Positions 1 through 64,000 of a DNA stretch of 64,000 nucleotides are shown in pieces (position 1 is the first letter of the stretch; each line of letters begins with the position of its first letter). This stretch comes from Clostridium sp. BJN0013 (lineage in GTDB: Bacteria > Bacillota > Clostridia > Clostridiales > Clostridiaceae): contig NZ_CP162495.1 in assembly GCF_040939125.1 (NCBI RefSeq), positions 1,116,001 to 1,180,000 of the forward strand. The letters are read 5' to 3'. A model generated the notes under the pieces. That model made no database searches. It saw nothing but the letters and a program-made list of their open reading frames with translations, and was not told where the DNA came from. Position numbers and translations under genes: made by a program.

Positions 1-7
1 CCTCCTT
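1..7 (-). promoter_or_regulatory. Ribosome binding site of a gene off the left edge
   Basis: Read on the minus strand the first seven bases are AAGGAGG, a near-perfect Shine-Dalgarno. They lie 54 bases downstream of the stop of the kinase at 61-1275, so another leftward gene starts just outside the window. A response regulator partner of the kinase is the obvious guess, but it is not visible here. Confidence 0.6.
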
Positions 8-60
8 AACTAGTTAAAGTATGGTACGAATATTTGGAATTTACTATATTCTGCAATTAT

Positions 61-1275
61 CTAAGGTGCCATAATTCTAGGAAGACGTATGTCTACTTTT
101 GTACCCGAGTTAGGTTTACTTTTTATTCTTAGACCATAGTTATTTCCAAAGTAATTACACAGTCTATCATTAGTATTTTTTATACCTATTCCAAATTGTT
201 CTGGTATATTATCTGAATTATTAAGTAAATTTAATATGCTCGGATTAATTCCCTTGCCGTTATCAGATACTTCAATTATAATATCTTCTGAAGGGGTTAA
301 ACTGCCTTTAATAGAAACTTCTCCCCCCTCTAGTTTCTCTTCTAAACCATGTATTAATGCATTTTCTACTATGGGTTGAATAGTCATAGAGGGAATTCTA
401 CACTCAAGAATTTTTTCATCCATTTCAATATGATATTTAATTCTATCGCTGTATCTTAAAGCTTGAATATACAAATATCTTTCTATATATTCCATTTCAG
501 TTTTTAGTTTAGGAAATTCTTCAGAATTTCGCAGACTATATCTTAAAAGATCGGAAAGAGTATATATCAGATCTTCTGTTTTAGGAGCATTTTCTATTAA
601 TGCTATTCTAGCTATTGTATTTAAAGTGTTAAATAAAAAGTGAGGATTAGTTTGGGCTTGTATAGTTTTTAGTTTCATTTTTTTAGCTTGTTGTTCCAGC
701 TTTATTTTTTCTTCACTTTCTTTTAATAGTTTCTTCTGAGTTATTTTATGCATTCCAATTTCGGCTATATAGCTTGCCAGAAAATTATAAAACTCCACGC
801 AGTTATGAAGGTAATCGCTTTCAACTAGTTGAATGGAATCAGTTGCTTCTTCTAATTTTTTTATAGGTATTTTATAATCCTCAGATAATTTTTTTAAATT
901 TATGGAATCCTTTGTCTGTTGATCCTTTATTAACACTTGTCCACCTAAAACTGCACCTAAATAATAGTCATCTACAATAATAGGGGTTGCCGAATCCATA
1001 AGACCAGTATGGCATGTATATACTTTAGGATTTTTATCTTTCATAGCTAAGAACCCAGCTTGAGAATGACATAATTTACAATTTTTATTCCCTTCTGGAA
1101 AAGAACCCATAAGAGAACAAAAAGGAGTAAAATTGGTTTCTTTACAGACAGGAATACCATTAGTATCTACTATAATTGTAGGAAATTTGACTAACTTTGT
1201 CAATTTATTCTGTATTTCCTGTATATTTTCTACATCAATAATATCTTTTAAATCAATGCTTTGTAATGAACTCAT
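61..1275 (-). CDS. PocR-domain sensor histidine kinase (LytS/YesM type)
   Basis: A 404-residue sensor kinase with no membrane segment. Residues about 10-170 form a PocR-type ligand domain with clustered cysteines (CSLMG, CKLCH, YTCHTG), a fold found in regulators of propanediol and ethanolamine use. A short coiled-coil linker leads to a His_kinase domain with phospho-acceptor motif NPHFLFN (His near residue 212). A HATPase_c domain follows with N-box VENALIHG, G1 DNGKGI and G2 GIGIKN. It is divergent from the BMC and ethanol genes, so I infer that it senses a metabolite of that pathway. The partner regulator is probably the next gene to the left, whose ribosome site is at the window edge. Domain calls are firm; the ligand is unknown. 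Confidence 0.88.
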   Translation of the reverse strand: MSSLQSIDLKDIIDVENIQEIQNKLTKLVKFPTIIVDTNGIPVCKETNFTPFCSLMGSFPEGNKNCKLCHSQAGFLAMKDKNPKVYTCHTGLMDSATPIIVDDYYLGAVLGGQVLIKDQQTKDSINLKKLSEDYKIPIKKLEEATDSIQLVESDYLHNCVEFYNFLASYIAEIGMHKITQKKLLKESEEKIKLEQQAKKMKLKTIQAQTNPHFLFNTLNTIARIALIENAPKTEDLIYTLSDLLRYSLRNSEEFPKLKTEMEYIERYLYIQALRYSDRIKYHIEMDEKILECRIPSMTIQPIVENALIHGLEEKLEGGEVSIKGSLTPSEDIIIEVSDNGKGINPSILNLLNNSDNIPEQFGIGIKNTNDRLCNYFGNNYGLRIKSKPNSGTKVDIRLPRIMAP

Positions 1276-1526
1276 CTTATGCTTTTTCCCTCCTACATTT
1301 TTAGTGTTGTATATATTCCAAAATTTTAGTATAATTAATTTGTCATAAATTAATAATTTGGTTTGATATTTACTTTTTTATATCAAAAAAATACAATAAT
1401 TATATATATATATAATACAAAAGTCAGTCGAATTTGTCAAAAATTTTTTATGGATTTAGTAATAAAATTTAGACAAAATAAAAAATAAAACTAATAAAAA
1501 AATAAAAATTATGGAGGTACTATTTT

Positions 1527-1805
1527 ATGGGACAGGAAGCATTAGGAATGATCGAAACAAAAGGACTAGTGGGAGCTATTGAAGCTGCTGACTCAATGGT
1601 AAAGGCAGCAAATGTTGCACTTATCGGATATGAGAAGATAGGTTCAGGACTTGTAACCGTTATGGTAAGAGGAGACGTAGGAGCAGTAAAGGCTGCAACA
1701 GATGCAGGAGCTGCTTCAGCTAAAAGAGTAGGAGAAGTTATATCAGTACATGTTATTCCAAGACCTCATACAGATGTAGAAAAAATATTGCCTAACATTG
1801 GCTAA
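1527..1805 (+). CDS. BMC-H microcompartment shell protein (PduA/EutM/CcmK type)
   Basis: A 92-residue single BMC-domain protein, the normal size for hexamer-forming shell tiles. It starts [20 protein letters not shown], the classic opening strand-helix of PduA/EutM. It contains the [15 protein letters not shown] segment and ends in the HVIPRPH hairpin typical of the family. The start is the ATG at 1527, preceded by TGGAGG. It lies 27 bases upstream of the tandem-domain shell gene, so the two are cotranscribed. Six copies should form a hexagonal tile of the protein shell that encloses the acetaldehyde-producing and consuming enzymes encoded downstream. The pore loop would control substrate passage; its specificity cannot be read here. 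Confidence 0.95.
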
Positions 1806-1832
1806 TTAAAGCTTTAATGAGGGGAGTTATTT

Positions 1833-2747
1833 ATGGATAATGAGTTAATAGAAAAGGTTTTAGGTGAAGTTAGAAAAAGTTTAGATTTGAAAAATCTTGA
1901 CCAGGAAAAGTTAAATAAGGTCGTAGAATCAAGTGCTGAAAAGTTGGCAGATTCAAAAAAAGAAGAAGTTAAAAAAGAAGCTGAACCAGATGTAAAAGTA
2001 CCAGAAGGAAGTAAACAAACAGCAGTAGAACAAAAGGCGGAGAATGTAAAAAAAGTTCCGTCGATGACAGAGTTTGTAGGAACAGCTTCAGGGGATACAG
2101 TAGGTCTGGTTATAGCTAATGTAGACAGCCTGTTGCATAAGCATCTAGGCTTAGATAATACATGCCGTTCAATAGGCATAATAAGTGCCAGAGTAGGGGC
2201 ACCTGCCCAAATGATGGCTGCAGATGACGCAGTTAAAGGTACAAATACAGAAGTGGCAACTATTGAACTGCCAAGAGATACAAAAGGCGGAGCAGGACAT
2301 GGTGTATTTATTGTTTTGAAAGCGGTAGATGTATCTGATGCTAGAAGGGCAGTGGAAATTGCACTTAAACAAACAGATAAATATTTGGGCAATGTTTATC
2401 TTTGCGATGCCGGTCATCTGGAAGTTCAATATACTGCAAGGGCAAGTTTAATATTTGAAAAGGCTTTTGGAGCTCCATCAGGGCAGGCCTTTGGTATCAT
2501 GCATGCAGCTCCTGCAGGGGTTGGAATGGTAATAGCAGATACGGCTTTAAAAACAGCAGATGTAGAACTAATTACTTATGGCAGTCCTACTAATGGCGTA
2601 CTGTCATATACAAATGAAATTCTTATCACTATAAGTGGAGATTCAGGTGCTGTCTTGCAATCTTTAACTGCTGCTAGAAAAGCTGGATTATCCATTTTAA
2701 GATCAATGGGACAAGATCCTGTTTCTATGTCTAAACCTACTTTTTAA
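1833..2747 (+). CDS. BMC-T tandem-domain shell protein (PduB-like)
   Basis: A 304-residue shell protein with two BMC domains, about residues 85-185 and 190-300, as in trimer-forming PduB. Visible family segments include SRIGIISARVGAPAQ-like sequence (here CRSIGIISARVGAPAQMMAA), YLCDAGHLEVQYTARAS and LITYGSPTNGVL. The first 45 residues (MDNELIEKVLGEVRKSLDLK...) form a probable amphipathic helix, followed by a charged Lys/Glu-rich linker to about residue 75. In PduB an N-terminal extension is known to tie cargo to the shell, and the same role is plausible here. GGGGAG 9 bases before the ATG supports the start. It follows the BMC-H gene by 27 bases and precedes a wrecked third shell gene and the dehydrogenases. 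Confidence 0.93.
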   Translation: MDNELIEKVLGEVRKSLDLKNLDQEKLNKVVESSAEKLADSKKEEVKKEAEPDVKVPEGSKQTAVEQKAENVKKVPSMTEFVGTASGDTVGLVIANVDSLLHKHLGLDNTCRSIGIISARVGAPAQMMAADDAVKGTNTEVATIELPRDTKGGAGHGVFIVLKAVDVSDARRAVEIALKQTDKYLGNVYLCDAGHLEVQYTARASLIFEKAFGAPSGQAFGIMHAAPAGVGMVIADTALKTADVELITYGSPTNGVLSYTNEILITISGDSGAVLQSLTAARKAGLSILRSMGQDPVSMSKPTF

Positions 2748-2850
2748 AAATGACATGAAATTATAGATGAAATATCTTTAGCATAGTGAATTACCAGTGC
2801 ATGTAAAAGATGTTTTGTGTATTCTTTTTGAAGAGGGTTTATTTTAAAGG

Positions 2851-3038
2851 CACTTGGGATTATTAGTTATTTCAAGACCACTTACAGACATGGAATCAAC
2901 AATTGGCCCTGGGAAAGTTGCAAATAAAGAGATATAAAACAGGAGAAGACAGTAGATAAGGTAAAAGTAACTATAGCTGAAGAAATAGATGATTCTGAAG
3001 GAATTGAAGTTAACGACCTAGAAAAAATATTTTGTTAA
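2851..3038 (+). pseudogene. Remnant of a third BMC shell gene
   Basis: The 496-base gap between the shell genes and the dehydrogenase is not empty. From 2851 to 2937 one frame reads HLGLLVISRPLTDMESTIGP, then GKVANKEI and a stop. This matches the C-terminal strand of BMC domains (compare [11 protein letters not shown] at the end of the gene at 1527). Shifting one frame continues the reading as DKVKVTIAEEIDDSEGIEVN and ends at a stop at 3036-3038, as expected of a frameshifted C-terminal extension. No start codon or intact N-terminal half is present, and an in-frame stop lies at 2845-2847. I read it as a decayed BMC-H-like gene; the shared ISRP/IPRP motif is the main support. Confidence 0.6.
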
Positions 3039-3243
3039 TTTGAAAAACTCCCCAGATTTTCTAAAATAGTAATTTGAATAAAATTATTAAAACAAAACAG
3101 AAAAATACAGTTGCAACTTGAACACAATTGATTTAATATTAATTATGTTGTATTTAATAGTGAAGTCCATATAAAGGATTACACCAGAATATTTTTAATC
3201 CGAACTAAATTTAAAATAGGTATTTGGAAAGGGAGAATGAAAT

Positions 3244-4722
3244 ATGGAGATAATGGATAAGGACTTACAGTCAATACAGGAAGTAAGAACTCTTATAGCA
3301 AAAGCAAAGAAAGCTCAGGCAGAATTCAAGAATTTTTCTCAGGAAGCTATAGACAAAGTAATAACAAATATAGCTAAAGCTACAGAAGCACAGGCTGTAA
3401 AACTTGCAAAAATGGCATATGAAGATACAGGATATGGAAAATGGGAAGATAAAGTAATAAAGAATAAGTTTTCAAGTATAGTAGTTTATAATTATATTAA
3501 AGACATGAAAACGGTTGGAATTTTAAAAGAAGATAAAGAAAAGAAATTAATAGATATAGCAGTTCCACTTGGAGTTATAGCAGGACTTATACCTTCAACT
3601 AACCCAACTTCAACAGCTATATTTAAGTCATTAATAGCATTAAAGGCAGGAAATGCAATAGTATTCTCACCACATCCAACAGCAGTAAGAAGTATCAGTG
3701 AAACTATAAAGATAATGCAGAAAGCAGCAGTAGAAGCAGGAGCACCAGATGGATTAATAGGATGTATGTCAATATTAACAGTAGAAGGTACTGCTGAATT
3801 AATGAAGAATAAGGATACTGCACTTATCCTTGCAACAGGTGGAGAAGGAATGGTAAGAGCAGCTTACAGTTCAGGAACACCAGCAATAGGAGTTGGACCA
3901 GGAAACGGACCATGCTTTATTGAAAGATCAGCAGATATCCCAACAGCAGTAAAGAAAGTAATAGGCAGTGATACATTTGACAATGGAGTAATATGTGCTT
4001 CAGAACAGTCAATAATAGTAGAGACAGTAAGCAAGGCACAGGTAATTGAAGAATTCAAGAAACAAAAGGGATATTTCTTAAATGCAGAAGAATCAGAAAA
4101 GATAGGCAAGATCTTATTAAGAGCTAATGGAACACCAAACCCAGCAATAGTAGGAAAAGATGTTCAAGCTTTAGCAAAATTAGCAGGAATAAGCATACCA
4201 AGTGATGCAGTAATATTACTTTCAGAGCAGACAGATGTAAGTCCAAAGAACCCTTATGCAAAAGAAAAGTTGGCTCCAGTACTTGCATTCTATACAGTAG
4301 AAGACTGGCATGAAGCATGTGAAAAATCCTTAGCACTTCTTCATAACCAGGGAAGTGGACATACATTATTAATTCACTCAACTAATGAAGAAATCATAAG
4401 AGAATTTGCATTGAAGAAACCAGTATCAAGAATACTTGTAAATGCACCGGGATCACTTGGAGGAATAGGTGGAGCTACAAATCTAGTACCATCACTTACA
4501 TTAGGCTGTGGAGCAGTAGGTGGAAGTGCAACTTCAGACAACGTAGGACCAGAAAACTTATTCAATATAAGAAGAGTAGCTTATGGAACTACAACAGTAG
4601 AGGAAATAAGGGCAACATTTGGAGTATCAGCAGCAGCTTCATCAAGTGCACCAGCAGAACCAGAGGACAACGAAGATGTACAGGCTATAGTAAAAGCTAT
4701 AATGGCTAAATTAAATCTTTAA
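3244..4722 (+). CDS. CoA-acylating acetaldehyde dehydrogenase, BMC-targeted, copy 1
   Basis: A 492-residue NAD-dependent acetaldehyde dehydrogenase (acylating), converting acetaldehyde plus CoA to acetyl-CoA. It belongs to the EutE/PduP/AdhE-N group of the aldehyde dehydrogenase superfamily. Visible features are IPSTNPTSTAIFKSLIALK (substrate/cofactor region), GVGPGNGPCFIE, and the catalytic cysteine in GVICASEQSI (Cys251). After residue 457 comes an Ala/Ser/Pro/Glu-rich linker and a terminal helix, DVQAIVKAIMAKLNL (residues 478-492), the usual form of an encapsulation peptide that docks enzymes into a BMC shell. GGGAG precedes the ATG at 3244; a second ATG four codons on is also possible. 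The protein is identical to the one at 6526. Confidence 0.95.
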   Translation: MEIMDKDLQSIQEVRTLIAKAKKAQAEFKNFSQEAIDKVITNIAKATEAQAVKLAKMAYEDTGYGKWEDKVIKNKFSSIVVYNYIKDMKTVGILKEDKEKKLIDIAVPLGVIAGLIPSTNPTSTAIFKSLIALKAGNAIVFSPHPTAVRSISETIKIMQKAAVEAGAPDGLIGCMSILTVEGTAELMKNKDTALILATGGEGMVRAAYSSGTPAIGVGPGNGPCFIERSADIPTAVKKVIGSDTFDNGVICASEQSIIVETVSKAQVIEEFKKQKGYFLNAEESEKIGKILLRANGTPNPAIVGKDVQALAKLAGISIPSDAVILLSEQTDVSPKNPYAKEKLAPVLAFYTVEDWHEACEKSLALLHNQGSGHTLLIHSTNEEIIREFALKKPVSRILVNAPGSLGGIGGATNLVPSLTLGCGAVGGSATSDNVGPENLFNIRRVAYGTTTVEEIRATFGVSAAASSSAPAEPEDNEDVQAIVKAIMAKLNL

Positions 4723-4831
4723 TATATAAGAATATATTAATATGTTATAGATAAAAAAGTACTCGCATTGCACGGCTGAATAGAAAAAGTAAATAAAAAT
4801 ATAACTGAATAATTAGGAAAGAAGGGTTTTT

Positions 4832-6046
4832 ATGAGTACATTTAGCATTAAACCTACTGTATGCTTTGATGAAGGTTCAGTAGAATACCTTAATAATATG
4901 AAGGAACAAAACGAGGGGCTTATCATATGTTGTGATTCAGGTTCCATAGATTACCTTAATAATTTAGCTGGAAAAAAAGCTCTTATAGTAACAGATCCTT
5001 TTATGGTTAAATCAGGAGCTGTAAATAAGATAACAGACATATTCAAGAGAATAAATGTAGACTATGAAATATTTGCAGAAATAGTGCCAGATCCACCAGT
5101 TGACATAGTTGCAGATGGAGTAGGCCGTATGATGGCTTTGAGACCAGATGCATTAATTGCACTAGGCGGAGGTTCTTCAATTGATGCAACAAAGAGTATA
5201 ATGGCATTTTGTTTGAAGATATTAAAGAACAAAGGAGATGCCTCAGGATATAAGAAACCATTGTTCATAGCAGTACCAACTACAAGTGGTACAGGATCAG
5301 AAGTTACATCTTTCTCAATAATCACAACAGGAAAGAAAAAAGTAGCTTTAATTGACCAGGCCTTAATACCGGATGTAGCAATATTGGATGCAGATTTTGT
5401 TAAGACAGTACCTAGCAGGATAACAGCAGATACTGCAATAGATGTTATAACTCATGGAGTAGAAGCATATGTTTCAAATAATGCTTCAGATTTTAGTGAT
5501 GCGCTTGCAGAAAAAGCTATAAAAATGGTATTCCAGTATTTATTAAAGGCATATGCAAATGGCGGAGACATGGAAGCAAGAGAAAAATTACACAATGCAT
5601 CCTGTATGGCAGGTATGGCATTTACAAATGCAGGACTTGGAATCAACCACAGTATGGCCCATATATTAGGGGCAACTTTCCACATACCACATGGTAGAGC
5701 AAATGCAATAGTTATGCCTTATGTTATAAAATATAATGCAAACTTGGAAAGCGGAGTAGATACAAAAGCAGCTTTAAGATATAGAGAAGTAGCTGAATTC
5801 TTAGGATTACCTGCTTCTACAGCAAAAGAAGGAGTAACAAGTCTTATATGTGCAATAAATGTGCTTAAGAAAGAAACTAATACTCCTATGAATATAAGTG
5901 AAACTGGGGTAAGCAAGGAAGATTTCTTGGCTAAGATAGATTTTATGGGAGAAACTGCATTGGCAGACAGATGTACACCTACAAATCCAAGAGTTCCAAC
6001 TAAAGAAGATTTAATTGCAGTATTTAAAGAAGCTTATGGACTATAG
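4832..6046 (+). CDS. Iron-dependent alcohol dehydrogenase, copy 1
   Basis: A 404-residue Fe-ADH family enzyme, probably the ethanol dehydrogenase that feeds acetaldehyde to the preceding gene's product. Visible motifs are GGGSSIDATKSIM (NAD(P) site), TTSGTGSEVT, and metal ligands in DTAIDVITHGVEA and GINHSMAHILGATFHIPHGRA. The N-terminus is odd: GSVEYLNN (residues 15-22) is repeated as GSIDYLNN (37-44), a 22-residue internal duplication absent from typical members of about 382-390 residues. The duplication is also visible in the DNA at 4874 and 4940. It sits 109 bases after the aldehyde dehydrogenase, with an AGGAAAGAAGG ribosome site. No encapsulation tag is obvious at the C-terminus. The protein is identical to the one at 8114. 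Confidence 0.94.
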   Translation: MSTFSIKPTVCFDEGSVEYLNNMKEQNEGLIICCDSGSIDYLNNLAGKKALIVTDPFMVKSGAVNKITDIFKRINVDYEIFAEIVPDPPVDIVADGVGRMMALRPDALIALGGGSSIDATKSIMAFCLKILKNKGDASGYKKPLFIAVPTTSGTGSEVTSFSIITTGKKKVALIDQALIPDVAILDADFVKTVPSRITADTAIDVITHGVEAYVSNNASDFSDALAEKAIKMVFQYLLKAYANGGDMEAREKLHNASCMAGMAFTNAGLGINHSMAHILGATFHIPHGRANAIVMPYVIKYNANLESGVDTKAALRYREVAEFLGLPASTAKEGVTSLICAINVLKKETNTPMNISETGVSKEDFLAKIDFMGETALADRCTPTNPRVPTKEDLIAVFKEAYGL

Positions 6047-6525
6047 AATGTAATTTTTAATAATGAATGGGTATAAGGAGCATAGAACAGGAGAGGCTTG
6101 TATGGCTATATAGAGCGGAGAAATTTAAAAGGCATAAAAATTATAAGTTTTGAATATTTGAATATGAGTTATTAATTATTTGACTGCATGTTTAAACAGT
6201 CTTTGATAAAAGAGTAAAAAGAGCAATATGAATACACTTAAAAATATAAAAGTTTTAAATTAGAGTTATTGAAAATAATTATGTGGTATATTAGCCATCC
6301 TCCTGTTTTTATTACTAAACCTTATGTTTATTATACATACATTATGGGATAGTTATTGTATAATGAAACATCCTTTTATAGATAACTATGGTTATCAGAT
6401 CTTTAAAAGGATGTTTTATGTAGGTGAGGTTTAGTATGTAATTTTATATAAATGACACAGTTAAAAGATGGCTAAAATTTAAATTGTTATTTTACACTAA
6501 ATATTATTCGAAAGGGAGAATGAAA
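6047..6525 (+). other. Spacer between the two dehydrogenase copies, with a long hairpin
   Basis: This 479-base spacer has no convincing gene. A perfect 12-base-pair inverted repeat (AAACATCCTTTT at 6366-6377 with its complement at 6405-6416) encloses a smaller hairpin, GATAAC-TATG-GTTATC, at 6380-6395. A short T-run follows, so it may be a weak terminator after copy 1. TATAAT at 6359-6364 could be the -10 of a separate promoter for copy 2, but no good -35 is visible. Confidence 0.5.
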
Positions 6526-8004
6526 ATGGAGATAATGGATAAGGACTTACAATCAATACAGGAAGTAAGAACTCTTATAGCAAAAGCAAAGAAAGCTCAG
6601 GCAGAATTCAAGAATTTTTCTCAGGAAGCTATAGACAAAGTAATAACAAATATAGCTAAAGCTACAGAAGCACAGGCTGTAAAACTTGCAAAAATGGCAT
6701 ATGAAGATACAGGATATGGAAAATGGGAAGATAAAGTAATAAAGAATAAGTTTTCAAGTATAGTAGTTTATAATTATATTAAAGACATGAAAACGGTTGG
6801 AATTTTAAAAGAAGATAAAGAAAAGAAATTAATAGATATAGCAGTTCCACTTGGAGTTATAGCAGGACTTATACCTTCAACTAACCCAACTTCAACAGCT
6901 ATATTTAAGTCATTAATAGCATTAAAGGCAGGAAATGCAATAGTATTCTCACCACATCCAACAGCAGTAAGAAGTATCAGTGAAACTATAAAGATAATGC
7001 AGAAAGCAGCAGTAGAAGCAGGAGCACCAGATGGATTAATAGGATGTATGTCAATATTAACAGTAGAAGGTACTGCTGAATTAATGAAGAATAAGGATAC
7101 TGCACTTATCCTTGCAACAGGTGGAGAAGGAATGGTAAGAGCAGCTTACAGTTCAGGAACACCAGCAATAGGAGTTGGACCAGGAAACGGACCATGCTTT
7201 ATTGAAAGATCAGCAGATATCCCAACAGCAGTAAAGAAAGTAATAGGCAGTGATACATTTGACAATGGAGTAATATGTGCTTCAGAACAGTCAATAATAG
7301 TAGAGACAGTAAGCAAGGCACAGGTAATTGAAGAATTCAAGAAACAAAAGGGATATTTCTTAAATGCAGAAGAATCAGAAAAGATAGGCAAGATCTTACT
7401 AAGAGCTAATGGAACACCAAACCCAGCAATAGTAGGAAAAGATGTTCAAGCTTTAGCAAAATTAGCAGGAATAAGCATACCAAGTGATGCAGTAATATTA
7501 CTTTCAGAGCAGACAGATGTAAGTCCAAAGAACCCTTATGCAAAAGAAAAGTTGGCTCCAGTACTTGCATTCTATACAGTAGAAGACTGGCATGAAGCAT
7601 GTGAAAAATCCTTAGCACTTCTTCATAACCAGGGAAGTGGACATACATTATTAATTCACTCAACTAATGAAGAAATCATAAGAGAATTTGCATTGAAGAA
7701 ACCAGTATCAAGAATACTTGTAAATGCACCGGGATCACTTGGAGGAATAGGTGGAGCTACAAATCTAGTACCATCACTTACATTAGGCTGTGGAGCAGTA
7801 GGTGGAAGTGCAACTTCAGACAACGTAGGACCAGAAAACTTATTCAATATAAGAAGAGTAGCTTATGGAACTACAACAGTAGAGGAAATAAGGGCAACAT
7901 TTGGAGTATCAGCAGCAGCTTCATCAAGTGCACCAGCAGAACCAGAGGACAACGAAGATGTACAGGCTATAGTAAAAGCTATAATGGCTAAATTAAATCT
8001 TTAA
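6526..8004 (+). CDS. CoA-acylating acetaldehyde dehydrogenase, BMC-targeted, copy 2
   Basis: The protein is the same 492 residues as at 3244, including the catalytic Cys251 and the C-terminal encapsulation-type helix. The reading frame is open 14 codons further upstream to 6484. The start is placed at the ATG at 6526 because GGGAG precedes it and because the duplicated block begins there; the upstream codons lie mostly outside the repeat. Two synonymous changes separate the copies. The copy has a different upstream region (6069-6508), so expression may differ from copy 1 even though the enzymes are identical. Confidence 0.95.
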   Translation: MEIMDKDLQSIQEVRTLIAKAKKAQAEFKNFSQEAIDKVITNIAKATEAQAVKLAKMAYEDTGYGKWEDKVIKNKFSSIVVYNYIKDMKTVGILKEDKEKKLIDIAVPLGVIAGLIPSTNPTSTAIFKSLIALKAGNAIVFSPHPTAVRSISETIKIMQKAAVEAGAPDGLIGCMSILTVEGTAELMKNKDTALILATGGEGMVRAAYSSGTPAIGVGPGNGPCFIERSADIPTAVKKVIGSDTFDNGVICASEQSIIVETVSKAQVIEEFKKQKGYFLNAEESEKIGKILLRANGTPNPAIVGKDVQALAKLAGISIPSDAVILLSEQTDVSPKNPYAKEKLAPVLAFYTVEDWHEACEKSLALLHNQGSGHTLLIHSTNEEIIREFALKKPVSRILVNAPGSLGGIGGATNLVPSLTLGCGAVGGSATSDNVGPENLFNIRRVAYGTTTVEEIRATFGVSAAASSSAPAEPEDNEDVQAIVKAIMAKLNL

Positions 8005-8113
8005 TATATAAGAATATATTAATATGTTATAGATAAAAAAGTACTCGCATTGCACGGCTGAATAGAAAAAGTAAATAAAAATATAACTGAATAATTAGGA
8101 AAGAAGGGTTTTT

Positions 8114-9328
8114 ATGAGTACATTTAGCATTAAACCTACTGTATGCTTTGATGAAGGTTCAGTAGAATACCTTAATAATATGAAGGAACAAAACGAGGGG
8201 CTTATCATATGTTGTGATTCAGGTTCCATAGATTACCTTAATAATTTAGCTGGAAAAAAAGCTCTTATAGTAACAGATCCTTTTATGGTTAAATCAGGAG
8301 CTGTAAATAAGATAACAGACATATTCAAGAGAATAAATGTAGACTATGAAATATTTGCAGAAATAGTGCCAGATCCACCAGTTGACATAGTTGCAGATGG
8401 AGTAGGCCGTATGATGGCTTTGAGACCAGATGCATTAATTGCACTAGGCGGAGGTTCTTCAATTGATGCAACAAAGAGTATAATGGCATTTTGTTTGAAG
8501 ATATTAAAGAACAAAGGAGATGCCTCAGGATATAAGAAACCATTGTTCATAGCAGTACCAACTACAAGTGGTACAGGATCAGAAGTTACATCTTTCTCAA
8601 TAATCACAACAGGAAAGAAAAAAGTAGCTTTAATTGACCAGGCCTTAATACCGGATGTAGCAATATTGGATGCAGATTTTGTTAAGACAGTACCTAGCAG
8701 GATAACAGCAGATACTGCAATAGATGTTATAACTCATGGAGTAGAAGCATATGTTTCAAATAATGCTTCAGATTTTAGTGATGCGCTTGCAGAAAAAGCT
8801 ATAAAAATGGTATTCCAGTATTTATTAAAGGCATATGCAAATGGCGGAGACATGGAAGCAAGAGAAAAATTACACAATGCATCCTGTATGGCAGGTATGG
8901 CATTTACAAATGCAGGACTTGGAATCAACCACAGTATGGCCCATATATTAGGGGCAACTTTCCACATACCACATGGTAGAGCAAATGCAATAGTTATGCC
9001 TTATGTTATAAAATATAATGCAAACTTGGAAAGCGGAGTAGATACAAAAGCAGCTTTAAGATATAGAGAAGTAGCTGAATTCTTAGGATTACCTGCTTCT
9101 ACAGCAAAAGAAGGAGTAACAAGTCTTATATGTGCAATAAATGTGCTTAAGAAAGAAACTAATACTCCTATGAATATAAGTGAAACTGGGGTAAGCAAGG
9201 AAGATTTCTTGGCTAAGATAGATTTTATGGGAGAAACTGCATTGGCAGACAGATGTACACCTACAAATCCAAGAGTTCCAACTAAAGAAGATTTAATTGC
9301 AGTATTTAAAGAAGCTTATGGACTATAG
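8114..9328 (+). CDS. Iron-dependent alcohol dehydrogenase, copy 2
   Basis: The 404 residues are identical to the enzyme at 4832, with the same GGGSSID and HSMAH...HIPHG metal-site motifs and the same 22-residue N-terminal duplication, which therefore predates the tandem duplication. It ends the ethanol gene cluster: a strong intrinsic terminator follows 70 bases after the stop. The 109-base spacer to the preceding aldehyde dehydrogenase matches the one in copy 1. The two-step pathway ethanol -> acetaldehyde -> acetyl-CoA is thus encoded twice in a row. Confidence 0.94.
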   Translation: MSTFSIKPTVCFDEGSVEYLNNMKEQNEGLIICCDSGSIDYLNNLAGKKALIVTDPFMVKSGAVNKITDIFKRINVDYEIFAEIVPDPPVDIVADGVGRMMALRPDALIALGGGSSIDATKSIMAFCLKILKNKGDASGYKKPLFIAVPTTSGTGSEVTSFSIITTGKKKVALIDQALIPDVAILDADFVKTVPSRITADTAIDVITHGVEAYVSNNASDFSDALAEKAIKMVFQYLLKAYANGGDMEAREKLHNASCMAGMAFTNAGLGINHSMAHILGATFHIPHGRANAIVMPYVIKYNANLESGVDTKAALRYREVAEFLGLPASTAKEGVTSLICAINVLKKETNTPMNISETGVSKEDFLAKIDFMGETALADRCTPTNPRVPTKEDLIAVFKEAYGL

Positions 9329-9398
9329 AATGTAATTTTTAATAATGAATTTTACAATATACGAGATCTTTGTATAAATTATAATATATTTAATTAAT

Positions 9399-9442
9399 AA
9401 AGCCGTGGTAGATTTGTTTTCAAATTTTTTATCACGGCTTTT
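9399..9442 (+). terminator. Intrinsic terminator after the ethanol cluster
   Basis: AAAGCCGTG near 9399 pairs with CACGGCTTT near 9433, with flanking A/T pairs extending the stem, and a TTTT run follows. It ends transcription after the second alcohol dehydrogenase. Confidence 0.8.
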
Positions 9443-9934
9443 GGTATTTATTCCAATATTATAGTTACTAACAGTTCAGTTTTTATGGAGTATGATGAAT
9501 TCATAATAATTTTTTTAATTCATATTTTGTTATATGTGATAAAAGTGAAATAAAAAGACAGTAAAAAGAATATATCATATTATAGATATATTATATGATG
9601 TAAAACATTGCATATATTTTAATATACTGAATAATCTGATAAAAGATAATTTCACAATTACTCTTCCTATATAAAATGTATTCAGATATTATTTTATAAA
9701 TTTTATAATTTTTATATATTTAAATGAATGTTTTATATTAAAATTTCAGTAAATAATTTCAATTAATTAATTTTATAGTAATTTAACGAATTAAATTATT
9801 GAATTAGTGTAAGGGTAAAAATATTAAAAAAGATGGCAAAAATTCTTGAAATCGTATTGAATTGTATGAAAAATGGTGGTATTATAATTAGGGTATTCAT
9901 TATGTAAAAGTAATATTATTTTATATTTATTTTT
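9443..9934. other. AT-rich intergenic stretch, no gene seen
   Basis: About 490 bases of very AT-rich DNA before the permease. I see no open frame with a ribosome site, no RNA motif that I recognise and no clear long inverted repeat. A promoter for the permease presumably lies here, but none stands out against the AT-rich background. Confidence 0.5.
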
Positions 9935-9950
9935 AAGGAGGCAATAATGT

Positions 9951-11339
9951 ATGAAAAACATTTTTAGGACGAAACCCATTGAAAGTCTTTTAGAAGAGGC
10001 CAGTGGAAAAGAGTCCTTGCAAAAAGTACTGGGTTCCTTTGAACTTACCATGTTAGGTATAGGTGCAATTATAGGTACAGGTATATTTGTATTAACTGGA
10101 CTGGCAGCAGCTAATTATTCTGGCCCTGCACTTGTAATTTCCTTTATACTAGCAGGACTTGCTTGTGGTTTTGCAGCACTATGTTATGCAGAAGTTGCGG
10201 CTATGGTGCCTGTAGCAGGAAGTGCATATACCTATGGTTATGCTGCATTAGGAGAATTTTGGGCATGGATTATAGGCTGGGATTTAATTCTTGAATATGC
10301 TTTTGCTGTTGGTACAGTGGCAATTGGATGGAGCGGTTATTTTACTAATATTCTCTTGGACTTAGGTATAGAACTTCCAAAGGCTATTACAAAAGCGCCT
10401 TTTGAAGGCGGAATAATAAATTTACCTGCAGCTTTAATACTTGTAGTTATAACAGGTATACTGATAGTTGGAGTAAAGGAAAGTGCTACAGCCAATAATG
10501 TAATTGTTGGAATTAAATTGGCAGTAATAATTCTATTTATAATCTTAGGTGTAGGTCATGTAAATCCTGCAAATTGGCATCCATTTATGCCTTATGGCTG
10601 GAAAGGTGTTTTTTCAGGGGCATCTATAATATTCTTTGCTTATATAGGATTTGATGCCGTTTCCACAGCAGCAGAAGAAGTAAAAAATCCTCAAAAGGAT
10701 TTACCAAGAGGCATTATAGCATCTCTAATTATTTGTACAGTATTATATATTGTAGTATCAGCGATTTTGACAGGTATGGTTCCATATTTGAAGTTTAAAG
10801 AAACAGCAGCTCCTGTAGCTTTTGCACTTCAGCAAGTGGGAATAACCTGGGGTTCTGCTTTGGTAGCAGTAGGTGCAATTTGTGGTTTGACTTCAGTTTT
10901 ACTTGTTATGATGTTTGGACAAACTCGTGTAATGTTTGCGATGGCAAGAGATGGACTTCTTCCGAAGGTATTTGGTCACGTTGATTCAAAATTTCATACA
11001 CCTTTAAGAAGTACATTACTTGTTGGAGCTGTAACTATTGTTATAGCTGGATTTACTCCAATTGCAGTGGTTTCAGAGCTTACTAATATAGGTACACTGG
11101 CAGCTTTTGTTATAGTATCTGCATCAGTTATAGTTTTGAGAAAGAGGGAACCAGACAGGCCTAGATCTTTTAAAGTGCCATTTTCACCTGTTACTCCTAT
11201 TATTTCTATGGCAGCTTGTATCTTTTTAATAGTAAATCTTCAAGGGATAACTTTAATGAGATTTTTAGTATGGCTTATTTTGGGTCTAATACTTTACTTT
11301 GTGTATGGATATAAACATAGTACTGTTAATGAAGAATAA
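9951..11339 (+). CDS. APC-family amino acid permease
   Basis: A 462-residue integral membrane transporter of the amino acid-polyamine-organocation superfamily, closest in style to the CAT/YfnA cationic amino acid group. The N-terminus carries the family signature LTMLGIGAIIGTGIFVLTG in the first membrane helix, about 12 hydrophobic segments follow, and FAYIGFDAVSTAAEEVKNPQ marks the conserved TM6-loop region. AAGGAGG lies nine bases before the ATG at 9951; an overlapping ATG at 9947 is out of frame and stops almost at once. It is monocistronic, between the ethanol cluster and the T-box-controlled ilv operon. The substrate cannot be fixed from sequence. Confidence 0.9.
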   Translation: MKNIFRTKPIESLLEEASGKESLQKVLGSFELTMLGIGAIIGTGIFVLTGLAAANYSGPALVISFILAGLACGFAALCYAEVAAMVPVAGSAYTYGYAALGEFWAWIIGWDLILEYAFAVGTVAIGWSGYFTNILLDLGIELPKAITKAPFEGGIINLPAALILVVITGILIVGVKESATANNVIVGIKLAVIILFIILGVGHVNPANWHPFMPYGWKGVFSGASIIFFAYIGFDAVSTAAEEVKNPQKDLPRGIIASLIICTVLYIVVSAILTGMVPYLKFKETAAPVAFALQQVGITWGSALVAVGAICGLTSVLLVMMFGQTRVMFAMARDGLLPKVFGHVDSKFHTPLRSTLLVGAVTIVIAGFTPIAVVSELTNIGTLAAFVIVSASVIVLRKREPDRPRSFKVPFSPVTPIISMAACIFLIVNLQGITLMRFLVWLILGLILYFVYGYKHSTVNEE

Positions 11340-11437
11340 AAAGGTAACATTAATTTAATAACTAAACAGTATAATACTTAACATAATAATAAAAAATAGC
11401 TGGATAAAAAATTTTAGTGGTAAAATTAAAAAAAGTA

Positions 11438-11466
11438 TTGACATTTGAAACATAAGGTATTATTAT
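11438..11466 (+). promoter_or_regulatory. SigA-type promoter of the ilvC-ilvB T-box leader
   Basis: TTGACA at 11438-11443 and TATTAT at 11461-11466 are separated by exactly 17 bases. Transcription would start near 11473, giving a leader of about 280 bases before the terminator, the right length for a T-box. Confidence 0.8.
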
Positions 11467-11472
11467 CGTCAC

Positions 11473-11755
11473 ATATACTAAATATTAATTAACTCTAAAT
11501 AAATAGAAATTTCTATAATATGGTATTAAAATATAAAAACTATGATAGGGAAGAGTAAGTAGTAAAATATTTTAAAGAGAGTGGGAATAGGTGAAAGCCC
11601 ACAAATTATATACTATTGAAAATCACCCTGGAGTTGTTAAACTGAACTTATAGTAAGTTTTGCCGGCAAAGCCGTTAATTAAGTTAAGTAAAAAAATTGG
11701 GTGGTACCGCGGACCAAACTTCTCGCCCCATACAGGGAGAAAGTTTGGTCTTTTT
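11473..11755 (+). promoter_or_regulatory. T-box riboswitch, isoleucine specifier (ATC)
   Basis: The invariant T-box sequence GGGTGGTACCGCGG ends at 11712 and is followed by a terminator stem (11712-11724 with 11738-11751) and a T-run. Stem I includes GAGAGTGGG and the GAAA-ATC-ACC specifier region; by alignment with the glyQS T-box (GAAT-GGC-ACC) the specifier codon is ATC at 11622-11624, isoleucine. Uncharged tRNA-Ile should stabilise the antiterminator and turn on ilvC-ilvB. Confidence 0.9.
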
Positions 11756-11834
11756 ATATGCATATTTTTAGATTAAAAAAGTAAATAAATTTAACGTGAA
11801 TATAAGATAAATAACGATGTAGGGGGAAATGGTA

Positions 11835-12836
11835 ATGGAAAGCTTAAAAATTTATTATGATGAAGATAGTAATTTGGATTTATTGAGGGATAAAACAGTG
11901 GCAGTTTTAGGCTATGGAAGCCAAGGTCACGCTCACGCACAAAACCTAAAAGACAGTGGAATTAATGTGGTAGTTGGCTTATATAAAGGCAGCAAGTCCT
12001 GGAGAAGGGCAGAAGAAGATGGTTTTGAAGTGGTGGAAGCTGCAGGTGCTGTAAAAAAAGCAGATTTAGTTATGATACTGATTCCAGATGAAAAGCAAAA
12101 GGGTTTATATATTGACAGTGTTAAAGATAATTTGACAGAGGGAAAAGTACTTATGTTTGCCCATGGATTCAACATACATTTCAATCAGATAACCCCTCCA
12201 GAAAATGTGGATGTAATTATGGTTGCACCTAAAGGACCGGGACATATTGTAAGAAGAGAGTATACAGAAGGAAAGGGAGTTCCATGCCTGTATGCAGTAT
12301 ATCAGGACTATAGTGGAAAAGCTAAGGATTATGCACTGGCTTATGCCAAAGGAATTGGCGGCACAAGGGGAGGAGTACTTGAAACTACATTTAAAGATGA
12401 GACAGAAACAGATTTATTTGGAGAACAGGTAGTACTTTGTGGAGGAGTATCCGAGCTTATAAAAGCAGGATTTGAAACTCTGGTTGAAGCAGGATATGCA
12501 CCTGAAAATGCATATTTTGAGTGCATGCATGAGATGAAATTAATTGTAGATTTAATGAATGAAGGCGGATTAAGCTATATGAGATACTCCATAAGTGATA
12601 CTGCTGAATATGGAGATTACAGCATAGGCAAGAGAATAATAACAGAGGATACAAGAAAGGAAATGAAAAAGGTATTGGGAGAAATTCAAGACGGTACTTT
12701 TGCTAAGAACTGGATATTGGAAAACCAGACAGGAAGACCTTCATTTATTGCAAAGAGAAAAAAAGAACAGAACCATCCTATTGAAGTAGTGGGGAAAAAA
12801 CTTAGATCTATGATGTCCTGGATAAATAGTAAATAA
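11835..12836 (+). CDS. ilvC: Ketol-acid reductoisomerase, copy 1
   Basis: A 333-residue class I ketol-acid reductoisomerase, which rearranges and reduces acetolactate or acetohydroxybutyrate in valine, leucine and isoleucine synthesis. Visible are the dinucleotide-binding motif [19 protein letters not shown], the cofactor loop [17 protein letters not shown], and acidic metal ligands in DLFGEQ and ECMHE. An ATG at 11829 lies only two bases after the GGGGG ribosome site, so the ATG at 11835 is chosen; this also matches the start of the second copy. The enzyme differs from the one at 26782 at two visible positions (Ser/Gly near residue 12, Gly/Asp near residue 73). It precedes ilvB and is controlled by an Ile-type T-box. 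Confidence 0.95.
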
Positions 12837-12891
12837 TTATAGATTGGCAAAGATATATAAAGAGATATATAAATTAAAGGGGGATATTATT

Positions 12892-14553
12892 ATGAAGATG
12901 AAAGGAGCTGAAGTACTATTAAAATGTATGATAGAACAAGGTGTGGATACCATATTTGGTTATCCAGGAGGAACCGTGATACCTATTTATGATGCATTAT
13001 ATAGTACAAAAGAAATAAAGCATATATTGACTGCCCATGAGCAAGGGGCTACTCATGCAGCAGATGGATATGCAAGATCAACGGGAAAGGTTGGGGTAGC
13101 AATTGTAACTTCTGGTCCAGGAACAACTAATACCATAACAGGAATTGCCACAGCTTATGCAGATTCTATTCCCATAGTGGTATTTACCGGACAGGTACCT
13201 TTAAATCTTTTAGGAAAAAATTCTTTTCAGGAAGTAAATACTAAAAGTATTACAGATTCTATAACTAAGAAAAATTATATTGTAGATAAACCAGAGAATT
13301 TACCAACTATAGTAAGAGAAGCTTTTAAGGTAGCAGCTAGTGGAAGACCAGGACCTGTAGTGGTAGATATACCTAAAGATATGCAGACAGCAGAAATTGA
13401 TTATGAAGTACAGGAAAAGTTACCTTTAGAAGTCAATTTACAACAAAAATCCTATGAAAATGATTTAAATAAAGTGGCAGATATGATAAACAGTAGTGAG
13501 AGGCCTGTAGTATATTCTGGTGGAGGAACAATAATAGCTGGAGCACAAGAAGAGCTTATGGAGTTTATCCAAAAAATAGATTCACCTATTACCTGTTCTC
13601 TTATGGGAATAGGAGCTTTTCCAGGAGATAGTGAGTACTATATGGGTATGGTAGGTATGCACGGTACGCCATGTTCTAATCGTGCTGTAAGTAATTGTGA
13701 TTTACTTATAGCTGTGGGAGCTCGTTTTAGTGATAGAGTTACAAGTAAAGTTTCATCTTTTGCACCAAAGGCAAAGATTATTCATATAGATATAGATCCA
13801 AAGGAATTCGGAAAGATTGTGAATGTGAATATGCCTGTAACTGGAGATATAAAAGATATACTTCAAAAGTTGAATAAAAAATTAGATAAATTGAATCATA
13901 CTACATGGATGAACGAAATAAGACATTGGAAACAAAGTCAAAGAGATCCTTTTAAAGATAGGTGTGAATTAAGTCCTAAGTTTATAATGGAAACACTATA
14001 TAGTCTTACCAAAGGAGATTGTATAGTGACCACAGAAGTAGGACAGCACCAGATGTGGGCTGCACAATACTTTACGTTCTTAAAACCTAGAACTTTTATA
14101 TCATCCGGTGGACTTGGAACCATGGGATACGGACTTGGAGCTTCCATAGGCGCATTTATGGGTAATCCTAATAAGAAAGTAATAAATGTAGCAGGAGATG
14201 GAAGTTTTAAAATGAATTCCACTGAGCTGGTTACTATATCCAGGTACAGATTACCAATAGTTCAATTGCTTTTAAATAATCATGCTCTAGGTATGGTTCA
14301 CCAGTGGCAGGATATGTTTTATGATAGAAGATTTTCACAGACAGAATTTGGTCCAGAAGTAGACTTTATGAAGCTGGGGGCGGCTTATGGAATAAAGACG
14401 TTTAAGATACAATCTAACAGTGAAGTAGAGGAATGTCTGAAAGAAGCTTTAAGTTTAAATGAACCTGTTATTATAGAATGTGTCATTGATACTAAGGTAA
14501 AGGTACATCCTATGGTTCCACCAGGTGCAGCCATATCAGAATTTATAGAATAA
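12892..14553 (+). CDS. ilvB: Acetolactate synthase large (catalytic) subunit
   Basis: A 553-residue thiamine-diphosphate enzyme that condenses pyruvate with pyruvate or 2-oxobutyrate. Visible are the N-terminal TPP domain with catalytic glutamate in AHEQGATHAADGYARSTGKVG, the FAD-type middle domain (GARFSDRVTSK), and the C-terminal TPP/Mg motif GDGSFKMNSTEL...NNHALGMV. The frame is open from 12844, but the start is placed at ATG 12892 because AAAGGGGG lies 8 bases upstream and homologues begin at MKGAEVLLK. It follows ilvC by 55 bases in the T-box operon. No ilvN regulatory subunit gene follows; a terminator comes next. That is unusual for a biosynthetic enzyme and suggests that the small subunit is encoded elsewhere. 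Confidence 0.94.
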   Translation: MKMKGAEVLLKCMIEQGVDTIFGYPGGTVIPIYDALYSTKEIKHILTAHEQGATHAADGYARSTGKVGVAIVTSGPGTTNTITGIATAYADSIPIVVFTGQVPLNLLGKNSFQEVNTKSITDSITKKNYIVDKPENLPTIVREAFKVAASGRPGPVVVDIPKDMQTAEIDYEVQEKLPLEVNLQQKSYENDLNKVADMINSSERPVVYSGGGTIIAGAQEELMEFIQKIDSPITCSLMGIGAFPGDSEYYMGMVGMHGTPCSNRAVSNCDLLIAVGARFSDRVTSKVSSFAPKAKIIHIDIDPKEFGKIVNVNMPVTGDIKDILQKLNKKLDKLNHTTWMNEIRHWKQSQRDPFKDRCELSPKFIMETLYSLTKGDCIVTTEVGQHQMWAAQYFTFLKPRTFISSGGLGTMGYGLGASIGAFMGNPNKKVINVAGDGSFKMNSTELVTISRYRLPIVQLLLNNHALGMVHQWQDMFYDRRFSQTEFGPEVDFMKLGAAYGIKTFKIQSNSEVEECLKEALSLNEPVIIECVIDTKVKVHPMVPPGAAISEFIE

Positions 14554-14585
14554 AAACGCAAGGCTAAATTAAGAAAATATTTTTG

Positions 14586-14632
14586 AGGAAATTTGTATAG
14601 TGTAATGCTATGCTGATTTCCTTTTTATTTTG
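14586..14632 (+). terminator. Intrinsic terminator after ilvB
   Basis: GGAAATTTGTATAG pairs imperfectly with CTATGCTGATTTCC around a TGTAATG loop, followed by CTTTTTATTTT. It ends the ilvC-ilvB transcript. Confidence 0.8.
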
Positions 14633-14731
14633 GTTATTTTTAAACTACTCTATTGTTGTATTTTCAATTGGAATATTTTAAAGAATTAGTTATAATTAAT
14701 TAAAAGAGATTAAGTGCTAGGAAGTGATTGG

Positions 14732-15103
14732 ATGAAAGTTCAAGAATCAGCAGAAAATTATTTGGAAACTATATTGGTGTTAAGTAAACGAAATGATACT
14801 GTGAGGTCAATTGATATTGTAAGAGAATTAGGCTTTTCAAAGCCCAGCATAAGTGTGGCTATGAAAAATTTGAGGCAGAATAATTACATAGTTATGGATG
14901 ATGAAGGATATATTGAACTCACTTCAGAAGGATTTGAAATAGCTGCTAAAATGTATGAACGTCATACTATTATTTCGAAGTTGTTAGTTAAACTAGGAGT
15001 GGATGAAAAAAAAGCGGTAGAGGATGCATGTAGGATTGAACATGTAATCAGTGAGGAAAGTTTCGAAGCTATAAAAAAAGCAGCAGGTAAGATGAACAGG
15101 TGA
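14732..15103 (+). CDS. DtxR/MntR-family metal-dependent repressor
   Basis: A 123-residue winged-helix regulator of the iron/manganese-dependent repressor family. The N-terminal ESAENYLETILVL and the recognition region ELGFSKPSISVAMKNLRQ are typical. Metal-site residues appear in ERHTIISKLLVKLGV and in the CRIEHVISEESF motif. The length matches MntR-type proteins without an SH3 domain. The frame opens at GTG 14714, but AGGAAG at 14719-14724 sits seven bases before ATG 14732, which is chosen. It is a single-gene unit. The metal (Mn or Fe) is not decided by the sequence; the Fur-box-linked iron genes further right hint at a metal theme but prove nothing. Confidence 0.87.
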   Translation: MKVQESAENYLETILVLSKRNDTVRSIDIVRELGFSKPSISVAMKNLRQNNYIVMDDEGYIELTSEGFEIAAKMYERHTIISKLLVKLGVDEKKAVEDACRIEHVISEESFEAIKKAAGKMNR

Positions 15104-15286
15104 TTTTCAGTGGGGACTGGCAGGAGACCATAAGGCTCAGTACCTGTCCTAACCCTTTTCCCAAAGATGGTAATTTCCCTTATGCGATTTTACATAAATT
15201 TTAACATTTATCGTCAATAAAAAATTTAAAGACTATTTGGATTAAAAAAAGTCTAAACAGAGTAGTAATAAAAAATAATTTTTTAT

Positions 15287-15326
15287 ATAATGGTATTAGT
15301 TAGTCATATCTAACTAATACCATTAT
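15287..15326. promoter_or_regulatory. 17-bp palindrome in the gap after the DtxR-family gene
   Basis: TAATGGTATTAGTTAG-type arms (15287-15303 and 15310-15326) form a perfect 17-base-pair inverted repeat around TCATAT. The gap 15104-15556 has no gene. The element could be a bidirectional terminator, although no good T-run follows. Its TTAGTTAG...CTAACTAA core also resembles half-sites of DtxR-family operators, so an operator is possible. Confidence 0.5.
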
Positions 15327-15470
15327 TGTATTTAATGTGCCCAAATATCAAATTCCTTTTAGGCTCACTCTAATATATGTTTTTCTCAATATTTTAAGAA
15401 AACATTTAACCATTAAATCAAGATTTGGTAAGTTATGAAGGTAAATGATAATGAGTAACATTCGATATGC

Positions 15471-15507
15471 ATTTTCATTCAAAAACAAGTATGGTTTTGA
15501 ATGAAAA
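15471..15507. repeat. 14-bp inverted repeat upstream of the CWB2-GLUG gene
   Basis: ATTTTCATTCAAAA (15471-15484) and its exact complement (15494-15507) flank a nine-base loop. TTGACA follows at 15514. It may be an operator for the surface protein gene at 15557; it lacks a following T-run. Confidence 0.45.
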
Positions 15508-15556
15508 TTTCATATTGACAAATTGTATTCAAATAAAATATTAAGGGGGAATCTAT

Positions 15557-18500
15557 TTGAGATTAAGAAAAATCTTAGGATTAATAGTGGGTGTGGTAAT
15601 GTTATTTTCAACCACTGTTCTTGCAGAATCTTCATATTCTTTGAACCAGAAAAGAATTTTTGGAAAAGATAGATATGAGACTTCATCACTTATAAGCAAA
15701 AATGGCTGGGAAAGTGCTTCTAGTGTAGTAATATGCAATGGGAAAAATTTTCCAGATGCACTTTGCGCTGCACCTCTTGCAAAAAAGTATAATGCACCAA
15801 TTTTACTTACCAGTAAATCAGGTTTAAGTGAAAGTATAAAGGAAGAATTATCAAGGCTAAATCCTGACAAAGTGACAGTCATAGGCGGAAGTGGAGTTAT
15901 ATCAGACAAGGTAATATCTGAAATAAAAGCTGCAGCACCTAAGGCCAGTGATATAACAAGACTGGGGGGAGCTACAAGATACGACACTTCAGAAATGATT
16001 GCCGATAAAGTTGGAAAAAGTTCTTCAATAGTGTTGGTTTCAGGAAAGGCCCCATCAGATGCACTCTCCATAAGTTATATAGCCGCCAACAAGGGCATGC
16101 CTATTTTATTAGCAGATAGAAAGGAAGATGTATCAGAGTATTCAAAAAATAACAGTGTAGAAAAGGCCTATATAATAGGGGGAGAATCCTTGGTATCAAA
16201 AGACATAGAAAGCATATTTAAAAATACCGAAAGAATATACGGGAAGGACAGATATGAAAGCAACCAAAAAATACTTGATAAATTTAAAGATGATATAAAT
16301 TTTGGCAGTATATATCTGGCATCTGCCCAGTATAACGGAGTGGATCAATTTGCAGATGCATTATCCGTTTCAGCTCTGGCATCTAAAGATTGTAATCCTA
16401 TAATATTAGTAAGCGGTACTATGAATAAGGATACAGTTAGTATAATAAAATCCAAAGTTGATAAAAGCAGCAAAGTAATAGCAATAGGTGGGACTCAACT
16501 TGTATCTGAAAATATAGTAACTACTTTGGTTAATGTAAACTCCTCTAATGATAATGATAATCAAGGGAATTCAGGAAGTTCTGGCGGTGGTGGAGGTGGA
16601 GGCTCTTCTAGCAGTAATCCATTTGCAGGAGGAAATGGTACTGTATCTTCTCCATATAAAATTGCCACTGCAGCACAGCTCAATAAAGTGCGAAGTTATT
16701 TAAACAAAAACTTTATTCTTACAGCAGATATTGATTTATCCAGCTATGCAAATTGGGAACCTATTGGTACTTTCAAACCTCTATCTGACAAAGAAGAGGA
16801 TGCAGAAACACCAGATCCTGCTGTGGCCTTTAGTGGTACCTTTGACGGTAGAGGACATACTATTTCCAATTTAAAAGTAAATCGTTCTGAAAGTTTTGCA
16901 TCGGGTTTGTTTGGATGCACTGTTGGAACTGGGGAAAAACCAAGTTCTATTTGTAATTTGAAGGTGCAAAATGCAGATGTGACTGGATTCTATTTGGTCG
17001 GCGGCGTAATTGGTCTTCAATATAAGGGCTGCACTGTAGAAAATATAACTCTGACTGGCAATAATAAAATTCAAGGTTCACAGGGTGTGGGCGGTATTGT
17101 AGGCACCAGTTTTGAGTGTATAAAGGGTTGTAATGCTATAGCAGATATCATAGTTTTAGGTAGTGATGGTGGTTGGGCAGGAGTTCTAGTTGGTGGAATG
17201 GAAGGCAGTTCTCTAATTGACTGTACGTCAACAGGGGGTTCAGTTACTGCAGAAGGTGATAATTGTAATGCTTTAGGTGGATTATCTGGAGGAATATATG
17301 CGGGAGTCCAAATTACAAATTGTCATGTTAATAATGTAATTATTACATCTTCAGGTCAAAATGATCGTCTTGTTGGTGGACTTATTGGCTTCACAGGAAC
17401 TTATGGTCAGGATACACCTACTATGATAATAAACTGTTCAGCCAGCACTACTATCAGCACATCAGATAATACAACTTGCGTCGGAGGGCTAGTAGGAGGT
17501 AGTAAAGAGAGTGACACTCAGGCAATTCCTTCTTCTTTTGCCATTAAAAATTGTACAACTGCAGGTACCATTGTTGGTGGTTCTGAGTCAGTGGGAAGCA
17601 TCACAGGATATGCCTATAATTCTACAGTGGAAAACTGCACAAGTACCATGACCGTTAATGGAAATGCAAATGTACCACAGATTGGGAAGTCAGAAACAAC
17701 AGAACCTTCATTATTTGCAGGGGGAAGTGGTACAGAAGCTGATCCATATCAAATTGCTACTGCTAGTCAGCTAAATAATGTAAGAAAATATTTAGACAAG
17801 CATTATATACTAACAGCAGATATAGATTTATCAAGTTATGAAAATTGGGAATCTATTGGTACATTTAATTCACAGGCTGAGGATGATTCAGGATATTTTG
17901 CAAATGCATTTACTGGCAGCTTTGATGGAGACAATCATATTATTTCTAATTTGACTACCAATAGAAAAGATTCTGTAGGAGTAGGTTTAATAGGCGTTTC
18001 CACAAGTTCTTCTGTAGTAAAAAATCTTAAAATGGAAAATGTAAAAGCTGAAGGTACAATGGCAGTTGGTGCTGTGGTGGGTTATAACCAAGGTACAGTT
18101 GAAAACCTTATATTATCTGGAGACAATAACATAAGCGGTTATAACTGCATTGGTGGTATTTTAGGCGGCAATGAAGGCGGAGCCATTAAAAATTGTACTT
18201 CTGCTGCAACAATAAATATATTAGGTGACAATGTATTTGAAAATGGCAGATATATTTTACCTGACAATGCAGAATGCGGTGGTATCATCGTAGGAGGATC
18301 TTTTGGAGGAACAATTGATGGTTGCTCGGCTGAAGGTACAGTAAACTCAAAAGGAAGTAATGCCATGGGTCTTGGTGGTGTAGGTGGCTGCCTTGAAAAT
18401 ATGGAAAGTATTATAAATTGTAATGCAAAGGTGACTATCAATGCTGGAGAATCAGCTCATGGTGTAGGTGGACTTTGCGGATTTTCCGGAACATTTGATA

Positions 18501-18805
18501 AAGAAAATCCAGCTAAAATTTCTAATTGCAAAGTTACTGTAGCTATAAATGGCAAAGATGCTACACATACTGGTGGACTTGTTGGTACAGGCTTGTACAT
18601 GAACAAGTACAATATGGAGAGTGTATTTATAATTTCTGGTTGTGAAGTTAATGCCACTATCAATGATACTGTTACTCCAGGAACAGTGGCTGGACGGGCT
18701 GAGGGAAGTATTATTGAAAGTTGTATAGCAAATGTAACTATAGATGGTGTATCTGATGGGCCGGAAATTGGAATTACAGATAGGCTTTTTGAAAGTGCAG
18801 AATAG
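15557..18805 (+). CDS. Secreted CWB2 cell-wall protein with two GLUG-like modules
   Basis: A 1,082-residue surface protein. The start is TTG 15557, with AAGGGGGA 6 bases upstream. Residues 1-24 are a signal peptide ending in TTVLA. Residues about 33-330 hold three CWB2 repeats (RIFGKDRYETS, RLGGATRYDTS, RIYGKDRYESN), which bind wall polysaccharide. A Gly/Ser linker follows near residue 335-350. Then come two homologous modules of about 330-370 residues, each opening with FAGGxGTxxxPYxIATAxQL and ADIDLSSYxNW, and containing many GLUG-type repeats (GGLIG, VGGVVG, IGGILGG). The architecture suggests a wall-anchored beta-helical adhesin or sugar-binding protein. A terminator follows. No neighbouring gene gives a clue to its ligand. 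Confidence 0.9.
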   Translation: MRLRKILGLIVGVVMLFSTTVLAESSYSLNQKRIFGKDRYETSSLISKNGWESASSVVICNGKNFPDALCAAPLAKKYNAPILLTSKSGLSESIKEELSRLNPDKVTVIGGSGVISDKVISEIKAAAPKASDITRLGGATRYDTSEMIADKVGKSSSIVLVSGKAPSDALSISYIAANKGMPILLADRKEDVSEYSKNNSVEKAYIIGGESLVSKDIESIFKNTERIYGKDRYESNQKILDKFKDDINFGSIYLASAQYNGVDQFADALSVSALASKDCNPIILVSGTMNKDTVSIIKSKVDKSSKVIAIGGTQLVSENIVTTLVNVNSSNDNDNQGNSGSSGGGGGGGSSSSNPFAGGNGTVSSPYKIATAAQLNKVRSYLNKNFILTADIDLSSYANWEPIGTFKPLSDKEEDAETPDPAVAFSGTFDGRGHTISNLKVNRSESFASGLFGCTVGTGEKPSSICNLKVQNADVTGFYLVGGVIGLQYKGCTVENITLTGNNKIQGSQGVGGIVGTSFECIKGCNAIADIIVLGSDGGWAGVLVGGMEGSSLIDCTSTGGSVTAEGDNCNALGGLSGGIYAGVQITNCHVNNVIITSSGQNDRLVGGLIGFTGTYGQDTPTMIINCSASTTISTSDNTTCVGGLVGGSKESDTQAIPSSFAIKNCTTAGTIVGGSESVGSITGYAYNSTVENCTSTMTVNGNANVPQIGKSETTEPSLFAGGSGTEADPYQIATASQLNNVRKYLDKHYILTADIDLSSYENWESIGTFNSQAEDDSGYFANAFTGSFDGDNHIISNLTTNRKDSVGVGLIGVSTSSSVVKNLKMENVKAEGTMAVGAVVGYNQGTVENLILSGDNNISGYNCIGGILGGNEGGAIKNCTSAATINILGDNVFENGRYILPDNAECGGIIVGGSFGGTIDGCSAEGTVNSKGSNAMGLGGVGGCLENMESIINCNAKVTINAGESAHGVGGLCGFSGTFDKENPAKISNCKVTVAINGKDATHTGGLVGTGLYMNKYNMESVFIISGCEVNATINDTVTPGTVAGRAEGSIIESCIANVTIDGVSDGPEIGITDRLFESAE

Positions 18806-18896
18806 AGCTAGCATTTTATATGAAAAATATAAATCTAAGATACTTCTTTAATAACAACAAAAAACGCTTTCTTAGCGGTGAATAATGATTTTTTAA

Positions 18897-18936
18897 ACAA
18901 CGGCTTTGAAATAAACATTAAAGCCGTTGTATTGTT
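18897..18936 (+). terminator. Intrinsic terminator after the CWB2-GLUG gene
   Basis: ACAACGGCTTT (18897-18907) pairs perfectly with AAAGCCGTTGT (18920-18930), followed by ATTGTTT. Confidence 0.75.
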
Positions 18937-19000
18937 TGGTATAGACTAATTGTATTCAAAAAAATAAACAAAATCTCCATTAATTTGATAAAGGTTCTTT

Positions 19001-19188
19001 ATGTCTATTTATGAAAATGTACTTAAATTTTGTATAGAAAACTAAGTAGTGTTTACTTAAAGGAAGAAACAGTGTCTGGAGTTTATTTATATGATGGAGA
19101 ATTAAAGAAGAAGGTATTTGTTTGCATTTCTGAACTGGATAAAAATTATAGGGTAGGGTTGTTATATTTTGATAGTAATAGGGGGTGA
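19001..19188 (+). pseudogene. Small unknown gene broken by a one-base deletion
   Basis: ATG 19001 opens MSIYENVLKFCIEN and stops at once. Adding one A to the run near 19036-19040 would join this to a downstream frame that reads SSVYLKEETVSGVYLYDGEL and continues to TGA 19186-19188, giving a protein of about 62 residues. The downstream stop lies four bases before the next gene, as in coupled genes. I do not recognise the protein. A sequencing error in the A-run would explain it equally well. Confidence 0.45.
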
Positions 19189-19192
19189 GAAT

Positions 19193-19558
19193 ATGAATAC
19201 TATTTTAAGAAATAAATTAGATGATTTTTATGTAGACGATAATGCATATATTTTAATAGAAATATTGGATTACTCATCTTTAATGGATGATAGAGGGAGG
19301 ATGTTTCATGTAATTCAAGATGGAAATAAGCAGTTGGAAATATATGCACAAAGAGTTCATAAAGGGAAAAATGATGGAATTGATAATTGGAAGTTTTATT
19401 ATAGAATATATAATAATGGTAAAGTCTTAAAGGAGTTTGAAACAAGTATGATTTGGGAAAGATCAGAATTGAGAGATATATCAGAAGAATTAAAAGAGGT
19501 GGGGTTAATTTCTAAAAAGATACAGAGAAACATGATAATTTCTTATAAAAAGGAGTAA
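19193..19558 (+). CDS. Hypothetical protein
   Basis: A 121-residue soluble protein that I do not recognise. It starts at ATG 19193, five bases after GGGGGTGAG; the frame is open a little further upstream, but this start has the ribosome site. It is acidic and rich in aromatic residues, with WKFYYRIYNNGKVLKEFETS and a C-terminal helical segment (ELRDISEELKEVGLISKK). No signal peptide, membrane segment or cysteine motif is seen. It follows the broken small gene by four bases and precedes an AraC regulator by 24 bases, so the three probably form one transcript. Confidence 0.65.
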   Translation: MNTILRNKLDDFYVDDNAYILIEILDYSSLMDDRGRMFHVIQDGNKQLEIYAQRVHKGKNDGIDNWKFYYRIYNNGKVLKEFETSMIWERSELRDISEELKEVGLISKKIQRNMIISYKKE

Positions 19559-19582
19559 TGGAAGAGAAAGGAGTAAGGTGGA

Positions 19583-20527
19583 TTGAGACAAAACTCTAAT
19601 TTAATGAAATTATATAATACTATTTTATCTTTAAATAGGGAACATGTGAAAGTGAGTTTTCCTGCTGAAATAGGAAAAGGTTTAGTATTACAATGGAGAA
19701 TAAAGCAAGGTATTACAATTACTGATTGGAAAATGAATTATAATAGAGAAACATTAGTAAGAGAAAATTCTAGTCTCTATTTTGTCAATTTATGTTTTTG
19801 TGTAAAGGGAGAAATGTGTTGGGAACGTGAAAAGGATAGAAATGAAATAGAAGAAGGGGATATGTATTTATATCGGAGTAAAGGAGAATTAGAAGTTGGA
19901 TATTATGAGAAAGAAAAAAACTATGAATTTATAAGTATAAAAATACCTGAATCCATTTTTATGGAAATTATAATGCAATATTTAGATGAAAGAGAATTTA
20001 AAAACGTGATTTATCACATAAATAAAGGTTTGAAATTTTCTGCAAATCACCATATAAATAGAATTTTATATTCTCTAAGAGAAATTCCTAAAAACAAAGG
20101 ATTAGCAAGCATGTATTTAGAGGGTAAGCTTTATGAATTAATAGCAGTTTATTTATCCAATATAATAGAAAAGAATAGGGAATGTTATTATTCCATTAAG
20201 TTAACTTCAGAAGACGTTGATGCTATAAATAAAGCAAAAAATATTATAGACAATAATTTAACCAATTTACCTACTGTAAATGAATTGACAAAACTGGTTA
20301 ATATTAATACATCTAAGTTGTCCCAAGGATTTCGAATGATATTTGGTGTACCAGTATATACTTATGGAATAAACCAAAGACTAGAATATGCTGCTTATTT
20401 ATTAGACACAACGAATAAAAATATTGGAGAAATAGCCACTTTATTGGGGTATACCAATATGAGTCATTTTTCTTACGCCTTTAAAAAACAGTTTGGGCTA
20501 CTTCCTAAAGAGTATAGAAAAAAATAA
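19583..20527 (+). CDS. AraC-family transcriptional regulator
   Basis: A 314-residue regulator. The C-terminal 100 residues form the double helix-turn-helix domain: VNELTKLVNINTSKLSQGFR for the first motif and NIGEIATLLGYTNMSHFSYA with FKKQFGLLPKEYRKK for the second. The N-terminal 200 residues are an unassigned ligand or dimerisation domain. TTG 19583 is the likely start, nine bases after AAAGGAG; ATG 19604 is an alternative. It lies upstream of a truncated ABC exporter gene, as AraC regulators often do in clostridial iron/siderophore or drug-export units. The exporter is broken, so its present target is uncertain. Confidence 0.87.
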   Translation: MRQNSNLMKLYNTILSLNREHVKVSFPAEIGKGLVLQWRIKQGITITDWKMNYNRETLVRENSSLYFVNLCFCVKGEMCWEREKDRNEIEEGDMYLYRSKGELEVGYYEKEKNYEFISIKIPESIFMEIIMQYLDEREFKNVIYHINKGLKFSANHHINRILYSLREIPKNKGLASMYLEGKLYELIAVYLSNIIEKNRECYYSIKLTSEDVDAINKAKNIIDNNLTNLPTVNELTKLVNINTSKLSQGFRMIFGVPVYTYGINQRLEYAAYLLDTTNKNIGEIATLLGYTNMSHFSYAFKKQFGLLPKEYRKK

Positions 20528-20682
20528 AATGAAAATTGATAAAATAAAAATGAAAATTGGTAGAAAAAGATTTTTATAGGGTTTATCATTTATACTGTAA
20601 AAGTTAGACAAAACTAACTAAACGGGTTAAGAATTTAAAAAGCATATTTTTTAATAGGTAAAAATATTTGGAGGTGAAATGA

Positions 20683-21825
20683 ATGTTTGATAAGGTTTTT
20701 CAGTATGCAGGACCTCATAAAAAAGGAATGATTCAGGCAACGATTCTTGTTTTATTCAGTGTTATATCCGGTGTGTTTCCTTTCTTTATGGCATATCAGA
20801 TTATTGCTCCTCTTGTTAGTGGAGAAAAGCTGAGTGTTTTTTATGTAAGTGTTCGGGTGTTTATGATTTTAATACTTTTAATTTTACAAGCGCTATTTTA
20901 TGGATGGGGACTATCTATATCACATAAAGCGGCTTATGGAACACTATACCGTTTAAGAGTTTTACTGCAGGAAAAGTTGGAAAGCTTACCTTTGGGTGTA
21001 ATTCAAGAAAAAGGAACTGAGCTTCTGAAAAAACTGTTTGTAGATGATGTAGACGGTTTGGAGATTTTGTTAGCCCATACATTACCGGAGGGAATTGCAA
21101 ATCTTATGGTTCCTGTTGTGATTTATATTATGATGTTCATTGTGGATTGGAAATTAGCCTTTCTGTCTTTGGCATCTGTACCTTTCAGTGTTATTGCTAT
21201 GAAGACTATGTATTCTATTGGAATGAAAAAAATGGGATCCTATTATCAAGCTGGTCAAATTATGAATAATACCATTATTGAGTACATTAATGGTATGGAA
21301 GTTATTAAAGTCTTTAATAAAGCAGGACAATCCTATGAACGCTTTGAAAGAGATGTAAAAAACTATAGGAATTTGACTTTGGGTTGGTATAAGGCTTGTT
21401 GGCCGTGGATGGCTATTTATAATAGTCTTCTGCCTTGTACTATTATTTTAACATTACCATTAGGCTCATGGCTTGTGTTAAGAGGTCATTCTATATTGCC
21501 TGATTTAATCTTAATTTTATGTTTATCTTTAAGTATAGGAATTCCGCTTTTGAGGGCATTAGGATTTTTACCAACAATGCCTCAGATAAATTACAAAATT
21601 ATGGCGATAGAAGGGGTTTTGGAGAGTGAACCTTTAAAACATACAGGTAATGAATTTATTGGTAAAGATTATACCATTGAATATAAGAATGTAACCTTTG
21701 GATATGATGAAAAAGATGTTATTTCCAATATATCTTTTATTATTCATCCCAATAATACTGTTGCATTGGTTGGTAAATCCGGTTCCGGGAAAAGTACCTT
21801 AGCAAAACTGGTGCTAGTATAAAAA
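20683..21825 (+). pseudogene. ABC exporter (TMD-NBD fusion), truncated by an IS3 fragment
   Basis: An ABC exporter half-transporter cut short. Residues 1-300 are a six-helix membrane domain (FKVIKVFNKAGQSYERFE-like coupling region visible as VIKVFNKAGQSYERF). The nucleotide-binding domain begins at IEYKNVTFGYDE and reaches Walker A, LVGKSGSGKSTLAKL, then stops at 21820-21822, where the IS3-type end TGTAGACAC begins (21826). The signature motif, Walker B and H-loop are missing; an intact protein would be about 570-580 residues, so it cannot hydrolyse ATP. The family resembles the YbtP/YbtQ/Irt iron-siderophore exporters that sit beside AraC regulators, but this is by resemblance only. GAGGTG precedes ATG 20683. 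Confidence 0.85.
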
Positions 21826-21880
21826 TGTAGACACAAAAATTCGAACAATATAGAATAAAAGAAAAGGAGTGTCTATAAAG

Positions 21881-22156
21881 ATGTCAAATAAATCCAAAAG
21901 ATATACAGAAGATTTTAAAAATACAGTAGTAGAACTTTATAAATCAGGTAAATCTTTAAGTGAGTTAAACAGCGAATATGGCGCATCTAAATCAACAATA
22001 AAATCATGGGTTAAAAAATCAACACCTATACAGATAGATAATAACAAAACTATTACGACAGCTGATTATCAGGTATTGATGAAAAAAATGGCCAGGTTGG
22101 AGGAAGAAAATGAGATATTAAAAAAAGCTATGGCCATATTTGCAAAGAAAAATTAA
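21881..22156 (+). CDS. IS3-family transposase OrfA
   Basis: A 91-residue helix-turn-helix protein: RYTEDFKNTVVELYKSGKSL with ELNSEYGASKSTIKSWVKK is the classic HTH_Tnp_1 domain. A C-terminal leucine-zipper-like helix follows (MKKMARLEEENEILKKAMAIF). The frame extends to a GTG at 21869, but ATG 21881 has the better spacing from AAGGAG. In intact elements OrfA is fused to OrfB by a -1 ribosomal frameshift near the A-rich end; here OrfB is truncated. The protein may still bind IS ends, but it is not a functional transposase alone. Confidence 0.88.
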   Translation: MSNKSKRYTEDFKNTVVELYKSGKSLSELNSEYGASKSTIKSWVKKSTPIQIDNNKTITTADYQVLMKKMARLEEENEILKKAMAIFAKKN

Positions 22157-22385
22157 ATGTATTATACAAGTTTATTAAAGATAACAAAAATAATTATAGT
22201 ATTAAGTTAATGTGTGAGGTTTTTAATGTACCAAGAAGTTCTTTTTATAAAAATTCCAGGTGCAGCCAGAGTACACGAAGTATTCAAAATGAACAGATTA
22301 AATCCTCTATTCTAGATATTTATAGAGATAGTAAGGAACGTTATGGTGCAATAAAAATAAATCATAAGCTTAGGCAGCTCAATAT
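22150..22385 (+). pseudogene. IS3-family transposase OrfB, N-terminal fragment
   Basis: In the -1 frame relative to OrfA the sequence reads LYKFIKDNKNNYSIKLMCEV, then FNVPRSSFYK and SILDIYRDSKERYGAIKINH. This is the HTH_21 and start of the OrfB region that precedes the rve integrase core. It ends near 22385 with no DDE residues; the continuing open frame to 22512 is antisense to the AraC remnant. Confidence 0.85.
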
Positions 22386-22413
22386 ACTACTTGTAGCTTG
22401 TCTAACTTCAAGC

Positions 22414-23369
22414 TCAATCTTTGAATTTTCGATATTCCGAAGGAGACATACTGGTCATTTTCTTAAATGCGGCTGCAAATTTGCTTTGATTTTCATATCC
22501 AACCTTTCCTGATATCACCGCAATGCTGTCATATGAGTTTTGCAGCATAAATGCGGCGGTTTTGATTCTGTAATGGTGCATATAATTTCGGATTGTTGTT
22601 CCATAAATGCCTTTGAAGCAACTTTTCAATGTGGTTACGCCAATTCCATATTTTTTTGATATTTCTTCAATTGTAATGCGTTTATTCATATGTGTAATTA
22701 AATGGTCTCTTATTTGTCTTGTAATGGTTACTTGTTTTCTTGAATAATAGGGTCTTTCTTGATTTTGTTCTGAAATATTGTTACTGCTCAAAAAAAGTAA
22801 TAGTTCAATCACTTTTATTTGATGATATGTGCGGCAGAGTTCTTCCTTTACTGGATAAGGTTGTGAAAAAATATGTTTTATTTCATTTCTGGCCCTCAGG
22901 ATAAAGCAGTGATCCTGTACACATAGTTTTTTCATAAGTTTATATAAATCAATAGAATCTGGCAATTTCATTTTTTTGATGGATATCACTGCCTCATCTA
23001 AATAAATGATAATAGATATACCCTTAAAATATCCTAATGGGAAACTAGATGAAATCTTCTTACATGAAAAATTACTAATAGATAAATCACCCTTATTTAA
23101 ATATATATAATCATTTTTTTAAACTCGCATTCATATCTGCCCTCTAGGCAATGATTGATTTCTATAATATTTGTATTTGTTATATTATTATTTGGGTTTA
23201 TATTTAGTTGGAACAAATTATATGTCAATTGAATTCCTGGAAGTACTTCATACTTTATAAGTTTTCCTGTACCGCTCTGATTTTCGATATAGTATTCTGT
23301 ACAATAGCGGTGCTGTTTTATAGCTTTTAAATCTGAACCAAATATATTCTGCCACTTTATTGTTTGCAT
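22414..23369 (-). pseudogene. AraC-family (YbtA-like) regulator, frameshifted
   Basis: Two leftward frames together make one AraC regulator of about 317 residues. The first (from ATG 23369) gives the N-terminal domain up to CLEGRYECEFKK. The second (to the stop at 22414) continues with LNKGDLSISNFSCKKIS and ends with the double HTH (ITIEEISKKYGIGVTTLKSC; VISGKVGYENQSKFAAAFKK). The break is at the A7 run at about 23113-23119: one more A would restore KKNDYIYLNKGDLS. EINHCLEGRYECEF is typical of YbtA-like clostridial regulators of siderophore transport. GGAGAAAAA precedes the start, and a Fur box lies 170 bases upstream. A reversible length change of the run or a sequencing error are alternatives to decay. 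Confidence 0.8.
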
Positions 23370-23536
23370 TAGTTTTTCTCCTTTCTATTGATATAGTATC
23401 TCATTGTAAGTCTATATCTTACAGTGTTAGCTAATTCTAACGTTGGAATAAAATATAGAAAAGAAAAAGTAAGTATATGAGTACAATTTTACTCCTTATA
23501 GATAATTTAACCATTATAATTTATTATGCTTTAATT

Positions 23537-23555
23537 GATATTGATTATCAATATC
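23537..23555. promoter_or_regulatory. Fur box
   Basis: GATATTGATTATCAATATC is a perfect 9-1-9 palindrome matching 16 of 19 positions of the Fur consensus GATAATGATAATCATTATC. On the minus strand it overlaps a TTGATA -35 with CATAAT 17 bases on, so it is placed to repress the leftward AraC gene (22414-23369) when iron is plentiful. Confidence 0.75.
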
Positions 23556-23617
23556 TTTGCGGTTTGACTATAGAAAAATCTATAGCAGCAAAATAGTAAC
23601 TTTAAGATTTATCTTGA

Positions 23618-24040
23618 TTATTCAAGCAGTTCTTTTACATCCTTATAAATTAATATATTCGATATACCTGCATAGTATCTTATTATTCCATCAATCACAG
23701 TTATTGGAGGGGTGAATCCCTTATGGATAATATTATTTACTTCAGTTCCTTCTTTATCTGATAAATTTATTTTATCAAGTTCTATAAAATTTAATATTAT
23801 ATTTTGTGATACGTCACTATTATTAAGGAAATCTCTTAAATCATTATAGAGTTCCTCTGTTTCTATAAGTGTTACATTTGATTCAGATGAAATAGAATTT
23901 TTACAGTTGTTTCTGCAGTTTGTACAGCTGCTGCATTTTGTTTTATTTTGGCAGCTATTAGAAGTGGAATCATGACTGCTATTGCAGCAGCTTTTTAAAG
24001 ATAGCACAGCATTCTTATTTCCATTCTCTAATAATAACAA
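23618..24040 (-). CDS. Cys-rich protein with a thioredoxin-like C-terminal part
   Basis: A 140-residue protein that I cannot assign to a named family. The N-terminal third is packed with cysteines (SCCNSS, SCQNKTKCSSCTNCRNNCKN), a possible metal or persulfide site. The rest reads like a small thioredoxin-fold domain: ETEELYNDLRDFLNN, then GFTPPITVIDGIIRYYAG with a cis-proline-like TPPIT, as in ArsD-type or glutaredoxin-type proteins. The start is uncertain: TTG 24040 has no clear ribosome site and a GTG 11 codons later is possible. It is divergent from cysteine desulfurase and mnmA, with a 130-base shared regulatory region, so a role in sulfur or metal handling is plausible but inferred. Confidence 0.6.
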   Translation of the reverse strand: MLLLENGNKNAVLSLKSCCNSSHDSTSNSCQNKTKCSSCTNCRNNCKNSISSESNVTLIETEELYNDLRDFLNNSDVSQNIILNFIELDKINLSDKEGTEVNNIIHKGFTPPITVIDGIIRYYAGISNILIYKDVKELLE

Positions 24041-24170
24041 TTATATTATCATAAAGAGATAATTTTATGCAATTCAAAATGTGTTATATTGACAAAAAGT
24101 ATATTTAAAAATAAAATTAGTATAATAATTATTAGTTGTTTAAAGATGATTTGTACAGGAGATGTAATCA

Positions 24171-25340
24171 ATGAATAGAGAAATTTATATGGACTATGCA
24201 GCTACAACTTTTGTAAAACCAGAAGTTATAGAAGAGATGAAATTATATTTTCATGAGTATTTTGGTAATCCTTCTTCCGTCTATCATATATCGAGAAGTA
24301 CAAAAATGGCCATAACAAGGGATAGAGAAAAGATAGCATCAGCTATAAATGCAAATAGAGATGAAATATTTTTTACAAGTGGAGGATCAGAATCAGATAA
24401 TTGGGCCATAAAAGGAGTAGCTTTTGCAAATAAGGAAAAAGGAAAGCATATAATAACTACAGGCATTGAACATCCTGCGGTAATAAACACCTGCAAATAT
24501 ATGGAAAAACAAGGCTTTAAAGTTACTTATCTTCCTGTGGATGAATTTGGAACAGTAGATATAAAAAAACTTGAAGAAGCTATAAGAGAAGATACATTAC
24601 TTGTATCTATAATGTTTGCAAATAATGAAATAGGAACTATACAGCCTATAAAAGAAATAGGAAATGTGTGCAAAAAAAGAGGGGTTTTACTACATACAGA
24701 TGCAGTTCAAGCAGTAGGTAATGTTCCCATTGACGTTAAGGATATGAATATAGATCTTTTGTCTATGTCATCTCATAAATTTTATGGACCTAAAGGTATA
24801 GGTGCTCTCTATATAAAAAAAGGAGTAAAAATAGATAGTTTTGTTCATGGAGGTTCCCAAGAAAGAGGTAGACGAGCTGGAACGGAGAATATTGCAGGTA
24901 TAGTTGGTATGGGAAAAGCACTTGAAATCGCAGTTGAAAATATGGATAGGGAAAATGAAAGACTAAGTTACATTAGGGATAAAATGATAGAAAAACTTTT
25001 AAAAATACCTCATACCAGATTAAATGGACATAAAAGCAATAGACTTCCAGGCAACATAAATATTTCTTTTGATTTTGCGGAGGGAGAAATTCTGGTTATG
25101 GCTTTAGATAATAAAGGGATATACGTATCTGCAGGAAGTGCGTGTTCTGCAGGAGCCATGGAACCATCCTATGTGCTGAAGTCCATAGGGCTTTCCGACA
25201 GTAGGGCAAAATCCTCTATTAGACTTAGCTTGGGAGCTAATACTACAGAGGAAGATAGTAGCTATGTTACGGGTATTATAAAAGATACAGTGTTTAAATT
25301 AAGAGAAAATAATGCAAAATGGGATTCTAAAAAATTTTAG
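24171..25340 (+). CDS. Cysteine desulfurase (NifS/IscS family)
   Basis: A 389-residue PLP enzyme that takes sulfur from cysteine as an enzyme persulfide for tRNA thiolation and Fe-S assembly. The start MNREIYMDYAATTFVKPEV is diagnostic. The PLP lysine is in SMSSHKFYGPKG, phosphate-binding residues are in FTSGGSESDN, and the catalytic cysteine lies in SAGSACSAGAMEPSYVL. The length fits group I enzymes. GGAGATG precedes the ATG. The next gene, 18 bases on, is mnmA, and no iscU lies between them, so its first job is probably to supply sulfur for 2-thiouridine in tRNA. Whether it also feeds Fe-S assembly cannot be told. Confidence 0.94.
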   Translation: MNREIYMDYAATTFVKPEVIEEMKLYFHEYFGNPSSVYHISRSTKMAITRDREKIASAINANRDEIFFTSGGSESDNWAIKGVAFANKEKGKHIITTGIEHPAVINTCKYMEKQGFKVTYLPVDEFGTVDIKKLEEAIREDTLLVSIMFANNEIGTIQPIKEIGNVCKKRGVLLHTDAVQAVGNVPIDVKDMNIDLLSMSSHKFYGPKGIGALYIKKGVKIDSFVHGGSQERGRRAGTENIAGIVGMGKALEIAVENMDRENERLSYIRDKMIEKLLKIPHTRLNGHKSNRLPGNINISFDFAEGEILVMALDNKGIYVSAGSACSAGAMEPSYVLKSIGLSDSRAKSSIRLSLGANTTEEDSSYVTGIIKDTVFKLRENNAKWDSKKF

Positions 25341-25358
25341 ATTAGAATAGGTGATAAA

Positions 25359-26429
25359 ATGGCAAAAAAAGTAGTAGTAGGTATGAGTGGTGGAGTAGAC
25401 AGTTCCGTTGCAGCGCATCTTTTGAAAGAACAAGGATATGAAGTTATTGGAGTAACAATGCAAGTTTGGCAGGAAGATGACTACTATAAGGGTATGGAAG
25501 GGGGATGCTGTTCTTTAAGTACTGTAGAAGATGCCAGGATGGTAGCATATCATCTTAATATACCTCATTATGTTATGAATTTTAAAGATGTATTTAAAAG
25601 GAATGTAATAGACTATTTTATACAGGAATATATGGAAGGAAGGACACCCAATCCATGTATAGCTTGTAATAAATATATAAAATTTGATGAACTTTTAAAG
25701 AGAGCCATGGATTTAGGTGCAGATTATGTGGCTACAGGACATTATGCCACTGTAGAAAAAATCAAAGACAGATATACGCTGAAGAAATCAAAAGATTATA
25801 ATAAGGATCAAACTTATGCTCTTTACAATCTTACTCAGTTTCAGCTGGCGCATACTTTAATGCCTTGTGGAATATATAAAAAAGAAGAAATAAGAGAAAT
25901 AGCAAGAAAAATAGGACTTAATGTCTATTCTAAAAGAGATAGCGAAGAAATATGTTTCATTCCAGATAATGATCATGGAGCTTATATAAGGAGAATCATG
26001 AAAGACAAAGTAAAAGAAGGAAATTTTATAGATAAACAGGGGAATGTACTGGGAAAACATAAGGGGATAGTTTACTATACATTGGGTCAGAGAAAAGGAC
26101 TGGGCTTATCCTTTGGCGTGCCTATGTATGTTATAGATATAAAGCCTCATACCAATGAAGTTGTACTTGGCAGCGAAGAAGATATATTTAAAACGGATTT
26201 GGTGGCAAAAGATGTGAATTTTCTTCCCTTTGAGAATTTGACCTCACCAATGAAGGTAAAAGCTAAAATAAGATATTCCTCAAAGCCTGCAGAGGCAGTA
26301 GTAAGTTCCATAGACAAAGAAAAAGTAAAAGTAAAATTTACTGACAAACAAAGGGCAATTACAAAAGGGCAGTCTGTAGTATTCTACAAAGATAACATTT
26401 TAATTGGTGGAGGAATTATTGACAGTTAA
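25359..26429 (+). CDS. mnmA: tRNA-specific 2-thiouridylase MnmA
   Basis: A 356-residue enzyme that installs sulfur at C2 of wobble uridine-34 in tRNA-Lys, -Glu and -Gln. The ATP pyrophosphatase PP-loop is [15 protein letters not shown] near the N-terminus. The two catalytic cysteines are in [13 protein letters not shown] and [31 protein letters not shown] and [16 protein letters not shown] are further family landmarks. It follows the cysteine desulfurase by 18 bases with AGGTG before the ATG, a common firmicute pairing of sulfur donor and thiolase. Next is the second T-box ilvC, which is unrelated. Confidence 0.96.
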
Positions 26430-26483
26430 TATTATAAGTGCTAGAATTAAAAGAAATAAATTTTTTGAAGGTTTATTAACATA

Positions 26484-26512
26484 TTGACATAAAATGAGAT
26501 GTGTAGTAGACT
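26484..26512 (+). promoter_or_regulatory. Promoter of the second ilvC leader
   Basis: TTGACA at 26484-26489 and TAGACT at 26507-26512, 17 bases apart. This mirrors the promoter position of the first T-box. Confidence 0.65.
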
Positions 26513-26518
26513 ATGAAA

Positions 26519-26741
26519 ATAACATTAAAAACTAAGACAGGGATCAAGTAAATGTGACTAACATTTTAAAGAGAGTGGTTGAAGCTGGAAATCCATAAAT
26601 GTTACATGTTGAAACTCCCCCTGGAGTTGTAAGCTGAACTTATAGTAGGCTGTGCCGGTAGAAGCCGTTATAAAGTATGAGTAAGAAATTTGGGTGGTAC
26701 CGCGGTAGACTTTCGCCCCAGGCAGAAGGTCTATTTTTTTA
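26519..26741 (+). promoter_or_regulatory. T-box riboswitch, leucine specifier (CTC)
   Basis: The T-box core GGGTGGTACCGCGG ends at 26705 and a terminator stem follows (TAGACTTT at 26706 with AAGGTCTA, then seven T). The specifier region reads GAAA-CTC-CCC and aligns position for position with GAAA-ATC-ACC of the first leader. The codon at 26615-26617 is CTC, leucine. The core and stem pieces GAGAGTGG and CTGGAGTTG are shared with the first T-box, but the body has diverged. Confidence 0.88.
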
Positions 26742-26781
26742 TGCTATTTTTAAGAAATAAACAATATAGGAGGAAATAATA

Positions 26782-27783
26782 ATGGAAAGCTTAAAAATTT
26801 ATTATGATGAAGATGGTAATCTGGATTTATTGAGGGATAAAACAGTGGCAGTTTTAGGCTATGGAAGCCAGGGTCACGCTCACGCACAAAACCTAAAAGA
26901 CAGTGGAATTAATGTGGTAGTTGGCTTATATAAAGGCAGCAAGTCCTGGAGAAGGGCAGAAGAAGATGGTTTTGAAGTGGTGGAAGCTGCAGATGCTGTA
27001 AAAAAAGCAGATTTAGTTATGATACTGATTCCAGATGAAAAGCAAAAGGGTCTATATATTGACAGTGTTAAAGATAATTTGACAGAGGGAAAAGTACTTA
27101 TGTTTGCCCATGGATTCAACATACATTTCAATCAGATAACCCCTCCAGAAAATGTGGATGTAATTATGGTTGCACCTAAAGGACCGGGACATATTGTAAG
27201 AAGAGAGTATACAGAAGGAAAGGGAGTTCCATGCCTTTATGCAGTATACCAGGATTACAGTGGAAAAGCCAAGGATTATGCACTGGCTTATGCCAAGGGG
27301 ATAGGAGGTACAAGAGGAGGAGTTCTTGAAACCACGTTTAAAGATGAAACAGAAACAGATTTATTTGGAGAACAGGTAGTACTTTGTGGAGGAGTATCAG
27401 AACTTATAAAAGCAGGGTTTGAAACTCTGGTTGAAGCAGGATATGCACCTGAAAATGCATATTTTGAGTGCATGCATGAGATGAAATTAATTGTAGATTT
27501 AATGAATGAAGGCGGATTAAGCTATATGAGATACTCCATAAGTGATACTGCAGAATATGGAGATTACAGCATAGGCAAGAGAATAATAACAGAGGATACA
27601 AGAAAAGAAATGAAAAAGGTATTGGGAGAAATACAAGACGGTACTTTTGCCAAGAACTGGATATTGGAAAACCAGACAGGAAGACCTTCATTTATTGCAA
27701 AGAGGAAAAAAGAACAGAATCATCCTATTGAAGTAGTGGGGAAAAAACTTAGATCTATGATGTCCTGGATAAATAGTAAATAA
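26782..27783 (+). CDS. ilvC: Ketol-acid reductoisomerase, copy 2
   Basis: A 333-residue class I enzyme almost identical to the one at 11835: the same [15 protein letters not shown] dinucleotide motif and the same metal-binding residues, with Gly in DEDGN and Asp in AADAV as the visible differences. AGGAGGAAATAATA places the ATG at 26782. Unlike copy 1 it stands alone, with a terminator directly after it and no ilvB. Its leader reads leucine codon CTC rather than isoleucine ATC. A cell short of leucine could therefore raise reductoisomerase by itself, which is inference from the leaders. Synonymous differences from copy 1 are concentrated in the middle third of the gene. Confidence 0.95.
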
Positions 27784-27801
27784 TTATAGAATTAAAATAT
27801 T

Positions 27802-27845
27802 AAATTTGGAGGTTTTGGCAATGCCAAAGCCTCCAAATTTTTGTT
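27802..27845 (+). terminator. Intrinsic terminator after ilvC copy 2
   Basis: An 18-base-pair stem (AAATTTGGAGGTTTTGGC with GCCAAAGCCTCCAAATTT) around a short loop, followed by TT-G-TT. Confidence 0.85.
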
Positions 27846-27998
27846 CTAAACTTCTGATTTGTATAAAAATAAATGAGGATAAATATGGTATAATAATATA
27901 CAGATTATAATTAAATTTTAGTATTAGTTAAAAATTAAGGGTGTCAAATGATTAATAATGTTAACACTATTTATATATATTAAGAAGGAGGCGAGCTT

Positions 27999-30416
27999 AT
28001 GTTAGCTTATGATAAAACAAACAGGGGAATTGATGATGGTATATTGTTAAAAAAAGTAAATATCACAGGTAACTTATGTGCAGGATATGGCGAAGTATTT
28101 GTAAATCAAATTTATGAAAATTGCAGTAATGAAGATATAGAAGGGGTATATATTTTTCCTATTCCAGTTACAGCAGTAATATCTGGATTTGAAGCAGAAA
28201 TAGGTGGAAGAACTTTAAAAGCAATAGTGGAAGAAAAAGATAAGGCCCTGCAAGTTTATGAAAATGCAAGAATTCGAGGAGATAGTATCTTTTCACTGGA
28301 GGAATTCAGCCCTCATTTTTTCAAAATAAGCATAGGCAAAATAATTTCCGGCGAGACTGTCAAAATAAAGCTTTCCTATATAGATGAATTAGACTATAAA
28401 GATAGTACTTTTAAGCTTACAATACCTGCAATTTCAGAACCTAAGATAATAAAGAGCAAATCCAAAATTGAAGAATTAAAGAGTAATTTAGTTAATAGAT
28501 TTGGAATAAGAAAGGTTAAGGATGAAGATTTTGAATTTAAGGTAAATATAATAGTAGAATCTTTAAGCAGAGTTGATTTTAGATGTCCTTACCATAAAAT
28601 AAAAGTGGAAAGGGAAGGAGATACAGTAGCTAAAATAACTTTAGAAGAGGATTATTATTTAATAGATAAAGAATTTACATTGTTTATAAAAGAAAGAGAA
28701 ACTCTTGAAGCAGATGGAATGATATATGAATATAAAGAAAATGACAAGCAAAAAGGAATAGTATATATAAGGATGATTCCAAAGCTTGATCCTTATGAGG
28801 AAGAAATTAAGGAAAATTATATATTTTTAATTGACATTTCAGATACCATGAAAGGCGAAAAGTTAGAACAGGCAAAAAATGCACTTCAGCTTTGTATAAG
28901 AAATTTATCTAAAGGAGATACTTTCGATATAGTAGCTATGGGAGTAAATTTAATAGATTTTTCAAAAGATGGAATGATAGAGTTTAATCAGGATTCTTTA
29001 AGAAAGGCTTCCAAATGGATAGATAATTTGAATATTGAAGAAGATGCAGATATATTTGGAGCAATAAGATATAGTCTGGAAAAAGAAGGGGATAAAAATA
29101 CAATTCTCTTATTTACTGATGATTTAGTAGATGATGAAGAAAATATACTTGCCTATGTTAGAGAGAATATAGGAAACAATAGAATATTTACTTTTGGAAT
29201 AGATTCATCTGCCAATAACTATTTTTTAAATAAATTAGCTCACGAAAGTTGTGGAAAAGCAGAGTTTATAGATATAGGTGAGAGAATTGAAGATATAGTC
29301 TTAAGACAATTTAATAGAATACAAAATCCTCAGGTTCATAATATAGAAATTGACTGGGGTGAACTCAAGGTAAAAAATTCTTACCCTAGAACTATAGAAT
29401 ATATGTATGATAGAGAACCTTTTTCAATATTTGCAAATGTACTGGGAGAAGTAGGAGGACAGATAATATTAAAGGGAAATGTAGGTGAAAAGGAATATAT
29501 ACAAAAGGTAGATATAGATAATTTTAATACAGAAGAAAATGCTAATCTATTAAAAAAAATATGGGCTAAAAAAAGAATAAAATCACTGGAAATAAATATG
29601 AGAGCTGAAAGAGGCATAATAAGGGAAAATATGAGAAAGAAAATAATAGAACTTTCAAAGGACAATAAACTTATAAGTCGTGAAACAACATTCATATTAA
29701 TGGAGCTCAGGGAGGAGCCGGTACTTGGAATTCAGCTTAGAGATATAATTCCTATAAAAGTAAAGGAAAATACTTTAAATCATAAAATGGATGAAGATGA
29801 AGAAACGGGATTTTTGTATAGAAGTTTTATATATGAAGATGATCTAGAAATAAATCTTAGTGATAATAAGTATTTGGATAAAAAATATCCCAGAGAAAAA
29901 CTTCTTAGGATAATTGCTAAAAATCAATTTGCAGATGGAGCTTTTGTGGATTATGAAGACAGTAGTATAGAGGATAAGATAGAAACTACAGCTATGGTTA
30001 TGCTTGCTTTTATTATAGGAAAAGAGAATATAGATATATACACAAATCAATTGAATAAAGCAGTAAATTTCATATGCCAAAGTTATGATAAAGTAGAATT
30101 TAACGTAAGATGTGATATTTTAAAATTATCAATTTTAGTATTAAATAAGATAAAGAAAAAGAAATTATTAAAAGATAAGTATATTCCAAAAGTTGACTCT
30201 ACAATAGAAGAGCTATGTGAGAAACTTCACAGTAGGGAAGAAACTAGGCATATACTTAAAAGTCTAATGAGTAACTCTTTTAATAAAAATGTGGCTTCGT
30301 TATTTACATTAAGTGAGGATAAGAAATATATACAAGAAAATATAACTATAATTGAGGAGAGAAATTCTATATTTGACATGTCAAAATTAGCTGTTTTGAA
30401 AGGATTAAAAAGTTAA
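27999..30416 (+). CDS. VIT- and VWA-domain protein
   Basis: An 805-residue protein without signal peptide or membrane helix, so cytoplasmic as read. Residues about 10-135 are a VIT domain (EVFVNQIYENCSNEDIEGVY and FPIPVTAVISGFEAEIGGR). A von Willebrand A domain at about 265-440 carries a modified metal-ion site, DISDTMKG, where most members have DxSGSM, and FGIDSSAN further on. The C-terminal third (about 610-805) is helical and resembles the tail seen in other VIT-VWA proteins of clostridia; I cannot name it. AAGGAGGCGAG precedes the ATG. The gene is monocistronic and convergent with the next pair. The role of the family in bacteria is not established. Confidence 0.85.
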   Translation: MLAYDKTNRGIDDGILLKKVNITGNLCAGYGEVFVNQIYENCSNEDIEGVYIFPIPVTAVISGFEAEIGGRTLKAIVEEKDKALQVYENARIRGDSIFSLEEFSPHFFKISIGKIISGETVKIKLSYIDELDYKDSTFKLTIPAISEPKIIKSKSKIEELKSNLVNRFGIRKVKDEDFEFKVNIIVESLSRVDFRCPYHKIKVEREGDTVAKITLEEDYYLIDKEFTLFIKERETLEADGMIYEYKENDKQKGIVYIRMIPKLDPYEEEIKENYIFLIDISDTMKGEKLEQAKNALQLCIRNLSKGDTFDIVAMGVNLIDFSKDGMIEFNQDSLRKASKWIDNLNIEEDADIFGAIRYSLEKEGDKNTILLFTDDLVDDEENILAYVRENIGNNRIFTFGIDSSANNYFLNKLAHESCGKAEFIDIGERIEDIVLRQFNRIQNPQVHNIEIDWGELKVKNSYPRTIEYMYDREPFSIFANVLGEVGGQIILKGNVGEKEYIQKVDIDNFNTEENANLLKKIWAKKRIKSLEINMRAERGIIRENMRKKIIELSKDNKLISRETTFILMELREEPVLGIQLRDIIPIKVKENTLNHKMDEDEETGFLYRSFIYEDDLEINLSDNKYLDKKYPREKLLRIIAKNQFADGAFVDYEDSSIEDKIETTAMVMLAFIIGKENIDIYTNQLNKAVNFICQSYDKVEFNVRCDILKLSILVLNKIKKKKLLKDKYIPKVDSTIEELCEKLHSREETRHILKSLMSNSFNKNVASLFTLSEDKKYIQENITIIEERNSIFDMSKLAVLKGLKS

Positions 30417-30422
30417 AGCTCT

Positions 30423-30448
30423 GCTGGCATAAAGTTCAGTATGCCAGC
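30423..30448. terminator. Hairpin between convergent genes
   Basis: GCTGGCATA (30423-30431) pairs with TATGCCAGC (30440-30448). It lies between the VIT-VWA gene and the leftward gene at 30456 and probably serves both; T-runs are poor. Confidence 0.5.
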
Positions 30449-30455
30449 TAATGGT

Positions 30456-31106
30456 TTAAATATTACTGTGGATAAAGCTGGTTATTTTATCAATAGGAAT
30501 ATCCACAAAGGTGCTTATGTCATCATTTTTGCAATTTTGTTCTGAATTACAGTTGTCAAAAGGTAAAATATCATTATAAGAATTTAAGTCATCGTTACAG
30601 TTATTTTCTGGTTCATAAACTGGAGTTTCACCTATCTTAATTACAAGTCTTATAAAACAATGATTTACCCCTATTAATATTCCTGTAAAGTTACATCTAC
30701 AAGAATCTCCGCCAGATGTATATATGGTTGTCTTTTTTCCGGTATGTTTTTTTAAATTATCTATAAAGCTCATGGAACCAATGTTATTACAATCTGTAGA
30801 GGTTTGAGCACAGCATGAAGGGATGGTTTCAACAATGGAAGAGTCGTTATAGTTATTAATAGGTAAATTTTCTGGTGAATCCTGTTCATTGCAGATACCG
30901 AAACTGTCAGCACACTCTAATTTATTTTCATCCAACTCATTTATACAGGCTGTATTTTCCCATAGTGTATTATCTGTCTTACGATTTGCGTTTATGTCTA
31001 TATAATTAGAATCTATAGGTGATTTTTCATTAGAAATAAAATAGTTTTTATCTTTATGATTTGAACGGTGTCTTCTAGAATGTCTTCTATGATGATGTCT
31101 GCTCAA
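30456..31106 (-). CDS. Hypothetical protein, FTGIL-module paralogue 1
   Basis: A 216-residue protein that I do not recognise. The N-terminus is a run of His/Arg (SRHHHRRHSRRHRSNHK), the middle is acidic and Asn-rich with scattered cysteines, and residues about 120-216 hold a compact module: TGKKTTIYTSGGDSCRCNFTGILIG... ending DIPIDKITSFIHSNI. The same module ends the gene at 31204, so the two are paralogues. The short beta-rich GKxxTIxTxGG...FTGIL pattern recalls Sm-like or spore-coat folds, which is a guess. TTG 31106 is chosen because AAAGGAG lies nine bases upstream; the open frame starts three codons earlier without spacing. Confidence 0.7.
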   Translation of the reverse strand: MSRHHHRRHSRRHRSNHKDKNYFISNEKSPIDSNYIDINANRKTDNTLWENTACINELDENKLECADSFGICNEQDSPENLPINNYNDSSIVETIPSCCAQTSTDCNNIGSMSFIDNLKKHTGKKTTIYTSGGDSCRCNFTGILIGVNHCFIRLVIKIGETPVYEPENNCNDDLNSYNDILPFDNCNSEQNCKNDDISTFVDIPIDKITSFIHSNI

Positions 31107-31203
31107 TGTATTCAACTCCTTTCTATGAAAATAATGAAAAACTGGTGTGATTTATATTTAAGCACTACCTTATTGATGATGGTGCCAGTTGTTTAAATAA
31201 AAT

Positions 31204-31524
31204 TTAGATAGAATTATGAATAAAGGACGTTATAGCACATATAGGAATATCAATTATACATCCAGAATTATTTATATTGTTCTTATCGAAATTTTCGGTC
31301 ATGTTTGAATAAGAATCCCGAGAGGTGAAAGGAGGCATACAGTTGTTTCCTGGTAAACAATCAGGGGCAGCACCTGCTCTAGTTATCAATCTTATATAAC
31401 CATTATTTGAATATAATAAAATTCCTGTAAAAGATCCGTATTTCCCTCCGCCAGTGGTACATATAGTTATAGTTTTGCCTATAAATTTTGCTAAATGATT
31501 TTCAAGGCTGCATGTGCTAGTCAA
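31204..31524 (-). CDS. Hypothetical protein, FTGIL-module paralogue 2
   Basis: A 106-residue protein consisting almost wholly of the module found in the C-terminal part of the preceding paralogue: FIGKTITICTTGGGKYGSFT, then GILLYSNNGYIRLITRAG, and at the end CIIDIPICAITSFIHNSI. The frame is open to 31611, but GGGGAGG lies seven bases before TTG 31524, which is therefore the start, and the residues upstream of it do not resemble the module. Conserved GG, FTGIL, IRL and ITSFIH residues define the family. No signal peptide is present. Function unknown; the spacing of 97 bases suggests a possible two-gene unit with 30456. Confidence 0.7.
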   Translation of the reverse strand: MTSTCSLENHLAKFIGKTITICTTGGGKYGSFTGILLYSNNGYIRLITRAGAAPDCLPGNNCMPPFTSRDSYSNMTENFDKNNINNSGCIIDIPICAITSFIHNSI

Positions 31525-31632
31525 TTTGTTCCTCCCCTTTTTAATTAAATGTAAATTACAGTACTTTACTCCTAATCTATAATATGAATCAAAATTAATT
31601 TGTGACATCAATTTAAGTTTTTAAGTAGAAAG

Positions 31633-31663
31633 CAAAAGACGTAGATTTTTAGAATCTACGTCT
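31633..31663 (-). terminator. Terminator of the RND efflux operon
   Basis: AGACGTAGATT and AATCTACGTCT (31637-31647, 31653-31663) form a perfect 11-base-pair stem. On the minus strand it is followed by TTTTGC. Confidence 0.75.
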
Positions 31664-31683
31664 CTTACTTTCTAAGTTAAAAT

Positions 31684-32961
31684 TTATTTTAAAATTTTAA
31701 CTTTATCACCATCATTTAAAAAGGTTTGACCTTCTGGTACTATATTATCCCCTGCACGTATTTTTGAAGATATTATCTGGGTAATTTTATCATTTGAAAG
31801 TCCTGTATTTACAGATACTTTCTTTATTTTATTGTTTTCCACCTTGTATAGATAGGAAACTCCATTTTCTACTTTTACGGCCTGGTTGGCTACAGTAAGT
31901 ATATTATCCTGGGTTTCATCAGGTAAGGATATTTTAACAAACATACCTGGCTTTAATTCCCCTTCTGGATTAGATATCTTTATTTTAATCAAATATTCTT
32001 TAGTTGTACTGTCTGCATCAGGATTTATAGTTTCTATAGAACCGGTTATTTCTTTATTGGATAGAGAAGGAATAACTACAGGTATAGATTGATTTACTTT
32101 AATTTTTGAAAGCATGTTTCCCGGTACAGTTGCTTCAACTATAAGTGAACTTAAATCTATTATAGTTATAGATGCTGTTGCAGTAGGAGAAATTTCTCCT
32201 TCATGTATGTTTACAGCAGATACAATACCAGAAATAGGAGCTTTAATTATGGTATCATTAATTTGGGACTGTATTGAATCCACAGCGGCTTCAGCCTGGG
32301 TTACCTGAGCTTGGGCTACATCTACAGATTCAGGGCCAATTTTCTGTTGAATTAAGCTTAGATTTTGTTGTGCAGAAGATAGAGCTACAGATGCACTGTC
32401 AAGTTTAGTTTTAGCCGTATCCAATTCCTGCTTTGATGCAGCACCGGAAGAGTATAATGATTCTGTTCTATTATAACTGCTTTGGGCATCATCATAGGAT
32501 ATTTTAGCACTATCTACTGCCTGCTGGGCTTGTACAACCTGTTGTTCTACTCCTGAACTCTTTGTTTTATTTAAATTAGCTTTGGCAGAGTCTATACTTG
32601 CCTGCTGTTGTTTCAACTGGGCCTGCAGAGAGTCTGAATCAAGAGTAAATAATGTTTCTCCACTTTTTACTGTACTGCCCACTTTTACATTTAAAGTCTT
32701 AACTTTTCCAGGCGATTTAGGAGATACTGAAACTTCCTCCTTAGCAGTTAATTTTCCCGAATAATTTACATCTGTAGATAAAGAAGAAAGTTCTACTTTA
32801 ATTACTTTTACATTTTTGATGGAATTTGTAGTTTCTGTACTTTTATTTTTTATTATATTATGTACTATACTAAAGATGATTAAAACTGCCAGTGCAATTA
32901 ATACTATTTTACCTATATTATTTTTCAACTTTAAAACAATACTTTTCATAACATTCCTCAT
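31684..32961 (-). CDS. RND efflux periplasmic-adaptor-type (membrane fusion) protein
   Basis: A 425-residue HlyD/AcrA-family adaptor. A single N-terminal membrane helix (IVLIALAVLIIFSIV) is followed by a barrel-sandwich lipoyl segment (VSPKSPGKVKTLNVKVGSTV), a long coiled coil rich in Gln/Ala (about residues 115-215) and the return lipoyl strand (IKAPISGIVSAVNIHEGE). The C-terminal beta-barrel and proximal domains end at KVKIL. The open frame begins at GTG 32967, but AGGAGG is best spaced from ATG 32961, which also leaves a two-base gap after the RND pump gene. In a Gram-positive cell it should connect the pump to the wall rather than to an outer-membrane channel; no TolC-like gene is near. 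Confidence 0.9.
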   Translation of the reverse strand: MRNVMKSIVLKLKNNIGKIVLIALAVLIIFSIVHNIIKNKSTETTNSIKNVKVIKVELSSLSTDVNYSGKLTAKEEVSVSPKSPGKVKTLNVKVGSTVKSGETLFTLDSDSLQAQLKQQQASIDSAKANLNKTKSSGVEQQVVQAQQAVDSAKISYDDAQSSYNRTESLYSSGAASKQELDTAKTKLDSASVALSSAQQNLSLIQQKIGPESVDVAQAQVTQAEAAVDSIQSQINDTIIKAPISGIVSAVNIHEGEISPTATASITIIDLSSLIVEATVPGNMLSKIKVNQSIPVVIPSLSNKEITGSIETINPDADSTTKEYLIKIKISNPEGELKPGMFVKISLPDETQDNILTVANQAVKVENGVSYLYKVENNKIKKVSVNTGLSNDKITQIISSKIRAGDNIVPEGQTFLNDGDKVKILK

Positions 32962-32963
32962 GA

Positions 32964-35900
32964 TCACACCTCCTGAATTTCTGGATGTTTCTTTATTTTT
33001 CTAAGCACATAATTTTTTAAGTCATCCAACAATGTATAGACTATAGGTAATATTATAGGAGTAAGAATAGTAGAAGCTATCATTCCACCTATAACTACAA
33101 GAGCCATGCTGGATTTTATTTCACTGCCTTCTCCTAGAGATAGGGCAGAAGGAAGCATACCTACAATCATAGTTGCAGAGGTCATTATAATAGGTCTCAG
33201 TCTTCTTTCTCCAGATTCAATGAGAGCTTCTTTTAAATTTTTTCCCCGTTTTATAAGGGTATTTGTGTAGTCAATTAAAAGTGTACCATTTTTAGAAGCT
33301 AATCCATCCAGCATTATGAAGCCTATAAGAGACATCATATTTAAAGTTTTACCAGTAATTGCAAGTATCCCTATGGCTCCTATTAGAGCACAAGGAAGAG
33401 ATATCATTCTGATAAATGGTGTTAAGAAGGATTCATATAGTACAACTAATATCATATAAATAAGTACTAAGGAAATAATTAATACTTGTATTAGAGAAGT
33501 AAAATTAGTTGACATACTCTCCTGATTTCCACCAAATTTAATTTGGTAGCCTTCTGGGACAGATAATGGCTCTAATTTTTTAGTTAAATCTTTACTTACA
33601 GCACCAAGGGGCCTTCCCTGAATATTTGCAGAAACAGTAGCGACATCCTGTCTATCCTGTCTTGATATAGATTTAGGACTGTCGGATCTTACTATTTTTG
33701 CAACTTCACTTATAGGAACAGATTGACCTGAACTGCTGAGTACTTTTATAGAGCCTATATCTGAAGCGGTTTTTACATATTCATCATTAAATTTTATTGT
33801 TATATCATAGTCGTCTCCATTTGTGGTATATACTCCTCCAGATGAACCTTGAATTGCGGTTCTCAGTACTGAAGATAAGTCTGATATGGATACACCATAT
33901 TGTGATGCAGCTAATCTGTCTATCTGTACTTTTAATTCACTTTCACTTACCTTGGTAGAATTATCTACATCTGTAATACCTGAAACTGTTTTTATTGTTT
34001 CTTCTACTTTATTGGATATTTCATTTATGGTATCGGAATCGTTACCTAATATTTGAATTGATATAGGTTTACTGCTGCTACTGGTGCTTATATCAGATTC
34101 AGCTACAGAAAAATCTGTTCCTGCTAAAGAAGCATTTCCCCAGTTGCGGACTTTTTTGGCTACTTCAGACTGAGATAATTTTCTCTCATCTTTAGGGTAA
34201 AGTTCTACATATATACTTGCAGTGTTAGAAGTATTAGAACTTATACTGTTACCGCTGGATCCTACCATGGCATAATAAGTTTTTATTTCTTTGACTCCGT
34301 GTAGATAGTTCTCTACCTGTTTAACACTTTTATCCATCTGATTCAAGGTTGCTCCTGAATCAAAAGTCATATTTATATTAAAGGAGCTTTGGTCCGTAGA
34401 AGGAATAAGTTCTGTTCCTATGGCACCTGCCGGTATTAATAGAATAGTACCTATTAATACAGCTATACTAATAATTAACACTCTTTTTCTATGGTCTAGC
34501 GACCATATGAGAGCTTTCTTATATACTACTGTCACATTATCTAGAGATTTTGAAAGAGAACTAAACATTTTATATAATTTTGTATTTTTAATTCTAGTAA
34601 ATCTACCAGAAGTTTTTTTAGGTTTATTATCAGATCCTTTAAATACTCTGGATGCCAGCATAGGCGTAATGGTAAAAGAAACAAATAGAGAAAATAATGC
34701 TGCAAAAGCTATAGTCAATCCAAATTCTTTAAAGAATTGTCCTGCCATACCTGATATGAATGCAACTGGAGCAAATACCACCACATCACAGAGTGTTATA
34801 GCAATGGCTGCCAGCCCTATTTCATTACGTCCATCTATGGCGGCCTGGTGTGGATGTTTTTTCATGGACAGATGCTGTTTTATATTATCAAGTACAACAA
34901 TTGAATCATCTACAAGTATTCCTATGCAAAGGGATAAACCCATTAAAGACATCATGTTTAGTGTAAATCCCATAACATACATCATAAAAAAAGTGGCAAT
35001 GAGGGAAGTAGGTATGGCTACAAGCACTATTAATGAAGATTTCCAGCTTCTTAAAAATATAAATAAAACCAGAGCAGTGGTTATTATACCTTCTACCAGA
35101 GTACGTTTTATTTCAGAAAGAGATGAAGTTATAAATTTAGTACTATCATAGGCAGTTACCAAGGTCATTCCCTTTGGCAGCTGTTTTTTGATTTTTTCAA
35201 GTTCTGCGTTTATATTATCTACAGTTTCAACTACATTTGCATCACTTTGTTTCTGTACATTTATTCCTATGGTATCTTTACCGTTTATTCTTACGTATTG
35301 ATTTTCATCAGGATATTCTAAATTTATGTCAGCTATATCTGATAGACGAACAGTACCACCAATTGAAGTAGGTATTAATAAATTTTTTATTTCATCTATA
35401 TTTTCCAGTTGACCCATAATCCTTACAGTTTCATTTAGGTTTTCTTGTTTTATCTGACCTGCAGGAAAGCTTACATTATCTGATTGTAATTTGGAAATCA
35501 ATATACTTGTATTTATTCCATAGAATTCTATAGCTGCTTTATCCAGTTTTATCATAAGCTGTTTTTCTTGAGTTCCAAGGAGAGATACATTTCCCACGCC
35601 TTCAACTTTTTTAAGGGAATCAGTTATATTATTGGATTCATTATATAATTCGTCGTGAGATACATCTCCAGATACAGATAACATTAGAACAGGCATGGCA
35701 TTTGTGTCTATTTTAAATAGAACAGGCTTGTCTGCGTTTTTAGGAAGTGTAGCTTGCGCAGTATCTACAGCTTTTTGTACATCTAAAAAAGCTGTGTTCA
35801 TATTTACATCGCTTTTAAACATTATGATGGTTTGTCCATATCCTTCATTTGCTGTAGATTGTAAGGTGTCAATACCGCTTATACCAGCTACGGAATCTTC

Positions 35901-36101
35901 AATAGGTTTTACTATATCTTTTTTTATGTCTTCAGCACTGGCACCAGAATATGTAGTGGATATAGAGATTACAGGTATATTCATAGATGGCATAAGATCT
36001 GCCCCTAATTTACTATAACCAAATACCCCAAGACCCAACAAGAACAATAGTAACATGGTTATTGCTGCTGGCTTTCGTACAGATAGTTCAGTTAAGTTCA
36101 T
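32964..36101 (-). CDS. RND-family efflux transporter (AcrB/HAE1 type)
   Basis: A 1,045-residue proton-driven exporter with the standard duplicated layout: TM1, a large extracytoplasmic loop, TM2-6, TM7, a second loop, TM8-12. Recognisable are SVRKPAAITMLLLFLLGLGV at the N-terminus, LMGLSLCIGILVDDSIVVLD with the proton-relay Asp-Asp pair in TM4, and EGSEIKSSMALVVIGGMIAS near the end. The ATG at 36101 overlaps the MarR stop codon (ATGA), so translation is coupled. The adaptor gene follows two bases after its stop. Likely substrates are hydrophobic drugs or fatty-acid-like compounds, but nothing in the sequence decides this. Confidence 0.93.
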   Translation of the reverse strand: MNLTELSVRKPAAITMLLLFLLGLGVFGYSKLGADLMPSMNIPVISISTTYSGASAEDIKKDIVKPIEDSVAGISGIDTLQSTANEGYGQTIIMFKSDVNMNTAFLDVQKAVDTAQATLPKNADKPVLFKIDTNAMPVLMLSVSGDVSHDELYNESNNITDSLKKVEGVGNVSLLGTQEKQLMIKLDKAAIEFYGINTSILISKLQSDNVSFPAGQIKQENLNETVRIMGQLENIDEIKNLLIPTSIGGTVRLSDIADINLEYPDENQYVRINGKDTIGINVQKQSDANVVETVDNINAELEKIKKQLPKGMTLVTAYDSTKFITSSLSEIKRTLVEGIITTALVLFIFLRSWKSSLIVLVAIPTSLIATFFMMYVMGFTLNMMSLMGLSLCIGILVDDSIVVLDNIKQHLSMKKHPHQAAIDGRNEIGLAAIAITLCDVVVFAPVAFISGMAGQFFKEFGLTIAFAALFSLFVSFTITPMLASRVFKGSDNKPKKTSGRFTRIKNTKLYKMFSSLSKSLDNVTVVYKKALIWSLDHRKRVLIISIAVLIGTILLIPAGAIGTELIPSTDQSSFNINMTFDSGATLNQMDKSVKQVENYLHGVKEIKTYYAMVGSSGNSISSNTSNTASIYVELYPKDERKLSQSEVAKKVRNWGNASLAGTDFSVAESDISTSSSSKPISIQILGNDSDTINEISNKVEETIKTVSGITDVDNSTKVSESELKVQIDRLAASQYGVSISDLSSVLRTAIQGSSGGVYTTNGDDYDITIKFNDEYVKTASDIGSIKVLSSSGQSVPISEVAKIVRSDSPKSISRQDRQDVATVSANIQGRPLGAVSKDLTKKLEPLSVPEGYQIKFGGNQESMSTNFTSLIQVLIISLVLIYMILVVLYESFLTPFIRMISLPCALIGAIGILAITGKTLNMMSLIGFIMLDGLASKNGTLLIDYTNTLIKRGKNLKEALIESGERRLRPIIMTSATMIVGMLPSALSLGEGSEIKSSMALVVIGGMIASTILTPIILPIVYTLLDDLKNYVLRKIKKHPEIQEV

Positions 36102-36580
36102 TTTTTACCCTCCTTAGTCATAGATATAATAGTTTTATTTTTATAATTTTTAAGAGCATAATTTAATTTTGAAAAACCGTAAACTATGTTTTTCAAATCA
36201 TCCTTGTCCAAAATAGAAACTGCTTCTTCTAAGAAATCATATTTTATCTTATTCAATCTTTTTACATAATTAATTCCCTCCGGGGTAAGAGACAGTATAA
36301 CAATTCTTCTATTATAATCTGGCCGATATCTGTACACCAATCCTTTATCTACAAACTTATTACTTAAATTTGTAACAGCGGCAGGAGTTATTCCAAGCTC
36401 TTTTGCCAGTTCGCTTACTTTATACTGACCATGTTCCTCAAGTTGGTGCAAAAAAAATAATTGAGCAATAGGAAGCTTTTCTTCGTATTTAAAATTACTT
36501 AAAATATATTTAATAAGTAAAAAAAAATCATCGAAATTTTTTTTTATATCTTCAATAATAAGTAAATTACTTTTTTCCAA
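36098..36580 (-). CDS. MarR-family regulator of the RND operon
   Basis: A winged-helix regulator. EHGQYKVSELAKELGITPAA and VTNLSNKFVDKGLVYRYRP are the recognition helix and wing; DYNRRIVILSLTPEG is the classic MarR wing end. The frame is open to 36661, but the first residues there are a poor fit to the family; GGGAGGT followed 12 bases later by TTG 36580 gives a normal 160-residue protein, so that start is preferred with moderate confidence. It is the first gene of a MarR-RND-adaptor operon and most likely represses it until an exported compound binds. Confidence 0.85.
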   Translation of the reverse strand: MEKSNLLIIEDIKKNFDDFFLLIKYILSNFKYEEKLPIAQLFFLHQLEEHGQYKVSELAKELGITPAAVTNLSNKFVDKGLVYRYRPDYNRRIVILSLTPEGINYVKRLNKIKYDFLEEAVSILDKDDLKNIVYGFSKLNYALKNYKNKTIISMTKEGKK

Positions 36581-36758
36581 GTCTATTTCAATACCTCCCT
36601 TGCTAGTTAGTACATGAATGAAATATTTAATAATTAAATATTTTATAAATATATAATTCACAGATTAAATTATATATTTATACGGATAAAATTTCAAGAA
36701 TTAGTAACAAATTTTATATAATATTTACATATCTTAAATTTATCTTAAATTATAGACT

Positions 36759-36792
36759 AAAAAGCCTAGCCTGAATTGAAGCTAAGCTTTTA
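36759..36792 (-). terminator. Terminator after the epimerase-like gene
   Basis: AAAGCCTAGC and GCTAAGCTTT form a stem with one mismatch; on the minus strand TTTTT follows. It overlaps the end of the 36793 gene by design of the spacing. Confidence 0.65.
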
Positions 36793-38127
36793 CTAATATT
36801 TTTGTATATAAGAAGTCCAAAGATTTCTATAATATTTAAAATCACTGTCACCTGTTATAATATTAAGTGTATCTAGCAAGGTTAAATGAATTCCATAGTA
36901 GTCAAAGTTAATTGTAGGAGATGTACCTGGTTTGGTTAAATATCCTAAGTCATAAGATACGAAGCCTCCCATATCATAATAGGGGAGTATATATTTTAAT
37001 GTGAGTAGGCCTTTTTTAAAATATGTAGATGCTCTATCAGTATATTCCTTATTATTAGGAATATTTGACCAATCATATAATCCTATTAAAGTAAACATAT
37101 GTCCATTTAAAGTGTATGAAGGGGGATTTGTCACGTACAATTGAAAAAATATATAATCTGCCATTTGATTTCCCAAAGAGCTTAAATTATCCATTGGACC
37201 TCCCTGAGAGGTTCTTGTAGTTAAAAAACTAAGAGCTAAATTTCCTGCAGAAATATATTTTTTATTTCCTGTAAGGTAGTAGGCTCTAGAAAATACACTA
37301 AGGGCCTGTCCTTGAGCCATTGCAGATATCCAACCAGGTTGTAATTCATTATCGTCTAGATAATGTTTATAATTAAAATCATATCTAATAGCACCTGTGC
37401 TGTCCATATTTTCTATAAGCCAGTCTGCAGCATTTAAAAATTCTTGCTTCATATATAGATTTTCTTTGTTTGCTTTTTTAGAATTTAGATATATATTGTA
37501 ATAAGATAGAGCATATTGATCTATAGTAACAGGATTATAATGATAACTTCCACTGTAATTTACCATAGGTATTCCCTTTACGTCAAATTTTATTATGTTA
37601 TCGTCGGTATAACTTGCAACATTTTCTATAGATAAGTAGTTGTCAAAGGTATTATAATATCCTATACTTTGATATTCATATCCGGAATTCATATAATATT
37701 TTTGATATTGTTCAATTAAATTAAAGTTCTCTGGTTGATTTAATACAGTTTTAATAGAAATATCTTTTTGCTGTGCAATTAAATATAGTATATTTGCTTT
37801 GTCCTTTATATATTCAGATACTCCCTCAGTGTTTATTATGGCAGTGTAGCCTCTACAGGCATCTGTGTAGTTTCCCTTTAAATTAGTTCCTTTACTCCAA
37901 TTCAGTATCAATTCTGCTTTTTCATTCAAACCATTTATAAATCTTTCATCATCTGGATAAATGCTGTAGGCTTTTGAAAGTAAGTCTAGTGCAGCATAAG
38001 GCTCTGAATAGGGTATATTACTTATTGAGTTGTAATAATCATCTGCAGTTTGTGAAGCCTGTACGGTGCTAGTCCACATAAAAATGATTAGAAATAAACA
38101 GTCTATATAAGATGTTTTTTTAAACAA
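36793..38127 (-). CDS. Secreted D-glucuronyl C5-epimerase-like protein
   Basis: A 444-residue exported protein. Residues 1-25 form a signal peptide ending in VQASQ. Residues about 30-125 are helical and TPR-like. From about residue 190 the sequence follows the C-terminal domain of glucuronyl C5-epimerases: YNPVTIDQYALSYYNIYLNS, then FLNAADWLIENMDSTGAIRY, then LQPGWISAMAQGQALSVFSR, then LNGHMFTLIGLYDWS. These enzymes invert uronic acids in polysaccharides, so wall or capsule modification outside the cell is a reasonable inference. TTG 38127 is the start, nine bases after GGGAGG. No other polysaccharide genes adjoin it. Confidence 0.72.
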   Translation of the reverse strand: MFKKTSYIDCLFLIIFMWTSTVQASQTADDYYNSISNIPYSEPYAALDLLSKAYSIYPDDERFINGLNEKAELILNWSKGTNLKGNYTDACRGYTAIINTEGVSEYIKDKANILYLIAQQKDISIKTVLNQPENFNLIEQYQKYYMNSGYEYQSIGYYNTFDNYLSIENVASYTDDNIIKFDVKGIPMVNYSGSYHYNPVTIDQYALSYYNIYLNSKKANKENLYMKQEFLNAADWLIENMDSTGAIRYDFNYKHYLDDNELQPGWISAMAQGQALSVFSRAYYLTGNKKYISAGNLALSFLTTRTSQGGPMDNLSSLGNQMADYIFFQLYVTNPPSYTLNGHMFTLIGLYDWSNIPNNKEYTDRASTYFKKGLLTLKYILPYYDMGGFVSYDLGYLTKPGTSPTINFDYYGIHLTLLDTLNIITGDSDFKYYRNLWTSYIQKY

Positions 38128-38302
38128 TTTATTTAACCTCCCAACTTAGATAGAAAGTACTAAAATCATTAAGCATTAGTTAGTACTCATATAGTGCTAA
38201 GTATAATACAATAATTTAAGTTTAACAATCCATTATTTTACTGTATATAGGGTGTGGTATTTAAATATTATATAAAATATAACAGCATTTTGAATTAAGC
38301 TT

Positions 38303-38334
38303 GAAAAAAATTACCTCCATTTTTAGGAGGTAAA
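38303..38334 (-). terminator. Terminator after the 3D-domain gene
   Basis: TTACCTCC/GGAGGTAA stem (38311-38318, 38325-38332), followed on the minus strand by TTTTTTTC. Confidence 0.8.
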
Positions 38335-38338
38335 ATAA

Positions 38339-39334
38339 TTAATTAAGTATATATACATTTACAGATCTTATTCCCCAGCTTTGCGCCTCGGCATCCGAGG
38401 TTACAAAAACATCTATTCTGTTACCTTTAATGGCTCCACCTATATCTTCTGCAATAGCATAGCCGTATCCTTCTACATAAACTCTAGAGCCTAAAGGAAT
38501 AACTCTAGGATCTACAGCTATAGTGCTATATCCATTTGGATTTCTTTTAGTTGGGGCACCGGATGCTGTAATACCATCATCGCAATATGCTGTTGCACTT
38601 ACATTTAACACCTGGGAAAATGAAACGGGCATTCCACCACGAGAGAGGGTTTGTCTATCTAAATCACTGATGTTATAGGCCAGAGAAGTCTGGGTATATA
38701 GGGTTTTGGATTCTTCCAATTGTTGTTCCTTTAACTGTTGTTCTTTTTCAGTAGTTTTAGCTAACAGTTCTTTTTGTTCTTTTATATTATCATTTAATTT
38801 AGACAGTGTAATTTCATTATTTGCTTTTAAAGTTTGTAATTTACTATTTTCATAATATAATGTCTGTTTTTCATTTTCTATAGTTCGTTCATTTTGTTTA
38901 AGTCTGGCAATAATTTTATTGTCAAATTGTATTACTTTAGTGATGGTATCCATTCTAGAAATAAAATCACTTAAACTTTCTGAAGATAAAATTACTTCAA
39001 GGTATGCATCAGTGCCATTTATGTACATAGCCTTTATTCTACTTTTAAATAAATCATCTTGAATTTTGGAATTGTTTTTTGCTTCTTCTAATTTAGCTTG
39101 AGTATTTTTTATATCTTCAGCAATTTTATTCATAGCGTCTTTATTGTTTGAAATGTCATTAATCACTTTATCGATTTGTGTGTTTAAATCATCTATTTTT
39201 GATTGTAATTGATTTTTGTCATTTTGAGTTTGAGTTAATTCCTCAGATGTGGAATTTGATGCAGCATTAATATTACCACAGGGTATTACCATTAATGTCA
39301 GCGTCATAATAACACATAGGGTTTTTTTATTCAA
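38339..39334 (-). CDS. Secreted 3D-domain protein with coiled coil (putative wall lytic enzyme)
   Basis: A 331-residue exported protein. A signal peptide occupies residues 1-25 (INAAS). A long coiled coil, about 28-225, resembles the PcsB-type N-terminal domain of wall hydrolases (DLNTQIDKVINDISNNKDAM and so on). The C-terminal 90 residues are a 3D domain: VSATAYCDDGITASGAPTKR, then STIAVDPRVIPLGSRVYVEG and GNRIDVFVTSDAEAQSWG, with the conserved Asp residues of the MltA-like fold. Such proteins act on peptidoglycan. TTG 39334 starts eight bases after AGGAGG. It ends in its own terminator. Confidence 0.88.
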   Translation of the reverse strand: MNKKTLCVIMTLTLMVIPCGNINAASNSTSEELTQTQNDKNQLQSKIDDLNTQIDKVINDISNNKDAMNKIAEDIKNTQAKLEEAKNNSKIQDDLFKSRIKAMYINGTDAYLEVILSSESLSDFISRMDTITKVIQFDNKIIARLKQNERTIENEKQTLYYENSKLQTLKANNEITLSKLNDNIKEQKELLAKTTEKEQQLKEQQLEESKTLYTQTSLAYNISDLDRQTLSRGGMPVSFSQVLNVSATAYCDDGITASGAPTKRNPNGYSTIAVDPRVIPLGSRVYVEGYGYAIAEDIGGAIKGNRIDVFVTSDAEAQSWGIRSVNVYILN

Positions 39335-39467
39335 TGTTATTCCTCCTTAAAATGATTATTAAGCCTTAAGGGCTTACTAATGTTTTCTATTATAACATCA
39401 ATATGTATAAAAACTCAAGTTTTCAAAAAATTGAACACCTATAGCATATATTATTTGTGTGCTGTAA

Positions 39468-40991
39468 TCATACATCTATTTTTAAATCGATACCTATAAC
39501 ACCTGTTATAATATTGCTTGAATCTACAATAGGTATAGATACAGTAACGCAAGGGTTTGCAGTAATAGCAGATATATATACATCCGAAATATATTCTTTT
39601 CCCTTTATACTTTCTTCAAACCATTTACGTACATTGGCATTTGCTATTCCATTTGGTGGATTTGAATAAATAAATTTGCCTTTATTATCATTTGTCCAAA
39701 TTGCTTCTATGTAAGAGTGCTTGTTCAAGAATTCACATAGCAATTTTTTATGGATGTTTTCATCTGGGGAAGAGAGTCTATACTCAGATAATAAATCTCT
39801 TTTTATTAAAGTAATTATTTCACTACATCTTATCTTTACTTTATCTGTATTTAATTTAGTTATGTCTTTTTCAATTTTTTCACAAAAAGAACCTAAAGAT
39901 GAAGAGGTATCAATCAAAAATTTTTGCATTTCTTTTAATTCCTTTATACTTTCATTTTGAGTTTTAACAGAACCATACATATTTTTTACATTTGAACTTA
40001 TTACTTCAAAGCTTTCCTGTACTTCATTACATTTAGAATTCATATTTTTTATAGATTCATATTCTTTGTCTGTAATATCGATTATATCATTTACAGAATT
40101 TACAATAGCTGCCACTGACTCTTTTATTTCATTTAAAATATTTTCTATATTTTGTGAGTAGGTAACACTTCTCTCAACATTTTTTTCATTGGGAATAGAA
40201 GTTTCTATAACAATTTCAATTTGTTTTTCAATTTTTTCAATGAGTTTTGATATTTCCAAAACGGAATTTCTGCTGTTTTCTGCAAGATTTGATATTTCCT
40301 TTGCAACTACACTGAATCCTTTGCCATATTCACCTGCACGTGCAGCTTCAATAGAAGCATTTAAAGATAACATATGGGTCTGGGATGCTATATCATTAAC
40401 TGTATTTAATATGGAAGATATCTCAACTGAAATTTGTTTTAATTCTTTAATATTCTTCATTGTTTTATCTGTAGATGACTTTATTTCCTGGATTGAACTG
40501 ACTATGCCCAGAATATCTTTTAAGCCCTTCATAATAATTTGTTGGGATTCATCAGAAGTTATAGAAATATTTTTAGAAGTATCTTTTATGTTTTCAGATA
40601 AAGAGGATATTTCTCTTATAATATTAAGGGTATCATTTACCTTATAATAGCTTAGGTTATTTGTTTCTGACAGAGTATTAGCTTCCTTATAGAGTAATTC
40701 TGCAGATGAGGAGGTATACTCAATTGTTGAAGACAAATTATGTGATACAGAATAAATTTTAGTAAACAATACCTGAAATTTAAAGTTGGTTTTAAGTAAT
40801 TTTTTTCTGAGAGAATCAATTAAAGTTAAATAGGGCGATTTGTCTTTTTCATCTATTGTGAAATAATAATTGTCATTTAATAAGTTATTTAAAAATTTCT
40901 GAATTAATACTTTATCTTTATTATGTCTATGTAAAAATACTACAAAGGATAGAAAGGTACCCAATATTAATCCAATAAAAAAATAAATCAA
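39468..40991 (-). CDS. Methyl-accepting chemotaxis protein with a C-terminal sensor domain
   Basis: A 507-residue receptor with unusual order. Residues 1-20 are a membrane helix (MIYFFIGLILGTFLSFVVFL), and the region to about residue 370 is a long helical MCP signalling domain with the hairpin tip (LNASIEAARAGEYGKGFSVVAKEI-type motif; here LNASIEAARAGEYGKGFSVV). After that, residues about 400-507 form a Cache/PDC-like sensor (YIEAIWTNDNKGKFIYSNPP and PIVDSSNIITGVIGIDLKID). Receptors usually have the sensor at the N-terminus outside the cell; here it follows the signalling domain and should lie in the cytoplasm. GGGGAGAG precedes the start. It is a single-gene unit. Confidence 0.88.
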   Translation of the reverse strand: MIYFFIGLILGTFLSFVVFLHRHNKDKVLIQKFLNNLLNDNYYFTIDEKDKSPYLTLIDSLRKKLLKTNFKFQVLFTKIYSVSHNLSSTIEYTSSSAELLYKEANTLSETNNLSYYKVNDTLNIIREISSLSENIKDTSKNISITSDESQQIIMKGLKDILGIVSSIQEIKSSTDKTMKNIKELKQISVEISSILNTVNDIASQTHMLSLNASIEAARAGEYGKGFSVVAKEISNLAENSRNSVLEISKLIEKIEKQIEIVIETSIPNEKNVERSVTYSQNIENILNEIKESVAAIVNSVNDIIDITDKEYESIKNMNSKCNEVQESFEVISSNVKNMYGSVKTQNESIKELKEMQKFLIDTSSSLGSFCEKIEKDITKLNTDKVKIRCSEIITLIKRDLLSEYRLSSPDENIHKKLLCEFLNKHSYIEAIWTNDNKGKFIYSNPPNGIANANVRKWFEESIKGKEYISDVYISAITANPCVTVSIPIVDSSNIITGVIGIDLKIDV

Positions 40992-41192
40992 TAAACTCTC
41001 CCCTTTTTTATTAAAGTTTTTAAATATTATGATATTGCTAAATTTTAGAATAATTATATCACAATTTTATGGAGGAAACAATATATGGTAAATCAATGAG
41101 TTTATTAAGATAAAAGTATTGTTACTAAAATTTAAATAGATTTGGTATAATTAAATTAGAAAATATAGTTAAAAGATGGCAGAGGAGGGCTT

Positions 41193-41378
41193 ATGGTATA
41201 TAATCTGGAAAAAATAATTGACCATATAAGAAAAAAAGACGAGGAAGAAGAAATGGGGATGACTAATATACAAGAAGCAGAAAATCTTATAAAAATGGGA
41301 ATGGATTTATTGACGGTTATAAGGATAACAGGACTTGAATGGGAAGAAATCAATAGTATAAAAAAATATATGAATTAA
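41193..41378 (+). CDS. Small unknown protein
   Basis: A 61-residue acidic, helical protein with AGGAGG close before ATG 41193. The C-terminal half, ENLIKMGMDLLTVIRITGLEWEEI, resembles the terminal helices of Rpn/PD-(D/E)XK transposase-family nucleases (NLLKMGM...ITGLSxEEI), so it could be a remnant of such a gene. It lies just upstream of the glycosyltransferase, which may be read from the same transcript. I am unsure that it is functional. Confidence 0.5.
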   Translation: MVYNLEKIIDHIRKKDEEEEMGMTNIQEAENLIKMGMDLLTVIRITGLEWEEINSIKKYMN

Positions 41379-41417
41379 TAAATTGAACTTTTAATGAATA
41401 TTTCCGAGGTAAAATAT

Positions 41418-42473
41418 ATGTTAACTTTATGTATGATAGTAAAAAATGAAGAAAATACCCTGAAGAATTGTCTTATTGGGGCAGCTTCTTTTGTAGATGA
41501 AATAATTATAGTAGATACCGGGTCTAAAGATAATACAAAAGATATAGCTTTAGAATTTACAGATAAAATCTATGATTTTAAATGGTGTAATGATTTTTCA
41601 AAAGCCAGAAATTATTCTATAGAAAAGGCATCCAATGACTGGGTGCTTATACTTGATGCAGATGAATTTATTGTGGATTTTTCAAGCAGAAGTGTACAGG
41701 AATTCATAGAAGAGCCCTCAAATAGAAATAAAGTGGGCAGGCTCAAGAGAGTAAACTTTATGGAAGATTCTTATGGAAACAATAAATATACAGAAAGAAT
41801 AAATAGACTTTTCAATAAAAACTATTTTAATTATGAAGGTATAATTCATGAACAGATTGTGGCTTTGAATGGAAAACCTTATGAAACGGAAATGGTAGAT
41901 ATAACAGCAGAACATGTAGGCTATACCAGGGAAGCATTAAATAAGACAGGAAAAATTAAAAGAAACATAGATTTATTAAAAATGGCGGTGAAAGATAACT
42001 TAGAAGATCCATATCTTTATTTTCAACTGGGTAAATCTTATTATATGTTAAAAAATTATAAAAATGCAGTGATGTATTTTGAAAAGGCATTATCTTTTTC
42101 ACTGGATTTTAGTCTGGAGTATGTGGAAGATTTAGTTGAAACTTATGGATATGCTTTGATTAACAGTGGAAAGTACCAAAAGGCACTTATACTTGAAAAT
42201 TGTGTTGAAGTTTACTCAAATTTTGCTGATTTTCATTTTCTCATGGGATTAATATATATGAATAATGCCAGGTTTACCCAGGCTGTAGAGAGCTTTTTAA
42301 AATGTACTGAATTTTCTTATGCCAAGGTAGAAGGGGTAAACACCTATATTTCCTATTATAATATAGGCGTTATATATGATGTACTGGGATTTAGAGAAAA
42401 TGCTCTGGGATATTATAGAAAATGCGGCAATTATGAGCCTGCAGTAAAAAGGCTTAAGGCACAACTGAATTAG
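41418..42473 (+). CDS. Family 2 glycosyltransferase with TPR tail
   Basis: A 351-residue glycosyltransferase. The N-terminal 220 residues carry GT2 landmarks: LTLCMIVKNEENTLKNCLIG, IIIVDTGSKDNTKDIA, and the metal/donor site WVLILDADEFI. The C-terminal 140 residues are TPR-like helices (PYLYFQLGKSYYMLKNYKNA). This GT2-TPR form is used for protein or peptide glycosylation in several bacilli and clostridia, but the acceptor is unknown. GAGGT eight bases before ATG 41418 supports that start over ATG 41394. It lies directly upstream of a cluster of large secreted proteins, so it might modify them; that is inference. A terminator follows. Confidence 0.85.
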   Translation: MLTLCMIVKNEENTLKNCLIGAASFVDEIIIVDTGSKDNTKDIALEFTDKIYDFKWCNDFSKARNYSIEKASNDWVLILDADEFIVDFSSRSVQEFIEEPSNRNKVGRLKRVNFMEDSYGNNKYTERINRLFNKNYFNYEGIIHEQIVALNGKPYETEMVDITAEHVGYTREALNKTGKIKRNIDLLKMAVKDNLEDPYLYFQLGKSYYMLKNYKNAVMYFEKALSFSLDFSLEYVEDLVETYGYALINSGKYQKALILENCVEVYSNFADFHFLMGLIYMNNARFTQAVESFLKCTEFSYAKVEGVNTYISYYNIGVIYDVLGFRENALGYYRKCGNYEPAVKRLKAQLN

Positions 42474-42592
42474 AACATAGCTGTAAAGTATGCCAGTATG
42501 TTCTACGATAATTAAATAATGTAAGTATTTGAGTATTTAATTTATGTCTTAATTTTAATAAGGTATTAAATTTTCGGATTCCTTAAATTAAC

Positions 42593-42622
42593 AATCCTAT
42601 GTGGCTGAATCCCCATAGGATT
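42593..42622 (+). terminator. Terminator after the glycosyltransferase
   Basis: AATCCTATGTGG and CCCCATAGGATT form a near-perfect stem with a six-base loop, followed by TAAGTTTT. Confidence 0.65.
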
Positions 42623-42673
42623 TAAGTTTTAATGCGTGGATTAAATATTAATAAAAAATTTTGGAGGAAAACA

Positions 42674-45427
42674 TTGATTAGGAAAAGAAAACAAATACTA
42701 ACTTTAATATTAGCCTCTGTAATCAGTTCTACTTTGTGTTATAAAGTAAATGCTGCCTATCCTACCCGAAAGAGGCTGGCAGGGGAAGATAGATATATAA
42801 CTTCTCTAAAGGTGGCACAGGATGGATGGGATTCGTCCTATTATGCTGTTTTAGCCTGCGGTGAAGATTATCCAGATGCCCTAAGTTCTGTACCACTGGC
42901 AAAAAAATACGATGCACCAATACTTTTAACCCACAGAACCTATATAGATTCTTCTATAGTTGAGGAGCTTAAAAGTCTTAAAGTGGGAAAAGTATTTATA
43001 ATAGGGGGAACAGCTTCTATAAGTGATACCATTTTAAATCAGTTAAATTCTCTTGGTATACAAACAGAGAGAATAGGAGGGGTGGACAGATATGATACTT
43101 CCGTGAAAATTGCCCAAAAATTTGGAAAAGTAGACACACTTACAGTAGCTTCGGGAGAGGATTATGCAGATGCCATATCCATAGGTTCTGCAGCTGGGGC
43201 AATGGGAGTTCCGGTGCTTCTGGTACCTAAAAATATTATGCCAGAGGGCACTAAAAGTTACATACAAGAATTAAATACTGTAATAAATTCAGATTACAGT
43301 AATAAACAAAAAGGGCAGACCACAAACAGCAGCAATGAAGGGGAATTCAGGAATATAAAAGTTTTTGTGGTAGGTGACAACAGCGTAGTAAGTGATAATG
43401 TAGCAAGAGAATTTGAAAACACCTTTAAAGATGATGTCACTAATGAACAATTTGGATATGTGGAGAGAATAACAGGTAGCGATAAATATGAGAGAAATAT
43501 AAATGTAATAGCCAGATTTCTTGAAAAATCTACTGGTGATCCTGTAGAATATGATGATAATGATGATGACTATACTAATACAAATTATTCAACTGAAGAT
43601 GATTTATTCAGTTTAAACAACATATTTGTAGCATCAGGAGAGGGCTTTGCAGATGCACTGTCGGGAGCAGCAGAAGCAGCTAAAAATAGAGCACCTGTCA
43701 TACTTTCAGGTGCCTCAAATTCAAGCCTTATAAAAGATCTTATTTTAACTAAAATACCTAATTATAATAATGACAGTATTAACCCTGAATATATTACAAT
43801 TTTAGGGGGAGAGGGAGTACTGCCAGACTCCAGGATAAGGGATATATTTGGATATATAATCGGGGATAAAAATGCAAGTACGGGAGATTCATCTATCACT
43901 ACTTTTCAGGATTCCAAACTGGAAAAACTTATAAGGGATAAGGTTGGAAAACCTACTGGAACTCTCTCTTATTCGGATTTAAAGGGTATTACATCTTTAA
44001 ATTTAAGCAATGAAGGTATAACAGATATAAGTGGACTTGAAAATTGTGTGAATTTAAAGAGTCTGGATTTAAGTTATAACCAGATAGAAAAGGTGAATCC
44101 TCTTTTGAAGCTGTATGACATTAAGGATCTTAATTTAAGCCATAATAAAATATCAGATGTTTCATATTTGTCTAACCTTACAAGTTTGGAGCAATTGAAT
44201 TTAAGTGATAATAATATAAGTGATCTCAGTCATTCAAGAGAAAATACCAAAGATGATGATGATTCGGATTATGATAAAACAAGTGACAGTGTGTTTAAAA
44301 ATATGACCCATCTGGCATTTTTGGATTTAAGCAATTCAAATGTGAAGTATATTTCTAGAAATTCTATAAACAGTTCCGATTTGGATGAATTGGAGTATTT
44401 GATAAGGCTTACCTCTTTGAACTTAAAAGGGACAAGTGTAGGTAGTCTTACTAATTTAAAAGAGCTTGAAACCCTGACCACCTTGAATTTAAGTGATACA
44501 AGTGTAAGTAATCTGGATCCTCTAAAGGAATTAACGGATTTAACTTATCTGGATCTAAGTGATAATGGCAGAATAGATGGAGATGATTTAAAACCGCTGC
44601 AATATTTAACCAAGTTAAAATATCTAAATTTAAGTAATAATAGAATTGATGATTTAACCTATTTAAAAGGACTGAAAAATTTAAATACATTATATTTAGA
44701 AGATAATCCAATACAGGACTATACTCCAATACTTTTTTATGAGAAGTCTCTTTATTACAGAGATTTTGATATAAGTTCCATAAGTGGAGATGTCACATAT
44801 TCCAAAGATTCCACTATAGATGGGTTAATAAAAAGTCAGATAAGTGATTTTGAAGATGTTTATGAATATGGTGACTATGATAAACTTAGGTTCAGAGTAC
44901 TCTATCGTCCTTATGATACAGGAGCCTATAGTGATACACTTAAAGGTCTTAAACAGGAGATGGACTGGCTCCAGCAGGAAATAGCTTCAGGAGGAATGTC
45001 TTCTTTGGAGCTTAAAAATGTAAATGATGATTTAACCAGTGTTGAAAATGAAATATCAGATGTTAGTAAAAAGGATGTTATGAATTCAGAAGTAGCGAAT
45101 TTGGAAAATCAGCTTTCTTCATGTTACGATGCAAAAGACATGGAAAAAGTAATCAATAAAATTAATTATAAATATGCAGATTACAGGTATGACTATTATA
45201 GGACTTTGATAGATAGATGTACAGATGATATACAAAATATAAAAGCTCAAATTCAATTAATTGGACTTCAAGGCTCTGGTTACAGCGGCACTAACACCAT
45301 TGACAGTCTCCAGAATATGCTGGAGGAAAAACAAAAAAATAAAGATTTTGCAGAAGAAAAGATAAATATGTATGATAGATACAGAAATTTTTTCAATGCT
45401 GTAAATTCAGTGTTGGAACAAAATTAA
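42674..45427 (+). CDS. Secreted CWB2 protein with leucine-rich repeats
   Basis: A 917-residue surface protein. TTG 42674 (six bases after GGAGG) gives a clean signal peptide, ILTLILASVISSTLCYKVNA; the frame extends 14 codons further with no ribosome site. Three CWB2 wall-binding repeats span about 30-425 (RLAGEDRYITS, RIGGVDRYDTS, RITGSDKYERN), the third with acidic loops (EYDDNDDDYTN). Residues about 440-710 hold internalin-like LRRs (LTSLNLKGTSVGSL, LTYLDLSDNGRIDG). The last 200 residues are coiled coil. LRR proteins on clostridial surfaces usually bind other proteins. It is the first of four secreted-protein genes in a row; the next starts 25 bases on. Confidence 0.92.
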   Translation: MIRKRKQILTLILASVISSTLCYKVNAAYPTRKRLAGEDRYITSLKVAQDGWDSSYYAVLACGEDYPDALSSVPLAKKYDAPILLTHRTYIDSSIVEELKSLKVGKVFIIGGTASISDTILNQLNSLGIQTERIGGVDRYDTSVKIAQKFGKVDTLTVASGEDYADAISIGSAAGAMGVPVLLVPKNIMPEGTKSYIQELNTVINSDYSNKQKGQTTNSSNEGEFRNIKVFVVGDNSVVSDNVAREFENTFKDDVTNEQFGYVERITGSDKYERNINVIARFLEKSTGDPVEYDDNDDDYTNTNYSTEDDLFSLNNIFVASGEGFADALSGAAEAAKNRAPVILSGASNSSLIKDLILTKIPNYNNDSINPEYITILGGEGVLPDSRIRDIFGYIIGDKNASTGDSSITTFQDSKLEKLIRDKVGKPTGTLSYSDLKGITSLNLSNEGITDISGLENCVNLKSLDLSYNQIEKVNPLLKLYDIKDLNLSHNKISDVSYLSNLTSLEQLNLSDNNISDLSHSRENTKDDDDSDYDKTSDSVFKNMTHLAFLDLSNSNVKYISRNSINSSDLDELEYLIRLTSLNLKGTSVGSLTNLKELETLTTLNLSDTSVSNLDPLKELTDLTYLDLSDNGRIDGDDLKPLQYLTKLKYLNLSNNRIDDLTYLKGLKNLNTLYLEDNPIQDYTPILFYEKSLYYRDFDISSISGDVTYSKDSTIDGLIKSQISDFEDVYEYGDYDKLRFRVLYRPYDTGAYSDTLKGLKQEMDWLQQEIASGGMSSLELKNVNDDLTSVENEISDVSKKDVMNSEVANLENQLSSCYDAKDMEKVINKINYKYADYRYDYYRTLIDRCTDDIQNIKAQIQLIGLQGSGYSGTNTIDSLQNMLEEKQKNKDFAEEKINMYDRYRNFFNAVNSVLEQN

Positions 45428-45451
45428 AGGAAGGAGGAACCTACATAATTT

Positions 45452-47701
45452 ATGTATAATTTAAAACCCAAACACGTACTTAAAAGTAAAAAGATGGCTT
45501 TATTTGTCACATCTCTGGCAATTTCAGGTGCTCTAGGAACTGTAAAAGTATATGCAGCACCAGAAGTTGAGAGGTACAGCGGCATAAATAGATATGAAAC
45601 AGCAGCCAAGGTCTGTGATGCGGGATGGGATACTGCGGATTATGCTGTAATAGTAAATGGAGAAAATTATCCTGATGCCCTTGCAGCAGCTCCCCTTGCA
45701 GCAAAATATGATGCACCTATACTTTTGACCGGGGCAGATACTTTAAATGCCTATACATCCTCTGAAATAAGCAGGTTAAATGTAAAAAATGTTTTTATAG
45801 TGGGAGGAAAAGGCGTAGTATCCCAAAGTATAGAGGATTCACTAAAGTCAAGAGATATAAAAGTTACAAGACTTTCAGGGGATGACAGATATGAAACAGC
45901 CCTGGCAGTGGCTAAAAAGGTGGGTAAATCCAAGGAAGTAGTCCTTGTAAATGGAAATGATTTTAGAGACGGCATGACCATAGCTTCCATAGCTGCCTTA
46001 AAAGAAATGCCTATAATATTGACACAGGGCACATATATGCCAGCGGATGTTAAAAAATATTTAAACAATACCTCTAAAATGGATCAGGTATATGTAGTGG
46101 GAGATTCAAATACCATAAGTGATGGGGCTATAAGCAGTCTTTCCAATGTGAAGAGAATAGGTACGGGCAATGCCTACAATAAAAATGTAAGTGTCATAGA
46201 AGCCTTTGCAGGGGAAATAGATACAAGCACTCTTTACATAGCCTCTGCTAAGGATTTTCCTGATTCTCTGGGAGCATCAGCACTGGCATACAAAATCTCA
46301 TCACCGGTATTGTTTGTGGATAGTCCCATGGATCAGGCTACTGCAACTTTTCTAAAAAATCATATAGTTAATAAATTAAAAGTACTGGGAGGTTCAGGGG
46401 CCATAAGTTATGATTTAGAAACTATTGCTAGAAATTTGCCTCTGGAGGTAGGAAGCACAAATAATTTTACAGATACCATATGGCAGGATGAAGAATATAC
46501 TCCAAGATCCACTGTAGTGGTAATTGCAACAGATGGAAGTAGAAAGGAAGTTCCTGTGGAGTGGAATTTAACCAATATAAACACCACAAAACCTGGAATT
46601 TATACTTTTACGGGAACTTTAAGCGGTAGTGACAAGACTGTATATACTACCCTTACAGTAAAACCCCTTCCCTATAAAATTGATAACTTAACTGAAACTG
46701 CAAGTAGTAAAGCAAGTTATAAACTGCCAACTACTGTTCCTGCCCAGATGACAGATGGTACTACAGATGAAGTGGCTGTAAACTGGGATTATGGAACGCA
46801 ATCTGGAAACAAGCCGGGAGTCTATATATTTAATGGCACAGTGGACAAGTACAGTAAAAAGGTTAAACTTACTTTGACAATTACTGCAGGTTCTACAAAA
46901 ACCATAAAGAGTATTGCAAATATAAAGGTAACTAGAGCTAAAAAGTCTGATTATACTCGCCCAACTACAGTAAAAGCTATAATGAGTGACGGCTCTACTG
47001 AAAGCGTGGCTGTGACCTGGGGAAATGAAACCAAGTATGGTACTGGAGTATATACCTATGAAGGAACTGTAAGTGGATACAGCAAAAAAGTGAAACTTAT
47101 GCTTATAGTTACAGGAGAAGGAGGAACTGATCCAAATGATCCAAACTATCCAGATAATCCTGATAACCCGGATGATTCAAAAGATTTAGGAGAATTGGAT
47201 GCTATAATGCAGGACGAGTCTTATCCAACTACAGTAGAATATCCTGAAGGAACAAAAAATTATGTGGCAGTTACTTGGACAGAGGCCGTTAGTATTGATT
47301 CTAATTTTGAGGATAGTAGTGAATATATAGATGACTGTAGGATTGCCAAGTTTACTTTAAAGGGTACTTTAAAGGATGGCACAGAGGTAAAAGCCACCAT
47401 AGGAATTATACCGAGAATTGTTACACTTAATGTAGATGGCGGCACAAGCAATGTACCAGCTATAGTCATAAATGTTGACAGAAGTGATTATCCAAGTGGA
47501 GTGTTTAATATGAGTGATTTATCAGAAAGGATAAATGTAGTTATAAAGAAACCGGATGGTACTAGAGAGGCAAAGAAGGTACATGTTCTCCTATGGAATC
47601 CACCAGTTATAGATATAAGTGATTCAAATACTTATTATGTTACGGCAACTATAAAATATTATAGTTCACCGGTAACAGTTACAATTAGAGTCACCGATTA
47701 A
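45452..47701 (+). CDS. Secreted CWB2 protein with Big_4 Ig-like repeats
   Basis: A 749-residue surface protein. Signal peptide residues 1-35 (SLAISGALGTVKVYAA). CWB2 repeats occupy about 38-325 (RYSGINRYETA, RLSGDDRYETA, then a weaker third, RIGTGNAYNKN). From about 335, at least four Big_4-type modules follow: each contains a (T)V.V..TDGS..EV.V.W....PG.Y.F.G.L pattern, for example VVVIATDGSRKEVPVEWNLT. An Asp/Pro/Asn linker (DPNDPNYPDNPDNPDD) separates the last ones. The ATG is about 13 bases from AAGGAGG, somewhat far. It follows the LRR gene by 24 bases and is probably cotranscribed. Confidence 0.9.
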   Translation: MYNLKPKHVLKSKKMALFVTSLAISGALGTVKVYAAPEVERYSGINRYETAAKVCDAGWDTADYAVIVNGENYPDALAAAPLAAKYDAPILLTGADTLNAYTSSEISRLNVKNVFIVGGKGVVSQSIEDSLKSRDIKVTRLSGDDRYETALAVAKKVGKSKEVVLVNGNDFRDGMTIASIAALKEMPIILTQGTYMPADVKKYLNNTSKMDQVYVVGDSNTISDGAISSLSNVKRIGTGNAYNKNVSVIEAFAGEIDTSTLYIASAKDFPDSLGASALAYKISSPVLFVDSPMDQATATFLKNHIVNKLKVLGGSGAISYDLETIARNLPLEVGSTNNFTDTIWQDEEYTPRSTVVVIATDGSRKEVPVEWNLTNINTTKPGIYTFTGTLSGSDKTVYTTLTVKPLPYKIDNLTETASSKASYKLPTTVPAQMTDGTTDEVAVNWDYGTQSGNKPGVYIFNGTVDKYSKKVKLTLTITAGSTKTIKSIANIKVTRAKKSDYTRPTTVKAIMSDGSTESVAVTWGNETKYGTGVYTYEGTVSGYSKKVKLMLIVTGEGGTDPNDPNYPDNPDNPDDSKDLGELDAIMQDESYPTTVEYPEGTKNYVAVTWTEAVSIDSNFEDSSEYIDDCRIAKFTLKGTLKDGTEVKATIGIIPRIVTLNVDGGTSNVPAIVINVDRSDYPSGVFNMSDLSERINVVIKKPDGTREAKKVHVLLWNPPVIDISDSNTYYVTATIKYYSSPVTVTIRVTD

Positions 47702-47773
47702 CTATTATTGGATTAGGATAGTGTAATGTTGAATTTAGCATATAATTTGTCATATTGGTTATTATAAGTTTTT

Positions 47774-47840
47774 CTAGGGATTAGGTGGAGATAAGTATTT
47801 ATCATAAGTAAACTCCATCTAAACCTCTAAATCACTTGAT
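47774..47840 (+). repeat. Structured repeat, degenerate copy C (right end only)
   Basis: GGATTAGGTGGAG...CTCCATCTAAACC followed by AATCACTTGAT matches the end of the 200-base elements at 53647 and 61279. The stem arms pair with one G-U and one mismatch. The rest of the element is missing. Confidence 0.65.
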
Positions 47841-47890
47841 AAAAGAGATATTTTGTTAATTTTCTTTAATATATACATGGAGGTGGGAAA

Positions 47891-50800
47891 ATGAATAAGA
47901 TAAAAATGTTGGTAATTACCTCAGCTGTTATACTTGGAACAAGTTGTACCGTTAAAGCTGTATTACCAGCAAATTCTATCGTAGTTGGAAGTAATGTTTA
48001 TAATTTGACATATTTAACTACACATTCAGGTGTTATGCAGACAGTAAATGATGAGATAATGAATAATTTAGGTTCTATATATTACGTAGGTTCAGATGGA
48101 AATGCAATGGATATATTTACTGGCTCTACGGTAAGTGACAGCCAAATAGCCGCTAAATCAGGAAATACGCTGACTTATACCACTCAATATGGAACAACAC
48201 AGAAAATACTTGCAGATGCCAGTGGAGAGTTTCAAACTCCAACAGATCAAAATTCTACTATGTATGCCATAGCTAATATAAATTATAAACAGCTTTCAGC
48301 AGGGTTTTATGTATTTAATTTTAAAATAAGTCAACTTACAGGGGTAAGTAATGCGGCATATTTTAGGGCAGCAAATAGCGGATTGGTATCTTTAACAGAT
48401 ACGGCAACCTATGTAGGTGCACTTTCTTCAGGAGATCAAATTCATATATATGCCAGTGATGGAATTACTGAACTGGCCTTTGGCACAATAGGGTTAAATA
48501 CAAGCAGTGGCACAACAGGACAGCAGAATCTTAATATTACACTTACTTCCACAGTAGCAACAGATCCGGCAGACGAGTCAATTAAAGGCAATACTGCTGT
48601 AAATATAGTTAATACAGGAATTGCGGCAGTAGATGAAAACAATCAGTGGATTTATTACAGCAATACAGCGGATAAGAATAAGCTTTACAGGCAGAGTGTA
48701 ACAGGCGCAGATAATTATGTTATAAGTGATGACAATGTAAAGTACATTAATGTAGTTGGAGACTGGGTATATTATAGTAATTATGATGATAATGGGGCAA
48801 TTTACAAGGTGAGAACAGATGGTACCCAGAGGCAAAAATTAAATGATAATATGGCATCTTATATTAATGTAATCGGCAGTAAAATTTACTATATAAATAA
48901 TTCTGACAGGGCGAGGATATATGTTCTTGATTCACAGGGAGAGAGACAGCTTATTGGGGATTCGGCATCTGCATTAAGTGTTACAGGAAATTTCTTATTT
49001 TATATAAATCAATCAGATTGAAATAAATTGTATAGTTATGATATATCAAATGCTACAAAGTATAAAATAAGTGATGTAAAGACTAAATTTATAAATGCTA
49101 CATCAGATTATCTTATATTTTATACCGGATTAGATGGAGTTTTGTATAAATCCACCAATTCTGCGGGACAAACTGCCATTCCAATGTCTGTGGTTACAAA
49201 TATAGCTCAGAAGGCTTCAAGTACCGGTATCAGTTACAAATCCACCAGTGATATACTAACTATATTGTGTGCTTTAGATGATGATAATATTTATTACACA
49301 AGTAATGCAGATAAAGGTAAAATATACAGATTAGATCAAACTGGCAATGGATATAAGCTGGTGGATGATTCTGCAGATTATATGAATATAATAAACAGCA
49401 TTCTTTATTATATAAAAAATGGGAAAGCATATACTGCATCTTTAACTGGCAGCAGCAGTCAGAAGGGGACAGCTGTGACAAAGCCGAAGCTTACCGTGAA
49501 AGTATCTTCTATAGAGCCACTACCTTCATTTACAACATCAGATATAAATACTTTTAGTTTTCCAGATAGAGTTTCCTGTATAATGAGTGACGGAAATATA
49601 CAAGAAGTTGTAGTTAATTGGGATAAAACTATACCAAGTCCTAAAAAAGGAGTGTATACTTTTAAAGGAACTTTATTGGGATATGGAAACAAGGTTAATA
49701 TATCTGTGGTGCTGGATTCTGGTACTATAGATGTTACAAATAATAATGTTGTAGTTACAAATAATGTAGGAAGTACTGATACAGTAGCTGTATTTAACTT
49801 AACTCCGGGAGATATTATTGGCGTATATAATGATTATACAGCTACAAAGGCACTGAAATCAGCAACTGCTGATGCCAATGGCAATGTTAATATTACTGGA
49901 TTGAATTTAGATGCTAGCGGTGGATACTTATATTTAACTATAACTAAAAGTGGAAAAGCTGAAGGACAAAAGATTACAGTACCTTATGGTCCGGAAGCTC
50001 CAACAAACTTTACAATAGATGCACAGAATGGTAAAATTACTGGACTAAAATCAGGGTACAAGTATAAAGTTTATCTAGATAGCAAAGATAGTAGTGGAAA
50101 ACTGCCTAGCATAAGTTCAGCCAATCTTTTGAATAGTACACCACTTTCTGTAGATTCCAGCGGAACTATAAGTATAGATTTAAAAACACCGATAGGAAAT
50201 TCTACAAGTCTGATGCTGAGACTTGTTGCCGTTAGCGATACTACATCGGCTTCCAGCAATCCATCAGCTGCAGTAGAAGTAGGAAAACAAGTTGTTCCAG
50301 ATTATGTATCCACAGATTTGAATCTTGGAAGAATTACAGGAACTACTAATTCCATGCAGTATAGTTATGATGGCAGTACGGGGTGGACTGACTGTACCAA
50401 TGGAACTACTCCTATTTCCATGACCAGATCATTACAGGTATTTGTTAAAGTGAAGGCTAATGGACCTTATTTGGAGAGTGAGTCTAAACAGCTGCCACTA
50501 TTCCCGGCACCTGTGGTAACAGGAACTACAGATGGAAGTACCTATGCTACAGCACCTACCATAGGCTGGCCTGTGGATGATACAAGTACGAGTACAACTT
50601 ATAGTATAAAACTAGAAAAAGGAACAACTGGCTCTGATGGTAGCATAACCTATTCAACTAATGGTGTGACACAACCGACAGCTACTGTAGTAGGCAGTGT
50701 TAATACTTATAATCTGGCAAATTCTATATCTTCATCATCAGTAATAGGGGATAACTACAGATTAACAGTAACAGCAACTAGAAATTCTGGAGGACAAACA

Positions 50801-52690
50801 GGATATGCTGAAACAATTATAAACTTTGTAGTTAGCTCTGCTAAACCAGCACCAGTTAATATAACCTTTACTGAAACTCCAGGAACTAAAATATGGAATG
50901 ACAGCAATAGTGATGGTATAGTAGATTCAGGAGAAATAGTAGATGTTACATCTTCAGATCCATTAACTTATTATCAGGCAACACCATCCTGGAATGATGT
51001 GGCTGGAACTTACAGTACAGCTACTATTAAAATGACACACACTGCATCAGGCAATGAGGGAGCTGTAAAATACCAGGCTCTAATATCACCGGTACCAGCT
51101 GAAGTAGCTTTTGTTAAGGGAACTACCATAACTCAAAATGGACAATATACACTTAAAATCATAACTACCAACAGAGAAAACGGAGCAATTACTGAAACTA
51201 CTAAAAATTTTAGAGTTCAAAATATTGATAGGGCACTTTCTCCAACGGTAGAGAATGTAACTGAAGGAGGCGTTTATACAAGCCTTACAAATGGAATAAG
51301 TATAGTGGATAAGACAAATTGTATAACTACGTCTACTATAATGAGAGATGGATATATAACAGGATATACTCCAGGTACTGTATTAACAGTTAATGGAAAT
51401 TATGTATTGATTCTGAATACAACCAATAATATAAATGGAGCTACCACTGAAAAGAGGATTACATTTACAATAAATAGTGGAGCTACAGCGCCAACAGGAG
51501 TTGAGTTCTCATTTGATACTAATGCTCTTACTAACGTTACTACAGATGAAGAGTACAGCTTAAATGGAGGAGGGTCATGGACTCCAGTAACGTCATCAGG
51601 TGATCAAATACTTACATCGTCTGAAATAAATATATTAAATAATGATCCTAACAATAAAATTTTAATCAGATATAGGGCTAATAGAAGTACACCAGCTTCG
51701 GCTCCTCAAATTATTACTTTAACTAAACCAAATGCACCAAGTGGAGTTACATTCTCCTTTGATGGAACGGATGCAGGTAAATTGAAGAATGCAACAACTC
51801 ACATGGAGTATTCCTTAAATGGAGGAACTAGTTGGACAGCTATTACTGGTGATAGTCCAAGTTTATCATTAGAAGTATCCAGTATTACAGCTTCTAATGA
51901 TATAAGAGTACGTATAAAAGCAGCGGGCACTAGTAAAGCATCAGATCCACAGATTATTGATATTATTCAGGCTGCACCGCCAAGTGTAACATCCTCTATA
52001 GGTACCAGTGGAGATGTAACAATAAATGGTGCAACATCGTCAATGCAATACAGCAGAGATGGAGGAGGTACGTGGATAGATGCTTCATCATCAATATCCA
52101 TTTCTTCTATGTCAGCAGGTGATACTATTCAGATAAGAAATAAAGCATCAGGTACTGCAATGGCAGGAAGTCCTACTGTTATAACTGTACAGGCATCACC
52201 AGCGGCTGTTATAGACTATTCAGCAGAGCAGATAACAGGCGTTACCAGTGCCATGGAATGGTCAGAGGATGGAACTATATGGACACCTGTCAGCGGAACT
52301 TCAATTAACTTAAGAAATATTATATCAGCACATGGTTCATCTAGTAAAGTTATATATGTAAGAAATAAAGCAACTTCCACAACATTAGGATTGAGTAAAA
52401 CTGTAACTGTTGATGCAAGACCTGAGACACCAACAAGTATAGATGTTTCAGCAAGTTCAAGCCCAGAAAAAACATCAATAAATGCCGCTACCACTTTAGA
52501 ATATAGAATAGTAGACAGTGTCGGTACTGTAAAACAGGATTGGACAGAGGGAACGGGAAGTTCAGAAGAGAGCACAGTAACAGTAATTGAAGGCGATAAA
52601 GTTCAAGTAAGAGTTAAAGCAATTAGTGGAAGTTCTTTTGCAAGTGATTACTATGAGCATTCATTGACAGCGGCACAGATAGGGAGCTAA
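47891..52690 (+). pseudogene. 1,600-codon secreted propeller/Ig-repeat protein broken by a TGA
   Basis: One long frame from ATG 47891 (after GGAGGTG) to TAA 52690 is interrupted only by TGA at 49019-49021. Both sides belong together: beta-propeller-like DUF5050 repeats (WIYYSNTADKNKLY, WVYYSNYDDNGAIY, KIYYINNSDRARIY) run into the stop as FLFYINQSD-stop-NKLYSYD. Residues 1-25 are a signal peptide. After the propeller come a Big_4 domain near residues 525-615, further Ig-like modules, and DUF4073-like repeats with YSLNGG.SWT patterns. No CWB2 anchor is present. A one-base change from CGA, GGA or AGA explains the TGA. Translation might also restart at TTG 49028, but no ribosome site is there. 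Confidence 0.85.
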
Positions 52691-52785
52691 TGCATCACAA
52701 CGGGTGAGGAATAAGATCATTATAAGTATAAAAAGGGGAGGGGATACCTTCCTCCTTGATTAATACTCAAAAGGGGGAGGAAAAA

Positions 52786-53466
52786 TTGAATAAAGTTATA
52801 AAAAAAGCTGCTTTTATTTTGATATGTGCAGTGATTTACTCTATTTCCTGCGGTGTATTCAGTGTTTCGGCAGCAGAAGATGTTAATGATATGGGAACTA
52901 GGGTTATAAGCAATGTGAATAAAATATGGACGGTAAAATTTAAATCACCAGTAGACATTGATTCTTTAAATAATAGTGTCAGTATAAGAGATGTTACTGG
53001 TGGAGCCGATGTTGACATAAGTATTTCTGCAGGAGAGGATGAAAATTCTGCAAGTATCAATCCGCCTTCCGGGGGATATAAATTATCACATAACTATACG
53101 CTCACTATAGATAAAAGTGCTAAATCTAAAAGTGGACAGAGTTTGCCAAAATCCGTTATATTGAGTTTTAATGTAGCTTCTAAGGATAATAACGGATATA
53201 CTGCTTCAGCCAACATAACAGTTTCTCCAGTTCTTCCTATATTTAAGCAAATAAATGTGTCTACTGATTTACCTTCTGCTGCCAAATATAAGATAGAAGG
53301 TAATAATAACTTATTTGATGTTGGAAGTAATATGGTTTTATTTGCATCACAAGACACAGTAAAAGTTTATCTATATGATAATAAACAAAATCTGTTGGGT
53401 ACTTCTACACTGGATGTAAGTGCCACTAAAAATAATATCAGCATGAATATAACTTTGGCAGATTAA
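52786..53466 (+). CDS. Small secreted protein with an Ig-like (Big_5) domain
   Basis: A 226-residue exported protein. TTG 52786 follows GGGGGAGG by six bases and begins the signal peptide NKVIKKAAFILICAVIYSIS...SVSA. Residues about 40-130 have the Big_5/SbsA-like pattern NKIWTVKFKSPVDIDSLNNS and YTLTIDKSAKSKSGQSLPKS. The C-terminal 90 residues form a second beta-rich domain. It has no wall-binding repeats and ends the secreted-protein cluster; a terminator lies 50 bases on. It may assemble with the large broken protein upstream (95 bases), but that is only proximity. Confidence 0.82.
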   Translation: MNKVIKKAAFILICAVIYSISCGVFSVSAAEDVNDMGTRVISNVNKIWTVKFKSPVDIDSLNNSVSIRDVTGGADVDISISAGEDENSASINPPSGGYKLSHNYTLTIDKSAKSKSGQSLPKSVILSFNVASKDNNGYTASANITVSPVLPIFKQINVSTDLPSAAKYKIEGNNNLFDVGSNMVLFASQDTVKVYLYDNKQNLLGTSTLDVSATKNNISMNITLAD

Positions 53467-53516
53467 ATGTTATAACAAGCGAAAAAAGAAAAACTATTGT
53501 AAATAGAGCAAAAAAG

Positions 53517-53561
53517 ACATATAAATGGCAAGGCATCTTAACTTGTCATTTATATGTTTTT
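53517..53561 (+). terminator. Terminator of the secreted-protein cluster
   Basis: ACATATAAATGGCAAG (53517-53532) pairs with CTTGTCATTTATATGT (53542-53557), one G-U pair, and TTTT follows. Confidence 0.85.
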
Positions 53562-53646
53562 ATATGGCTAATAATCTGGAAATATGCTATAATAATCCTG
53601 TCTTATTTGATATACTGCTAATTAGTGAAGCAAATAGAAATACTTC

Positions 53647-53850
53647 AATCAAGTGATTCTTGGGCTCAGGTGGAGTTTGCTTATAAGGTCTACCTTTCTC
53701 TCCAGCTGAACCTTATTAACAGTATTCTTAGTGTCTTTAGCACTTAGAATACGTTATCCTTTAGGGGAAGAACTTATCCAGGGGCGTAGCAGTGCTTATC
53801 CCCCACTTTGAAGAAGATGGGGGTGTTAGCAATGGTAGCCTTCGGATAAA
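53647..53850 (-). repeat. Structured repeat, copy A (IS200/IS605-end-like)
   Basis: A 204-base element whose reverse complement is about 90 percent identical by eye to 61279-61479. It can fold into CCCCC/GGGGG, GTATTCTTAGTG/CACTTAGAATAC and a 13-base stem (CTCCACCTGAGCC side at 53663-53675). Its terminal AAGAATCACTTGATT recalls right ends of TnpB-type IS200/IS605 elements, which carry guide RNAs. No transposase or tnpB gene is present. Confidence 0.7.
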
Positions 53851-53940
53851 AATAATCAGGTATCAAAATTATTGATTTTTAAAAGAAGTATAGAATGTTT
53901 TGTAAATATAGATATTAAATACAGGAAGGAGAATGCAATT

Positions 53941-55242
53941 ATGAAAAAAGTGAAAATAGCGTTAATGGGACTTGGAAATGTGGGAACCGGGGTTTGGATG
54001 ATCTTAAATTCCAATAAAAAAGAGATAATGAAAAGATCCGGCTATGACGTGGAAGTGGCAAAAATTCTTGTGAGAAATAAAGATAAAAAAAGAGATGTAG
54101 AAGTTCCAGAGGAAATTGTAACTACAGATTTTAATGATATATTAGAAGATGATTCAATTAAAATTGTAATTGAAGTTATGGGTGGAATAGAACCTGCCAA
54201 AGAATACATGTTAAAGTGCATGGATAAAAATAAACATATAGTAACTGCAAATAAAATGCTTATTGCAACTGAGGGAGATGAGCTTTTTGAAAAAGCCCAT
54301 GATAAAGGGGTGGTATTTAATTATGAGGCCAGTGTGGCAGGAGGTATTCCTATAATAAAGGGAATAGAAGAGAGTTTGACTGCCAATAAAATAGAAGAAT
54401 TTTATGGAATAGTAAATGGCACTACAAACTATATTTTAAGTAAAATGCAGCTGGAAAAGTTGGATTTTGATGTGGCTTTAAAACAGGCCCAGGATATGGG
54501 ATATGCTGAAGCTGATCCTACTTCGGATATTGAAGGATTTGATGCCCAGTATAAACTTGCAATACTTTCATCCTTAGCTTTTGGAACAAAGGTGGATGTA
54601 AATAATGTATATAGAGAAGGTATTACAAAAATTGAATCCATAGACATGAAATATGCTAAAAAATTTGATATGGTAATCAAACTGCTCGCCATTGCAAAAG
54701 AGAGTAATGGAAAACTTGAACTTAAAGTGCAGCCTACAATGATTCCGAAGGAACATCCTCTTGCAAATGTGCATGATTCTTTTAATGCCATATTTATAAA
54801 GGGAAATGCAGTGGGAAATCTGATGTTTTATGGAAGGGGAGCAGGAAGTCTTCCAACAGGCAGTGCTGTGGTAAGTGATATTGTTGCCATATTGAGAAGC
54901 AATGTAGATGTGGCAAATTACAGCCATATAGCACAGAATGACTTGTGGCACAGGGAAATACAAAATATTAGTAAAAGCCAAAGTAAATTCTATATAAGAA
55001 TCACTGTAATAGATCAGTCGGGAGTGCTTGGAGAAATAACAACAATTTTAGGGAAATACAATGTAAGTCTCCGTTCTGTAATACAAAAAGGTGAAGAAAA
55101 TTCCAAAGGTGAGGTAACAATAGTATTATTTACCCACAAGACCAGTGAAGCAGATGCCAATAGTGCAGTTGAGAAGCTTATAGATTTAAAATCAGTAATT
55201 ACAATAGATAATGTTATAAGAATAGAAGACTTTAAAAGTTAA
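53941..55242 (+). CDS. hom: Homoserine dehydrogenase with ACT domain
   Basis: A 433-residue enzyme that reduces aspartate semialdehyde to homoserine, the branch to threonine and methionine. VKIALMGLGNVGTGVWMIL is the dinucleotide-binding start; NKHIVTANKMLIATEGDELF and FNYEASVAGGIPIIKGIEE with GIVNGTTNYILSKM are catalytic-domain signatures (Asp and Lys around DMGYAEADPTSDIEGFDAQY). Residues about 350-433 are an ACT domain (ITVIDQSGVLGEITTILGKY) for feedback control. The frame opens at 53872, but AAGGAG nine bases before ATG 53941 sets the start. It is monocistronic between the structured repeat and the pfl genes. No riboswitch precedes it. Confidence 0.95.
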   Translation: MKKVKIALMGLGNVGTGVWMILNSNKKEIMKRSGYDVEVAKILVRNKDKKRDVEVPEEIVTTDFNDILEDDSIKIVIEVMGGIEPAKEYMLKCMDKNKHIVTANKMLIATEGDELFEKAHDKGVVFNYEASVAGGIPIIKGIEESLTANKIEEFYGIVNGTTNYILSKMQLEKLDFDVALKQAQDMGYAEADPTSDIEGFDAQYKLAILSSLAFGTKVDVNNVYREGITKIESIDMKYAKKFDMVIKLLAIAKESNGKLELKVQPTMIPKEHPLANVHDSFNAIFIKGNAVGNLMFYGRGAGSLPTGSAVVSDIVAILRSNVDVANYSHIAQNDLWHREIQNISKSQSKFYIRITVIDQSGVLGEITTILGKYNVSLRSVIQKGEENSKGEVTIVLFTHKTSEADANSAVEKLIDLKSVITIDNVIRIEDFKS

Positions 55243-55252
55243 TGGTTTAGAA

Positions 55253-55407
55253 TTAATAGTTAAGAGTTAAGGATGATTTTCTTCAGTGAAACTTCATAAA
55301 ATCCAACACGTCCCATTAAAGTTATGCTTTAATGGGATGTGTTCCTTAAAAGTTTTTCACAACAAAGTTGAGAAAAACTTTCCTTTATTCTTAACTCTTA
55401 ATTTTTA
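55253..55407. terminator. Nested inverted repeats between convergent hom and pflA
   Basis: The 148-base gap is almost entirely self-complementary. The inner terminator is AACACGTCCCATTAAAG (55305-55321) with CTTTAATGGGATGTGTT (55327-55343). A second stem, AAAGTTTTTC with GAAAAACTTT, lies at 55349-55381. An outer pair is formed by AGTTAAGAGTTAAGGA near 55258 and TTCTTAACTCTTAAT near 55388. It should end transcripts from both sides. Confidence 0.7.
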
Positions 55408-56119
55408 ACTTCTCTGTAACATAATTTTCAAATATTTTCCCCTGTTTTTTATCCATACCACTGATATTATTTAATTTATAAGGTATTTTTAACTGGTCAT
55501 ATTTATTTATCCCCAGTGTATGATATGGAAGAATTTCAAAATTATCTATTTTATCTAAACATATATAACTGCGGATTATATCTATTAATTTGTCCATAGC
55601 CTTATAGCTATCTGTAATTCCAGGTACCATTACATGCCTTAACCACAATTGGCAATTTGAACTATTGAAAGCCTGTAAAAAGTTATAAAATTCTTCTATG
55701 GAGCTACCAGTTAAATTTTTATATCCCTCTTTATCTGTATGCTTTATATCGAGAATTACAAGGTCTGTATATTTTAAAATTTCTTCATAGTTTCCCTTTC
55801 CAAAACCTGAAGTATCTAAAGCTGTATTTATATTATTTTTTCTGCATAATTTTAAAAATTCAAGTAGGAATTCAGGCTGCATAAGTGGTTCTCCTCCAGA
55901 GCAGGTAACTCCTCCACCGGATTTTTCAAAATATACCTTAAATTTTAATACTTTTTTTATAAGTTCGCTGGCCATTATCTCCATACCCTCATCCATAATC
56001 CAGGTATCTGGATTATGGCAGAAGGCACATCTTAATCTGCACCCTTGAAAAAACACAACTACTCTTATTCCGGGACCGTCCACAAGCCCCATAGTTTCTA
56101 TGGAATGAATTTTTCCCAT
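55391..56119 (-). CDS. pflA: Pyruvate formate-lyase activating enzyme
   Basis: A 242-residue radical SAM enzyme that makes the glycyl radical of PflB. The iron-sulfur motif CRLRCAFCHNPD is the hallmark, with the glycine-rich SAM site SGGGVTCSGGEPLMQPEF and DLVILDIKHTDKEGY further on. The length fits PflA. AAAGGTG precedes the ATG. Its start lies ten bases after the pflB stop, so the two are cotranscribed from the ZTP-riboswitch leader. Confidence 0.95.
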   Translation of the reverse strand: MGKIHSIETMGLVDGPGIRVVVFFQGCRLRCAFCHNPDTWIMDEGMEIMASELIKKVLKFKVYFEKSGGGVTCSGGEPLMQPEFLLEFLKLCRKNNINTALDTSGFGKGNYEEILKYTDLVILDIKHTDKEGYKNLTGSSIEEFYNFLQAFNSSNCQLWLRHVMVPGITDSYKAMDKLIDIIRSYICLDKIDNFEILPYHTLGINKYDQLKIPYKLNNISGMDKKQGKIFENYVTEKLKIKS

Positions 56120-56129
56120 AAAATCACCT

Positions 56130-58364
56130 TTAAACTCTTTGGTGGAAGGTTCTTTTGATTACTTCTTCCTGCTGCTGCCTTGTAAGTTTTATAAAATGAA
56201 CTGCATATCCTGAAACACGTATAGTCAAAGTTGGATATTTTTCAGGATTTTCCACAGCATCTAACAGAGTTTCACGATGCATTACATTTACATTTAAATG
56301 GTGTGCTCCTTTTGAGAAATACCCGTCTAAAATGGAAACCAGGTTATTTGTTCTTGTATTTAAATCTTTTCCAAGGGCATCCGGTACAATGGAAAAGGTA
56401 TTTGAAATGCCATCTTGACATACGGAGCGGTAAGGTATTTTAGCTACTGAATTTAAAGATGCCAGAGCACCTTCCCTATCTCTTCCATGCATTGGGTTAG
56501 CACCTGGTGCAAAAGGTTCTCCTGACTTTCTTCCATCTGGTGTAGCCCCGGTTTTTTTGCCATACATTACATTTGAAGTTATGGTAAGTACGGAAAGAGT
56601 ATGCTCTGCATTTCTATAAGTTTCAGTTTTTCTAAGTTCCTTTATAAATTTATTTACAATTTCAACAGCTATATCATCTACTCTGTCGTCATCATTACCG
56701 TACTTTGGAAAATCTCCTTCTATTTTAAAATCCACTGTTATACCCTGTTCATTTCTAATTGGTTTAACTTTTGCATATTTTATAGCACTTAGTGAATCTG
56801 TCGCCACTGAAAGACCTGCTATGCCGCAAGCTAGGAATCTGTGGACCTTAGTATCGTGAAGGGCCATAAGTCCTGCTTCATAGGCATATTTATCGTGCAT
56901 ATAGTGAATTGTGTTAAGGGCATTTACATATAATTTTGCTACATATTCAAGCACTTTGAAATAATTTTTCTTAACTTTTTCATAATTGAGAACTTTATCT
57001 TCCATTTTTTCTATATGCGGTACTATTTTTTCAAAGGTTTTTTCGTCCGAGCCACTGTTAATAGCATATAAAAGGGATTTTGCAATATTGCATCTGGCAC
57101 CGAAAAATTGCATTTCTTTTCCTACAGCCATGGCAGATACACAACAAGCTATGGCATAGTCATCTCCATATACAGGTCTCATAATGTCATCATTTTCATA
57201 TTGCAGTGCATCTGTTTCAATAGACATTCTACTGCAGTATTTTTTAAAGGGTTCCGGCAAGTTTTGAGACCATAGTATTGTTATATTTGGTTCAGGGGCA
57301 GGTCCTAAGTTTGTAAGGGTATTTAAGAATCTATAGGAGTTTTTAGTAACCAGTGTTCTTCCATCTATGGACATACCACCTATGCATTCAGTTACCCAGT
57401 TAGGATCTCCTGCAAATAGTTCATTATAGTCTGGAGTCCTTAAATGTCTTTCCAGCCTGAGTTTTATTACAAATTGATCTATAAGTTCCTGGGCCTCCTG
57501 TTCAGTTATAATACCTTTCTTAAGATCTCTTTCAATATAGATATCCAAAAATGTGGAAACTCTTCCAAGAGACATTGCTGCACCGTTATTTTCTTTTATA
57601 CCTGCAAGGTAACCAAAATAAGTAAATTGTACAGCTTCTTTTGTATTTTTAGCCGGATTTGAAATATCTATTCCATAACTTTCTGCCATATTTTTAATTT
57701 CATTGAGAGCTTTTATCTGTTCCGCCACTTCTTCTCTCTGTCTTAGTATATCCTCCAGCATATTAGGACTTTTAAGGGTTTTTAAATCTTTTTTCTTCTC
57801 TTCAATTAAATAATCTATTCCATAAAGTGCCACCCTTCTAAAGTCACCAATTATTCTTCCTCTTCCATAGGCGTCTGGAAGTCCTGTTATAAGACCTACA
57901 TGCCTTGCAGCTCTTATTTCTTCTGTATATGCATCAAATACACCTTCATTGTGGGTTTTTCTGTATTTTGTAAATATGTTGTCCATATTCTCATCAATTT
58001 TGTATCCATAATCAGTAAGGGCATCTTTGGCCATTTTTATTCCACCAAAAGGGTTCACTATTCTTTTAAGTGGTGCATCTGTCTGCAGTCCTACAATAAC
58101 TTCATTTTCTCTGTCTATATAGCCAGGTCTAAAATTATCGATTCCAGATACAGTATGTGTATCTACATCTAAAACTCCACCTTTTTTAATTTCTTCTAAA
58201 ATAAGTTCTTCAGATTTTTTCCATACTTTTTTAGTTTTTTCTGTAGGGGAGGTTAAAAAACTTTCATCTCCCGTATAAGAAGTGTAGTTTTTTTGTATAA
58301 AATTTCTTACGTCAATATTTTCTGTCCAATTTCCATAATTAAAATTTTCCCATTCTTTTTTCAT
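56130..58364 (-). CDS. pflB: Pyruvate formate-lyase
   Basis: A 744-residue glycyl radical enzyme interconverting pyruvate plus CoA and acetyl-CoA plus formate. In an acetyl-CoA-rich ethanol fermenter it may mainly supply formate for one-carbon metabolism, which the ZTP leader supports. The active-site cysteine pair is in [12 protein letters not shown], and the radical glycine lies in [20 protein letters not shown] near the C-terminus. The start is ATG 58364 (GAGGGG before it, normal family length); the open frame reaches 58403. pflA follows ten bases on. The leader 58455-58550 provides control. Confidence 0.97.
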
Positions 58365-58454
58365 AAAAGCCCCTCTTTTCAATAATATTTTTATAATTTG
58401 CACAAGCTTAAATATTTGGATTAAAGTTTATTCTAGTTTTATATTAATCAAAAA

Positions 58455-58550
58455 GACCGCCTGGACTTTTTGATTGCCCAGGCGGTCGGCTTTTAAAAAT
58501 CGTACTCCCCTGTGGTTAAACCCACTGCCGCCGGTTATACGATTCGCTTA
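58455..58550 (-). promoter_or_regulatory. ZTP (pfl) riboswitch with terminator
   Basis: On the minus strand the leader contains TCGTATAACCGGCGG, a GTGG...CCAC hairpin, GGGGAGTACGA closing the first stem (58538-58543 with 58499-58504), and the hallmark CCGCCTGGGCA. GACCGCCTGG then pairs with CCAGGCGGTC to form a terminator followed by TTTTT, so the aptamer and terminator compete for the same bases. This motif normally precedes pfl, purH, glyA and fhs genes and senses ZTP/ZMP (10-formyl-THF shortage), turning the operon on. It lies about 90 bases before pflB. Confidence 0.9.
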
Positions 58551-58622
58551 AACTCAATTCTATTACTTCATTAAAATATCATATTTATAACGTCCTGTCA
58601 ACGTAAATTTTATGTCTATTTA

Positions 58623-59462
58623 TTACTTTCCCAATTTTTTAGAACCATGATTTCTGCAGTGAATCCATCCTGCATATTCAGGATTATTTTCATCTATACT
58701 TAAGGCTTCTTTTTCAGCTAAATATTTTTTTGCATTATTTCCGTATATTTTTCTATCCTTACCAATTGGACAAACTTTTATGCATACTCCACAGGGATAA
58801 CAGTATGCACTTTTAAGTTTAGCATGATATTCTGCACACTTTTTTTTATCCATATCAGCAATAAGATTTTCTGTAGTTTTTAAGGAAGAGGTAGGGCAGC
58901 ATTTTTTACACATTTCGCATTTGATACAAAGATCTTTGCTAATGACTGGGTCAGGTGGAATCACAGCACTAGTTAAAACAGAAACCAATCTTACTCTTGG
59001 CCCAAATTCTTTTGTTATCAAGGTATGATTATATCCAATAGTACCAAGTCCAACATATTTACCGGCTAATACCTGCGAAAAAGCTGCTTCCGGTTTTTTA
59101 ACAAGAACAGAAATATCTCCATAACAATCTCTAGGAAAGTAAAATGCATTATATCCTAGTGTATTTAAATAATTAGAAATTTTATAGGCAGTATCATCCA
59201 AAATTCTATTTGATGTATTATATAATTCTGAATAAACAACTGAGGGGGTTGTTTCAAGCATTGGTAAATATATTTGAATTTCAAATACAATAACCGTGTT
59301 TACTTCCGGCCATATATTTTGGGGATAATATTCTGGAGCAGTTTCTTTATATTTTTCCCACCTTTCTACAGGGGAGAATCCAATAATATTCATACCTAAT
59401 TCCTTTGCCCTGTTTGTAATGTCAAATTTTAGTTCATAACTTTTATCTGAGAATTTTACCAT
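58623..59462 (-). CDS. Two-cluster 4Fe-4S protein (QueG-like reductase family)
   Basis: A 279-residue soluble protein. Two ferredoxin-type motifs lie at about 178-245: CIKCEMCKKCCP and CYPCGVCIKVCP. The N-terminal 170 residues (LGMNIIGFSPVERWEKY; LAGKYVGLGTIGYNHTLITK; FGPRVRLVSVLTSA) match the DUF1730/QueG-type fold that precedes such clusters in epoxyqueuosine reductase and in reductive-dehalogenase-like proteins, but the usual HEAT tail is missing. It is the last gene of the S-box ABC operon, 82 bases after the permease. Electron transfer to a sulfur compound imported by the transporter is a fair inference. GAGGTG sets the ATG at 59462. Confidence 0.82.
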   Translation of the reverse strand: MVKFSDKSYELKFDITNRAKELGMNIIGFSPVERWEKYKETAPEYYPQNIWPEVNTVIVFEIQIYLPMLETTPSVVYSELYNTSNRILDDTAYKISNYLNTLGYNAFYFPRDCYGDISVLVKKPEAAFSQVLAGKYVGLGTIGYNHTLITKEFGPRVRLVSVLTSAVIPPDPVISKDLCIKCEMCKKCCPTSSLKTTENLIADMDKKKCAEYHAKLKSAYCYPCGVCIKVCPIGKDRKIYGNNAKKYLAEKEALSIDENNPEYAGWIHCRNHGSKKLGK

Positions 59463-59543
59463 ATCATTCACCTCGTAAATTGGGATTTTATAATGAACTG
59501 TGTTTAGTAAACTAAACGTATATCTATTTTTTAACTATGTTAT

Positions 59544-60326
59544 CTATGAATCAAACTCTTTCCAAAAAATTAATTTAGATTCCAGAAAGGATAAAATAAA
59601 ATTTAATACAATTCCTAGTATAGATAGTAATACTATTGCACCGTACATCTGAGAGGTATTAAATGTTTCTTGAGAATTATTAACTAAGAAACCTAGTCCT
59701 GATTGAGCTCCTATCATTTCGGCTGCCACTAGAACCATAACGGCGTAGGCACTTGCAAGTTTAATGCCTGTTAAAATAGAAGGAATTGAACCAGGCAATA
59801 CAACCTTTATAAAAACCATAAGCCTTCCAGCGCCCATAGTCAGCACAGATTTTGTATACAGTGGGTTAACACCTTTTACTCCACTAATAGTATTTATTAA
59901 TATTGGCCATAGGCTGGCCCAAAATATAATTGCTACTTTGGATACTTCACCAATGCCAAAAAATAAGATGAAAACAGGGAAAAGTGCTAATGCGGATATT
60001 TGCCTGAAGAGTTGCAAAAAAGAATCCAGTAGAGATTCTATAATTTTACATCTGCCAATAAACAAACCAAGGGGGACTGCAAATACAATGGCCAGAATCA
60101 ATCCACTCATAATTCTTTTTAGACTTATTAATAAGTGTACCTTAAGTTTTCCAGTTTCTGCTAATAACAAAATGGAGTTCATTACTGAGGTTGGAGTACT
60201 TGTATAGGTTTTTTTCAGTACTCCAATTTCAGGTAAAATCTGCCATAAGATCAAGAATAGTATTATTAGTAGATTTGAAAAAATAAAAGAATAAATTTTT
60301 GAAATAATTAATTTAGGCAATTTCAT
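59544..60326 (-). CDS. ABC permease, NitT/TauT (SsuC/TauC) type
   Basis: A 260-residue inner-membrane protein with six hydrophobic helices (FIFSNLLIILFLILWQILPE at the start). The cytoplasmic EAA-type loop is GAGRLMVFIKVVLPGSIPSI, and LASAYAVMVLVAAEMIGAQSG is typical of sulfonate/taurine/nitrate permeases. The frame extends to GTG 60335; ATG 60326 is chosen. Its start overlaps the end of the ATPase gene by about 14 bases, so they are translationally coupled. It should form the channel for the ligand bound by the lipoprotein at 61478. Confidence 0.92.
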   Translation of the reverse strand: MKLPKLIISKIYSFIFSNLLIILFLILWQILPEIGVLKKTYTSTPTSVMNSILLLAETGKLKVHLLISLKRIMSGLILAIVFAVPLGLFIGRCKIIESLLDSFLQLFRQISALALFPVFILFFGIGEVSKVAIIFWASLWPILINTISGVKGVNPLYTKSVLTMGAGRLMVFIKVVLPGSIPSILTGIKLASAYAVMVLVAAEMIGAQSGLGFLVNNSQETFNTSQMYGAIVLLSILGIVLNFILSFLESKLIFWKEFDS

Positions 60327-61125
60327 AATTATCACATCTCTGATTATTTTTAGCGTCAGAACCTGTATTCACCTGGTCGCTAATTTCAGACCATATTTCT
60401 TTTCGTAATCTTTGAAATTCACTATCATCATGGCTTCGTGGATAAGGAAGATTAACATTTAGTGTTTTTACTATTCTACCGGGATTTGATCCCATTATAA
60501 TAATTTCATTAGATAAATATATAGCCTCATCCACACTATGGGTTACAAAGATAATGGTTTTTTTAGTCTTTTCCCATATGCCTAGTAACTCCTGCTGTAA
60601 AATTTCTCTGGTTTGTGCATCTAATGCTGAAAATGGTTCGTCCATTAAAAGTACCTTGGGATCATAGGCAAGGCCTCTTGCTATAGCCACTCTTTGTCTC
60701 ATACCTCCTGATAATTGACCAGGATAATATTTTTCATATTTAGAAAGTCCTACTAAATGTATAAACTTTTTTGCCAACTCTTTTCTCTTTTTTTTAGGTA
60801 CTTTATTTATTTCAAGGCCAAGTTCTACATTTTGCAATACAGTTCTCCATGGAAGAAGTGCATATCCTTGAAATACCATACCTCTGTCACTTCCGGGCCC
60901 CTTTACTTCATTTGAATCAACTAAAACATTTCCTTTAGTAGGATTCACTAATCCCCCTATAATATTAAGTAATATGGACTTCCCGCATCCACTGGGTCCA
61001 ACTATACATACAAATTGCCCTTCTTCGATATCAAGATTTATATCTTCCAATACTTTAATATTAATTTTTTTATTATTAGGGTGTTTATAAAATTGTTCAA
61101 TATTTTTTACCGATATTTTATTCAA
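60313..61125 (-). CDS. ABC importer ATPase, NitT/TauT (SsuB/TauB) type
   Basis: A 270-residue ATPase. Walker A is GPSGCGKSILLNIIGGL, signature LSGGMRQRVAIARGLAYDP, Walker B VLLMDEPFSALDAQT, H-loop FVTHSVDEAIYLS. EMPTY-type substrates such as sulfonates, taurine and nitrate are typical of the class. AAGGAG touches the ATG at 61134 directly, so TTG 61125 (nine bases later) is the more likely start; both are in frame. It follows the binding-protein gene by 353 bases of noncoding DNA that hold a hairpin and a structured repeat, unlike the tight spacing to the permease. Confidence 0.92.
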   Translation of the reverse strand: MNKISVKNIEQFYKHPNNKKINIKVLEDINLDIEEGQFVCIVGPSGCGKSILLNIIGGLVNPTKGNVLVDSNEVKGPGSDRGMVFQGYALLPWRTVLQNVELGLEINKVPKKKRKELAKKFIHLVGLSKYEKYYPGQLSGGMRQRVAIARGLAYDPKVLLMDEPFSALDAQTREILQQELLGIWEKTKKTIIFVTHSVDEAIYLSNEIIIMGSNPGRIVKTLNVNLPYPRSHDDSEFQRLRKEIWSEISDQVNTGSDAKNNQRCDNYEIA

Positions 61126-61193
61126 AATTTCCATCTCCTTATAACAAACTAACTAATGAGTTCTTATTTATAGGCAGCTATTTTTGATTAAGT

Positions 61194-61234
61194 GTAAGCA
61201 TAGTAAACATTAACGTGATATTTACTATGCTTAC
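61194..61234 (-). other. 14-bp intercistronic hairpin
   Basis: GTAAGCATAGTAAA (61194-61207) and its exact complement (61221-61234) lie between the binding-protein and ATPase genes. No T-run follows on the minus strand. It may protect the upstream transcript end or cause partial termination, giving more binding protein than transporter. Confidence 0.6.
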
Positions 61235-61278
61235 GGAAGGATATAATAATTTTTTATTCAATATTTTATTGTTACATA

Positions 61279-61479
61279 TTTATCCGAAGGCTACCATTGC
61301 TAACACCCCCATCTTATTCAAGTGGGGGATAAGCACTGCTATGCCCCTGGATAAGTTCTTCCCCTAAAGGATAACGTATTCTAAGTGCTAAAGACACTAA
61401 GAATACTGTTAATAAGGTTCAGATGGAGAAAAGTAATCCTTATAGGCAAACTCCACCTGAACCTAAGAATCACTTGATT
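61279..61479 (+). repeat. Structured repeat, copy B (IS200/IS605-end-like)
   Basis: A 201-base partner of 53647-53850 in opposite orientation. The stem GGTTCAGATGGAG (61416-61428) with CTCCACCTGAACC (61451-61463) has A-T where copy A has a G-T pair, a compensating change. The last shared bases, CACTTGATT, overlap the stop codon of the binding-protein gene at 61478-61480, so the element landed exactly at the gene's end. Confidence 0.7.
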
Positions 61480-62464
61480 ATTGGGATTTACTGTAGGGAT
61501 TAAATTCATTTGTATATAAGTCGTTAACCTTAACTTTATCTGATTTTAATTTGCCATTTTTCTCTAAATAATCCACCCACCATTTTACTGACTTTTGTGG
61601 AATGATTTGGTGTTCATAATAATTCCATGCTTCAACATCATCCACCTTAATTCCCAATTTATTAGCTATAATTTGTTTCCCTTCACTTTCATGATTTTTG
61701 GACCAATCTGCTGCTTTAGCTACTGCAGTTACGAATCCTTTTACTGCCTGGGGGTTCTTTTTAATAAAACCTTCGTTTGTAAAATATGGACACATACCAC
61801 TTATACCATCCTCTAAAGCATAATCATTAACTAATTCTTTTAAATTCGGATTTTTAAGAGCTTTTTTAGTATATGGAGCATGTACAATTGCAATATCTAC
61901 TAAATGTTGCTCTACAGCTTGTTCTTGTTGAGAATCCGGTAACACAACGAAGTTTACATTATTAGGATCAATATTTTCCTTTCTTAAAAATTCTCTTGTA
62001 ACAAATTCTGAACATGCTCCAAATGAGTTTATTGCAACTTTTTTGCCAGCAATATCTTTAATACTATTTATGCCACTATCTTTTCTAACTATATATCTCA
62101 TATGAGGATAATTAGCTAATGATTGAGTTCCTGCTGCAACTATTTTAAGATTTGAACCTTGAGCATTAGCCATTGCAACTAAAGGAGTATGTCTTAATCC
62201 AAAGTCAATACTTCCTGATGCAACTGATGGAACAATTTGAGCTGCTGGTATTTCTCCCACATATTTAATTTTTATTCCCTGTTCTTTAAAATATCCCTTT
62301 GAATCAGCAATATACACTGCATCATACCATTGAGTATTGGGATATTTTATTATGATTTCTTTTGAATTTGATGTATTTTTGCTGTTAGTGTTATTTGACT
62401 TAGAACATCCAACTGTCCCTAAAGATAATATTGCCGTTAAGACTAAAATTAATAAATTTTTCAT
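61478..62464 (-). CDS. ABC substrate-binding lipoprotein, SsuA/TauA (NMT1-like) type
   Basis: A 328-residue exported lipoprotein. The signal peptide ends in the lipobox LGTVGCSKS; the mature part follows the SsuA/NMT1 fold: IKYPNTQWYDAVYIADSKGY, then VPSVASGSIDFGLRHTPLVA, and SIKDIAGKKVAINSFGACSE. Family members bind sulfonates, taurine, nitrate or thiamine-pyrimidine precursors; the ligand here is unknown. ATG 62464 is chosen over the upstream ATG 62482 because it gives a normal signal peptide after GGGAGG. It is the first gene of the operon, directly behind an S-box, which points to a sulfur- or methionine-linked substrate. Confidence 0.92.
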   Translation of the reverse strand: MKNLLILVLTAILSLGTVGCSKSNNTNSKNTSNSKEIIIKYPNTQWYDAVYIADSKGYFKEQGIKIKYVGEIPAAQIVPSVASGSIDFGLRHTPLVAMANAQGSNLKIVAAGTQSLANYPHMRYIVRKDSGINSIKDIAGKKVAINSFGACSEFVTREFLRKENIDPNNVNFVVLPDSQQEQAVEQHLVDIAIVHAPYTKKALKNPNLKELVNDYALEDGISGMCPYFTNEGFIKKNPQAVKGFVTAVAKAADWSKNHESEGKQIIANKLGIKVDDVEAWNYYEHQIIPQKSVKWWVDYLEKNGKLKSDKVKVNDLYTNEFNPYSKSQ

Positions 62465-62670
62465 GTTCAATTTTCCTCCCATTATTAAATAACATTAGCA
62501 TAATTTAATATGGGCATAGCGCTATACTCCATTATGTAAATTTTTACTTGAATTGATTAGTCATAATATTTATGAGTATTTTTAATAAAAATTCACGTAA
62601 AAATAAATTTAGTCTCCAGTATTTCTGGTGAACTGAAATGTATTAATATATTTATTTTGTAAAATAAAAA

Positions 62671-62814
62671 ACTTTCTTGTAAAAACGAGATACAAGAAAG
62701 TAGATTTTCTCAATTCTCATCTTTCAGGTAATTACCTGTAGGAATTAGCACCTTTAAATAAAATTTAGGTTGCCGGACATCATAGGGCCAGTCCCTCCGT
62801 CTCTCTAGATAAGA
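62671..62814 (-). promoter_or_regulatory. SAM-I riboswitch (S-box) with terminator
   Basis: On the minus strand the leader reads CTTATC, AGAGAGACGGAGGGACTGGC, the CCGGCAACC core, GGTGCTAATTCC, and closes with GATGAG (P1 between 62808-62813 and 62716-62721). This is the standard S-box layout. A terminator follows: ACTTTCTTGTA (62691-62701 side) with TACAAGAAAGT and TTTTTT. High SAM should stop transcription of the ABC and Fe-S genes at 58623-62464. I am confident of the class; no other S-box gene is in the window. Confidence 0.95.
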
Positions 62815-62833
62815 AATATATTTAATTAGCATT

Positions 62834-62862
62834 ATGATATCAAATAAAATATACTTTGTCAA
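62834..62862 (-). promoter_or_regulatory. Promoter of the S-box operon
   Basis: On the minus strand TTGACA (62857-62862) and TATCAT (62834-62839) are 17 bases apart. The start point would be about 15 bases before the S-box P1 stem. Confidence 0.8.
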
Positions 62863-63037
62863 TGAGAAGATGAAAAAGCAGAATGCACACTAAGAAAAAA
62901 TAAGAACCTAGTAGGATCCACGGTCAGGCTTTAAATGTGGACAGTTATTATAAATAATTTAGTTTCCAATTTGTATATCTATATATAATGAAAGGCTGCC
63001 GGTAGATGTAAATAATAGTATTATACATGGACATCTA

Positions 63038-63400
63038 TTATCTGTAATCATGACAGATAATGATCTTATCTGCCGCTTCTGACCAGTTTGTATTTTCTAA
63101 ATTAATATTACCTTCACTTATAGTTTTATTGAGATCCAGTAAGAATTCTGCCATAAAATTAAATGTACTTCCCTCATTTTCTTTACTTTCAAACCATATA
63201 TTTCTATTTATAATTTTTACCAGTTCTTTTGATATTAAAAGTCCAAGGCCTGTAGTAGAATGATATTTACTGTGAGGTGGCTGATGGCAAATAAATTTTT
63301 TGAAAATTTGATTTTTAACTTCCTCTTTAATGCCCATACCTGTATTTTCTATGGAAAATTCTAAAATTACTTTTTCATTGTTTCCATTATAAACTTCCAT
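63038..63400 (-). pseudogene. C-terminal fragment of a sensor histidine kinase
   Basis: A 120-residue reading frame with only part of a HATPase_c domain: SIENTGMGIKEEVKNQIFKK (G1 and F boxes) and TTGLGLLISKELVKIINRNI (G2). The phospho-acceptor histidine, the N-box and any sensor are missing and no ribosome site precedes the ATG. It is probably a degraded leftover. Confidence 0.65.
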
Positions 63401-63439
63401 AAAACTTATTGAAATTGTATTATTTTTATGGTAAGATTA

Positions 63440-63563
63440 AACAAATTAAGGGAAACGATGAAATACGCACTTTAATTCGGGCATCCTTGTGTGTATTAGA
63501 GTTAGTGATGCAACCGGCCCTGTGTTCATAAATAGCATTTATGAATACGGGGTCTTGTTTTTT
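63440..63563 (+). promoter_or_regulatory. Structured leader with terminator before the prepilin peptidase gene
   Basis: An 18-base-pair stem (63516-63533 with 63537-63554; three G-U pairs) followed by TTGTTTTTT is a strong intrinsic terminator only 19 bases before the gene's ATG. Upstream, ATACGCAC pairs with GTGTGTAT, and GGGCATC with GATGC, forming a compact fold. This is the layout of a riboswitch, but I cannot match the aptamer to a known class. Anti-sense use of GGCCC by the fold could free or block the terminator. Confidence 0.6.
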
Positions 63564-63581
63564 AAAAATGGAGAGTGGGTT

Positions 63582-64000
63582 ATGGATATTTATTATGGTA
63601 TTGTTGTTTTAATTTTTGGGGCTATAGTGGGAAGCTTTTTAAATGTTTGTATATGTAGAATACCTAAAGGTGAGTCCATTGCATATCCACCTTCACATTG
63701 TATGAATTGTAATAAAAAAATTAAGGTGTATGACCTAATTCCTATAATAAGTTATGTAGTTTTAAGGGGAAGATGTAGATATTGTGGTAAAAAAATATCT
63801 TTCAGATATCCTGTCTTGGAATTTATAACAGCAATATTTTATCTATGTGTTTATATTAAATTTGGTATAAGTATAGAATTTGTAAAATACATAGTATTTA
63901 TAAGTATTATGATCGTGATAGGAATGATAGATTCTGATACTAAAGATGTTTATTTTAAAACTACAGGAACAGGTATAGCTGCTGGCATAGTATTTTTAGG
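63582..64000 (+). CDS. Prepilin peptidase (PilD family), runs off the right edge
   Basis: The first 139 codons of a membrane prepilin peptidase/N-methyltransferase. The N-terminal helix and loop MDIYYGIVVLIFGAIVGSFL with NVCICRIPKGES are the DiS_P_DiS start. Two CxxC pairs (CMNCNKK, CRYCGKK) bind the metal of the methylase loop. GMIDSDTKDVYFK holds the first catalytic Asp; the second (GxGD) lies beyond the window. It is open to the last base. GGAGAGTGGG precedes ATG 63582. It implies type IV pili or a related pseudopilus/competence system nearby to the right. Confidence 0.92.
   Translation, partial: MDIYYGIVVLIFGAIVGSFLNVCICRIPKGESIAYPPSHCMNCNKKIKVYDLIPIISYVVLRGRCRYCGKKISFRYPVLEFITAIFYLCVYIKFGISIEFVKYIVFISIMIVIGMIDSDTKDVYFKTTGTGIAAGIVFL

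Follow-up and report, generated by a model that had tools for sequence, protein, structure and literature searches.

The aerobic SsuEADCB and TauABCD systems place an NMT1-type ABC importer under sulfur-starvation control. We know of no vitamin B12-dependent dehalogenase-type enzyme that acts on sulfur. The class III B12 enzymes are described in PMC7585037 as being of two kinds, reductive dehalogenases (RdhA) and epoxyqueuosine reductases (QueG), and the RdhA/QueG precedents set out in PMC4646009, removal of halide and of epoxide, break bonds to carbon. Here, we describe an operon in a 64,000-nucleotide stretch of the Clostridium sp. BJN0013 genome (contig NZ_CP162495.1; hereafter the window) that combines a predicted importer with a small member of this superfamily. 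Like the Ssu and Tau systems it has an NMT1-type ABC importer under sulfur-linked starvation control, but it belongs to an anaerobe, contains no flavin monooxygenase or dioxygenase, and is controlled by an S-box.

The four genes lie on the minus strand; those for a binding lipoprotein, an ATPase and a permease come first, and the last encodes a protein with two [4Fe-4S] clusters that we call QG. They are preceded by a sigma-A-type promoter, TTGACA-17-TATCAT (62834..62862, minus strand), which matches 11 of 12 consensus bases and ranks first among 24 matches in a promoter scan, a total near the chance level (shuffle mean 25.1). The SAM-I riboswitch (S-box) aptamer (62714..62815, minus strand) scores 96.7 bits against RF00162 (gathering threshold 44.4), the highest of the genome's 22 S-boxes, and with its canonical form and conserved core is a predicted SAM-responsive element, in a class whose rare variants bind other ligands such as spermidine. 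On its 3' side a terminator-like hairpin with a U-run (about 62662..62701, minus strand; -13.8 kcal/mol) was found by folding and is missing from the terminator-scan output, its loop of 9 bases probably being too long for a scan that allows up to 8; the aptamer is thus flanked by both a promoter and a terminator-like hairpin.

All three importer subunits score over their Pfam cut-offs as an NMT1/SsuABC importer: the substrate-binding lipoprotein (61478..62482, minus strand; PF09084, 119.3 bits), with a lipobox-like N-terminus by eye, the SaoA/TauB/SsuB-like ATPase (60313..61134, minus strand; PF00005, 111 bits) and the SaoP/TauC/SsuC-like permease (59544..60335, minus strand; PF00528, 84.8 bits). 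Each falls under the cut-off of the narrower family compared, the binding protein with 101.1 bits against 163.5 for TIGR01728 (SsuA_fam, its nearest NCBIfam subfamily), the ATPase with 280.8 against 360 for NF040729 and the permease with 151 against 295 for NF040733. About 200 bp of the 343-bp gap between the binding-protein and ATPase genes is a dispersed repeat (61279..61480, unstranded) that recurs elsewhere in the genome at least 39 times, at 81-96% identity, and to which we assign no part in operon function. The same four genes occur in a relative from another genus (G148) at 76-82% identity, with a 123-bp gap that has no match to the repeat, and the operon block is absent from the corresponding site in both relatives examined.

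QG (58623..59462, minus strand) is 279 residues long from an ATG at 59462 (N-terminus MVKFSDKSYEL), which is preceded by GAGGTG and is the likelier start, or 282 residues from a GTG at 59471. As in QueG (TIGR00276; PDB 5d6s, 5d08), a B12-type N-terminal domain, assigned by homology, is followed by a ferredoxin domain with two [4Fe-4S] clusters, and homology to an alignment of QueG proteins extends over 213 columns (hhalign 99.4%, E 9.5e-22; 12 proteins, 9 retained by the filter). The eight cluster cysteines (C179, C182, C185, C189, C209, C224, C227 and C231) are present in all 70 aligned QG sequences, comprising that of the window and 69 from 80 QG loci, and the AF2 model has a pLDDT of 94.7. 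In contrast to QueG, QG scores only 41.1 bits against TIGR00276 (cut-off 200), lacks the DYH motif, and ends 48 residues past the last cluster cysteine with no Pfam HEAT repeat match. The preliminary description had recognised the S-box with its own promoter, the NitT/TauT-class binding lipoprotein, ATPase and permease, and a QueG-like protein without a HEAT tail, and on each of these points it is borne out.

When the QG alignment was searched against the PDB, the tetrachloroethene dehalogenase 8q4h (E 3.5e-18) was the best solved relative among those whose matched stretch covers part of the B12 domain, with the QueG structure 5d08 at E 4e-13. The PS motif and ferredoxin domain align with those of RdhA (TIGR02486; PDB 8q4h, 4uqu), but QG scores 49.7 bits against TIGR02486 (cut-off 160.35) and by eye shows no twin-arginine leader and, among the window ORFs, no adjoining RdhB-like small membrane ORF. 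Asn85 and Arg111 of QG align with Tyr and Asn, respectively, in 8q4h. A Tyr above the corrin is common to QueG (Tyr101) and RdhA (Tyr246) in the comparison given in PMC4646009; Asn85, found in 70 of 70 QG sequences, aligns with a Tyr of 8q4h in a sequence alignment, from which its equivalence to the catalytic Tyr is deduced. If this invariant Asn does replace the shared Tyr, QG may work by a different chemistry or may lack cobalamin. QG probably binds a base-off corrinoid. By homology, QG is a member of the RdhA/QueG (class III B12-type) superfamily that forms a distinct clade across several phyla of anaerobes. Within the family only 14 of 206 genomes carry it, and within the genus 3 of 13, a sparse distribution that counts against the organosulfur model developed below; plasmids gave no match at E 1e-15.

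QG genes repeatedly sit beside genes of sulfur metabolism. An immediate neighbor from a sulfur-linked panel (organosulfur-type importer, Cys/Met PLP enzyme, cysteine synthase, M20 deacylase, nitrogenase-like gene or CDO-like cupin) was present at 60 of 72 QG loci as compared with 11 of 434 control ORFs, a figure inflated for CDO and PLP because the panel was partly picked from QG neighbors; 8 of the 80 loci were dropped since their QG ORF was uncalled (L083, L096, L105, L108, L113, L116, L117, L120). Within QG directons we counted PLP enzymes 26 times, CDO-like cupins 24, MetQ 18, SsuA 9, SsuC 9, M20 6, CysK 4 and nitrogenase-like genes 2. The order MetQ-QG-CysK at L084, L087 and L088 and the order S-box-MetNIQ-QG-PLP-M20 at L046-L048 suggest a product at the level of sulfide or a thiol. 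The kind of importer varies, with 18 neighbor-type changes on the QG tree (one hand-set label per locus), and QG pairs repeatedly with MetNIQ and with Ssu importers of two distinct clades; at L039 and L042-L045 no transporter accompanies it. A clade of 26 of the 70 sequences mostly adjoins a CDO-like cupin and is left unexplained by the organosulfur model developed below.

Regulation at other loci is also tied to sulfur amino acids within the Clostridiaceae, where an S-box precedes QG or its operon in 10 of 15 copies (the window and 9 of 14 fetched family loci, with the partial gene L052 included in the 15); S-boxes occur at two further loci, L078 and L097, of the 80. One copy, the four-gene block of G148, has instead an upstream T-box with specifier UGC (Cys), read in register with two ilvC T-boxes of the window, a register that rules out a Met specifier (AUG). 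Known Met/Cys riboswitches were found by Rfam search at none of 9 Bacteroidota/Synergistota loci drawn from the 80 and at 1 of 9 other searched QG loci, such that most of the loci searched outside Clostridium are without one, and the leader of a lone QG gene in BL-3 (L040) gave no credible match. As a control, 16 weaker QG-like paralogs yielded no S-box, only one 13-bit noise match, within the roughly 1.5 kb covered on each side, a span too short to reach an S-box lying as far off as that of the window operon.

The same genome offers several operons for comparison. Four other S-box operons encode methylthio-alkane-reductase-like proteins, two of them with Ssu importers related to that of the window. 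Three (L185, L189 and L180) have the layout of the window operon, an S-box, an ABC importer and a low-potential, nitrogenase-like reductase, a likeness that extends to the MarBHDK methylthio-alkane reductase operons as portrayed in PMC12552129 (PDB 9FMG). Unlike these, the window operon has QG and neither NifB nor NifH, and the nitrogenase-like DK pair present in all four other operons is absent within 58623-62862. A separate S-box operon, L186, encodes a sulfonate glycyl-radical enzyme (NF048011, 1575 bits) of the HpsG/IslA class of lyases; it resembles the window operon in predicted anaerobic organosulfur use, S-box and Ssu-type importer, but has the glycyl-radical enzyme in the place of QG and an importer of different lineage. 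The window SsuA falls in a 10-row clade (support 99/99) with those of L185 and L189 in importer trees from which 11 loci were omitted, intended as duplicates of genomes already included. Window SsuC/B/A match those of L186 at 30/48/27% and those of L189 at 50/50/36%, with the ATPase values (48 vs 50%) barely discriminating. The earlier premise that an anaerobe cannot use the monooxygenase route must be set beside these two other routes, for which genes are present here. An earlier version of PMC10418091 contains both "SAM riboswitch" and "nitrogenase-like", the former being absent from the available text of version 4, so that an association of S-boxes with nitrogenase-like genes may have been published before; among open-licence papers screened by title and start of abstract, none on an S-box-linked RdhA/QueG-like protein was found.

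We give roughly even odds to the operon being an accessory organosulfur-scavenging module in which QG cleaves a bond to sulfur by reduction. At low SAM levels the S-box would permit transcription, and the lipoprotein and ABC pump would take up a small organic acid that contains sulfur, or a compound like it. In the cytoplasm QG, with its two [4Fe-4S] clusters and probable base-off corrinoid, would receive electrons from ferredoxin and cleave the bond, so that sulfide, sulfite or a thiol is set free. Two enzymes encoded behind S-boxes elsewhere in the genome, O-acetylhomoserine sulfhydrylase and cysteine synthase, could then fix the released sulfur into homocysteine/methionine and cysteine. Gene content, the S-box, superfamily membership, the recurring sulfur context and the existence of another queuosine reductase can be read from sequence, and cobalamin, ferredoxin, the cleaved bond, substrate and product are inferences. 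The operon would thus be the QueG-like-enzyme counterpart of the genome's S-box/importer/nitrogenase-like operons, and it takes its place in a larger S-box regulon that includes several of them. The preliminary description had proposed a reductive sulfur route fed with electrons by the Fe-S protein; an anaerobic sulfur-supply role stands in outline, while QG is a better candidate for the catalyst than for a donor of electrons, because the operon has no other catalytic gene and some QG loci lack a transporter. More tentatively, QG may add a third function to the class III B12 enzymes, that of an organosulfur reductase which uses Co(I) and two [4Fe-4S] clusters to cleave a bond to sulfur and supplies methionine and cysteine in several anaerobe phyla as a small alternative to the nitrogenase-like methylthio-alkane reductases. 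If so, this would be a new anaerobic route for releasing sulfur from organic compounds, carried out by a conserved clade that in Clostridium shares its regulation with methionine or cysteine synthesis and that is associated with at least three importer kinds. As a small single-subunit target, QG has a substrate that could be traced through its own binding proteins.

Among other readings, it is unlikely that the importer brings in a sulfonate whose C-SO3 bond QG reductively cleaves to yield sulfite. SsuA_fam is the subfamily nearest the binding protein, and the CDO-like and Ssu neighbors are compatible with oxidised organosulfur, but the binding protein falls short of the SsuA cut-off, the clear sulfonate system in this genome is L186, whose importer is less like the window's than that of L189, and QG is also paired with MetQ-type importers. 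The importer groups with those of S-box/nitrogenase-like operons, and a sulfonate, the ligand type suggested earlier, is a possible cargo rather than the default one.

We consider it similarly improbable that the target of QG is an S-S or S=O group (disulfide, thiosulfonate or sulfoxide), reduced in an imported Met/Cys derivative whose C-S bond stays intact. Small Fe-S enzymes are able to carry out such reductions, and MetQ-type importers and M20 deacylases adjoin QG; however, simpler thiol-based reductases serve sulfoxides and disulfides, and the superfamily precedents noted above break bonds to carbon (PMC4646009).

It is doubtful that QG serves another methionine enzyme, MetH or the methylthio-alkane-reductase-like proteins, as an activase or accessory carrier of electrons. 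In Sporomusa and Methanoperedens (L093, L110) QG has nitrogenase-like neighbors, and the MetH reactivation domain is found in 0 of 13 genomes of the window genus, but that domain is present in 5 QG-bearing genomes and missing from 10 QG-less congeners, a distribution that led us to reject a general role as MetH reactivase. Co-occurrence with MarD-like proteins is likewise poor (E <= 1e-60 in only 5 of 14 QG-bearing genomes; 36 of 41 MarD-bearing genomes without a QG of at least 45% identity), on which ground we also reject an obligate helper of methylthio-alkane-reductase-like enzymes, and pairing with an importer would be odd for an activase.

There is little to recommend an importer for a thiamine precursor, nitrate or the like, with QG adjacent by chance. 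The binding protein resembles the C. difficile 4nmy and yeast THI5/THI13 structures, thiamine-pathway proteins being among its nearest solved relatives, and a thiamine-precursor ligand is compatible with the binding-protein sequence but unlikely given S-box control; the Cys T-box, the conserved four genes of G148 and the repeated pairing of QG with two Ssu clades and MetNIQ also speak against chance.

Finally, the preliminary description had allowed for an ordinary epoxyqueuosine reductase lying there by chance; despite its homology to QueG, QG is very unlikely to be a queuosine reductase, and we give this possibility next to no weight, as it is contradicted by the TIGR00276 score, the missing HEAT domain and DYH motif, and the coexistence of QG with QueH in the window genome (238 bits) and with QueG above cut-off in 12 of 13 other QG-bearing genomes and QueH in the remaining one, so that a separate enzyme for the queuosine step is present in all 14 QG-bearing genomes examined.

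The S-box (SAM-I riboswitch) operon lies on the minus strand, where a promoter (62862-62834), the S-box itself (62815-62714, 96.7 bits) and a hairpin with a U-run (62701-62662) are followed by genes for a binding lipoprotein, an ATPase, a permease and, last in the unit, the Fe-S protein QG (58623-59462). The unit stops before a ZTP riboswitch, which leads into an ORF that by eye is pyruvate formate-lyase-like. In relatives G003 and G004, a match to window 53873-58608 at 91% identity is followed by 432 bp and then by a match to window 63119. Because these flanking matches are only 432 bp apart, a 4.5-kb block is missing from both genomes; it is a discrete accessory unit, either gained in the window genome or lost in G003 and G004. 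Window 63038-63406 encodes a truncated histidine kinase, and both relatives carry ~3.2 kb extra between their histidine kinase and prepilin peptidase matches. The gap between the binding lipoprotein and ATPase genes contains a ~200-bp structured repeat (61279-61480; second window copy at 53649-53853). Elsewhere the genome carries 39 or more further copies, 81-96% identical; 40 of the 311 candidates seen at first look were scored, and the total may be higher. The copies include those at L003-L009 and one at L185:8922-9145, between NifH-like and D-like genes.

On sequence comparison, QG is a member of the RdhA/QueG superfamily outside both named families, scoring 49.7 bits against TIGR02486 (cut-off 160) and 41.1 bits against TIGR00276 (cut-off 200). 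A profile of 70 QG relatives matched QueG 5d08 (4e-13) and, more strongly and over a stretch including part of the B12 domain, the tetrachloroethene dehalogenase 8q4h (3.5e-18); its top match, the polyferredoxin-type chain 9sw6, covered the cluster part only. All eight cluster cysteines are kept in 70/70 sequences, and the predicted structure has a pLDDT of 94.7. In the sequence alignment, the invariant Asn85 falls opposite a Tyr of 8q4h and Arg111 (69/70) opposite an Asn; these probably correspond to the RdhA positions Tyr246 and Asn272 named in a passage of PMC4646009. No description of QG was found among the open-licence papers listed in literature searches.

QG aligned with QueG proteins from 12 QG-bearing genomes in hhalign (99.4% over 213 columns), and the DYH motif of QueG was not found in its sequence. 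No protein of the window genome passes the QueG cut-off, and QueH is encoded there (238 bits). Of the 13 further genomes with QG, 12 carry a QueG that passes the cut-off and one, G131, carries QueH. A role for QG in queuosine synthesis is made very unlikely by this separate presence of QueG or QueH. QG as a fixed partner of nitrogenase-like reductases was rejected, as MarD-like proteins (E<=1e-60) occur in 5 of 14 QG-bearing genomes and are absent at that threshold in 9. A role as MetH reactivase was rejected.

The neighbourhoods of QG point to sulfur metabolism: a sulfur-linked gene lies within its directon in 63/72 loci, and an immediate neighbour is sulfur-linked in 60/72, vs 11/434 for other ORFs of the same loci. 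QG stands between genes for a Met-type importer (MetNIQ) and for a Cys/Met PLP enzyme and M20 deacylase behind an S-box in C. carboxidivorans, C. drakei and C. muellerianum; S-box-QG-PLP is found in C. folliculivorans, C. zeae, C. manihotivorum and Clostridium sp. C8-1-8, and S-box-QG alone in C. luticellarii. Several Bacteroidota have MetQ-QG-PLP, three Synergistota MetQ-QG-CysK, and Sporomusa silvacetica combines QG with SsuABC, MetQI, PLP, M20 and two nitrogenase-like pairs. Both QG-linked PLP enzymes tested hit models for methionine gamma-lyase and for O-acetylhomoserine sulfhydrylase, in each case below cut-off. The QG tree requires 18 or more changes of neighbour type, which implies that different importers serve a single enzyme clade. 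One clade (100/97) holds 26 of the 70 sequences, and 20 of these 26 adjoin a CDO-like cupin (PF05995 30.3 bits in the one member tested). Such CDO_I-like cupins (cluster c3, with 32 ORFs from 32 loci; e.g. L092:6973-7674) lie in the QG directon in 24/72 loci, in anaerobe lineages; known CDO family members use oxygen. At L110 (Methanoperedenaceae), QG has nitrogenase-like genes and several Ssu-type importer genes beside it, along with a double-cubane reductase (NF040772, 502.7 bits) and a dehydratase activase.

Counting the window genome, 14 genomes of the family carry 15 QG copies, the one in G131 being incomplete; a same-direction S-box lies upstream of 10 of the 15. A model built from QG-linked S-boxes matched 11/80 named loci, nine of them from genomes already counted and the others L078 (uncultured Clostridia) and L097 (Sporomusaceae); outside these Clostridium genomes, an Rfam search covering 18 loci found S-boxes in one, L097. 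C. bovifaecis has the arrangement S-box-SsuACB-QG. In G148, from another genus, the same four genes as in the window (76-82% identity) lie downstream of a T-box (84.3 bits, below the gathering threshold of 93; E 1.1e-18, 814 bases searched). Read in register with the window ilvC T-boxes, its specifier is UGC (Cys). The ilvC genes themselves (11533-12836 and 26525-27783) are a near-identical pair, with specifiers AUC (Ile) for one and CUC (Leu) for the other. In BL-3, at L040:4545-4813 (reverse strand), a lone QG is preceded by a leader that contains a hairpin plus U-run and has no credible Rfam match; this leader is possibly an undescribed regulatory RNA.

On the simplest reading, an organosulfur compound would be imported and its sulfur then reductively released by QG, with PLP sulfhydrylases or cysteine synthase capturing it. 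A product such as sulfide, feeding both Cys and Met supply, would be in keeping with a Cys T-box in one relative and S-boxes in other relatives.

The window genome contains 22 S-boxes and 22 nitrogenase-family matches. Four S-box-led operons (members without a family call named by eye) include methylthio-alkane-reductase-like D and K subunits, three of them with Ssu- or Met-type importer genes: L185 (NifB-SsuC-SsuA-SsuB-D-K-NifH-D-K), L189 (D-K-SsuC-SsuB-SsuA), L180 (MetN-MetI-MetQ-D-K) and L188 (a 175-aa ORF, NifX-like by eye, then CysK-K-D). The best solved match of three tested D proteins is 9FMG chain A (E 2.3e-147, 3.5e-110 and 1.8e-59), identified in a section of PMC12552129 as the methylthio-alkane reductase complex; the L180 and L185 D proteins are 74% identical. 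Part of PMC10418091 (version 4) ties nitrogenase-like genes, together with gene clusters for corrinoid methyltransferases, to sulfur or methionine salvage. The 10-row clade (99/99) that holds the window SsuA also contains its counterparts from L185 and L189, and a second QG-linked Ssu lineage falls outside it; window SsuC/B/A are 50/50/36% identical to those of L189 vs 30/48/27% for L186.

Other S-boxes precede sulfate assimilation genes including aprA (L176), O-acetylhomoserine sulfhydrylase (L182; TIGR01326, 528.7 vs 495.1) and, at L180:7891-8637 and on, directly 5', sufC with apparent Fe-S assembly genes, a stretch downstream of the nitrogenase-like pair. At L186:545-4102, an S-box is followed by an IS200-like transposase ORF (by eye), a sulfonate glycyl-radical enzyme of the sulfopropanediol/isethionate class (NF048011, 1575 bits vs 1000), its activase and an Ssu importer; the transposon may separate the riboswitch from its operon. 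The SsuB ORF of L185 (4296-4892) is short (198 aa), with an end that by eye resembles a permease C-terminus, and this importer may be broken.
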